A stretch of DNA of 38,449 nucleotides, taken from positions 1 through 38,449 of the forward strand of contig JBDKTA010000003.1 of assembly GCA_039680605.1 (NCBI GenBank), read 5' to 3'. Numbering within the stretch: position 1 is the first letter of the stretch; each line of letters begins with the position of its first letter. The notes beneath the pieces are model-generated. The model was not told the origin of the DNA and searched no databases. It worked only from the letters and a program-made list of their open reading frames with translations. The stretch comes from Planctomycetaceae bacterium. GTDB lineage: Bacteria > Planctomycetota > Phycisphaerae > SM23-33. A program made the translations under genes and the position numbers. Shown here one piece after another: positions 1-38,449 of the stretch.

Positions 1-46
1 CAAGGCATCTTGCGTCAATCCCCCCGTGGGTGAACCACCAACTGGA

Positions 47-124
47 GAGCCGGATGCGGGAGACCCGCCCGTCCGGTTCGGAGGGAGGGGGAACCGGTTA
101 ACAACCGGATCTCCCTACCCCTAT
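47..124 (+). mobile_element. 3' end of a group II intron (domains V and VI)
   Basis: Bases 47-79 fold as a domain V hairpin. The lower stem pairs GAGCCGGA (47-54) with TCCGGTTC (72-79), and the upper stem GCGG/CCGC is capped by a GAGA, GNRA-type loop. The AGC triad at 48-50 sits at the position of the catalytic triad of this family. Bases 80-124 can form domain VI, with GAGGGAG pairing with CTCCCT, an AACCGG/CCGGTT inner stem and an unpaired A near the 3' end. The likely splice boundary is after CCCCTAT at 124. The intron body and any reverse transcriptase lie outside the window to the left. No open frame in the first 46 bases can be assigned to it. Confidence 0.72.
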
Positions 125-125
125 A

Positions 126-147
126 CAAAAACTGGGAACTGGTTCCC
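126..147 (-). terminator. Rho-independent terminator of the oxidoreductase gene
   Basis: Read on the minus strand, GGGAAC-CA-GTTCCC (134-147) forms a perfect 6-bp stem followed by AGTTTTTG. It lies 24 bases beyond the stop codon of the oxidoreductase gene at 171 and directly against the presumed 3' splice boundary of the group II intron. Confidence 0.6.
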
Positions 148-170
148 GGTTCCCTGCTCCCGGTTCCCTC

Positions 171-1337
171 TTACTTGGCGATCATTCCGAATCGCTTCCA
201 GCTTTCGGCCACGTCGACGACCGTGCCGCTGGTGAGGGACTTGTCGATGGCCAGGCAGGTGACGGCGGCCTTGAGGGCCTCTTCCATCGAGACGACCGGC
301 GCCGCGCCTTCAAGCATGGTGGCGGCGAGCTCGGCGGCGAGGATCGCGTCGCCGCCGGCGTGTTCGCCGGCATTGTCGAAGGGGATGGTCTCGACAGGCG
401 CGCCCCAGGCGATGCGGCCGAGCTGCAGCGTGCCGGCCGTCGAGTCGGCGCGAATGGCGCCTTCGGTGCCGCAGATGTACATCCGCCGCTCGGGCAGGCC
501 CGAGTGCAGGTTCGTATGGAACGTCGCCCGCACGCGGTTGGCGTATTCGATGATCGCGACCTGGTTGTCGACGATGTCCTTATCGGTGCCGAAGCAGTCG
601 GCCGGCGGCTTGGCGTAGCCCATGACTTCCCACCAGTCGCCGTAGGGCTGCTTGCCGTCGGGCGCTGGGCCGATCCGCTGCACGTGCCAGGCGTTCTTGG
701 GCACGAAGTAGTCGCACCCGCCGAACGACGCCACGCGCGACGCCAGGGCACCGACATACCAGTTGACCAGGTCCACGTCGTGCGAGCATTTCTCCAGCAG
801 GTGCGTTCCGGCGTTGCGGCTGTGGCGGCGCCAGTCGGCGTGGATCCACCCACCATGCCCGAAGGGCAGCGTCTCGTTGAACTCCAGGCTGATCAGCTCA
901 CCGATGGCCCCGCCGTGGATGAGCTGGCGGATCTTGCGATACAGCGGCGAGTAGCGCAGCGTGTAGCCGATGACGAAGGTCTTGTCGGCAGCCAGCCACG
1001 CGTCGCGCATCGCCTGGCAGTCGTCGAGCGTGATAGCCAGGGGCTTCTCGCAGAAGACGTGCTTGTGCGCCTGGAAGGCCGCGATCACGTGCTGGGGGTG
1101 GAAGCAGTTCCACGACCCGACCATGACCCAATCGACCGCCGCGTCGGCGACGAGGTCGTGATAGTCCGCGTAGACGCGGGCGTTCTTTGCGAAGGTCTCC
1201 CGCGCGCGATCGACCGCTTTGCCGGAGGGGTCGCAGACGGCTGTGACCTCCAGCCCGCTGCGCCCGCCCAGTAGAGCGCCCATGACGTGCCGCATGCGTT
1301 CGCCGCAACCGATGATGCCGATGCCGATGGTGCTCAT
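171..1337 (-). CDS. Gfo/Idh/MocA family oxidoreductase
   Basis: A 388-residue NAD(P)-dependent dehydrogenase of the Gfo/Idh/MocA family, which acts on sugars, inositols and related cyclic compounds. The N-terminal Rossmann motif GIGIIGCGERM lies at residues 5-15. The family signature EKPLA is at 97-101, with the conserved lysine at 98. A GTHLLEKCSHDVDLVNW segment carries the usual catalytic-domain His-Asp pair. There is no signal peptide, so it is probably cytoplasmic. I chose the ATG at 1337, which has GAGG upstream and starts right at the Rossmann strand. A longer reading to 1430 would translate a low-complexity Ser-rich and CATCC repeat. The substrate cannot be told from sequence. Neighbours are an intron and NAD kinase, so there is no pathway context. 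Confidence 0.88.
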   Translation of the reverse strand: MSTIGIGIIGCGERMRHVMGALLGGRSGLEVTAVCDPSGKAVDRARETFAKNARVYADYHDLVADAAVDWVMVGSWNCFHPQHVIAAFQAHKHVFCEKPLAITLDDCQAMRDAWLAADKTFVIGYTLRYSPLYRKIRQLIHGGAIGELISLEFNETLPFGHGGWIHADWRRHSRNAGTHLLEKCSHDVDLVNWYVGALASRVASFGGCDYFVPKNAWHVQRIGPAPDGKQPYGDWWEVMGYAKPPADCFGTDKDIVDNQVAIIEYANRVRATFHTNLHSGLPERRMYICGTEGAIRADSTAGTLQLGRIAWGAPVETIPFDNAGEHAGGDAILAAELAATMLEGAAPVVSMEEALKAAVTCLAIDKSLTSGTVVDVAESWKRFGMIAK

Positions 1338-1400
1338 GATGCCTCTATAAGAAGAAAAACCGTTCGGGGCAACAACCGACGACGAGGACGAGGACGAAAA

Positions 1401-1440
1401 ATCCATCCATCCAATCATCCACCCATCCACCCATCCATCC
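1401..1440. repeat. CATCC simple-repeat tract
   Basis: Imperfect tandem ATCC/CATCC units between the oxidoreductase start and the end of the NAD kinase gene. Related tracts occur at 27089-27111 and in the hairpin at 34046-34116. Only one arm is present here. Confidence 0.7.
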
Positions 1441-1460
1441 GTTCTTCGTCACCGGGGATG

Positions 1461-1507
1461 CATGGGCGAGACGCCTGTGCCACTCACGGGCGAGACGCCT
1501 GTGCTAC
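1461..1507. repeat. Two tandem copies of a GGGCGAGACGCC intergenic repeat
   Basis: Two near-identical 23-base units at 1461-1483 and 1485-1507 share the core GGGCGAGACGCCTGTG. A third copy lies at 12704-12726. The right copy overlaps the stop codon of the NAD kinase gene (1504-1506), so it has become part of the 3' end of that gene. Confidence 0.7.
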
Positions 1508-2355
1508 TGGTGGGGGTCGGTTCCCCAGTCGAGCTTGTCGGTCAGGGTGCTGAAGAACGTCCGCTGCGGGTGGGTGACGATCCGTGCCGACACGTTGCTG
1601 CGGCGGATCTCCACGCGGCTGCCGGTGCAGAGCGGGCTGTTGATCTGCCCGTCGACGCTGACGGTCGTTCCCTGATTGACCGCCGTGGCGGTGATGCGGA
1701 TCGGCTCGGTGCTGGCCACCACGATCGGGCGCATCGACAGCGTGTGCGGCGCCACCGGCGTGATGGCGATGGCGTCGATGGTCGGCTCGAGGATCGGCCC
1801 GCCGGCTGACATGTTGTAGCCCGTCGAGCCCGTCGGCGTCGAGACGACCAGGCCGTCGCCATAGTATCGCACCACGTGTACGTCGCCCTGCGTGACGGTC
1901 AGCTCGATCATGCGGAAGGGGTGACCGCCCGAGACCGCGACGTCATTGGTCGCCAGCGACGTGAAAAGCGGCAGCGAGTCCCGGCAGGTCCCGTACACGC
2001 TGACGTCGAGCATCATGCGCTGCGAGATGGGCACCTGCCCCGACAGCGTCGCCTCCAGGTGCCGGCGAAGATCGTCGACGCTGAACTCGGCGAGGAATCC
2101 CAGCTTGCCGAAGTTGACGCCCAGCAGCGGCAGACCGCGCGGCGCCAGAGCGCGGGCGGCCGCCAGCAGCGTGCCGTCGCCGCCGAAGATCACGCACAGA
2201 CCGGCCTGGGGCAGATCGTCAGGCACCACGTCGCCGGAGTTCAGTTCGGCGACGATCTCGACGCGCTGCTTCAGCCAGGGACGCAGGGCATCGACCTTTT
2301 CTTTCAGGCCCGGTTTGAACGGGTTCATGAACGCGATGATCTGCGGAAGGCTCAT
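1504..2355 (-). CDS. nadK: NAD kinase
   Basis: A 283-residue NAD kinase, close to the usual bacterial length. It phosphorylates NAD to NADP in the cytoplasm. The ATP-binding GGDGT motif is at residues 58-62, followed by LLGVNFGKLGFLAEF. A TNDVAVS segment near residue 140 matches the family (L/T)ND motif, and the DGLVVSTPTGSTGYNMSAGG block carries the conserved substrate-binding stretch. The gene begins 9 bases after the stop of the upstream pyrophosphorylase gene, so the two are probably co-transcribed. The C-terminal codons and stop run into an intergenic repeat. Family assignment is secure. Confidence 0.95.
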   Translation of the reverse strand: MSLPQIIAFMNPFKPGLKEKVDALRPWLKQRVEIVAELNSGDVVPDDLPQAGLCVIFGGDGTLLAAARALAPRGLPLLGVNFGKLGFLAEFSVDDLRRHLEATLSGQVPISQRMMLDVSVYGTCRDSLPLFTSLATNDVAVSGGHPFRMIELTVTQGDVHVVRYYGDGLVVSTPTGSTGYNMSAGGPILEPTIDAIAITPVAPHTLSMRPIVVASTEPIRITATAVNQGTTVSVDGQINSPLCTGSRVEIRRSNVSARIVTHPQRTFFSTLTDKLDWGTDPHQ

Positions 2356-2364
2356 GAGGTCATC

Positions 2365-3813
2365 CTATCGCGGCGGGTCGCACAGGTACAGCCTCTGCCC
2401 CGGCGTTATCGTCAGGCCGGCTCCGACGCGCTGGGCCAGGGCCTCGGGACTGTCGGCGTACAGCGGCGAGATCTCGATCGCCGCGGCGACCTGTCCGTCG
2501 GCGTCGCGCGGGACGCTCACGCCGGCGGCCTCGAGCCACGCCGCCGCCCGCCGCACCTGGTCGTGCAGGCTGGTGGCGGGCGAGTCCAGGCCGGCGGCGT
2601 TCTTGATGGGGCTGAACTCCTCGCTACGGTCGGTTTCGAGAATCACCGTCTGGCGCGCCAGGGGCAGGGCGTCGAAAATGAACATCTCGAGCTTGACGGC
2701 GTTGGGGCGCTCGGGCTCGACGCGGCGGCCGCTCTCGTCCAGAAAGGGCACCTTCTTGTCCGCGCGGTGGAAGGGCAGCATCGTTCGCCCGCCGGCGGTC
2801 AGCCGCTCGACGAACGTGCGCGAGAAGGCGTGGATGGCGATGCTGCCGGCCCCGTAGAGCAGGCGCCCGTCGGGCGTGGTGGCGCGGGCCAGTTCGTCGG
2901 GCATGTCGGAATACTCGATCACGCTGACCTTGCCGTCGACGAGGCAGAAGTTGCCCACCTTCTCCATCGGATCGCGCTTGGGCAGGCTCTTGGCGCTGGC
3001 CTCGGCGCCGCGCAGGTGGTGCAGGCCCAGCAGCAGCGGGTCGATCACGCGCACCAGCGGATTGTCCACCTGGAAGTAACTGATCAACTCGATCCCGCGC
3101 CGCGCCATGTCGTCCAGCGCGCCGCTTTGGCGCAAGGCCGTCATCGCCCCGCCGTGACCGTTGGGGCTGGTCGCCAGGGCGTCGCGCTGCTCCAGCAGCA
3201 GCTTGCCCGCCGCCGGACCGCCGGGGCAGCCCAGGCTGATAGCGGGCATCGTGCCCTGAACCAGAAAGAACACATCGGCGCCATCGAGGCCGAAATGGTT
3301 CTGCTGGCGGAAGAACGCCCGAGTCGGCGCGTCGTTGAGCGGCGAGGTCATGATGTACCAGGGAATCGCCTTGCCGCTGCGCCGCGAGGCGGCCAGGATC
3401 TGCTCGGCGAACACCTGGAACAGCGGCTTGTTGGCCACGGGCGTGGCAGGCAGGCAGCCCTTGGGTCCGTCGAAGCCCAGGCGGGTTCCCTGCCCGCCGG
3501 CGACGACGAAGGCCGCCACCTTGCCCGCGTTGATGAGTTCCTGCCCGCGTTGGCGAGCAGTTTCGAGTTCGCCGGCGGTTTTGTCGTCGCGCGGCGAAAC
3601 GACCGTGGCGGGCTCGATCTTGCCCGCGACCTCGGCGGCGGGGCGCACCCGCACGTACTGGGCGATCAGGCGGTCGAGTTCGTCCAGGTCGATCTGCTCG
3701 ATCTGGCGCAGCAATGCCGATTGGCTTTCGGGCGGCAGATCCTTATAGAACTGCAGCACGTGCGACTGCCCATGCTGGGCCAGGGCGGCGGCGATGGCGT
3801 TGACGTCAGGCAT
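2365..3813 (-). CDS. UAP1-like UDP-N-acetylhexosamine / UDP-sugar pyrophosphorylase
   Basis: A 482-residue UDPGP-family nucleotidyltransferase that would make a UDP-sugar from UTP and a sugar 1-phosphate. The uridine-binding loop GGQGTRLG is at residues 106-113, followed by GPKG at 116-119. This is the arrangement of eukaryotic UDP-N-acetylglucosamine pyrophosphorylases (AGX/QRI1) rather than of bacterial GlmU or GalU. Later segments fit the same family: YFQVDNPLVRVIDP, VGNFCLVDGKVSVIEYSD and LEMFIFDALPLA. It is the first gene of a two-gene unit with NAD kinase. The exact substrate, GlcNAc-1-P or Glc-1-P, cannot be decided here. Confidence 0.85.
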   Translation of the reverse strand: MPDVNAIAAALAQHGQSHVLQFYKDLPPESQSALLRQIEQIDLDELDRLIAQYVRVRPAAEVAGKIEPATVVSPRDDKTAGELETARQRGQELINAGKVAAFVVAGGQGTRLGFDGPKGCLPATPVANKPLFQVFAEQILAASRRSGKAIPWYIMTSPLNDAPTRAFFRQQNHFGLDGADVFFLVQGTMPAISLGCPGGPAAGKLLLEQRDALATSPNGHGGAMTALRQSGALDDMARRGIELISYFQVDNPLVRVIDPLLLGLHHLRGAEASAKSLPKRDPMEKVGNFCLVDGKVSVIEYSDMPDELARATTPDGRLLYGAGSIAIHAFSRTFVERLTAGGRTMLPFHRADKKVPFLDESGRRVEPERPNAVKLEMFIFDALPLARQTVILETDRSEEFSPIKNAAGLDSPATSLHDQVRRAAAWLEAAGVSVPRDADGQVAAAIEISPLYADSPEALAQRVGAGLTITPGQRLYLCDPPR

Positions 3814-3851
3814 TTGAGGCGCTACTCCATCAGGCGTTCACGGGCACTGCA

Positions 3852-3880
3852 AAGGTATGGCCGCCGCAGGGCGATGTCAA
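3852..3880 (-). promoter_or_regulatory. Predicted sigma-70 promoter of the pyrophosphorylase-nadK unit
   Basis: On the minus strand a perfect -35 TTGACA (3875-3880) is separated by 17 bases from a weak -10 TACCTT (3852-3857). It would start transcription about 30 bases before the ATG at 3813. Confidence 0.45.
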
Positions 3881-3925
3881 TGCCCTCGTCATGCATGGAA
3901 GGTATTGACGGTATTGATTCCAGAC

Positions 3926-3976
3926 GTTAGCGGCGGGGCTTGCCCCGCGCGGTTTTTCGGGCGAGGGTAACTCGCC
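3926..3976. repeat. Hairpin repeat, GTTAGCGG family, with adjacent second hairpin
   Basis: GTTAGCGG, a 6-bp stem CGGGGC-TT-GCCCCG (3934-3947) and CGCGGTTTTTC (3948-3958) form a hairpin followed by a T-run. A second hairpin, GGCGAG/CTCGCC, follows at 3960-3976. The first unit recurs inverted, with the same stem, at 31507-31539 and with a different stem at 31567-31600. It looks like a terminator on the plus strand, but no plus-strand gene lies upstream. Confidence 0.7.
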
Positions 3977-4209
3977 GACGAGAAGTTGCTGTGATGAAAC
4001 GCAACCTGTCCAGCGTGCGGCGGAAGAAATTTTTCGTGGAGTCACAGAATATCTGAATCGGACAGCCGCCGATTGGTGAGACGCCCGGAAAGCTAACATG
4101 CATATTTAACGTTGTAACAAATGATTATGATGAAGTTTCGTCTGGCTGGGTTTTCCGGTTTTGACCACGCGGTACGGAACTGCCCGACGGAAAAAATATC
4201 GCGCCGTTG

Positions 4210-4239
4210 TTGACCTGTCGATGGTGGCGGGAGTATATT
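4210..4239 (+). promoter_or_regulatory. Possible distal promoter with about 350-base untranslated leader
   Basis: TTGACC (4210-4215), an 18-base spacer and TATATT (4234-4239). If used, transcription would begin near 4246 and run through the noncoding region and the palindrome at 4496-4513 before the pseudopilin start. It could equally drive a small RNA. Confidence 0.35.
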
Positions 4240-4495
4240 TAACATGGCAAAGGTGGCCGAGGTCAGCTATCTGCCCTTATATGTCGTATTTTTTCTGCCT
4301 TGTCCCACCTTTTCCACCGAACGATGTACCGGCTAAAGGAGCCGGGTCGGCGTGTATGCAGACGGCACGGGCCACTGTATGCAGGTCGGCCGATCCTATT
4401 CTCCCTTTGCGGCCATCGGTGGGCCAAAAAGTTGACATATGCGTAGCGATTAGTCGGATGCTCGGCCGTGGGGCCGGGCGTATGGCGAACAAACC

Positions 4496-4513
4496 AGGCC
4501 GCCTTGGCGGCCT
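4496..4513. repeat. Perfect 18-base palindrome
   Basis: AGGCCGCC-TT-GGCGGCCT, 8 bp of perfect stem with a two-base centre. It lies about 35 bases upstream of a TATAAA box. It could be an operator or an RNA hairpin. Confidence 0.5.
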
Positions 4514-4545
4514 AGTCGGTGCGGCTTCTGGCGAGAGATTGTCCT

Positions 4546-4551
4546 TATAAA
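4546..4551 (+). promoter_or_regulatory. Candidate -10 box of pseudopilin gene 1
   Basis: TATAAA about 45 bases before the ATG at 4598. No good -35 hexamer is seen 16-18 bases upstream, which would fit an activator-dependent promoter. Confidence 0.35.
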
Positions 4552-4597
4552 TACGTCATCGGCCAGAATCTCATCGGCGCATTATTGGAGCAGTACC

Positions 4598-5386
4598 ATG
4601 AAACGAAATGCGTTTACACTGGTTGAGCTGTTGGTGGTCATCGCGATCATCGCCGTGTTGGTGGCGATCCTGGTGCCCGTGATCGGCAACGCGTTGGCCG
4701 AGGCCCGCAAGACGGCCTGCCTGACCAACCTCAAGACCATCGGCGGAGCGTTCAGAGAGTATGCAACCAAGAACGGTGGACAGTTTGCCCGTGCCGCTGC
4801 CACTGGCGATTGCGGTGCGACGACCTACACGCAGGCCGCGACTGTCGATACGGTCTCGGTCACTCCGATGAACCAGGTCTGGAAGTTGATCGGCGCCGGC
4901 CTTGTCCCGGAAACCGCCTTCAAGTGCGGCGGCGACGGCAACTCGACAACCGGTTGGATTCAGCGGGTCGTTGCGCTGTCGACGGCCCCCTATGGTTGGG
5001 CCGACAAACGCAACTTCTCGTACGGCATTCAGTGCCCGTTTGACTCTGACGGCGCCGATACGAACAATGCCAACCCGGCTATCACCTATGATAGCGACAC
5101 CGCGACGCCGACGGCTCTGAAGCCCACTGGCGTGCTGATGGCCGACATGCTCACCCGTTCGGCGACCGCCGTGGTGACCAGTGCGGCTGGATACCAGAAC
5201 CACGGCAGTGGTCTGGCGTACCTGACGCAGGCCGGCAACGTGGTCTTCCACCAGCCCGCCACGCCGGATTCGGTGATCAACGGCGACGAGATCTATGCCA
5301 CCGCGGCAGCGACTCCCATTGTCGTGACCTCCGCGACCGTCACGCCGCCCGTCAGCAAAACCGACTGGGTGATTCTGGGCAACTGA
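4598..5386 (+). CDS. Type II secretion / type IV pilus-like pseudopilin
   Basis: A 262-residue protein with a class III (prepilin) signal. A short basic leader MKRNA is followed by [15 protein letters not shown], with the glutamate at mature position 5 required for pilin assembly. Cleavage is expected before Phe6 by prepilin peptidase. The first 30 residues form the membrane and assembly helix, and the rest would be extracytoplasmic. The middle contains NFSYGIQ, and the end has an [17 protein letters not shown] segment like the H-x-DG C-terminal region of planctomycete pseudopilins. GGAG lies 10 bases before the ATG. A strong terminator follows, so it is monocistronic. It is a paralogue of the next gene. 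No secretion machinery is in the window, so its partner apparatus is unknown. Confidence 0.85.
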
Positions 5387-5416
5387 TGCAGTGACATGCT
5401 GTAGTATCTGCTGATC

Positions 5417-5453
5417 AAAGGGCTGGGCGTACCACCGGGTCGCCCAGCCCTTT
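5417..5453 (+). terminator. Rho-independent terminator of pseudopilin gene 1
   Basis: A perfect 10-bp stem, GGGCTGGGCG (5420-5429) with CGCCCAGCCC (5441-5450), has an 11-base loop and is followed by TTT. AAA on the 5' side extends the pairing. It starts about 30 bases after the stop codon. Confidence 0.85.
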
Positions 5454-5461
5454 CCTGCATG

Positions 5462-5597
5462 CACCGCAGAGACCGCAGAGAAGCAAACAGCTCAAAACAG
5501 GGAATCTGCGGTCGCGGTGGCGCCGAGGCGGCGACAACCAATACGTCCACGCATGTTATCCGATGTATCTCTGCGGTCTCCGCGATCTCCGCGGTGA
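5462..5597. repeat. CGCAGAG-flanked inverted-repeat element
   Basis: The left arm CACCGCAGAGACCGCAGAG (5462-5480) is complementary to CTCTGCGGTCTCCGCG and following bases at 5570-5597, enclosing about 90 bases. It belongs to the same family as the elements at 14909-15283 and 26926-27160. A lone left arm lies at 7454-7482. Confidence 0.7.
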
Positions 5598-5643
5598 AGC
5601 GTCATGAACCCAAAGAAAAAACATGGTTGTGAGGGCGGCTGCG

Positions 5644-5652
5644 TGCGATAAT
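5644..5652 (+). promoter_or_regulatory. Extended -10 promoter of pseudopilin gene 2
   Basis: TGCGATAAT is an extended -10 (TGn followed by a five-of-six match to TATAAT), about 55 bases before the ATG at 5707. No clear -35 is seen, as is usual for extended -10 promoters. Confidence 0.4.
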
Positions 5653-5706
5653 ATGTTCAGGTAAAGCAAGCCTCCCACCCCCGAGCCCCCGCAAGGAGAG
5701 GTACCC

Positions 5707-6477
5707 ATGGCAAAACGCGCATTCACTCTTGTCGAACTGCTTGTGGTGATCGCCATCATTCTCGTGCTGGTGTCGATCCTGGTGCCCGTCATCGGCAGCA
5801 AGATCGCCCAGGCGCGCCTTACCGCGTGCATGACCAATATGTCGACCATCGCCAAAGCCATCGGCAGTTGGCAGGCCACCAGCAGCAAATCCCAGAATGG
5901 AAAGCTGGCCTTTCCGCTGGTGTTCACCGAGGGCAACCCCAACACCACCGCCACAGGCACCTCCAATGACATCGAAACGCTCGACAGCGCCAAGCCCAAC
6001 GCCATGCAGAACGTCTACCGACTCATCGCCGAGGAGTACGTGCCCGACATCGCCTTCCATTGCCCCTCCGACACCAACGGATGGGCCCCGCGCACCAGTT
6101 CCGACAAGTACGGATGGGTCAGCGCCGGCAACTTCTCGTACGGCATCCAGTGGCCTTACGCCTCCCAGGTGGCCGACACCGCGCCGCTGAACAAGGCGCC
6201 CATCGCCACCAATCTCGCGCCGGGCATGGTCATCATGGCCGACCGCAACCCGTTGACTGCCGCCGGCGTTGACAACGTCGACAATCGCAATCACAAGGAC
6301 GGCGTCGTGGTGATGACGGCCGACCGAAACGTCGACTTCAAGAAACATCCCAGCACCGCCAGCCCCTACACGATCGGGTTCAAGAGCGATAACATTTATA
6401 AGAACGCCGCCGGGACCGCCGGCGGCATTCCCCAGAACGCCACCGACACGAGCATTACGCCCTGTCCGGCACGGTAG
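5707..6477 (+). CDS. Type II secretion / type IV pilus-like pseudopilin (paralogue)
   Basis: A 256-residue pseudopilin. The leader MAKRA is followed by [20 protein letters not shown], with Glu at mature position 5. GGAGAGG lies 8 bases before the ATG. It resembles the gene at 4598 over its whole length: CxTNM/L after the helix, NFSYGIQ in the middle, a MADRNPL segment, then NHKDGVVVMTADRNVDF and a final DNIYKNAAG like DEIYATAA in the paralogue. The predicted product is anchored in the inner membrane before assembly. Its stop is only 3 bases before phoH, so the two may be translationally coupled, although the functional link is unclear. Function within a pseudopilus is inferred from the N-terminus only. 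Confidence 0.85.
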   Translation: MAKRAFTLVELLVVIAIILVLVSILVPVIGSKIAQARLTACMTNMSTIAKAIGSWQATSSKSQNGKLAFPLVFTEGNPNTTATGTSNDIETLDSAKPNAMQNVYRLIAEEYVPDIAFHCPSDTNGWAPRTSSDKYGWVSAGNFSYGIQWPYASQVADTAPLNKAPIATNLAPGMVIMADRNPLTAAGVDNVDNRNHKDGVVVMTADRNVDFKKHPSTASPYTIGFKSDNIYKNAAGTAGGIPQNATDTSITPCPAR

Positions 6478-6480
6478 CTT

Positions 6481-7416
6481 ATGGAACTGAACATCACCCT
6501 GGAGCAGCCCGAAAAACGCGCGGCGCTGTTTGGCCAGGCCGACCGGCACCTGAAGATGATCCGTGACGCCCTGGCCGTGCAGATCTTCGCCCGGGGCGGG
6601 CAAGTCACCATCACCGGGCGCAACCGCAACGTGTCCCGAGCGGCGGCCGTCATCGACGACCTTCAGCGCGCCCTGCGCGAGAACCGCCGCATCACCCCCG
6701 AGACCGTCGCCGACGTGCTGGTCAAGCTCGCCGGAAGCGTCGAGGAGATGTCCGGAAGCCTCGACGTCTGCGGCGAAAGCCAGATCATCAGCCCCAAGAC
6801 CCCCGGGCAGCGGCGATACATCGACGCCATGCAGGCCTGCGACCTGGTCTTCTGCACCGGTCCTGCCGGAACGGGCAAGACCTACCTGGCCGTGGCGTAC
6901 GCGGTGCATCTGCTCAAGCACGAAAAGGCCAAGCGCCTGATATTGGCCCGCCCGGCCGTCGAGGCCGGAGAGAAACTGGGCTTCCTGCCCGGCGACATGC
7001 AGGCCAAGGTCAACCCGTACCTGCGCCCGCTGTTCGACGCCCTGCACGACATGATGGCCTACGAGCAGATCCGCCGCTTCATGGCCAACGACATGATCGA
7101 GGTGATCCCGCTGGCTTTCATGCGCGGACGCACGCTCAACGACTCGGTGATCATTCTCGACGAGGCCCAGAACACCACCACCTCGCAGATGCTGATGTTC
7201 CTGACGCGAATGGGCAACGGGTCCAAGATGGTCGTCACCGGCGACGACAGCCAGATCGACCTGCCCCCCGAGGCCGGCAGCGGCCTGCTCGACGCCAAGC
7301 GCCGCCTCTCAGGCATCAAGGGCCTGGCATTTGTGGAACTGGACCGCGAGGACATCGTCCGCCACAAGCTGGTTCAGAACATCGTCGACGCCTATGGGCG
7401 AACCGAAACCCGCTGA
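6481..7416 (+). CDS. phoH: PhoH family ATPase
   Basis: A 311-residue PhoH/YbeZ-type P-loop protein. Residues 1-80 form the usual N-terminal domain (MELNITLEQPEKRAALFGQA onward). Walker A GPAGTGKT is at 127-134, ARPAVEAGEKLGFLPGD at 156-172, and Walker B VIILDEAQN at about 223-231, followed by the conserved VVTGDDSQIDLP. The family binds and hydrolyses ATP and is linked to RNA and ribosome metabolism, often beside ybeY. The start is 3 bases after the upstream stop and no clear ribosome site is seen, which suggests translational coupling. The next gene encodes a 7TM-HD protein, a common neighbour. YbeY itself is not in the window. Confidence 0.95.
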   Translation: MELNITLEQPEKRAALFGQADRHLKMIRDALAVQIFARGGQVTITGRNRNVSRAAAVIDDLQRALRENRRITPETVADVLVKLAGSVEEMSGSLDVCGESQIISPKTPGQRRYIDAMQACDLVFCTGPAGTGKTYLAVAYAVHLLKHEKAKRLILARPAVEAGEKLGFLPGDMQAKVNPYLRPLFDALHDMMAYEQIRRFMANDMIEVIPLAFMRGRTLNDSVIILDEAQNTTTSQMLMFLTRMGNGSKMVVTGDDSQIDLPPEAGSGLLDAKRRLSGIKGLAFVELDREDIVRHKLVQNIVDAYGRTETR

Positions 7417-7453
7417 TCCCGTGGCACAGGCTTTCCAGCCTGTGTCCACATAC

Positions 7454-7563
7454 TTCACCGCAGAGATCGCAGAGACCGCTGAGCAAGAATGGAATAATGG
7501 AATAATGGAATACTGGAAGAAACGCTGAATCTGCGCAACCCATCATTCCAGCATTCCATTCTT
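7454..7563. repeat. CGCAGAG half-element plus ATTCC-repeat hairpin
   Basis: This 247-base gap holds a lone CACCGCAGAGATCGCAGAG arm (from 7456). It is followed by an imperfect hairpin of GGAATAATGG units (7485-7508) facing CATTCC units (7541-7563), with a 32-base loop. The 25 bases at 7541-7565 recur exactly at 30070-30094. Confidence 0.7.
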
Positions 7564-7663
7564 CCACCCTGCCCGTTGTTTCGGTGTCAATGATCGACCT
7601 GGAGAGGCCGGGCCACGTATTAAGTCGTTGCCAACGACCCCGCCGGCGTAGAGAATCAAGACG

Positions 7664-10054
7664 ATGTGGCCGTTTAAGAAAAAACTGAAGTCGCGCCGCC
7701 TGGACGTTCGCCGCCGCACAGTGGCGATGGTGGCCAATCCGTGGCTGCACTTTCGCGAGGCCGGCGGCCCGCGCGGGCTGATGCTGGCGGCGATGTTTTT
7801 CGCCGGCGTGCTGCTGCTGGACATCCGCCCGCTGGACCCGCTGCGATACCTCGAAGGGCAGTACGTGCCCGCCGACATTCACTCGCGCGTGGATTTTCAG
7901 ACCCATCCCGAGCACCTCCTGCGAGAGGGCATCAGCAACGCCAACCAGTCCGCCCCGGCGACCTTCGCCTTCAATGAGCAATTGGCCGGCGACATCCTCA
8001 ATGACCTGTCAGCCCTTCCAGAGGCCCTCGAGGCGGTTTCGCCGATGTTCTCGCCGCCAACCTCGGCCCCGGCGTCGGGCGTGGCCCCCACCACGCGACA
8101 GGGGCAGGCGTTGGTGCTGCTCAAGAAGTTCGGCATGGACGGCGGCAGGAGCCTCTCGGCGTGGGGGCCGTATCTGACCGCGGCAGGCAGGGAGCAGTAC
8201 CAGCGCGAGATGGACCAGCTCAAGGATCGCCTGCGGCGTTCGGCGATCATCAACAGCGAGGAGATCGCCGAGCAGCAAAAGCGCGCCGTCACGGACGTCT
8301 GGCTGGTGTATCCCGGCGGGCGCGAGCTTAAAGACCTCCAGGCCCTGGTCCGCGGCGACCGCTCCTCAGAAGTCGGCGAGGAGACCGAGAATTTGGCGTC
8401 GGTCTTCGACCCGCCCATCCGCGCCGACATCAAGACGTATCTGCTGGGCATGCTGGTGGGCAGCCGCCCGCCGCTGTATTCCAAGGACACCGCCGCCAGC
8501 ATCAAGGACATCGACGAACGCGTCGCCCGGCTCAAGAGCCAGCCGCCGGTAGAAAAGTACGTCGCCGGGCAGGTGCTCGTTCGCGCCAGCCGCCGCGACG
8601 GCGATCTGCGACCCAAGGCCCTGACGCAGGACGACCTGCAACTGCTGGCCCGCGAGCAGGAGGCCTTCCTGCAGCAGGAAAGCGGGCAAGACTCCTGGGC
8701 CCCCTGGCGCCGCGTCATGGCCCGCGCGGGCATCCTGCTGCTGCTGATGGCCGTCCTCTGCCGATACGTCTGGCGATACCAGAGGCAGATCATCGCCTCG
8801 TTCTGGCACGGGCTGACCGTGGCGGTGGTCATGCTGGGCATGCTGGCTGTCAGCAAGGTCATGGTGCAGGGCCTGGGCTGGAACCCGCACGCCGCCGTGC
8901 TGCCGGTCATCATGACCACCACCGTCCTGACCATCGCCTACAACCACCGCTTCTCCATCGCCATGGGCACCGTCCTGGCGATGATGACCGTCCTGCAGTT
9001 GCGCGGCGATATGAGCCTGCTGCTGGTGCTGCTGGCGGGCATGGCTGGAAGCATCGTCTTCCTCAACGAGGTGCGCCGGCGCAGCAAGCTGATCGAGGTC
9101 TCGGCCGTCGCGGCGCTGGTGGTGCTGCTGGCGACGGCGGCGCTGGGGATCGCCGCGGACGTGCCGCTGCCGTTCATCGCTCTCAACGCCGCCTGGGCGG
9201 CGGGCTTTGCCTTGCTGGCGGGGTTCCTCATCCAGGGCGTCCTGCCGCTGATCGAGCGGATGTTCAACGTGGCGACCAGCATGACGCTGCTGGAGTGGTG
9301 CGACGCCTCCAAGCCCCTGCTCAAACGCCTGGCGATGGAAGCCCCCGGAACCTACAACCACTCGCTGCAACTGGGGGCCATCTGCGAATCGGCCGCCGAG
9401 GCCATCGGCGCCCGCGGGCTGATGGCGCGGGTGGGGGCGTACTATCACGACATCGGCAAGATCAACAAGCCCCACTATTTCAGCGAGAACACCGGCGGCG
9501 ACTCCACCCACGACGGGCTCTCGCCGACGATGAGCATGCTGGTCATTATCGCCCACGTCAAAGACGGGCTGGAGATGGCGTACCAGTACGCCTTGCCCAA
9601 GGTCCTCCACCAGTTCATCGCCACGCACCACGGCACGACGCTGGTGCAGTATTTCTACCACGAGGCCACCCGCCAGAAGAACGGCGACCGCGTGCCCGAC
9701 GAGCAGGAATTCCGCTACGGCGGCCCCAAGCCCGCCTCGAAGGAAGCGGGAATCCTGATGCTCGCCGACGCGGCAGAATCGTCCGTGCGGTCGCTGGCCA
9801 ATCCCACGCCCGGGCAGATCGAGGACCAGGTCCGCACCATGGTCTCGCGTCGCCTGATGGACGGGCAGCTCGACGAGTGCGAGATGACCCTGCAGGAAGT
9901 CCATCGCGTCGAAACCTCGCTCATCAAGAGCATCTGCGGCATCTATCACAGCCGCATCGCCTACCCCGTCCTGCCCGGCCAGAAGCCCGCCGGCTCGGAA
10001 CAGCTCATCTGCGACGACCCGTCGCCCGCCGCACCGCCGCTGGCCAACGGATGA
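7664..10054 (+). CDS. pgpH: 7TM-HD family phosphohydrolase (PgpH/YqfF-like)
   Basis: A 796-residue integral membrane phosphohydrolase. Its order is a basic N-terminus, one membrane span near residues 40-58, a large extracytoplasmic region to about 340, a cluster of membrane spans (about 345-520) and a cytoplasmic HD domain. HD metal ligands are visible in TYNHSLQLG (about 560-568), AYYHDIGKINKPHYF (about 590-604), VIIAHVKDG and IATHHGTTL. Characterised members (Listeria PgpH) hydrolyse cyclic di-AMP to pApA. That activity here is inference. It follows phoH as in many bacteria. The ATG at 7664 has only a weak ribosome site, but the frame starts with MWPFKKKLKSRR, a plausible membrane-protein start. 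The gene is followed by an AT-rich gap, not by ybeY. Confidence 0.9.
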   Translation: MWPFKKKLKSRRLDVRRRTVAMVANPWLHFREAGGPRGLMLAAMFFAGVLLLDIRPLDPLRYLEGQYVPADIHSRVDFQTHPEHLLREGISNANQSAPATFAFNEQLAGDILNDLSALPEALEAVSPMFSPPTSAPASGVAPTTRQGQALVLLKKFGMDGGRSLSAWGPYLTAAGREQYQREMDQLKDRLRRSAIINSEEIAEQQKRAVTDVWLVYPGGRELKDLQALVRGDRSSEVGEETENLASVFDPPIRADIKTYLLGMLVGSRPPLYSKDTAASIKDIDERVARLKSQPPVEKYVAGQVLVRASRRDGDLRPKALTQDDLQLLAREQEAFLQQESGQDSWAPWRRVMARAGILLLLMAVLCRYVWRYQRQIIASFWHGLTVAVVMLGMLAVSKVMVQGLGWNPHAAVLPVIMTTTVLTIAYNHRFSIAMGTVLAMMTVLQLRGDMSLLLVLLAGMAGSIVFLNEVRRRSKLIEVSAVAALVVLLATAALGIAADVPLPFIALNAAWAAGFALLAGFLIQGVLPLIERMFNVATSMTLLEWCDASKPLLKRLAMEAPGTYNHSLQLGAICESAAEAIGARGLMARVGAYYHDIGKINKPHYFSENTGGDSTHDGLSPTMSMLVIIAHVKDGLEMAYQYALPKVLHQFIATHHGTTLVQYFYHEATRQKNGDRVPDEQEFRYGGPKPASKEAGILMLADAAESSVRSLANPTPGQIEDQVRTMVSRRLMDGQLDECEMTLQEVHRVETSLIKSICGIYHSRIAYPVLPGQKPAGSEQLICDDPSPAAPPLANG

Positions 10055-10456
10055 TCACCTATACCACAATTCCACTTCCTTGCACTTTGTTGTACTTTTC
10101 ACAGCAGTTTCGCGGAACGCGGCGACGATGGGCAACAACGAATTTCAAAAAATTTCAAAAATGACATTGCCTCTTCCTTGTCTTTTCTTGTCTGTTTTGG
10201 CACAAACAACGAAGCGTAGTATTTCATAAATATTTGAAAATAAAATACTTAAAAGGAATGGAAGAAATCTAAAGGTCCGATAACAGCCGCAAAATCAGCG
10301 ATATCACATCTGAAAGTCACACGCTCGCCAGCCTGATGACGCTTAACCACAAAGCCATAACAACCACGACGCAGAGGTAAGAAGGCAACGTACCGTTGTG
10401 TCGTCAAACAACGGCCACGGCGTTTGGGCTACTACTGGATATCGTGGAGGGGGTAT
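10055..10456. other. AT-rich noncoding gap with small inverted repeat
   Basis: About 400 bases with no supported gene. Bases 10140-10280 are strikingly AT-rich compared with the surrounding high-GC genes. An inverted repeat, AGTATTT (10218-10224) with AAATACT (10243-10249), lies in its middle. No terminator is obvious after the PgpH-like gene. Confidence 0.6.
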
Positions 10457-11263
10457 AAAGGGGTCAGGTACCGTTTCTGCTTGACCTTCGATGGATTCGT
10501 GGTATCGTATGGGCCATGCCTCGCAGTCCTCGCGTCAACTTGGGCGGGTACGTCTATCATGTGCTCAACCGCTCCAACGGGCGGCAGACTTTGTTCCACG
10601 GCCAAGGCGATTACGAGTTATTCCTTGACGTGCTGGCGGCCGCACATGAGCGCGTGTCCATGCGCACCATCGGCTATTGCGTCATGCCCAATCACTGGCA
10701 CCTGGTGCTCTGGCCGCGCGAGGACGGCGACCTGTCGGCCTTCATGCAGTGGGTGACGCTCACGCACACCCAGCGCATGCATGCCCGCCGCGGCACGGCC
10801 GGGGCCGGGCACGTCTACCAGGGGCGGTTCAAGAGTTTTCTGATCGAGCAGACGCGGCCGCCGGCGGCGCAGCGGGCGATGGGCGTGCTCGAAGGCGGCG
10901 ACGCGGTGCTGTCGGTGCTGCGATATGTCGAGCGTAACGCCGTCAAGGCCGGTCTGGCGACGCGGGCGCAGGCGTGGCCGTGGGGCAGCGCCCACGCGCG
11001 GCTGGAGGCGGGGGAGGCCCTCGTGCCGCTGACGCCGCCGCCGGGCGGCCTGCCGGATGATTGGATCGACTGGGTGAACCGCCCGCACACGGACAAGGAA
11101 CTGGCGGCCCTGCAGCGGTGCATCGAACGGGGCGTCCCGTTCGGCCGCGAGGCGTGGGTCAAGCGGATGGCCGCAGAATGGGGCCTGGAAAGCACCCTCC
11201 GCCCCCGCGGTCGACCACGAAAGGCAGAAAAAGGTACCTGACCCCTTTAATCCTGACCCCTTT
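10457..11263 (+). mobile_element. RAYT-type transposase unit with inverted flanking repeats
   Basis: The single transposase gene is bracketed by AAAGGGGTCAGGTACC (10457-10472) and its exact complement GGTACCTGACCCCTTT (11233-11248). A further direct TGACCCCTTT lies at 11254-11263. The right repeat contains the transposase stop codon. This matches the usual arrangement of REP-associated tyrosine transposases next to short palindromic or inverted repeats. Confidence 0.7.
10516..11241 (+). CDS. REP-associated tyrosine transposase (Y1_Tnp, RAYT)
   Basis: A 241-residue HUH single-strand transposase. The first strand VYHVLNRSNGRQTLF is followed by the metal-binding His-hydrophobic-His motif HWH (residues 60-62) in GYCVMPNHWHLVLWP. 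GHVYQGRFKSF is at about 98-108. VLRYVERNAVKAGL contains the likely nucleophile Tyr137. About 15 extra residues (TRPPAAQRAMGVLEGG) lie between these last two blocks. Family members cut and rejoin short palindromic repeats. The stop codon lies inside the right inverted repeat. The C-terminus ends in a basic RPRGRPRKAEKGT stretch. The frame is intact, so it may be active. Confidence 0.88.
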   Translation: MPRSPRVNLGGYVYHVLNRSNGRQTLFHGQGDYELFLDVLAAAHERVSMRTIGYCVMPNHWHLVLWPREDGDLSAFMQWVTLTHTQRMHARRGTAGAGHVYQGRFKSFLIEQTRPPAAQRAMGVLEGGDAVLSVLRYVERNAVKAGLATRAQAWPWGSAHARLEAGEALVPLTPPPGGLPDDWIDWVNRPHTDKELAALQRCIERGVPFGREAWVKRMAAEWGLESTLRPRGRPRKAEKGT

Positions 11264-11326
11264 AATCCCCCAGTCATCTGTAGCGTAGCCGAGAACTACG
11301 GAAGTAACTTTAGCACTCCTCCAAGG

Positions 11327-12154
11327 TCACGGCCTGCTGGGGCGCAAAACAGATGGTCCGTCTGTCCCCGGAAGTATTATCTCCTCGATCCCCTCGAAGT
11401 CCGATTTAATACGCGAGGCTAAATCCCAACGTGTCCTGCAGCCGAACTTACTACATATCGCCGTCATCAGCCTGTCAAATTCGATCGGCGGCATCCCTGA
11501 CAAGGCCGCCTCAATTCGCTGGCTAAGACTGCGTCTTTTCCGGCTAAGCCGAATCGCATTACAAACATTCGTTATCTGTTCCCACACCCCTGCCAAGCCA
11601 ATCAGGCCAAGCAACGCAGCCGCCCCTCCCCAAAACCGTATAGATGTGAAGACTGTTTCCTTAAATGCCTCCGACTGAAGAGTACCGCCGTATATCAGCC
11701 ATTTAGTTCCAAAGAGCAACGCAGGTATGGCAACAACAGTAACCACCATTGCGATCAACAAACCTGTGCGCACCTCACTTCCATCAGGAACGTACAAACG
11801 CATAAACTCTTTGACCGGGGAGTCGGTGAACACTGCGTGGATGATTCGTTTGGGAATCAGTTTGCAGTGAGGGCACGGAACGCCAAACAGGTCAGCGTCG
11901 TTTCCCTCCTTCAGAATCTCCTCGGCCAGCTTGTTCTGCGCGTCCGCAGCTGCCTGCACTCTCAGCCATCTTGCCTGGGACTCTTCGGAGTTGTCCCCGC
12001 CTGCCGTCAGCATCCGAGTACTACTGGCAGAGCCGTGAGCGGTAACCTCATGTTCAAACTCGTACGTGATCCCGCAGCGGTCACACGGCCTCTGAAATGT
12101 CAATACCCGGGAAGCCGTTGCCGTGATGGTTACTTTGCGTTCTGTCATGGACAT
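11327..12154 (-). CDS. Hypothetical membrane protein with zinc-ribbon CxxC pairs
   Basis: A 275-residue protein of unknown function. Two CxxC knuckles, CDRC (about residues 24-27) and CPHC (about 95-98), suggest an N-terminal zinc ribbon split by a helical Gln/Ala-rich segment. Two membrane spans follow (GLLIAMVVTVVAIPALLFG and WGGAAALLGLIGLAGVW), then a basic cytoplasmic-looking tail. I chose the ATG at 12154 because AAGGTG lies about 7 bases before it. A second ATG at 12148 is possible, and the frame is open further upstream to 12328. Codon use and GC content are visibly lower than in neighbours, which fits acquired DNA beside the transposase. It has no operon partner. Confidence 0.6.
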   Translation of the reverse strand: MSMTERKVTITATASRVLTFQRPCDRCGITYEFEHEVTAHGSASSTRMLTAGGDNSEESQARWLRVQAAADAQNKLAEEILKEGNDADLFGVPCPHCKLIPKRIIHAVFTDSPVKEFMRLYVPDGSEVRTGLLIAMVVTVVAIPALLFGTKWLIYGGTLQSEAFKETVFTSIRFWGGAAALLGLIGLAGVWEQITNVCNAIRLSRKRRSLSQRIEAALSGMPPIEFDRLMTAICSKFGCRTRWDLASRIKSDFEGIEEIILPGTDGPSVLRPSRP

Positions 12155-12792
12155 AAAAGACACCTTCCCACTAACGGCTTTCCGCGGCGCGGGCCAAAGA
12201 ATTGTCGCCGCCAGCATAGGATTTTCACAACCAGCCGCCCTGATAGCAAACGTTTTCCGGGCGTTCTGACCCACGGTGGAACAGGGTCCCGTTCCCACGA
12301 ATTCTCTGTACTTAAATGGTAAGGCCATTTACACACGGGGAGCGAGTAGGACAGATACCTCAATTCCAACTCCAGTCGCGATTCCGACCTTTCTTGTTTC
12401 TTCTGCAATACAGTGGTTCTTTGTTTTCCCCAAAGGATTTTCTGTTGCCCAACGTCTATTTCAGGCGCGGCGCGAGGTTATCGCTTTGGGCTTCGGGCAG
12501 AGTCTCCGACGCTCGCGCGGCAGCATGTTGAGGCCGCCGGCGTCGTGGGCAGGGGCCAAACGGAGGCTCATGGGGGGCTGGCTTGGGGCCCCGGGTCCTA
12601 CGGCGACGGCGGCCGGCGAAACTGATCGAGGATTTGGGCGGCGAAGAACCTCCGGTTGGTTGCGGCCGAGCGAGGCGAGGCTGCGTCGGGGAGTTTCGGG
12701 GAGCATGGGCGAGACGCCCATGCCACAGGAGCGGAGAGCATGGGCTACCCCTCAAACGCCCGTGCTGCTGGAATGCGATTCCTGCGGCGGGG
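12155..12792. other. Noncoding region with decayed repeats
   Basis: About 640 bases without a supported gene. Open frames here lack ribosome sites and translate repeat-like sequence. A copy of the GGGCGAGACGCC repeat lies at 12704-12726, followed by a diverged second unit near 12738-12770. Confidence 0.55.
12704..12726. repeat. GGGCGAGACGCC intergenic repeat, single copy
   Basis: CATGGGCGAGACGCCCATG plus CCAC matches the two units at 1461-1507. Here the unit contains the internal inverted repeat CATGGGCG/CGCCCATG, with a short GAGA-type centre. Confidence 0.7.
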
Positions 12793-12821
12793 TTGAAAGT
12801 GGGGGGGCGATCGCCTATAAA
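12793..12821 (+). promoter_or_regulatory. Sigma-70 type promoter of the metal ATPase gene
   Basis: TTGAAA (12793-12798), a 17-base spacer and TATAAA (12816-12821) give a near-consensus promoter. The leader is about 100 bases to the ATG at 12927. It contains an imperfect hairpin, GGGCTTTCG with CGAAGCCC (12850-12877), which could be regulatory. Confidence 0.6.
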
Positions 12822-12926
12822 ATCTCGTTTCTAAGAACTTGTCCTATGGGGCTTTCGTAAAATCTGCGAAGCCCGGGCTGGCATCGTCGGCCGGCCGTCC
12901 ACACGATCACTGGTGGAGCGCGATAA

Positions 12927-14909
12927 ATGGCTCATGACATTTTGAACGACTCGGTCGAGGCGCAGACTGGGCGAGCCAGTCTGCTGATTGTCGGAATCCT
13001 CGCCGGCGGAATGCTGGTGCTGATCTCCTACGCGGCGGACTGGATCTTTTCCGGTCTGGGCGGCCCCGACGGGGTCAACTTCCACAGCTCCACTCTGGCG
13101 CTGATCGGGGCGCTGCTGCTGGGCATCCCGCTGCTGATGCACGCCTTCGAAGGGCTCTTCGCCGGCGAAAGCCACATGGACGAACTGGTGGCCCTGGGCT
13201 TCATCGCCGCGATCGCCGGGATGGACTACCAGGCCGCCGGCGCGGTGGCGTTCTTTCTGCTGCTGGCCAATCTGATCGAGACGCGAACGGCCCTGGGCGC
13301 CCGCGCGAGCATCGAGAGCCTGATGCGTCTGACGCCGCGCAAGGCTCACCGCCTCGCCGACGGCAACGAAGAGCTCGTCGACCCCAAGGACCTGCGCCCC
13401 GGCGACGTGGTCCGCGTGCGACCCGGCGACAACATTCCCGCCGACGGGCAAGTCCTCTCCGGGCAAAGCACCGTCAACCAGGCCACCATCACCGGCGAAT
13501 CGCTTCCGGTCGAGAAGGCCGTCGGCGACGAGGTCTTTTCCGGAACCACCAACGTCAGCGGCTCGGTCGACGTCACCGTCACCCGCGCCGGCGAGGACAC
13601 CACCCTCGGCCGCGTGCGCAAACTCATCCTGCAGGCCGAGGGCAGCCGCATTCCCGTGATGCGGTTGATCGATAAATACGCCGGTTATTACACCCCCGTG
13701 ATCCTGATGATGGCGATGGTGGTGTACGCGATGAGCCGCGCCGCCGGGGCGTCGGACCCGTGGGGTCGCCTGGTGACGATGCTGGTGGTGGCCTGCCCCT
13801 GCGCGCTGATCGTGGCGGTGCCCACGGCGATGGTCGCGGCGCTGTCGTGCGCCGCCCGCCTGGGCGTGTATATCAAGGATGTCAAGACCCTCGAGGTCGC
13901 CGGGGAGTTGTCGGCGTTCGTCTTCGACAAGACCGGAACGCTCACCACCGGCGAGCTGTCGGTGACGCGCCTGATGCCGGCAGAGGGCGTCGACGGGGCC
14001 GATTTGCTGTCGGCGGCGGCGTCGCTGGAGCAGCTTTCCAAGCACCCGGTGGCCCAGGCGGTGGTGGCGGTGGCCCGCAAGGCCCGCGTGCCGATGGGCG
14101 AGGCGCAGGGGTTCGTGGAGATTCCCGGCCGCGGCGTGCGGGGGCGCGTGGGCGCCGCGGCGTTGATGGTCGGCCGCCGCACCTGGCTGGAAGAGCAGGG
14201 CGTGAACATGGCGGCGATGTCGGGTGAGAAGTACGCCGAGCCCGAGGGCATCTCGACGCTCTACGTCGTGCGCGACGGGGCGGTGCTGGGCTGGATCGGC
14301 ATGGAAGACTCCACCCGCAAGGAAGCCCGCGCCGCCATGGACGAGCTTCGCGATTTGTCGATCCGCGAGCTGGTGATGGTCACCGGCGACCGCTGGTCGG
14401 TCGCCCGACGCGTGGCCAAGGAAATGGGCTGCACCGAGGTCCAGGCCGAGGTGCTCCCGGCAGACAAGCTCGAACTGGTGGCCGCTCTGAAACGCCAGGG
14501 GCATCGGGTGGCGGTCGTCGGCGACGGCGTCAACGACGCCCCGGCGCTGGCGGCGGGCGATCTGTCCATCGCCATGGGCGCCGCCGGAAGCGACGTGGCG
14601 ATCAAGTCGGCCAGCATCGCCCTGATGAACAACGACCTGCGCCGCCTGGGGTTCCTGGTGCGTCTGAGCCGCCGCACGCGGCGCGTGGTACACCAGAACC
14701 TGATCTTCGGGGCGATCTTCATCCTGGGGATGGAAGTGATGGCCGGCATGGGCGTGCTGACGCCGGTGATGGGGGCCGTGCTGCACATGGTCGGCGCCAC
14801 GGCGGTGGTCTTCAACAGCGCCCGCCTGGTTCGCTTCGGTGAAGAGATGCACGTCGAGCCGGAACCCGACGCTGCCTCGCAGCCGCGCGTGGAAAGCGTG
14901 ACGGCGTAG
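12927..14909 (+). CDS. Heavy-metal translocating P1B-type ATPase
   Basis: A 660-residue inner-membrane metal pump. The actuator motif TGES is near residue 189. The metal-binding CPC of transmembrane helix 6 is near 290 (VVACPCALIVAVPTAM). The phosphorylated aspartate lies in DKTGT near 334, the HP motif SKHP near 372 and GDGVND near 531. It lacks any N-terminal metal-binding domain, starting only about 20 residues before the first span. The last helices read HQNLIFGAIFILGMEV and LHMVGATAVVFNSARL. The CPC motif fits Zn/Cd/Pb or Cu exporters, but the acidic residue typical of Zn/Cd members in the last helix is not evident, so specificity is left open. GGAG lies 9 bases before the ATG. It appears monocistronic. 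Confidence 0.92.
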   Translation: MAHDILNDSVEAQTGRASLLIVGILAGGMLVLISYAADWIFSGLGGPDGVNFHSSTLALIGALLLGIPLLMHAFEGLFAGESHMDELVALGFIAAIAGMDYQAAGAVAFFLLLANLIETRTALGARASIESLMRLTPRKAHRLADGNEELVDPKDLRPGDVVRVRPGDNIPADGQVLSGQSTVNQATITGESLPVEKAVGDEVFSGTTNVSGSVDVTVTRAGEDTTLGRVRKLILQAEGSRIPVMRLIDKYAGYYTPVILMMAMVVYAMSRAAGASDPWGRLVTMLVVACPCALIVAVPTAMVAALSCAARLGVYIKDVKTLEVAGELSAFVFDKTGTLTTGELSVTRLMPAEGVDGADLLSAAASLEQLSKHPVAQAVVAVARKARVPMGEAQGFVEIPGRGVRGRVGAAALMVGRRTWLEEQGVNMAAMSGEKYAEPEGISTLYVVRDGAVLGWIGMEDSTRKEARAAMDELRDLSIRELVMVTGDRWSVARRVAKEMGCTEVQAEVLPADKLELVAALKRQGHRVAVVGDGVNDAPALAAGDLSIAMGAAGSDVAIKSASIALMNNDLRRLGFLVRLSRRTRRVVHQNLIFGAIFILGMEVMAGMGVLTPVMGAVLHMVGATAVVFNSARLVRFGEEMHVEPEPDAASQPRVESVTA

Positions 14910-15283
14910 ATTCACCGCAGAGATCGCGGAGATCGCAGAGAAGAATGAGCAAGAAACAAACAATAAAACGGGGTGGCATGGCGACACGCGTTGTTCAGCG
15001 GGCCTGCCTGCCGGCAGGCAGGTCGCCATGGGTGTACGTAGCGATTCACCGCAGAGATCGCGGAGAACGCAGAGAAGAATGAGTGAAAAACAAACAATGA
15101 TTGAGCGGGGTGGGATGGCGACACGCGTTGTTCAGCGGGCCTGCCTGCCGGCAGGCAGGTCGCCATGGACGTGCGCGGCGAATCATGGCGACCCACAAGA
15201 AACAGAAACGTGTGTCGCCATGCCACCCTCAATTTCCCTTTCTATTCCCCCCTCCGCGATCTCTGCGATCTCTGCGGTGAAAG
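14909..15283. repeat. Composite CGCAGAG element containing a 134-base tandem duplication
   Basis: Two direct repeats, 14909-15042 and 15043-15179, share the same order: GATTCACCGCAGAGATCGCG, an A-rich spacer, then a 60-base module (14972-15031 and 15109-15168). The module contains the palindrome GCCTGCCTGCCGGCAGGCAG and is bounded by CATGGCGAC/GTCGCCATG. A closing complementary arm with GCGATCTCTGCGGTGAAA lies at 15252-15282. The whole fills the gap between two convergent genes. The same module recurs inverted at 27028-27086. Confidence 0.85.
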
Positions 15284-15289
15284 GGTTCT

Positions 15290-16663
15290 TCAGGAACTGA
15301 AATGACGTCGCGTGCTTGGGACAATCAGGGCTGTGAGCAAGGCCGCCACGATGCAGGCGGTCATCACGGGGATCAGGCGGTCGTCGGCCAGACCCTTGAT
15401 CGCATCCGGCCAGACGACCCAGGCCGCCGCGCCCAGCAGACCGGCGCCGGACAGAGCCAGGGCGCACCAGTACGTCCATTTGTGGCCGTGTCCGAAGCGG
15501 CCCCAGAATACCCATCCGCCGACGGCGGCGAGGACGCACGCGCCGGCGGCGATGAAGGTTGCGGCACTGTAGAGCCGCGGCGTGGTCAGCAGCACCAGAG
15601 CCGCCCCGGCCAGAACGACCGAGACCAGGCGTCCCAGCCAGGCGAGGATTCCCGCCAGCGGCGGCAGGGCCCTGGAACTCGACAGCGACTCGAGCGTCCG
15701 CGTCTGGAACAGGGCCGACCCGACCGCCAGGGCGGCGGTGATGTACAGCAGCGTGTAGCCGGCCATCCGCCATATGTCGTACTTGGGCAGGGGCTGGTTC
15801 TCGAACAGCGCGTCGAGCTGGAGGTAGTACGTCAGGTTGGGCAGCAGCGGACCGGTCCATCCGAGGATGGGATAGTCGCCCGCCAGGTTCACGAAGAGGT
15901 ACTGGTGTGCGGTTCCCGCCGCGGCGATCAGCAGCATGACTGCCAGGGTCATGACCGACCCCAGGCGGGTCCCGGCGGCCACCGCCACGGCGGTCAGCAG
16001 CAGGATGGCCATGAGGATCAGCGCCAGCGAGAGCAGGATCTGCGGATCGACGCCCTGTCCGAAGGGCACGAGGACCCATCCCTTGCCGATGAAGGCGATC
16101 AGTCCCATGGCGACGGTCAGGGTGGCCGCCAGGGACCAGACCAGCGTGCTGATGAACGGCGCGGCGAACATGAAGTTGCCCACCGCGGCGATGATGAACG
16201 CACAGGCGAGGGCGGTGAGGCCCAGGACGATCACCGGCCAGTCGAAGGGCGTCGACGCCGACGCGACGACCTTGTGGCGCACGAGCATCAGCATGACTAT
16301 CGCGGCGATGTAGAAGGCGATGGTCAGCGCCGCGGCCAGTCCGCCGAACTTGCCCAGCACGAACATCGTTCGCGACAGGGGCTTGGTCAGGACGGTCAAA
16401 GCCGTTCCGTCATCGATCTCTCGGGCGACGGCGCCCGAGGCGCTGAAGGCGGCGATAAACAGCCCCGCCGCCAGCAGGGTGCTCAGGCCCCATTGCTCGA
16501 CCATCTTCTGGTCGGTCTCGTCGTAGTTGGTTTCCAGCGTGTAGGCGCCCATCCCCATCGGGGCCAGCAGCGCCGCGATCGTCGCCAGGATCAGCACGCC
16601 GTAGATCGGCTGGCGGATCGTCTCGACAAACGTGTTTTTGCAGATCGCCCAGAGTTTTCCCAT
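15290..16663 (-). CDS. ABC-2 type transporter permease
   Basis: A 457-residue polytopic membrane protein. After an N-terminal cytoplasmic helix (KLWAICKNTFVETIRQP) and a first span, it has the AREIDDGTALTVLTKPLSR segment. This is the coupling-helix region typical of ABC-2 permeases of the NatB/Gld type. About ten or more hydrophobic spans follow, including a six-span core and additional C-terminal spans. AAGGTGA precedes the ATG at 16663. No ATPase gene adjoins it on its strand. The nearest ATPase is in the divergent operon (21727-22917). That operon carries a second permease with a similar MSQDMDRKLIFTLATKPVAR segment, so a shared ATPase is plausible but inferred. Confidence 0.85.
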   Translation of the reverse strand: MGKLWAICKNTFVETIRQPIYGVLILATIAALLAPMGMGAYTLETNYDETDQKMVEQWGLSTLLAAGLFIAAFSASGAVAREIDDGTALTVLTKPLSRTMFVLGKFGGLAAALTIAFYIAAIVMLMLVRHKVVASASTPFDWPVIVLGLTALACAFIIAAVGNFMFAAPFISTLVWSLAATLTVAMGLIAFIGKGWVLVPFGQGVDPQILLSLALILMAILLLTAVAVAAGTRLGSVMTLAVMLLIAAAGTAHQYLFVNLAGDYPILGWTGPLLPNLTYYLQLDALFENQPLPKYDIWRMAGYTLLYITAALAVGSALFQTRTLESLSSSRALPPLAGILAWLGRLVSVVLAGAALVLLTTPRLYSAATFIAAGACVLAAVGGWVFWGRFGHGHKWTYWCALALSGAGLLGAAAWVVWPDAIKGLADDRLIPVMTACIVAALLTALIVPSTRRHFSS

Positions 16664-16776
16664 AATCGATTCACCTTGGCACAGCAGGGTCCGGCCGGCA
16701 AGACTAGTACGGGGCGCGGATACCTAAGTTTGCCGATTCCGTGTAACTTTGTCCACCCCAATGACGTGGAGCATGC

Positions 16777-19089
16777 ATGATAGCCAATCGACGCGGTAAA
16801 AATCTTGCCATCTGGGGGCTGGTGATCAGCATCCTGCTGGCGGCCACCAGCGTGGCGACGTGGTTGCTGACGCGGTCGGCGTCCAGCGCGGCGCTGTTGT
16901 GGATGCTGCTGCCCCTGGCGCTGACGTGGGTCATCACGATCGTCCTCTTCTACGCCCGTCAGCTCGAGCGCCTCGAGGCGCACGAACTGGCGGCGCCGTC
17001 CCGCGGGGCAACGACGGCCACCATCTTCGACGGCGCCGATGAGTCGCAGGCGCGTCCGGCGGCGGCGCGCCTGGCGCGCATCGAGCGGTGGGTGGCGCCG
17101 ATCTTCACGCTGGCCATCGGGCTGAACCTGGGCATCAACGCCCTGATCTTCCTGCCCAGGCTGATGGGGGCCAAGCCCGTCGAGATCGCCAGCGAGGGCG
17201 CGGGCATGGTGCTGATGGGGATCGCCGCCTTCGGGGCGTTCCTCTTCAGCCGCTACTGCAGCGGTCTGGCGACGGTGGCCGACTGGCGCCCCCTGCGCGC
17301 CGGCGCGTCGCTGATGCTGGCGACGGTGCTGCTGATGCTCGCGTCGCTGGTGGGCATCTTCCTGTCGATGCACGAGATCGACACCGTCGACTGGGTGGTG
17401 GCCATCGTGATCGCGGCCGTCCAGTTGGTGCTCGGGGCCGAGATGCTGATCAGCCAGATCATGGACTTCTATCGCCCGCGCGTGGCGGGGCAGGAGCGGC
17501 GGTATTGTTTCGACTCGCGCCTGTGCGGGCTGCTGGCCGAGCCCCAGAAGGTCGGGCACTCGATTGCCGAGACGCTCAACTACCAGTTCGGTTTCGAGGT
17601 CAGCAAGACCTGGTTCTACCGCCTGCTGGCCAAGGCCATGATCCCGATGCTGATCTTCGGCGCCGTGGTGCTGATCGCCATGACGTCGATCGTCATCATG
17701 CCCGACGGGCAGCAGGGCGTGCTGCTGCGCTGGGGCCAGGCCGAACCCGGCCGGGCGCTGCTGGGTCCCGGGGCGCACCTCAAATGGCCCTGGCCGATGG
17801 AGACCGTCCGCCGGTTCGACATGGCCAAGGTCCACAGCATTTACCTGGGACTCAAAGGCGGCCAACCCGACACGACCGTGCCTGAAGACGTCGATCAGCA
17901 AAGCGGAAGGCGCATGCGCCTCTGGACGCAGGAGCACAAGCACTGGAACCGCGAGGAACGCAATTTCCTGCTGGCCTCGCGCAGCCAGCGGATCGAATCC
18001 GCCGCGGGCAAGGGCACCAAGGAACTTGCCCCCGTCGACATCTTCCGCCTGGTCACGCTGGTGCAATACAAGATCGACGACCCGTACAAGTACGGCTTCC
18101 GCTTCGCCGACGTGCAGAAGGTCATCGAAAACGTCGCCGAACGCGAAACCGCGCGCTACTGCGCCAGCGCCACGTTGACCAGCCCCGCCGACCTGCCCGA
18201 CCAGCCCGAGGCTATCCTCACCTACGGCAAGGCCAAGGCCGCCGAACAACTGATGAAGCGCATCCAGAGCGAGTTGAGCCGCCCGAGCACCGACGTGGGC
18301 GTGCGCGTCACAGCCGTGACGTTCGTGGCGGTGCATCCGGTGTCCGACGCCGCCGAGTCGTTCGAGAAGATCGTCCAGGCCTCGCACGAGGAAGCCGCCA
18401 TGCGTTTTAACGCCCAGGCCTGGGCCTACCAGGCCCTGTCGCGGGTGGCGGGCACGCCGGCCGCGGCGCTGGACCTGGCGCTGAAGATCCGCAAGCACGA
18501 GGAGCTTAGCGACATCTCCGGGCGCAGCGACGACCCCGCGCGGCGCCTGGAGCACCTGGATGGCCTGATCTTCAAAGTCAGCGACGACATCGCCGCCCAG
18601 GACAAGGAGATCGCCGCCGAGGCGCTGCTGGGCCAGGTGGAAGAATACAAGCTGACCCTGCGGGAAAACTACCGCGCGTACCTCAAGCTGCTGCAGTCCA
18701 TCCGCGCGTCGCTGGAGGGTCAAGGCCCGGCCGTGAACCTGGCGCCCGAGGTGGCGGCGGCGGGTCAAGAGGCCCAGAAAGCCATGGGCGAAGTCAGCGG
18801 CGAGGTGGCTGCCAGTCTGGCCCGGGCCAAGGCGACGCGCTGGCAGGTGGAGATGAGCGAGCGAAGCCGCCTGGCGATGTTCTATAAGGAACTGCCCGCC
18901 TTCCAGGCCAGCCCGAACATGTTCATGATGGACCGCTGGCAGGACATGCTCGACCGGACCCTTCCGGGGATGCTCAAGTACGTCATCGCGGTGGATCCCA
19001 ATCGGCTGGAGATCCGCCTCAACAGCGACCAGCAGAACGACGTGACCTCGCGCCTGCGCGACGCGCAGCAGGATGCCAATAAACCTTAA
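16777..19089 (+). CDS. SPFH/band-7 protein with N-terminal multi-span domain (HflK-like)
   Basis: A 770-residue protein and the first gene of the six-gene operon. The N-terminal 310 residues contain about seven membrane spans (near 10-30, 38-60, 108-128, 143-162, 175-200, 208-230 and 286-306). An SPFH domain begins at IVIMPDGQQGVLLRWGQAEP and includes GPGAHLKWPWPMETVRRFD and a DIFRLVTLVQYKIDDPYKY strand. A long C-terminal helical region follows. SPFH proteins form ring or cage assemblies at membranes, and HflK/HflC encloses FtsH. The usual HflK has one span, so the multi-span extension is unusual. GGAG lies 8 bases before the ATG at 16777. The overlapping ATG at 16773 is out of frame. FtsH is not in the window. 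Confidence 0.82.
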   Translation: MIANRRGKNLAIWGLVISILLAATSVATWLLTRSASSAALLWMLLPLALTWVITIVLFYARQLERLEAHELAAPSRGATTATIFDGADESQARPAAARLARIERWVAPIFTLAIGLNLGINALIFLPRLMGAKPVEIASEGAGMVLMGIAAFGAFLFSRYCSGLATVADWRPLRAGASLMLATVLLMLASLVGIFLSMHEIDTVDWVVAIVIAAVQLVLGAEMLISQIMDFYRPRVAGQERRYCFDSRLCGLLAEPQKVGHSIAETLNYQFGFEVSKTWFYRLLAKAMIPMLIFGAVVLIAMTSIVIMPDGQQGVLLRWGQAEPGRALLGPGAHLKWPWPMETVRRFDMAKVHSIYLGLKGGQPDTTVPEDVDQQSGRRMRLWTQEHKHWNREERNFLLASRSQRIESAAGKGTKELAPVDIFRLVTLVQYKIDDPYKYGFRFADVQKVIENVAERETARYCASATLTSPADLPDQPEAILTYGKAKAAEQLMKRIQSELSRPSTDVGVRVTAVTFVAVHPVSDAAESFEKIVQASHEEAAMRFNAQAWAYQALSRVAGTPAAALDLALKIRKHEELSDISGRSDDPARRLEHLDGLIFKVSDDIAAQDKEIAAEALLGQVEEYKLTLRENYRAYLKLLQSIRASLEGQGPAVNLAPEVAAAGQEAQKAMGEVSGEVAASLARAKATRWQVEMSERSRLAMFYKELPAFQASPNMFMMDRWQDMLDRTLPGMLKYVIAVDPNRLEIRLNSDQQNDVTSRLRDAQQDANKP

Positions 19090-19134
19090 CTGCGGACCAA
19101 CCTTCGCGAACCTGCAACGGTAAGGAATAGCAAG

Positions 19135-20091
19135 ATGCTCAAGCGAACCTCAATGATCCTCATCGGCCTGGCGATCGTGGCGTGCCTGATGCTTTGCACC
19201 ATCGCCTACACCGTCGACTACACCGAGTGGGCGATGGTGATGACCTTCGGGAAACCCTCGGCCCCGGTCAACGGGCGCACCGACGCGGGGCTGAAGTTCA
19301 AGCTTCCCGTGCCCTTCCAGACCGTCACCAAGTACCCCGCCACGATGCACACCCTCGAGGCCACCACCATCGAGACGCCCACCTCCGACAACCAGAACAT
19401 CGTCGTGACGACGTACTGTCTGTGGCGCATCAGCGACCCGGTCAAGTTCCTCCGCGCCATCTCCAAGGTCGAGCTGGCCCAGAACAAGCTGCGCGACTGG
19501 CTCAACAGCGACACCGACAAGGTCGTCAACCGCCACGCCCTGGGCGAGTTCGTCAACACCGACGGGCGAAAGATGCGCCTGCCCGAGATCGAAAAGGAAA
19601 TCCTCGACCGACTGGCCGAAAAGGCCCAGAACGACTACGGCGTCCAGATCGTCGCGGTGGGCATCAAGTCGCTGGCTTTGCCCGAAAAAGTCACCGAGGC
19701 GGTCATCAACAAGATGAAGCAGGAACGCGAAGCCGAGGCCCAGCGGCTGCGAAACCAGGGCGAAGCCACCGCCATGGCCATTCGCGAGCGGGCCGATTCC
19801 GCCGCCAGGATGATCGGCGAGTTTGCCAGGAAGAAGGCCGACTCCATCGAGTCCGAAGGCTATCGCGCCGCCAAGGACCTGTATCCCAAGTTCAAGGAAA
19901 ACGAGCAGTTCAGCATGTTCCTGCGAATGCTCAAGTCGATGGAGAAGGAACTGTCCGGACGTTCGGTCGTGCTGCTGGACGGCTCGCTGGTTCCGGGAAT
20001 CAAGTTCCTGAGCAGCGGTCCGTCGCTGCCGGAGCTTCCGCCCTCGCCGGTCCTTCCTGCCAAGACCGGCGTGGACAAGAACAAACCTTAA
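19135..20091 (+). CDS. SPFH/band-7 protein (HflC-like)
   Basis: A 318-residue protein, close to HflC length. One N-terminal span (MILIGLAIVACLMLCTIAY) is followed by the SPFH domain: EWAMVMTFGKPSAPVNGRTD, GLKFKLPVPFQTVTKYP, ETPTSDNQNIVVTTYCLWRI and the VGIKSLALPEKVTEAVINKM segment typical of HflC. A charged coiled coil follows (KQEREAEAQRLRNQGEATAM), and the C-terminus is Pro-rich. By analogy with HflC the bulk would face the outside of the inner membrane. It is the second operon gene, 45 bases after the first and 18 bases before the third. Of the three SPFH proteins this is the most HflC-like. Confidence 0.88.
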   Translation: MLKRTSMILIGLAIVACLMLCTIAYTVDYTEWAMVMTFGKPSAPVNGRTDAGLKFKLPVPFQTVTKYPATMHTLEATTIETPTSDNQNIVVTTYCLWRISDPVKFLRAISKVELAQNKLRDWLNSDTDKVVNRHALGEFVNTDGRKMRLPEIEKEILDRLAEKAQNDYGVQIVAVGIKSLALPEKVTEAVINKMKQEREAEAQRLRNQGEATAMAIRERADSAARMIGEFARKKADSIESEGYRAAKDLYPKFKENEQFSMFLRMLKSMEKELSGRSVVLLDGSLVPGIKFLSSGPSLPELPPSPVLPAKTGVDKNKP

Positions 20092-20109
20092 TTGCCAAGG
20101 ATCCCGGCT

Positions 20110-21708
20110 ATGCTCGGACACCATCACCATCATCATCACGACCATCACGACCACGACGGCCCGTGCCAGCACGAAGAGCCGGTCGATGTCGGGCAGCAGC
20201 ACCTGGCCGACGCGCTGCGGGTGTTTTTCTTCGTGCTGTCGATCGCCATGGCCTTTGTGGTGCTCTATTTCTTTTTCAGCGGAATCACGACGATCCACCC
20301 CGAGCACCGGGGCATCAAGAAGATCTTCGGCAAGGCCATCGAACCGGTGATCTCCGAGGGTCTGTCGATCACGTGGCCTTTCCCCATCGGCGAGATCGAG
20401 AAGGTCTCGATGCGCGAGGAGAAGGTCGAGATCGACAACGCGTTCTTTATCCGCGAAGACCCCGCCGAGGTCGGCCGACCGCTTTCCCAGCGGCGCGCCC
20501 GCAAGCCGGGGCTCGACCCGGCCATCGACGGGGCATTGCTCACCGGCGACCAGACCCTCCTCCACGCCCGCCTGACGTGCAAGTACGTCGTCGCCGACCC
20601 GATCGCCGTTCGGGCGGCCCTGCCGCTGGACCTGGCCGCGCCTGAACTGAGCAAACGCCAGGCCTTCGACCCCGACATTTTGCGAAACATCGTCTGCGCC
20701 GCCACGGTCAAGGCCATGGCCACGCGAACCGGAATGGGCTTCAAGGAGGACCGCGCCGGTCTGGAAAAACAGATCGCCGAAGACGTCCAGCGCCGCATGA
20801 ACGTGCTGACGGTCGACCGCGCCGAAGTCGCCCATCTCGTGGACCGGATCAAGGCCCTCACCCCCGGCCCCGAGGCCGCCAAGACCCTTGGGCAGGTGGT
20901 TGATCTGCTGATGCAGGGACGCGGCAACGAGACCGCCCCGCTCATCGAGACGCTGGTCAAGCAGTCCGGGCCCGCCGGCAAGAGCGTGGGCAGTCTGGCC
21001 GACAAACTGGCGGCCCTGTTCGACCACAAGGCGATCAAGATCACCAACGTCCTGACGTCGGAGATCTCCTGGCCGATCCGCACGCTGGACGCCTGGAACA
21101 ACGCCGCCAAGGCCGAAGACGAAGCGCGCCGCACGATCATCGAAGCGCAGGCGCAGGCCCAGAAGATGCTCACCGACGCGGCCGGAGCCAGCGCCGAGAA
21201 GCTCGTCGACGTCAGCGGCATCATTCAGCGGCCTCGAAGCGCCGCCGCCAGCCAGCCCGCCCAGCCGCCGCTGATCGACCAGTACATTGAGGCCCTGGAG
21301 GCCAAGGACAGCGCCCGGGCCGAGGACCTGCTCGAGCAGATCGACCGCGTCCTGGTCAGCAGCACCACCCGCGGCGAGGCCAGCCGCATCCTCCAGCGGG
21401 CCGCCGCGGCCCGCACCGCCATCGAAACCGACGTCAAGGCCCGCGTCACGGAGTTCGAGAACAAACTGGCCGGTTACAAGCTCTCTCCGGAACTGACGCT
21501 GCAACGTCTGTGGGCTCAGACCCGCGAGAAGGTCCTGGAGGGCAGCCAGACCATGAAGTTCTACGTGCCCGCCAGCGACCGCCCGCTGGTCCTCTACGTC
21601 AACACCCCCGACGACATCCGCCGCCAGCTTGACAAGGCCGCACGCGATGCCGCCGCCGAAGCGGCCAAGAACAAAATGAATGACCCCCGGCAGACGCCCG
21701 CTCCCTAA
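20110..21708 (+). CDS. SPFH/band-7 protein with histidine-rich N-terminus
   Basis: A 532-residue protein. I chose the ATG at 20110, preceded by AAGGAT. A TTG at 20092 in the same frame abuts the previous stop and is less likely. The N-terminus MLGHHHHHHHDHHDHDGPC is a natural metal-binding His/Asp tract, followed by one span (VFFFVLSIAMAFVVLYFFF). The SPFH domain starts at ITTIHPEHRGIKKIFGKA, with an insertion-rich middle and a later NVLTSEISWPIRTLDAWNNA strand. The C-terminus is a long charged coiled coil with an AEDEARRTIIEAQAQAQKML segment. It is the third gene of the operon. The His tract lies before the span, so on the cytoplasmic side if the topology follows HflK. Confidence 0.82.
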   Translation: MLGHHHHHHHDHHDHDGPCQHEEPVDVGQQHLADALRVFFFVLSIAMAFVVLYFFFSGITTIHPEHRGIKKIFGKAIEPVISEGLSITWPFPIGEIEKVSMREEKVEIDNAFFIREDPAEVGRPLSQRRARKPGLDPAIDGALLTGDQTLLHARLTCKYVVADPIAVRAALPLDLAAPELSKRQAFDPDILRNIVCAATVKAMATRTGMGFKEDRAGLEKQIAEDVQRRMNVLTVDRAEVAHLVDRIKALTPGPEAAKTLGQVVDLLMQGRGNETAPLIETLVKQSGPAGKSVGSLADKLAALFDHKAIKITNVLTSEISWPIRTLDAWNNAAKAEDEARRTIIEAQAQAQKMLTDAAGASAEKLVDVSGIIQRPRSAAASQPAQPPLIDQYIEALEAKDSARAEDLLEQIDRVLVSSTTRGEASRILQRAAAARTAIETDVKARVTEFENKLAGYKLSPELTLQRLWAQTREKVLEGSQTMKFYVPASDRPLVLYVNTPDDIRRQLDKAARDAAAEAAKNKMNDPRQTPAP

Positions 21709-21726
21709 CCTTCCGCGAGCACCGCT

Positions 21727-22917
21727 ATGGACCAAAACCGACACGTGATCGCCACCGCAGGGCTGACCAAGGTCTTTCGCGACTTCTGGTGTCGCGAGAA
21801 GGTCACCGCCGTGGCCGACCTGGATATCGAGATCTACCCCAAGGAAGTCTTCGGGCTGCTGGGGCCAAACGGCTCGGGCAAGAGCACGACCATCAAGATG
21901 GCCCTGGGGCTGATGTTCCCCACGCGCGGACGCATCGCCGTCTTCGGCCATCAGCCCACCGACGTGGGCATCAAGAAACGCATCGGATTCCTGCCCGAGG
22001 AAACCTACCTCTACCCGTTCCTCGACGCCCGCGAAACGCTCGACTACTACGGCAGGCTCTTCCACCAGCCGCGACGCCAGCGACTCCAGCGCATCAACAT
22101 GCTGCTGGACATGGTGGGCCTGTCGGCCGTGGCGTACCGGCGCATCGGCGAATACTCCAAGGGCATGAAGCGCCTCATCGGCATGGCCCAGGCGCTGATC
22201 AACGACCCGGACCTGCTGATTCTCGACGAACCCACCAGCGGCCTGGACCCCAACGCCACGCGGCACTTCAAGGACCTGGTGCGCATTTTGGCCGACCGCG
22301 GCAAGACCGTGGTGCTCTCGAGCCACATGCTCGCCGACGTCGAGGACGTCTGCGATCGCGTCTGCGTGCTCTACGGCGGACGCGTGCGGGCGATGGGCCC
22401 AGTGGCCGACCTGCTGACGCGGGACACCCTCACCCAGATCACCACCGACCAGCTCGACCAGGCCACCCTCGACGCCGTCCGCGGCGTGCTCGAAAAGGCC
22501 GGACGCGAAATCAAAGACGTCGCCGCCCCGCGCGAACGGCTTGAATCGGTCTTCCTCAAGATCGTCGCCGACGCCCAGGCCGGGCACGTCAAGACCGGCG
22601 GGGCCGGCGCCGCCGGGGGCGTCGCCGAGTTCCTGCGACAGGAAGAGCCCGTCAGCGGGCGGGCGATCATCGAAGACCTCGTGGCCGCCTCGCAACCGGT
22701 CCGGGCGGTCGAAGTGTCCGCCGCGGTCCCGCCGCCGGTTCCCCAGCCGCAGCGCGACGTGCTCGATTCGCTGGTGGCCCCCGCCGCCCCCGCCGACGCG
22801 CCGACGCCGCCGCGGCAAGAGGCCCCGCCCGTCCCGGCGCCGCTCCAGGGGGATCGCGACGTCCTTAACGAACTGCTGGCCGACGCCGACAACCGTCCCG
22901 ACCAGGGCAAGGCATAA
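21727..22917 (+). CDS. ABC transporter ATP-binding protein with C-terminal extension
   Basis: A 396-residue ATPase. Walker A GPNGSGKST is at residues 46-54, a variant signature YSKGMKR near 142, Walker B and D-loop LLILDEPTSGLDP near 161-173, and switch histidine SSHM near 198. It is of the NatA/GldA drug- and lipid-exporter class. Residues 1-290 cover the standard domain plus the usual regulatory tail. The final 110 residues are an Ala/Pro-rich extension with two related short motifs, RDVLDSLVA and RDVLNELLA, which may bind a partner. It ends 3 bases before the permease gene, so the two are surely co-translated. It would power that permease and perhaps also the divergent one at 15290-16663. 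Confidence 0.92.
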   Translation: MDQNRHVIATAGLTKVFRDFWCREKVTAVADLDIEIYPKEVFGLLGPNGSGKSTTIKMALGLMFPTRGRIAVFGHQPTDVGIKKRIGFLPEETYLYPFLDARETLDYYGRLFHQPRRQRLQRINMLLDMVGLSAVAYRRIGEYSKGMKRLIGMAQALINDPDLLILDEPTSGLDPNATRHFKDLVRILADRGKTVVLSSHMLADVEDVCDRVCVLYGGRVRAMGPVADLLTRDTLTQITTDQLDQATLDAVRGVLEKAGREIKDVAAPRERLESVFLKIVADAQAGHVKTGGAGAAGGVAEFLRQEEPVSGRAIIEDLVAASQPVRAVEVSAAVPPPVPQPQRDVLDSLVAPAAPADAPTPPRQEAPPVPAPLQGDRDVLNELLADADNRPDQGKA

Positions 22918-22920
22918 CCG

Positions 22921-24846
22921 ATGGAGTCGCCTTCACTGCAATACGCCAGCCGCCCGGCGCCCACGCCCGCCTCGGTGCGGTCGTCCATATTCTTTATCTG
23001 CGCCGCGGCGCTGTTGGCGATCGGGGCGCTGGATATTCTCGCTTCCCGGGGCCTCATGGGCGCCATCGGTCTGTCGCTGCTGCACGTGACGTGGGTGCGC
23101 GTGGGCGTCTACGCGATCGAGTCGCTGGCGGCCGCGGGGGCGCTGGCGGCGGCGGTGGCTTCGCCCACGGTCCGAACGATGACCATGGCCACGCTCAAGC
23201 AGGCGCTGCGGATGAAGATGACGGCCCTGACGGCGTGCATGCTGCTGGTGTCGGTGGGGGCGATGTTTCACATTCGCGGCGACGGCACGGCTGGGGGGCG
23301 CATCTATACGTTCCTGTCGTACTCGACGTCGCTGACGGCGTTCATCACCTCGCTGATGACGTTGTTCCTGGGCGCCACCATCATGTCCCAGGACATGGAC
23401 CGCAAGCTGATCTTCACGCTGGCCACCAAGCCCGTCGCACGGTGGGAATACCTGCTGGGGCGATGGATGGGCCTGATCCTGCTCAACGTCATGCTCGTTG
23501 CCCCGACGGGCCTGGCCATCTGGGGCCTGGCGCAGTACCTCCGCCAGCAGGCCCAGACCGGCTCCTATGCCGACCGCAAAGCCGTCGAGACCGAAGTCTT
23601 CGCCGCACGACGGGCGGTCAAGGCCGATCCGCTTCCGGCGGCCGCGGCCGCCGACGCCGTCATCAGGGACATGAAAGAAAAACGTCCCGACGTCTACGAG
23701 AAGGAAATCGCCGCCTACATGGGCGCTGGAACATCCGACCAGTCCGTCGATCGCGCCGACGCCGAGCGGATGCAGCGCGACAAGATCATCGCTCTGGAAG
23801 CCGACCGCCTCCAGCGCGTCGCGCCCGGAACGTTTAACGAAGTCTCCTTCAGCAGCATCAACGCCACGGGGCGGCAGATCGAGGCCGCCGCCACCGTCCG
23901 CCAGGTGCAGCCGCTGACGATCGCCCCAGCCCGCCCCGGTCAGCCCCCCGACAGCGGAAAGCTCGTGCGGTTGACCATCGCCCCGGCCGTCGTCGGGCAT
24001 CTCCGCCTCGGCGCGCCGCTGAAGATCGACGCCATCGCCGGCGAGATGTATCGCGCGGGCAACGATTTTGTCGACGTGTTCGTGACCGATGAAGACGCCG
24101 TGCTGGCCGGCGCCGGCCTGTTCGCCCCCGGCAAAGAGGTCACCCTCACCCTCGTGCCGACGGTGCAGCTGCGCTACCAGATCAAGAAGATCGTCAACGA
24201 CTCGCTCCAGGACGAGCAGGTCTTCGGTCAATGGATCATGGTCAACCCCAAGACCTTCGTCGGCGACGGGATGCGCCGCCCGCGGCAGTTGCCCATGTAT
24301 TCCACCCAGACGCTGACCGTCTCGGCCAACGTCGTCAGCGACGAAGGCAAGGTGTTGGCCCGATTCGCCAACGCCGCTCCCCGCCCGCTGGTGATCAGCC
24401 ACAGCGACCTCGAAGTGCTCTACCCCGCCGGCGGTTTCGACGGCAATTTCGTCCGCGGGCTGACGCTGATCGTCGTGCGGGCGGTGTTCATGGCCGCCCT
24501 GGCGCTGATGCTGGGCAGCTTCCTGTCCTTCCCTGTCGCGGCGCTAGCGGGGATGGCCGGGTTCCTGGTGTCCCAGGCCATGCCTTTTCTGGAGAGCTCC
24601 ACCAACCTGACGTACGCCCGCGACGTGTTTGCGGTCATCGGGCACTACGTGCTGGCCGTGTTGAGCATGATGCTGCCAAACCTGCCGTCGATCTCGCCCG
24701 GCGACGCCCTCGCCGAAGGCAAGCTGATCTCGTGGGGCTTCGTCTGGCAGACGCTGGTCTCGACGGGCGCGTTCCGCTCGCTGTTGCTGGTCTGCCTGGG
24801 TTGCCTGATCCTGCGGCAGCGGGAACTGGCCCGCGTGCAGGTATGA
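22921..24846 (+). CDS. ABC-2 type permease with large interrupting domain
   Basis: A 641-residue permease, partner of the ATPase 3 bases upstream. Two N-terminal spans (IFFICAAALLAIGALDILA and VYAIESLAAAGALAAAVA) precede the ABC-2 core: LKQALRMKMTALTACMLLV, then MSQDMDRKLIFTLATKPVAR and a following span. About 300 hydrophilic residues (roughly 215-515) then interrupt the membrane domain. They include coil-like and beta-rich parts and probably lie outside the membrane. At least three further spans follow near the C-terminus. Insertions of this size in ABC-2 permeases usually form an extracytoplasmic domain. No substrate can be named. The gene ends 15 bases before the next. Confidence 0.85.
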   Translation: MESPSLQYASRPAPTPASVRSSIFFICAAALLAIGALDILASRGLMGAIGLSLLHVTWVRVGVYAIESLAAAGALAAAVASPTVRTMTMATLKQALRMKMTALTACMLLVSVGAMFHIRGDGTAGGRIYTFLSYSTSLTAFITSLMTLFLGATIMSQDMDRKLIFTLATKPVARWEYLLGRWMGLILLNVMLVAPTGLAIWGLAQYLRQQAQTGSYADRKAVETEVFAARRAVKADPLPAAAAADAVIRDMKEKRPDVYEKEIAAYMGAGTSDQSVDRADAERMQRDKIIALEADRLQRVAPGTFNEVSFSSINATGRQIEAAATVRQVQPLTIAPARPGQPPDSGKLVRLTIAPAVVGHLRLGAPLKIDAIAGEMYRAGNDFVDVFVTDEDAVLAGAGLFAPGKEVTLTLVPTVQLRYQIKKIVNDSLQDEQVFGQWIMVNPKTFVGDGMRRPRQLPMYSTQTLTVSANVVSDEGKVLARFANAAPRPLVISHSDLEVLYPAGGFDGNFVRGLTLIVVRAVFMAALALMLGSFLSFPVAALAGMAGFLVSQAMPFLESSTNLTYARDVFAVIGHYVLAVLSMMLPNLPSISPGDALAEGKLISWGFVWQTLVSTGAFRSLLLVCLGCLILRQRELARVQV

Positions 24847-24861
24847 GGATGGAGACGTAAT

Positions 24862-26922
24862 ATGCTCAAGGGGCCTCGCGCAAAACAGGTCGTCGCGCTG
24901 CTGGTCGCCGCCGCGGCGGTGGCGGCGGCTATTCCCTTCACCCGCCCGGTGAACCTGGAATACAAGAAGGACGGCCGGGTCAAGGCCCAGCTCAACCTCG
25001 AGCCTCTGTGCATCAGCGCCAATCGCGAGGACTCGCCCCAGTTGCGCAGCGTCGTGGCGTCAAACCACCCGGCGGTGGCGATGCTGTTGGCCGTGCCCGG
25101 CGGGCTGCGGGCGCCGCTGGTAAATTATCTCTGGATCCGCTCCCAGGAGCTGCACCAGGCGGGCAAGCATTACGACGCGATGCAGTTGGCCGACGTGCTG
25201 TGCAAACTTTCGCCGCAGTTTCCGGGGGTCTGGAAGTTCCAGTCCTGGCAGATGGCCTGGAACATCGCCGTCACCTGCGACAACCGCGAGGACCGCTGGC
25301 GGTGGGTGTACAACGGCATCAAGCTGCTGCGCGACCAGGGGCTGGAGATCAACCCCACCAGCATCCTGCTCTACAACCAGTTGGCCTGGACGTTCATCGA
25401 GAAAGTCCACGGCGACATGGATGAGATGCACTGGGCCTACAAGCAGGCCCTGGCCAAGATGATGCAGGACATCCTGGCCAGCCCGCCCGGGGCGTCGACC
25501 GCCGCTGCCATCGAGGCGTTCATTCCCATCGCCAACGCCCCGGTAGACTACAATCCCCGCCGCCGCGCCGACGAGGCCCACAAGTACATCCAGGCCGACC
25601 AACTCGCCTTGATCCTCCACGCCCCGGCCGATGAAAAGTCGCCGCTGATGATCTACTACCGGCCCCAGGCGGCAGACTACGCCGCGCGCCTGGCCGCCCT
25701 GGGCGTGACGATCGACCGCTCGCTGCTGCAGGCGTACAACGCCTGGTCCATGGACGACGCCGTATCCACGGCGCGCAGCGACTATCAGCCCGTGCCCGCG
25801 GATGATCGGACCAAGGCCCTGGCCGACCTGATCAACGACCCCAAGTACGCCGACGCCCGAAAGGCGCTGCTGGCCTTCGTCCGGGCGCAGATCCTCTGGA
25901 ACGAACAGCGGATGGACAGCCGCTTCATGCTGGAACTCATGATCCGGTTCGACGCCCCCCTCGATTGGCGCATGGCCCCGGCCCACGCGCTGTACTGGAG
26001 CCTCTACGGCACCATGGCCAGCGGACACAAGTTCGACAGTTCCATGGACTCTCTGGCCCTGGCCCGCCAGGTGACCTACGGTCTCAAGGACCTCACCTGG
26101 TACGGTCGCATGACCTACGAGGAAGACCCCGCCAACCCGAACTGGCCGAAGATCCACCTCTCGGCTGACCACCGCTACATCGCCAAGGCGCAGCGCGAGT
26201 ACGAGATGCTGATCGAGGCCTGGCTGGCCGGCGAGCGGGCCAAGGGGCTCACCCCGCAGTACAAGGACAACCTCCATCGCGACGGGCATATGAACTACCT
26301 GTCCATGGCCATCCAGATTCTCTTCGAGCGCGGGCTCGTCGACCAGGCCCAGCACTATCTCGACTGGGTGCGCACGCACTACCAGCCCTCCGAACCGGAA
26401 TGGAACGGGACGCTGGAAGACCTCCTCATGGCCAAACTGGTGCAGGATAAGAACATCACTCCCCAGCGCATCATCCAGCAGTTGACCGCGGCGATCCAGT
26501 CGGCCCTGGTGTGCCTGGCCTTGGACGAGCGCGCCGGATACAACCGCTATATCGCCTACGCCGGGACGGTCTATCAGCAAGGCCTCAAGCGCCTGCCCCA
26601 ACGCATCACGCGCGAGTGGGGGCCGATCAAGAACCCCGTCGCCGCCCAGCTCCGGGACCTGCTCATCGACCCCCGCGCCCAGGGGTACGAACTGCCCCTG
26701 TCGGCCAGGATCAAGCTCTACGCCGCCATGGCCGACCGCTGGCCCTCCCGCGGCGTCGACGACCCCGGTCCGGTGCTGATGGTCTACGACATCGTGCGGC
26801 CGTATCTGCTCCGCCAGTGCCAAGCCGCCGGCGAACCCTTCGACCAGGCCTTCCCGCCGCCGGAGTTCCTGGAAGCCTACCGCGCCAAACGCGGCCAATC
26901 CCTGGGCCCAAGGCCAAACTAG
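24862..26922 (+). CDS. Membrane-anchored helical-repeat (TPR-like) protein, last gene of the SPFH-ABC operon
   Basis: A 686-residue protein of unknown function. An N-terminal signal anchor (QVVALLVAAAAVAAAIPF, about residues 9-26) is followed by a helix-rich region. Its VNYLWIRSQELHQAGKHYDA and ADVLCKLSPQFPGVW segments read as TPR-like helix pairs. Conserved-looking aromatic-rich stretches follow (KFQSWQMAWNIAVTC, WRWVYNGIKLLRDQG). From memory this domain type recurs in planctomycete genomes next to ABC transporters, but I cannot name a characterised member. GGAGACG precedes the ATG. It is probably anchored on the periplasmic face, where it could contact the large permease domain. Confidence 0.7.
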   Translation: MLKGPRAKQVVALLVAAAAVAAAIPFTRPVNLEYKKDGRVKAQLNLEPLCISANREDSPQLRSVVASNHPAVAMLLAVPGGLRAPLVNYLWIRSQELHQAGKHYDAMQLADVLCKLSPQFPGVWKFQSWQMAWNIAVTCDNREDRWRWVYNGIKLLRDQGLEINPTSILLYNQLAWTFIEKVHGDMDEMHWAYKQALAKMMQDILASPPGASTAAAIEAFIPIANAPVDYNPRRRADEAHKYIQADQLALILHAPADEKSPLMIYYRPQAADYAARLAALGVTIDRSLLQAYNAWSMDDAVSTARSDYQPVPADDRTKALADLINDPKYADARKALLAFVRAQILWNEQRMDSRFMLELMIRFDAPLDWRMAPAHALYWSLYGTMASGHKFDSSMDSLALARQVTYGLKDLTWYGRMTYEEDPANPNWPKIHLSADHRYIAKAQREYEMLIEAWLAGERAKGLTPQYKDNLHRDGHMNYLSMAIQILFERGLVDQAQHYLDWVRTHYQPSEPEWNGTLEDLLMAKLVQDKNITPQRIIQQLTAAIQSALVCLALDERAGYNRYIAYAGTVYQQGLKRLPQRITREWGPIKNPVAAQLRDLLIDPRAQGYELPLSARIKLYAAMADRWPSRGVDDPGPVLMVYDIVRPYLLRQCQAAGEPFDQAFPPPEFLEAYRAKRGQSLGPRPN

Positions 26923-26925
26923 GCC

Positions 26926-27160
26926 TTTCACCGCAGAGATCGCAGAGGTCGCAGAGAGCAACACAGAAGAACATTGAGGTGGCACGTTTATGTTTTCCCC
27001 CAAGTCGCCATGATGTCCAGCACACATCCATGGCGACCTGCCTGCCGGCAGGCAGGCCCGCTGAACAACGCGTGTCGCCATGCCACCCATCCATCCATCC
27101 ATCCATCCATTCCCCTCTCCCCCGTCTTCCTCTGCGACCTCCGCGATCTCCGCGGTGAAC
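26926..27160. repeat. Composite CGCAGAG element with inverted palindromic module
   Basis: The left arm TTTCACCGCAGAGATCGCAG (26926 onward) and the right arm ending GATCTCCGCGGTGAA (to 27159) are complementary. Inside lies the 60-base palindromic module at 27028-27086, in opposite orientation to those at 14972 and 15109, then an (ATCC)n tract at 27089-27111. The element fills the gap before the GH4 gene, and its right end lies only about 10 bases before that gene's predicted promoter. Confidence 0.8.
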
Positions 27161-27169
27161 CGAATGCGC

Positions 27170-27198
27170 TTGACACCCCCGGCCGGCGCGATTAGAAG
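27170..27198 (+). promoter_or_regulatory. Predicted promoter of the GH4 / URO-D gene group
   Basis: A perfect TTGACA (27170-27175), a 17-base spacer and TAGAAG (27193-27198). It would give a leader of about 40 bases with GGAGAA close to the ATG at 27245. Confidence 0.5.
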
Positions 27199-27244
27199 CT
27201 TGGATTCTTCCGAAACTTTCAGACCTCTTTTGGAGAACGGTCTC

Positions 27245-28813
27245 ATGGCAATCAAGGTGGCATTCATCGGCGCCGGCAGCGTCGGCTTCACCCGCGGCAT
27301 CATGCGCGACATCCTGGCGGTGCCCGAGCTGGCCGACACGCAGTTCGGCTTTACCGACATCAACGCCCGCAACCTCGACATGGTCAAGCAGCTCTGCGAC
27401 AAGGACATCGCCGTCAGCAAGCTGCCGGCCAAAATCGTCGCCACGACGAACCGCCGCAAGGCCCTCGAAGGCGCCGACTACGTCATCAACTGCACGCGCA
27501 TCGGCGGGCTCGAGGCCTTCAAGCTCGACATCGACATCCCCCTCAAGTACGGCGTCGACCAGTGCGTCGGCGACACGCTAGCGGCCGGCGGCATCATGTA
27601 CGGGCAGCGGAATATCCCCTGCATCCTGGACTTCTGCCGCGACATCCGCGAGGTGGCCCAGCCCAACGCCCTGTTCCTCAACTACGCCAACCCCAACGCG
27701 ATGAACACCTGGGCGGCCAACCACCACGGCATGGTGCCGACGATCGGCCTCTGCCACGGCGTCATGGGCGGGCACTGGCAGATCACCGCGGTGATCGAGT
27801 TCCTGATCAACAAGGGCCGCAAGCCCGAGTCGAAAGGGTACAAGAAAGTCACGACCAAGGAAGTCGACATCATCTGCGCCGGCATCAATCACCAGACCTG
27901 GTACATCCAGGTGATCTACAACGGCGAGGACTGGTGCGACCGCCTGCTGGAAGGCTTCTCGAACCACCCGGCGTTCAAGGACAGCGAGAAGGTCCGCATC
28001 GACATGCTCAAGCGGTTCGGCTACTACTCCACCGAGAGCAACGGCCACCTCAGCGAGTACGTGCCGTGGTACCGCAAGCGGATGAAAGACATCAAGAACT
28101 GGATCAACCTCAATAGCTGGATCAACGGTGAGACCGGCGGATACCTGCGCGTCTGCACCGAAGGCCGCAACTGGTTCAATACCGACTTCCCGCAGTGGCT
28201 CAAGGGCGAGAACCCCATCAAGCCCGAGCATCGCGGGCACGAGCACGGCAGCTATATCATCGAAGGCCTCGAGACCGGCCGCTGCTACCGCGGGCACTTT
28301 AACGTCGTCAATGACGGCTGCATCACCAACCTGCCTGACGACGCGATCGTCGAGGTCCCCGGCTACGTCGACCGCAATGGCGTGAACATCCCGCAGGTCG
28401 GCGACCTGCCGCTGGGCTGCGCCGCCGTCTGCGACGTGTCGATCAACGTGCAGCGCCTGTCGGTCGAGGCGGCCGTGCATGGCGACGTCGACCTGCTCAA
28501 GCAGGCGATGATGATGGACCCGCTGACCGGCGCGGTGCTCGACCCCAACGAGATCTCGCAGATGACCGACGAGTGCCTGATCCGGATGGCCCAGTGGCTG
28601 CCCAACTACCGCAAGGCCATCCCGGCGGCGAAGAAGCGCTTCGCCAGCGAGAAGAAGCTCGCCTGGTACAAGGGCCAGGGCGCCGCGCGCATCCGCACCA
28701 AGAGCGTGGCCGAGATGAAGAAGAACGCCGAGGCCTCCCGCAAACGCGCCGCCGCCAGCGACAAAGCCGCCGGCGACCGCGCCGCCGCGTTGGCCAAGGC
28801 AAAGAAGAAGTGA
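27245..28813 (+). CDS. Glycoside hydrolase family 4 (alpha-galactosidase/alpha-glucosidase-like)
   Basis: A 522-residue NAD- and metal-dependent glycosidase of family GH4, which cleaves by a redox-elimination mechanism. The dinucleotide motif FIGAGSVGFTRG is at residues 7-18, then NYANPNAMN near 146. The metal-binding cysteine lies in LCHGVMGGHW (about 169-178) and the second ligand in AGINHQTWY (about 211-219). It has no signal peptide, so it acts in the cytoplasm on an imported sugar. The ATG at 27245 starts the Rossmann strand and has GGAGAA upstream. The longer open frame from 27080 would translate repeat DNA. The last 35 residues are a Lys/Ala-rich tail (KRAAASDKAAGDRAAALAKA) not typical of the family. 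It precedes two URO-D-like genes. Confidence 0.9.
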   Translation: MAIKVAFIGAGSVGFTRGIMRDILAVPELADTQFGFTDINARNLDMVKQLCDKDIAVSKLPAKIVATTNRRKALEGADYVINCTRIGGLEAFKLDIDIPLKYGVDQCVGDTLAAGGIMYGQRNIPCILDFCRDIREVAQPNALFLNYANPNAMNTWAANHHGMVPTIGLCHGVMGGHWQITAVIEFLINKGRKPESKGYKKVTTKEVDIICAGINHQTWYIQVIYNGEDWCDRLLEGFSNHPAFKDSEKVRIDMLKRFGYYSTESNGHLSEYVPWYRKRMKDIKNWINLNSWINGETGGYLRVCTEGRNWFNTDFPQWLKGENPIKPEHRGHEHGSYIIEGLETGRCYRGHFNVVNDGCITNLPDDAIVEVPGYVDRNGVNIPQVGDLPLGCAAVCDVSINVQRLSVEAAVHGDVDLLKQAMMMDPLTGAVLDPNEISQMTDECLIRMAQWLPNYRKAIPAAKKRFASEKKLAWYKGQGAARIRTKSVAEMKKNAEASRKRAAASDKAAGDRAAALAKAKKK

Positions 28814-28820
28814 GAAAAGT

Positions 28821-28910
28821 GGCGAGTGGTGGGTGGTGAGTGGTGAGAAAGAGAAGAACCTTCAACAGCGAATACTCACCACTCACAACTCACCACTCAC
28901 CACTCACCAC
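28821..28910. repeat. GGTGAGT-repeat hairpin
   Basis: GAGTGGTGGGTGGTGAGTGG and flanking bases (28821-28847) pair with CTCACCACTCACAACTCACC and following bases (28875-28910) across a 27-base loop. It starts 8 bases after the GH4 stop and may act as a transcript 3' structure. Confidence 0.75.
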
Positions 28911-28952
28911 TACTCCCAATGTGGTTAAGCCCTTGTTCCAGGATCACTCATT

Positions 28953-29990
28953 ATGAGCACTGTGCGCGAGAGACTCGAAACCGCCATGGCCGGCGGGACG
29001 CCGGACAAGACGCCGCTGGGCATCTACGGCTGGTTCCTGGGCGACACGAACAATCTCAGCGACGATGCCAAGGTGCTCGTTGACGCCGGCTTGGGGCTCA
29101 TCGTCGGCGGCGGGACTGTCGGCTCCAAGTGCGAAGGCGTTGAGTGGTCCAACGAGCAGAAGAAGGAAGGCAACGACACCTTCTACATCCACAAGCTCAA
29201 GACGCCCGTGGGCGAGCTTCGCAAGGCCAGCAAGAACGGCTGGCATTATGAAGACTGGATCAAGCAGCCGGCCGACTACAAGGTCTGGCAGTGGATGGTC
29301 GAGCACACCGAGGTCTTCCCCAGCTACGAAGGCTACCTGGCGATGGAAGAGAGGCTCGGCCAGCGCGGCCTGCCCATCGTGGGCGCGGGGCGCACGCCGA
29401 TCATGGAGATCAACATCGACATCGCCGGCACGGAACGCTTCTGCATGGACATCGCCATGGAAGTGCCCGAGCTGCTCGACTTGTACGAGGCCATGAAGAA
29501 GCTCCACCGCAAACGCGCCGAGATCATGGCCGCCGGCCCGGGCAAGATCATCTCCTACGTTGAGAATCTCACCATCGGCATGATCGGCCCCAAGCGATAC
29601 AGCGACTTCATGGTCAGCATCTACAACGACTGCTTCCCGCTGTATCACGCCGCCGGCAAACTGGCGGCCGTGCATTACGACGGCGAGGTCAACTGCATCC
29701 GCAACGAGATCGCCGCGGCGCCCATGGACATCATGGAGTCGCTCACCGAGCCGCCTGAGGGCGACATGATGTACGAAGATTGCCGCCGCCTCTGGCCCAA
29801 CAAGGCCTTCCTGGGCAACATCAACGTCGGCCTGTATTACAAGACCCGCGACGAGTTGGCCGCGGCCGTGGTCGACAAGAGAAACCGCGCCGGCAAGAAT
29901 GGCCTGGCGTTCGAAGTCAGCGAAGACATGCCCCGCAACTGGAAGGACTCCATCCCGATCGTGCTCGAAACGCTCGAGCAGATGGACTAG
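28953..29990 (+). CDS. Uroporphyrinogen decarboxylase-fold protein 1
   Basis: A 345-residue protein of the URO-D / corrinoid methyltransferase superfamily. It starts VRERLETAMAGGTPDKTPLG, the usual opening helix and strand of the family. A later AAVHYDGEVNCIRNEIAAAP block and FLGNINVGLYYKTRDELAAA fit the C-terminal half of the barrel. Methyltransferase members such as MtaA/MtbA bind zinc through H-x-C-G. Here the position reads HYDG, with Asp in place of Cys. It lies between GH4 and a second URO-D-like gene. True heme biosynthesis is unlikely from that context. A role in demethylation or in handling a sugar-derived compound is only inference. An AGGAT ribosome site precedes the ATG. Confidence 0.82.
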   Translation: MSTVRERLETAMAGGTPDKTPLGIYGWFLGDTNNLSDDAKVLVDAGLGLIVGGGTVGSKCEGVEWSNEQKKEGNDTFYIHKLKTPVGELRKASKNGWHYEDWIKQPADYKVWQWMVEHTEVFPSYEGYLAMEERLGQRGLPIVGAGRTPIMEINIDIAGTERFCMDIAMEVPELLDLYEAMKKLHRKRAEIMAAGPGKIISYVENLTIGMIGPKRYSDFMVSIYNDCFPLYHAAGKLAAVHYDGEVNCIRNEIAAAPMDIMESLTEPPEGDMMYEDCRRLWPNKAFLGNINVGLYYKTRDELAAAVVDKRNRAGKNGLAFEVSEDMPRNWKDSIPIVLETLEQMD

Positions 29991-30003
29991 GAAATGGAAT
30001 GAA

Positions 30004-30094
30004 GGAATAGTGGAAGGCTGGAATGATGGGTTCTGGCGAGCGTGATGTTCCATTGCGAACCCAGTATTCCATCATTCCAGCATTCCATTCTTCC
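30004..30094. repeat. ATTCC-repeat hairpin
   Basis: The left arm (30004-30036, core GGCTGGAATGATGG) pairs with the right arm (30061-30094) across a 24-base loop. The right arm shares an exact 25-base match (30070-30094) with 7541-7565. It sits between the two URO-D-like genes. Confidence 0.75.
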
Positions 30095-30121
30095 TGAAGT
30101 GCATAGCTAAGGATTGATCAG

Positions 30122-31225
30122 ATGATCCGCGAACTGAAATACAAACCTGATTTCGGAAAGACCGTCGACCGCTTTGAGGCCTGGTGGCACCAGGAGATCA
30201 TCGATCGGCCACCGATCATGTGCGGCTGTCGCCGCGTGTACGAAGCGCCCCAACCGCCCAAGAAAACCTTCGCCTCCGACAAGGAGCGTTGGTTCGACGT
30301 GGAATATCACGTTGATTCCGCCACCGCAGGCCTGGAAGGTCTCGAGTTCTTCGGTGACTCGTACCCGCTTTTCTGGCCGAACATGGGCCCAGAGATCGCG
30401 GCCGTGCCTTTCGGCGTTGACGTGCAGTTCGGCGACTGGACGACCTGGTCGATCCCGGTTGTGAAAAAGCCCGAGGACTGGCAGACGATCATCGACAAGC
30501 CGCTGGATTTCGAGAACCCCATCTGGAAGGCCATGGAGCGGATGGCCGACTACGCCATTAAGGTTTCCGACGGCAAGTTCGTCGTGGGCATCACCGACCT
30601 GCACGGCAACTACGACATTCTCGCGGCGTTGCGCGACCCGCAGCACCTGTGCATGGACTTGATCGACTGCCCGGAGCTGCTGGACAAGGCCTGCGAGAAG
30701 GCCGTCGCGTGTTACCTGGAATGTTTCGACCGCTGCTGGGCCCGCAGCAAGGCCGCCGGCTACGGCTCGGCCACCTGGTGCCCGGCGTATCACGAAGGGC
30801 GCGGGTATATCCCAAGCTGCGACTTCTGGTGCATGACCTCGCTGGAGATGGGCAAGGAGCGGATCTGGCCGTTCGTCGAGAAAGAAATCAAGGCCCTGTC
30901 GCGCAGCCATTTCCACCTGGACGGGCCCAACGCCCTGAAGTTCCTGGACCTGCTGCTGGAATGCCCTGAGCTCAACAGCGTGCAGTGGGTCTACGGCGCC
31001 GGCAACGGCCCGGGCAGCAAGTGGATGGACGTCTACCGCCGCATCCACGCGGCCGGCAAGAGCATGGAGCTCTGGGCCGACAGCCCCAAGCAGTGCCTGG
31101 AGCTGATCGAAGAGTTTGGCCCGGAGGGCCTGTGGCTGAGCACCGGCGGCTTCGACAGCAAGGAATCCGCCGACGCCTTCCTGAAAGACGCCGAAAAAGT
31201 CTCCGCCAAGCACCGCCGCAAGTAA
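30122..31225 (+). CDS. Uroporphyrinogen decarboxylase-fold protein 2
   Basis: A 367-residue URO-D superfamily protein, diverged from its neighbour at 28953. It opens with an RFEAWWHQEIIDRPPIMCG segment seen in planctomycete URO-D-like proteins. A SRSHFHLDGPNALKFLDLLL block again has H-x-D-G where corrinoid methyltransferases have H-x-C-G. The end reads EEFGPEGLWLSTGGFDSKES. It has no signal peptide. The ATG at 30122 follows a short gap containing the hairpin repeat, and no strong ribosome site is visible. The C-terminal coding sequence EKVSAKHRRK has a second diverged copy downstream (31337-31372). Function is unknown beyond the fold. Confidence 0.8.
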   Translation: MIRELKYKPDFGKTVDRFEAWWHQEIIDRPPIMCGCRRVYEAPQPPKKTFASDKERWFDVEYHVDSATAGLEGLEFFGDSYPLFWPNMGPEIAAVPFGVDVQFGDWTTWSIPVVKKPEDWQTIIDKPLDFENPIWKAMERMADYAIKVSDGKFVVGITDLHGNYDILAALRDPQHLCMDLIDCPELLDKACEKAVACYLECFDRCWARSKAAGYGSATWCPAYHEGRGYIPSCDFWCMTSLEMGKERIWPFVEKEIKALSRSHFHLDGPNALKFLDLLLECPELNSVQWVYGAGNGPGSKWMDVYRRIHAAGKSMELWADSPKQCLELIEEFGPEGLWLSTGGFDSKESADAFLKDAEKVSAKHRRK

Positions 31226-31226
31226 A

Positions 31227-31333
31227 GGGACGTTTACCGCTTTCATCTGCCTGCCAGAAGCTTGGCTTTGACCGGCCGTCAAATGGTGGGTTACGGTTGG
31301 ACTTCGCAAGGCCGCGAAAGCGGTAAGCGTCCC
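31227..31333. mobile_element. 107-base MITE-like element with 18-base terminal inverted repeats
   Basis: The left end GGGACGTTTACCGCTTTC (31227-31244) and right end GAAAGCGGTAAGCGTCCC (31316-31333) are complementary at 17 of 18 positions. It begins 2 bases after the stop of the URO-D gene. It has no coding capacity and no clear target duplication. Confidence 0.6.
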
Positions 31334-31336
31334 AAC

Positions 31337-31372
31337 GCAGATAAAATCTCCGCCAAGTACCGGCGCAAATGA
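31337..31372 (+). pseudogene. Remnant of a URO-D paralogue C-terminus
   Basis: This 36-base stretch translates to ADKISAKYRRK and a TGA stop. It closely matches the intact gene's ending, AEKVSAKHRRK and TAA at 31190-31225. Most differences are synonymous or conservative, so it looks like the tail of a once-coding paralogue whose remainder has been deleted. Confidence 0.6.
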
Positions 31373-31399
31373 CGCGTCAGGGAAAGAACGGGGAGTGCG

Positions 31400-31440
31400 G
31401 GATTAAGGGGATTGAGAGGATTAAGAGGATTAAGAGGGGA
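31400..31440. repeat. GATTAAGAG simple repeat
   Basis: Four or five imperfect units of GGATTAAGAG/GGATTGAGAG. No complementary arm was found nearby. Confidence 0.6.
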
Positions 31441-31506
31441 GTGTTGGCGGGCCAGCTCTTGTCTGGCGCAGAGCGAAGACGGATGCTCGACGGGTTGTTC
31501 GGGTCT

Positions 31507-31600
31507 GAAAAACCGCGCGGGGCAAGCCCCGCCGCTAACATTGCTCGCCCGCGTCACATTGTGCACGTTAGCGGTCGAACTTGTTCGACGCGGTTGTTTC
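31507..31600. repeat. Cruciform-forming pair of hairpin elements
   Basis: Two GTTAGCGG-family hairpins face each other. The left copy, inverted, has the stem CGGGGC-AA-GCCCCG (31518-31531). The right copy has TCGAAC-TT-GTTCGA (31575-31588). Their flanks also pair: CCGCTAAC (31532-31539) with GTTAGCGG (31567-31574), and GAAAAACCGCG (31507-31517) with CGCGGTTGTTTC (31589-31600). This gives a four-way junction. Confidence 0.7.
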
Positions 31601-31651
31601 CCCCAAGAAATGCGCCGCAAAGTTTTAGGCGCCGCATCTTCTTCCAGCGTC

Positions 31652-31930
31652 TCAACGTTCAAACTTCACCGTTATCTTCGTTCGCAAAAGCCCGCCGACC
31701 CGGGCGAATCCCATCCATTCTTTGCCGCGAGAATTTCTTACCCGAATTCTGTAGAGGCTGTCTGAACTCCATCGGCGAAACGTGAAGGGCCCGCCAAAGA
31801 AGAACCGATACCTGCAGTCAATAATCTCCAACTTGTGTTGTGCAGCCCAGGCATATAGTGCGGCCCTGCGGATCTTCGTTCTGCGAAAGGTCCTGTGCTC
31901 GCCAGCCTGTTCCTTTACCCGAGCCGTCAT
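31652..31930 (-). CDS. Small hypothetical protein
   Basis: A 92-residue basic protein reading away from the beta-helix gene. The middle, IIDCRYRFFFGGPFTFRRW, then YRIRVRNSRGKEWMGFARVG and a terminal ITVKFER, look like an alternating beta-strand domain. I recall similar small proteins in planctomycete genomes but cannot name a family. No ribosome site is seen before the ATG at 31930, so the start is uncertain. GC content is lower than in neighbours, which fits acquired or decaying DNA. The rest of the 31601-32059 gap shows no other supported gene. Confidence 0.35.
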   Translation of the reverse strand: MTARVKEQAGEHRTFRRTKIRRAALYAWAAQHKLEIIDCRYRFFFGGPFTFRRWSSDSLYRIRVRNSRGKEWMGFARVGGLLRTKITVKFER

Positions 31931-32059
31931 AGGTAACGATATTCAACTTCAGATCGTTCTTCATGTCCAGCCTGCAGGTACCGGCGGCCTTACGGGCATC
32001 ACGGTGGGTTGAACCTATATCGTTGTTTCTTCCGAATTGGCCAACCGTGGAGCCCGCAA

Positions 32060-34033
32060 ATGCCAAAAACATTCCTCTTTGCCGTCTTGATCGTCCTATC
32101 CGTCTCGTGCCTCTGCGCGACGGCTGCCGAAATCCATGTTGCGCCCGACGGTAATGACGCCAACGACGGTTCCAAGGCCAAGCCGCTGGCCAGCGTCACC
32201 GCTGCGCGCGATGCGGTGCGCAAGCTTGTGGCCGCGGGGCTGACCGAAGACGTCAAGGTGCTTATCGCGCCGGGGCGGTATTACTTGCCGCAAGGGCTGG
32301 TGCTTGGCCCGCAGGACAGCGGCAGCGAGAAGTTCAGCATCACCTACGCCGGTGTGGGCGAGAAGGCCCCGGTGCTCATTGGTGGGCGCAAGGTCACAGG
32401 CTTCAACAATATGCCGGATGCCATCCAGGTCATGCCGCCTCTGCCGCAGGCCGCCGGGAATAACGTCTACAAAGGGTCGCTAGGGGGAGCCACCAAGAGC
32501 TTGGTCGCACAGGAAGACGGCGTGCGCCTGACGCTGGCGCGAGAACCCAACACGGGCTATGCCCGCGCTAGTGGCGGACGCGGCACGAGCATCAGCTACG
32601 GCGGCGATACGTACAAGATGCTCGCCGGCGGCAAGTTTCCCGACGCTGTGGTGGCTGTCTGGCCGGATTGGGGTTGGGACTGCCGGGTTACGGGCCTGGC
32701 CTCGGCCGGAGTGGGGCAAGTCGCGTTGACCAAGGATGTCGGGACGATCAAACGGAACAACCGCTTCTACGTGATGAATGCCGTGCCGTTGCTGGACAGC
32801 CCCGGTGAGTGCGTGATGGATACAACCAGCGGGCGCATGTACGTCTGGCCGACGAAGGGCACGGCCGAGGGCAAGCTGTACGAGATCGCCACGGCTGACA
32901 ATGTCGTGCTGATCAAGGGCGGCAAGGACAAGCCCGTGCGCAACGTGCACTTCGCGAACCTGGACATGATGCTCGCCAACGCAGACGGCGTGTTCATCGC
33001 CGACGCTCAGGACTGCTCGATTCGCGGCTGTCTGATTGAGAATACCTGGGAGCGCGGCGTGTGGGTCAAGGGCGTCAACCGCGGCGTTATGATCGCCGAT
33101 TGCGAGATCCGCAACGTCGGACGCGACTGCGTGGGCCTGACGGGCGAGGGCATGACGGCGACGGAGGTCAGCACGGCCAACGTCGTCGAGAACTGCCACC
33201 TGCACCACGGCGGCGTGATTTTCACGCAGGGGGCGGGCGTGCAGATCTATTTCAGCGGGCACAACCGCGTCGAGCACAACCACATTCACGACTTCGCCCG
33301 CTACGCGGTGTCGGTCAAGGCGTTCTCGACGCGCAAGACCAAGCGGCGCGACTACGACAAGCTGCACGCGCGAAACAACACCATCGCCTACAACCACATG
33401 CACCACGTCTGCCAGGACAGCGACGACTGCGGGGCCATCGAGAGCTGGGGCCCGGGCAAGAGCAACGTGTACGATCACAATCTCATCCACGACAGCGGCG
33501 CCGGCGGGCTGCAGTTCGGCATTTATCTCGACGACGCCACCGATGACTCGACCGTCAGCAACAACGTGATCTATGGCGTCAAGGGCGGGCGGTTCTCGGC
33601 CGTCATCTGCGCCAAGGGCATCGGCAACCGCATCGTCAATAACGTGCTGGTCAGCGCCGGCGTGCAGGCGGTGCTGCGCAGCAAGGCATCGGTTTCGTCG
33701 CACGACCAGGTCATCACGCACAACATCTTTTACATTGATGCCGGCTCGGCCGTCTTCGACCTTTACGACTGGAATTCCAACCGCTTCAAGACCTGCGACA
33801 ACAACGTGTACTTCAATCCCAAGGGCGGGCTGAGGAACATCGGCAAGGGCCCGGGCTTCGGGGCGGTCAAAGGCGCCAACAGCATCGAGGCAGACCCGCT
33901 ATTCACCGACGCGGCCGCGCGCGATTACAGTCTCAAGAGCGATTCGCCGGCGCTGAAGATCGGGATCAAATCCATCGACCTGCGCAATGTCGGTTTGACA
34001 GAGAAGTTTCCGAAACGGCTCGCACGGCAGTAG
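32060..34033 (+). CDS. Secreted right-handed parallel beta-helix protein
   Basis: A 657-residue exported protein. I chose the ATG at 32060, with GGAG 8 bases upstream. It starts a clear signal peptide (FLFAVLIVLSVSCLCATAAE). The mature N-terminus IHVAPDGNDANDGSKAKPLA and ITYAGVGEKAPVLIGGRKV match the opening of beta-helix carbohydrate enzymes such as GH141-like and polysaccharide-lyase-like proteins. A long run of short strands with repeated N-x-I/V and H-x-H patterns follows (VENCHLHHGGVIFTQGAGV, NRVEHNHIHDFARYAV, NNTIAYNHMHHVCQD), as expected for parallel beta-helix coils. A glycan target is likely from the fold and context. The activity is not shown by sequence. Confidence 0.85.
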   Translation: MPKTFLFAVLIVLSVSCLCATAAEIHVAPDGNDANDGSKAKPLASVTAARDAVRKLVAAGLTEDVKVLIAPGRYYLPQGLVLGPQDSGSEKFSITYAGVGEKAPVLIGGRKVTGFNNMPDAIQVMPPLPQAAGNNVYKGSLGGATKSLVAQEDGVRLTLAREPNTGYARASGGRGTSISYGGDTYKMLAGGKFPDAVVAVWPDWGWDCRVTGLASAGVGQVALTKDVGTIKRNNRFYVMNAVPLLDSPGECVMDTTSGRMYVWPTKGTAEGKLYEIATADNVVLIKGGKDKPVRNVHFANLDMMLANADGVFIADAQDCSIRGCLIENTWERGVWVKGVNRGVMIADCEIRNVGRDCVGLTGEGMTATEVSTANVVENCHLHHGGVIFTQGAGVQIYFSGHNRVEHNHIHDFARYAVSVKAFSTRKTKRRDYDKLHARNNTIAYNHMHHVCQDSDDCGAIESWGPGKSNVYDHNLIHDSGAGGLQFGIYLDDATDDSTVSNNVIYGVKGGRFSAVICAKGIGNRIVNNVLVSAGVQAVLRSKASVSSHDQVITHNIFYIDAGSAVFDLYDWNSNRFKTCDNNVYFNPKGGLRNIGKGPGFGAVKGANSIEADPLFTDAAARDYSLKSDSPALKIGIKSIDLRNVGLTEKFPKRLARQ

Positions 34034-34045
34034 AATCACAACATC

Positions 34046-34116
34046 GGATGGTTGGATGGGTGGATGATTGGATGGATGTGGTTCCCCAATCATGCATCCA
34101 TCCAACCATCCAATCC
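34046..34116. repeat. GGATGG-repeat hairpin
   Basis: GGATGGTTGGATGGGTGGAT and following bases (34046-34078) pair with CATCCATCCAACCATCCAAT and flanking bases (34091-34116). It lies between the beta-helix gene and the propeller-protein gene. The ribosome site of the latter lies just beyond it. Confidence 0.75.
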
Positions 34117-34134
34117 TGCTGACGGAGAGGTTCC

Positions 34135-37100
34135 ATGCAGCACTGCCGGATCATAGGCCTGTCTATTCTGCTCTGGGGTGCTTGCGCTTGGGGTGCCGAT
34201 TGGCCTCAGTGGCGGGGCGACTCGGGGCATCGCGGCGTTGGCGCCGAGCAACTGCCTGCTCAGCTTCATCTGCAATGGACGCGGCAATACAGCCCGCGCG
34301 TGCAGACGTGGGACAACGCCCTGACCAACGACCTGATCACTAACGACCAGATCTTCGAGCCGGTCATCGCCGGCGGGCGGATGTTCCTGAGCTTTAACGA
34401 CTGCGACAAGATCGTCGCCATCGACCTGGCCACGGGCAAGGAAGCCTGGACCTTCTACACCGAAGGCCCCGTGCGCCTCCCGCCTGCCGTCGGCGACGGC
34501 AAGGTATACGTTGCAAGCGATGACGGCTGGCTCTACTGCCTCGATGCGGCCACTGGCAAAGAAGAGTGGCGCCACCGCGGCGGCCCGTCTGCCCGCAAGT
34601 GCATCGGCAACGGGCGGATGATCTCGCTGTGGCCGGTCCGCGGCGGGCCCGTCGTCCACGACGGCGTTGTCTACTACGCCGCGGGGGTCTGGCCGTTCGT
34701 GGGCGTGTTTATCCACGCGCTGGATTCAAAGACGGGCAAGCCCCTCTGGGTCAACGACACCACCGGCTCGATGTACACGCTCCAGGGTCACGCGGCCGCC
34801 GCGTTCGCCGGCGTCGCGCCCCAGGGCGGCCTGGCCGTTGCGGGCGACAAGCTGCTCGTTCCCGGCGGGCGGACGCTCCCTGCCGTGCTCGACCGCCGCG
34901 ACGGAAAGATGCTTTACTACGAGGCCTCGGGCGTGGCCGGCGGGGGCGGGTCGTTCGTGATGGCCGACGCCGCCCGCGCCTGGACGCGCACAAGCAAACG
35001 CGGGGTGCGGACCATCAGTCTGGCCGATCAGAAATCCGGACCCGCCTACCACGGCGAGCCTGTCGTCGAGGGCGACACGATCTACATCTACGGCGGCGCC
35101 GTCGAAGCCGACAAGCCCGCGCGCCAGGTCGTGCAGGCCATCGGCCCGCGGCCATGGGAAATCGAAGCCGACGCCACGGGCGATCTGATCAAGTCCGGCA
35201 GCCGCCTCTATGCGGCAGGCAAGGATAAGATCATCGCCATCGACCTGCCCGCGACGGCGGCTGACAAGCCTCGCATCTCCTGGTCCGCGCCGGTCAGCGG
35301 CACGGTGATGCGCCTGCTGGCCGGCGGCGGGCGCCTGGTGGCGGTGACGCTCGAAGGGCAAGTGATGGTATTCGGCGCTGCCGGCGGCGCCGGCGAGGTG
35401 ATTGCCGTCTCGCCGCGCCCGCTGACGCCCTCGCCGGCGAAGATCGAGGCGGCAAAAGCAATGCTCGCTCGCACCTCGCAGCCGGCGGGCTTCGCACTGG
35501 TCTTTGGCATCGACGACATCGAGTTGCTGGCCGCCTTGGCCCAGCAGTCGGCCCTCAAGATTGTGGCCGTCGATCCGGATGAGAGCGTCGTCGCCGCCGC
35601 TCGCAAGCGGCTCGACGAGGCCGGTCTGTACGGGCGCATTGCCGTGGCACAGGCCAGGCCCGAGGAGTTCAAGGCTCCGCCGTATGTGGCGTCCTTGATC
35701 GTGACAGGCAAGGCTGTCGCCGGCGCCGTCCGCAACCGCGACGGGCAGACGTTCCAGGCGATCTATCAATCGCTGCGGCCATATGGCGGAGCGATGGTGA
35801 TCGCGCCGCCGGATGGTCCCAACTGGACCTACCGTAGCGGCGCCGCCGTGCCAATCCAAAAGGACCCGCAATGGCTCTACCGCAATGGCCCGCTCAAAGG
35901 CAGCGGGGACTGGACCGGTCAGTACGCCGATGCGGGCAACACCGTCATGTCGGCCGATTCGCTGGTGAAGTTGCCGCTGGCGCCGCTGTGGTTCGGCGGG
36001 CCTGCCAATGCGCGGATTCTCTCGCGGCACGGTCGCGGTCCGCCCGAGCAGGTCGCCGGCGGGCGCGTGGTGATCGAGGGCGTCGGCGGGCTGACGTGCT
36101 ACGACGCCTACACCGGCACGATCCTGTGGGATTACGACTTTGGCCCCGACGCCAGAACGGCCTACGCGCTGTACTGGGATGATACCGACGCGACCGAACA
36201 GGGCGCCATGATGGGCGCCAACGTGCGCGGGACCAATTACGTCATTACCGACAGCGAAGTGTACGTGGCGCTGGGCAGCGTCTGCCGCGTGCTCGACGCC
36301 GCTAGCGGAAAGCTCACGCGCACGATTGAGATGCCCAAGACCGACGACGGTAAGAGCCCCGAGTGGGGGTTCATCGGTCTCTACGACGGACTGCTCATCG
36401 GCGGGCAGGGGTTCGCCGATTACTCGGCCCTGCTGGCCCGCGCGGGTGAGAGCAAACCGCTCTGGAACACGTACAACGCCCCGATGGACAAATCCGCCAG
36501 CCGCGGCCTGGTCGTCTTTCGCGCCGCTGACGGCAAGGTGCTCTGGAAGACCAGCGCCGCCAGCAGTTTCATCCATAACGCCATCGTGGCCGGCGGCGGG
36601 CGGATCTACTGCCTGGACAAGCTGCCGGCCGAAGTGGCCGCGGCGTTGGCGCGTCGCGGCCGCAAGGAGAGCGTCGAGTATCGCATTGCGGCTTTCGACG
36701 CCCGCAGCGGCAAGGAACTCTGGCAGGCCAAGGGGGACATCTTCGGCTCGTGGCTGTCGTATTCTGCCGCTCACGACGTGCTGCTGCAGGCGACGGACTT
36801 CAACGGCGCGCGTGCGATGGGCGACCGCGGCAACGCGGGCATGGTCGCCTATCGCGGCAAAGACGGCGGCGTGCTGTGGAAGAATCTCGACCGGCGCTAC
36901 ATGGGCCCGGTGATCCTGCGCGGCGAGACGATCCTCACCAACGGGCGGTTCTACGCCAAATCGGCCGGGGCGATCGGCCTGCTCGACGGCACGGAAGTGC
37001 AGTTGCCCAACCCGATCAGCGGTCAGAGCGAGCCGTGGCTGATCAGCCGCAGCTACGGCTGCAACTACGCCGTGGGCAGCGAGCACCTGCTGACGTTCCG

Positions 37101-38325
37101 CTCGGCGTCGGCGGGATATTACGATTTGGCGACGCGCGGCGGCACGGGCAACTTCGGCGGGTTCCGCAGCGGATGCACGGCCAATCTTGTTCCGGCCAAC
37201 GGCGTGCTCAGCGCCCCGGACTACACGCGCGGCTGCTCGTGCGTGTACCAGAACCAGGCCTCACTGGCGATGGTGCATGCGCCGGATGTGGCGATGGAGC
37301 AGTGGACGGCCAACTACGGCGCGCTGAACTACTACGACTTCACGCAGTTCGAGCCGATCCCCCTGCGCGACCAGGTGAATCGCGTCGGGATCAACTTCGG
37401 CGCCCCCGGCGACCACGCTGCCGCCGACGGGACGCTCTGGCTCGACTGGCCGGCAGTGGGGGGTTCGTCGTACGACGTGCCGATCAAGCTGACGGCGGCA
37501 GACAACCAGAAGCCGCGCACGCACCGCCGCCACGAATCGGCCGTCGCCGGCGAGCTGCCGTTCGTAGCCGCCTCGTGCATCGAGTTTGCCGGCAGCATCG
37601 AGGTCGACCTGATGGCCGGCCTGCGCACACGGACGTATCCGGTGACTTTCGACAAGGCCGAGAAATTGCCGCTGGGGTCTGAGGTGATCGCAATGCGATT
37701 TGAGGGAATCGATCTGCCTGCCGAGGAGAAGATTATCGGCGCGTACGTGCAGTGTGCTTCCACGCGCGGTGGCACGCCCAAGGACCCGCCGGTCGAACTG
37801 ACGATCCAGGCCGGCAGCGCCGGTCCTTCAGTGACGTGGACCGTGCCGGCCTGGGTGAGTCCCAACATGGACGGCCTCCTGCAGCGATCGAGCGACTTGA
37901 CGCCGCTGCTGCAAGACCTGCCTGGCAAGAAGGGCGCGGGGATCATCCTGAACATCAGCGGCAAGGGTTCACGCGAGGTCTGGGGCTCCGCGGCCGAGAA
38001 GTCGCTGGCCCCGCGCCTGGTGGTGACGACCCATCGCGTGCTGCCCGCGCCGCCGAAGTACACCGTGCGGTTGATCTTTGCCAAGATTGCGCCCCAGGGC
38101 GGCGGGTGCATCTTCGACGTGTCTGTGCAAGGCAAGAAGGTGCTGGAGAGTTTTGACGTCGCCAGGGAATCCGGCGGCGCCTTCCGCAGCATCGTCAAGG
38201 AGTTCAAGTCCGTCGAGGTTCGAGACAAGCTGAAGATCGACCTGACGCCGCGGACCGGAACGCCGCTGATCAGCGGCGTAGAGATCATCGAAGAAACGGA
38301 GATACCGCCCGGCGCGCAACGTTAG
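34135..38325 (+). CDS. Giant secreted PQQ-type beta-propeller protein with methyltransferase-like insert
   Basis: A 1396-residue exported protein. A signal peptide (about 1-20, ending ACAWGAD) follows GGAGAGG. Residues about 22-430 form PQQ/BamB-type propeller blades (repeats such as IVAIDLATGKEAWTF, LYCLDAATGKEEWRH, IHALDSKTGKPLWV). Residues about 450-560 resemble a Rossmann methyltransferase domain (ALVFGIDDIELLAALAQQ, LKIVAVDPDESVVAAARKRL), but the glycine-rich loop is degraded. A second propeller runs from about 610 to 1090 (LTCYDAYTGTILWDYDF, AAFDARSGKELWQAKG). Residues about 1160-1300 read like a DNRLRE-type beta-sandwich, and 1308-1390 (YTVRLIFAKIAPQGGGCIFD) like a malectin-type carbohydrate-binding domain. 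It is probably a surface or periplasmic carbohydrate-related protein. Substrate unknown. Confidence 0.85.
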   Translation: MQHCRIIGLSILLWGACAWGADWPQWRGDSGHRGVGAEQLPAQLHLQWTRQYSPRVQTWDNALTNDLITNDQIFEPVIAGGRMFLSFNDCDKIVAIDLATGKEAWTFYTEGPVRLPPAVGDGKVYVASDDGWLYCLDAATGKEEWRHRGGPSARKCIGNGRMISLWPVRGGPVVHDGVVYYAAGVWPFVGVFIHALDSKTGKPLWVNDTTGSMYTLQGHAAAAFAGVAPQGGLAVAGDKLLVPGGRTLPAVLDRRDGKMLYYEASGVAGGGGSFVMADAARAWTRTSKRGVRTISLADQKSGPAYHGEPVVEGDTIYIYGGAVEADKPARQVVQAIGPRPWEIEADATGDLIKSGSRLYAAGKDKIIAIDLPATAADKPRISWSAPVSGTVMRLLAGGGRLVAVTLEGQVMVFGAAGGAGEVIAVSPRPLTPSPAKIEAAKAMLARTSQPAGFALVFGIDDIELLAALAQQSALKIVAVDPDESVVAAARKRLDEAGLYGRIAVAQARPEEFKAPPYVASLIVTGKAVAGAVRNRDGQTFQAIYQSLRPYGGAMVIAPPDGPNWTYRSGAAVPIQKDPQWLYRNGPLKGSGDWTGQYADAGNTVMSADSLVKLPLAPLWFGGPANARILSRHGRGPPEQVAGGRVVIEGVGGLTCYDAYTGTILWDYDFGPDARTAYALYWDDTDATEQGAMMGANVRGTNYVITDSEVYVALGSVCRVLDAASGKLTRTIEMPKTDDGKSPEWGFIGLYDGLLIGGQGFADYSALLARAGESKPLWNTYNAPMDKSASRGLVVFRAADGKVLWKTSAASSFIHNAIVAGGGRIYCLDKLPAEVAAALARRGRKESVEYRIAAFDARSGKELWQAKGDIFGSWLSYSAAHDVLLQATDFNGARAMGDRGNAGMVAYRGKDGGVLWKNLDRRYMGPVILRGETILTNGRFYAKSAGAIGLLDGTEVQLPNPISGQSEPWLISRSYGCNYAVGSEHLLTFRSASAGYYDLATRGGTGNFGGFRSGCTANLVPANGVLSAPDYTRGCSCVYQNQASLAMVHAPDVAMEQWTANYGALNYYDFTQFEPIPLRDQVNRVGINFGAPGDHAAADGTLWLDWPAVGGSSYDVPIKLTAADNQKPRTHRRHESAVAGELPFVAASCIEFAGSIEVDLMAGLRTRTYPVTFDKAEKLPLGSEVIAMRFEGIDLPAEEKIIGAYVQCASTRGGTPKDPPVELTIQAGSAGPSVTWTVPAWVSPNMDGLLQRSSDLTPLLQDLPGKKGAGIILNISGKGSREVWGSAAEKSLAPRLVVTTHRVLPAPPKYTVRLIFAKIAPQGGGCIFDVSVQGKKVLESFDVARESGGAFRSIVKEFKSVEVRDKLKIDLTPRTGTPLISGVEIIEETEIPPGAQR

Positions 38326-38449
38326 CCCAACTTCCGCAGTTATAGATTTATGCAGATTATTTTCGGTCGATTTGTGCAGGAATGGCGGTGCAATGGCGGC
38401 ATTCTGCTACCCCAAAAGGGTCTTTTCACTTGTTTTGGATCCGATCAGC
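38326..38449. other. Noncoding window end
   Basis: This is 124 bases of more AT-rich sequence after the propeller-protein stop. No terminator hairpin or start of a gene can be supported before the window ends. Confidence 0.5.

Follow-up and report, generated by a model that had tools for sequence, protein, structure and literature searches.

Several described systems come close to the element analyzed here. GTAG-tagged REPs, as presented in PMC3733652, are palindromes of 20-40 bp with an unpaired foot and with subfamilies that have alternative complementary stems; they are mostly extragenic, occur as inverted dimers, among which heterodimers are often preferred, and have cognate RAYTs. The present family resembles them in these traits and differs in its foot, which is GTAG in those REPs and TTAG here (usually GTTAG; TTTAG in relatives). 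The comparison covered the main text of that paper, from which the word TTAG is absent; feet other than GTAG are on record in published REP families, such as CGTC (PMC3733652) and CnGA (PMC6006769). REPINs of Pseudomonas fluorescens SBW25 (PMC3116915) likewise consist of two inverted REPs with a short spacer, single REPs being remnants, and their cognate RAYT is encoded elsewhere, whereas the RAYT clade concerned was not found in the genome studied here. SBW25 GI REPINs are symmetric, in contrast with most pairs of the present family, which are heterotypic, and this shifts the computed balance toward the clover form. In that same work, Bertels and Rainey proposed that RAYTs cannot see a stable long hairpin, and that it is the less stable clover which a RAYT dimer recognises (PMC3116915); Di Nocera et al. 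reported the heterodimer preference of REPs without an obvious explanation, and protection from SbcCD was suggested (PMC3733652).

The BIMEs of E. coli (Y and Z REPs, TnpA-REP) share with our pairs the heterotypic inverted arrangement, the bulged hairpin and a single-strand HUH-type transposase, and differ in having a foot other than TTAG; GTAG is essential for E. coli TnpA-REP, substitutions not being tolerated (PMC8266576). The RAYT clade described below has W-A/G-x3-W-K-V, as against WQ or WE in other TnpA-REP subclasses (PMC6006769). TnpA-Y1 of class 3 and subclass 2.6 (Quentin et al., 2018; PMC6006769) are similar in that RAYT-like genes are flanked by non-GTAG hairpins. Class 3, which is mainly found in Planctomycetes and Acidobacteria, has repeats with CnGA as their foot and a Y-motif whose last residue is Q (PMC6006769), whereas the clade considered here has YVxxNP, as in class 2.

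REPs, REPINs, stem subfamilies, heterodimers and RAYTs are already known, and the family amounts to a variation on REP/REPIN elements rather than a novel type of system. Relative to the main texts of the cited papers, three things are new: the foot TTAG, the RAYT clade associated with it, and a CG/TC pair code that recurs. The element is very probably a pair from a REP/REPIN family of non-autonomous hairpins of about 29 nt, usually arranged in inverted pairs of about 74 bp, with a RAYT clade as its putative recognising partner and a presumed role for the stem swap.

The inverted pair and its units

The window (the whole stretch of DNA analyzed, 38,449 nt) contains the following features of the family:

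31511-31539, minus strand: REP unit of stem class CG (CGGGGC/GCCCCG), from direct reading and model R1 (51.8 bits)
31540-31566, no strand: spacer of 27 nt between the two feet, in a tags-inside pair, the rarer orientation
31567-31595, plus strand: REP unit of stem class TC (TCGAAC/GTTCGA), from direct reading, the genome family and compensatory variants
31507-31600, no strand: whole inverted pair, from the single-stranded DNA fold of 31505-31601
3926-3954, plus strand: single REP unit of stem class CG (CGGGGC/GCCCCG), from direct reading and model R1

Direct reading confirmed what the initial annotation had described, namely three units with shared flanks GTTAGCGG and CGCGGTT and fully paired CGGGGC/GCCCCG or TCGAAC/GTTCGA stems, the third unit (3926-3954, plus strand) having the first stem. 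The unit at 31511-31539 reads GTTAGCGG-CGGGGC-TT-GCCCCG-CGCGGTT on the minus strand, with the GTTAG foot at the minus-strand 5' end, and the facing one at 31567-31595 reads GTTAGCGG-TCGAAC-TT-GTTCGA-CGCGGTT on the plus strand, also with a GTTAG foot; its stem is a compensated variant of TCGAGC/GCTCGA. The pair lies in the gap between two predicted plus-strand genes (30122-31225 and 32009-34033), the second of which corresponds to a beta-helix protein, and the single unit is situated between two divergent genes, one of the UDPGP family (2365-3813, minus strand) and one that carries an N-terminal methylation motif (4598-5386, plus strand).

The four-way junction claimed for the pair agreed with the predicted fold of 31505-31601 (97 nt) as single-stranded DNA, a four-armed form of -25.7 kcal/mol (z -3.53) that none of 200 shuffles equalled. 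The pair displays outer arms AAAACCGCG / CGCGGTTGTTT and inner arms CCGCTAAC / GTTAGCGG, plus two side hairpins. The claim required one correction, since every 29-nt unit forms a bulged hairpin of its own (C6-G26, G7-C25, bulged G24, G8-C23, then six stem pairs), with GTTAG unpaired at the foot, a short loop and a tail after the hairpin. As in REPs, the hairpin stands directly at the foot and its stem is maintained by compensation; the foot is (G/T)TTAG instead of the unpaired GTAG/GTGG of REPs, with which it shares TAG, its first base being T.

Other features were observed in the same region. The stretch AAGCGGTAAGCGTCCCAAC at 31319-31337, about 170 bp from the pair, resembles AAGTGGTAAGCGTCCCAACTT, the terminal repeat at the flanks of a different RAYT, L036, from this genome. 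Positions 31399-31436, immediately upstream of the pair, hold short direct repeats, imperfect in sequence, of GGATTAAG(A/G)GG, and a similar stretch, taagaggattgaaga, precedes a family copy at C50:5399. An Rfam scan of the window gave no match for the family unit; the single hit was a group II intron (RF00029, 53 bits) at 45-124 on the plus strand, near the contig start.

Copy number and genomic position

The genome searched comprised 5.23 Mb in 72 contigs and was 95.4% complete. Exact-flank copies (flank, stem and flank) amounted to 82 genome-wide vs. 0 for a reversed-pattern control, and copies with up to two mismatches to 194 vs. 30; model R1, a covariance model based on 65 distinct cores, gave at least 150 matches. 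The family has about 150-200 short hairpin repeats in this genome, and its unit length of 29 nt, its copy number (at least 150) and its mostly extragenic location are those of REPs. Flanks by themselves were as frequent in the window as expected by chance. When all sites were collected genome-wide, as the initial annotation had advised, copies were numerous and nearly all stems were paired; neither of the outcomes it had named as contrary, copies with unpaired stems or the presence of the first copies only, was encountered.

In the 1.15 Mb of genome examined closely, 157 copies were found, 138 of them intergenic as compared with 21% of random placements, with genes called by a simple in-house program; of the 19 "genic" copies, the majority touch a predicted gene end. 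Location mostly between genes, together with GC-rich hairpins and the T-containing tail (GGTTGTTT) after them, could point to intrinsic (rho-independent) terminators converged on one sequence. Convergent gaps, however, were not enriched (23% of placed copies vs. 25% of random intergenic positions), 21 copies, that at 3926 among them, were placed in divergent gaps, and no strand bias was found, single copies between tandem genes being oriented 11 with transcription and 11 against it. The lack of a convergent-gap excess and of strand bias indicates that these are not ordinary terminators. Moreover, the 29-nt core is fixed, foot included, unlike in terminators, and a uniform T-run after the hairpin is absent; we consider such an origin highly improbable.

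The exact pattern, searched in 60 relatives, gave nothing beyond chance-level matches, and a covariance model was needed to detect the families of these genomes. Related families with other stems showed a patchy distribution across the class. A search for empty sites by joining the flanks yielded no clean empty site at the loci examined; apart from self-hits, the joined flanks had weak matches (65-80% identity), several of them being REP-bearing paralogues.

Host-protein binding sites or structural RNA elements, kept by site-wise selection and not spread by a RAYT, could also account for compensatory changes that preserve pairing, across genomes too, and for a family that is an orphan in this assembly. 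Such host-protein-binding or structural roles have been ascribed to E. coli REPs. Near-identical copies in unrelated flanks, genome-specific stems and the patchy distribution fit repeat spread better, however, and the same cores adjoin RAYT genes in relatives, so that we find this explanation improbable. Copies of a spreading REP/REPIN family may have a secondary host role alongside.

RAYT genes in relatives and in this genome

Other genomes that the model reached yielded seven RAYTs of a single kind with (G/T)TTAGC hairpins alongside (L189, L192, L197, L198, L204, L215, and L218), four of them by a strict fold rule and three (L192, L197, and L204) by eye. The motif YGFWLPNDPRGSW is found wherever the N-terminus is present (WLPNDPRGSW clade), and the clade forms one branch (support 100/99); a text search of the literature for LPNDPRG retrieved no paper. 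In the relative G095, the two ends of a clade RAYT (C5:97063-97647) are each accompanied, at distances of 9 and 21 nt, by a REP whose core is exactly CGGGGCTTGCCCCG, the same as the hairpin core of the window. In a wider set, under a strict perfect-stem rule, TTAG hairpins were present within 400 bp of 14 of the 22 clade members, the remaining eight failing the rule, vs. 2 of 22 for GTAG; the background of the TTAG rule was 17.5% of random stretches in the locus pool, a value that is inflated because the pool contains REP-rich loci. The clade was carried by 6 of 8 genomes that had at least five R1 hits vs. 16 of 91 others (n = 99; Fisher P = 0.0014), and one genome with 23 R1 hits (G069) gave no match to the clade profile.

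Fifteen Y1-transposase matches were obtained in the genome of the window, and inspection of their flanks revealed a GTTAG unit beside none of them. The recognisable flanking repeats of other Y1 transposases belong to other families (GGTGCCACGCACAGC, AAGTTGGGACGCTTACC, the GRDAHAT type, and the GCCGCTTGCGG type). A search with L204 in this 95.4%-complete genome retrieved no clade RAYT, only a sister group (33-39% identical) that forms a separate clade (support 99/97) and whose flanks carry other hairpins. The family is therefore an orphan here, or the gene lies in an assembly gap. The link with a RAYT that had been suspected from the window thus holds for relatives, where TTAG hairpins adjoin clade RAYTs and where, as in REPINs, a cognate RAYT has the same REPs beside it (G095 C5), but such a RAYT was not found in this assembly.

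Two candidates were discarded. The RAYT of the window (10516-11241), considered as a partner of these hairpins, is flanked by its own unrelated AAAGGGGTCAGGTACC terminal repeats, and the hairpins are absent from its flanks. An IS200/IS605 insertion sequence was rejected as well, as no TnpA of its own lies between the hairpins and the spacers are just 9-60 or 23-110 nt.

Several RAYT loci of this genome are described here for their own sake. The RAYT at 10516-11241 is of a terminal-inverted-repeat kind (TIRYT-like), with AAAGGGGTCAGGTACC / GGTACCTGACCCCTTT repeats near 10458 and 11233; its paralogue L039 bears comparable terminal repeats, and at the ends of two contigs L043 and L044 appear to be additional fragments of this type. 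L041 (1050-2420, contig C39) is a RAYT bordered on either side by paired GGTGCCACGCACA...TGTGCGTG hairpins; these form a distinct, second REP family, one that apparently does have its partner in this genome. L040 (847-2481, minus strand; contig C4, about 18785-20419) is an open frame of 545 aa in which an electron-transfer-flavoprotein domain (PF01012) appears in two stretches; the in-frame interruption between them consists of a RAYT (PF01797) together with REP-encoded peptides of the GRDAHAT type, so that an entire RAYT apparently lies inside a housekeeping gene whose frame is still open.

Under the REP/REPIN reading, a RAYT of the clade, as a single-strand HUH-type tyrosine transposase, would most probably act on single-stranded DNA, where it would recognise the TTAG foot along with the bulged hairpin, and would cut and join REPIN strands, thereby copying or moving the pair. 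TnpA-REP proteins of E. coli and Stenotrophomonas cut and join other REPs in vitro (PMC8266576). In the present genome the enzyme may have been lost or may lie in an assembly gap, or another RAYT may act in trans.

Stem covariation, pair heterotypy and fold balance

Three main stem classes, each with its complement, were distinguished (CGGGGC, CGGAGC, and TCGAGC); with so few classes, there are few independent events. Within the genome, 96.2% of pairing cells were paired vs. 84.6% with shuffled partners, two-sided changes affected four of eight pairs (columns 9-22, 10-21, 12-19, and 13-18), and sliding the partners abolished the covariation signal. Rare variants compensate as well, the exact-flank copies presenting six compensated vs. 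eight one-sided changes. For other genomes, with other stems, the proportion was 93.5% vs. 79.7% with shuffling, with two-sided changes at six pairs, in an alignment fitted to the covariance model, which leans toward pairing. This shows that pairing is kept, whether through selection, RAYT recognition or template-switch correction between arms. Covarying stems had initially been taken to denote either selection on structure or a mobile hairpin family; a dispersed family with interchangeable covarying stems is indeed present and its pairing is maintained.

The 48 close pairs comprised 43 with tags outside and tails facing, four with tags inside, the pair of the window included, and one in the same direction. 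Thus, the usual unit is a REPIN of about 74 bp, and the head-to-head junction, although present at 31507-31600, is a minority type. Within 60 bp there were 43 tags-outside, three tags-inside and no same-direction pairs, an arrangement proper to REPIN doublets. Spacers fell mainly into two clusters, 14-17 and 26-28 nt, with ranges between paired units of 9-60 nt (tags outside) and 23-110 nt (tags inside).

None of the 43 tags-outside pairs had identical cores, and in 38 of them the longest uninterrupted match between the two cores was at most 12 nt. Over the three stem classes, 35 of the 43 were heterotypic as compared with 28.6 expected (P = 0.02), and CG-vs-TC pairs numbered 26 vs. 19.8 expected (P = 0.035). 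Intact pairs were 0/8 among homotypic and 15/35 among heterotypic ones (P = 0.036; P = 0.002 for divergence). These P values, on the whole modest, come uncorrected from several looks at one data set. The CG to TC change, affecting the two pairs that adjoin G8-C23, also separates the halves of RAYT-adjacent pairs in three other genomes (L192 in G095; L226 and L228 in G093; L306 in G034). Stem TCGAGC is also present in G061: every one of the nine inverted pairs examined there beyond the RAYT locus is heterotypic, and in six cases one half is TCGAGC. Heterotypy is not universal, since the bulk REPINs of G095 and the pairs beside the G061 RAYT are homotypic.

Matched stem changes could alternatively have arisen by template switching between arms during replication, without selection on structure. 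This quasi-palindrome correction is known for imperfect palindromes, and a single event would yield both changes together, as in TCGAACTTGTTCGA. It accounts for single matched changes but not for the heterotypy of pairs, and leaves the recurrence of CG/TC beside RAYTs of other genomes unaccounted for; we regard it as a possible, rather doubtful, explanation of the stem changes, and one that can operate together with the REP/REPIN explanation.

Fold energies were computed with a nearest-neighbour model that compares two chosen structures, proteins and tertiary effects being outside it. With one fixed spacer, homotypic pairs favoured a single long hairpin over the clover by 21 kcal/mol, the TCGAGC/CGGGGC pair favoured the clover by 3 kcal/mol, and the TCGAGC/CGGAGC pair favoured the long form by 7 kcal/mol. 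In natural pairs the clover was favoured in 14 of 26 CG-TC pairs vs. 0 of 13 others, natural CG-TC pairs being near energy balance. Within this model, the CG/TC swap appears to remove the long-hairpin preference and to make the two-hairpin clover competitive, which suggests that different but matched stems would stop the pair from collapsing into one long hairpin. Heterotypic stems, one half CG and the other TC, would keep the two hairpins separately folded because the long hairpin is then mismatched; a long hairpin would bury both recognition hairpins and form a long palindrome. On these computed energies, the swap would fit both the clover-recognition (PMC3116915) and the SbcCD-protection (PMC3733652) ideas.

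We tentatively propose, as a conjecture we hold with little confidence, that CG/TC serves a TTAG-footed REPIN superfamily as a conserved code for left and right, which prevents annealing between hairpins: heterotypic pairs would stay in the clover form, processable by WLPNDPRGSW RAYTs and escaping hairpin nucleases, and homotypic pairs would be inert.

The family ties the heterodimer preference left unexplained by Di Nocera et al. to the untried clover proposal of Bertels and Rainey, because the natural stem swap shifts the computed balance from long hairpin to clover; the tie also rests on the recurrence of the swap beside RAYT genes elsewhere and on the absence of intact homotypic pairs here. 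A RAYT clade and its TTAG foot are now named and can be tested biochemically, and the known range of foot sequences is widened. If true, a left/right CG/TC code would explain the long-noted preference of REPs for heterodimers.
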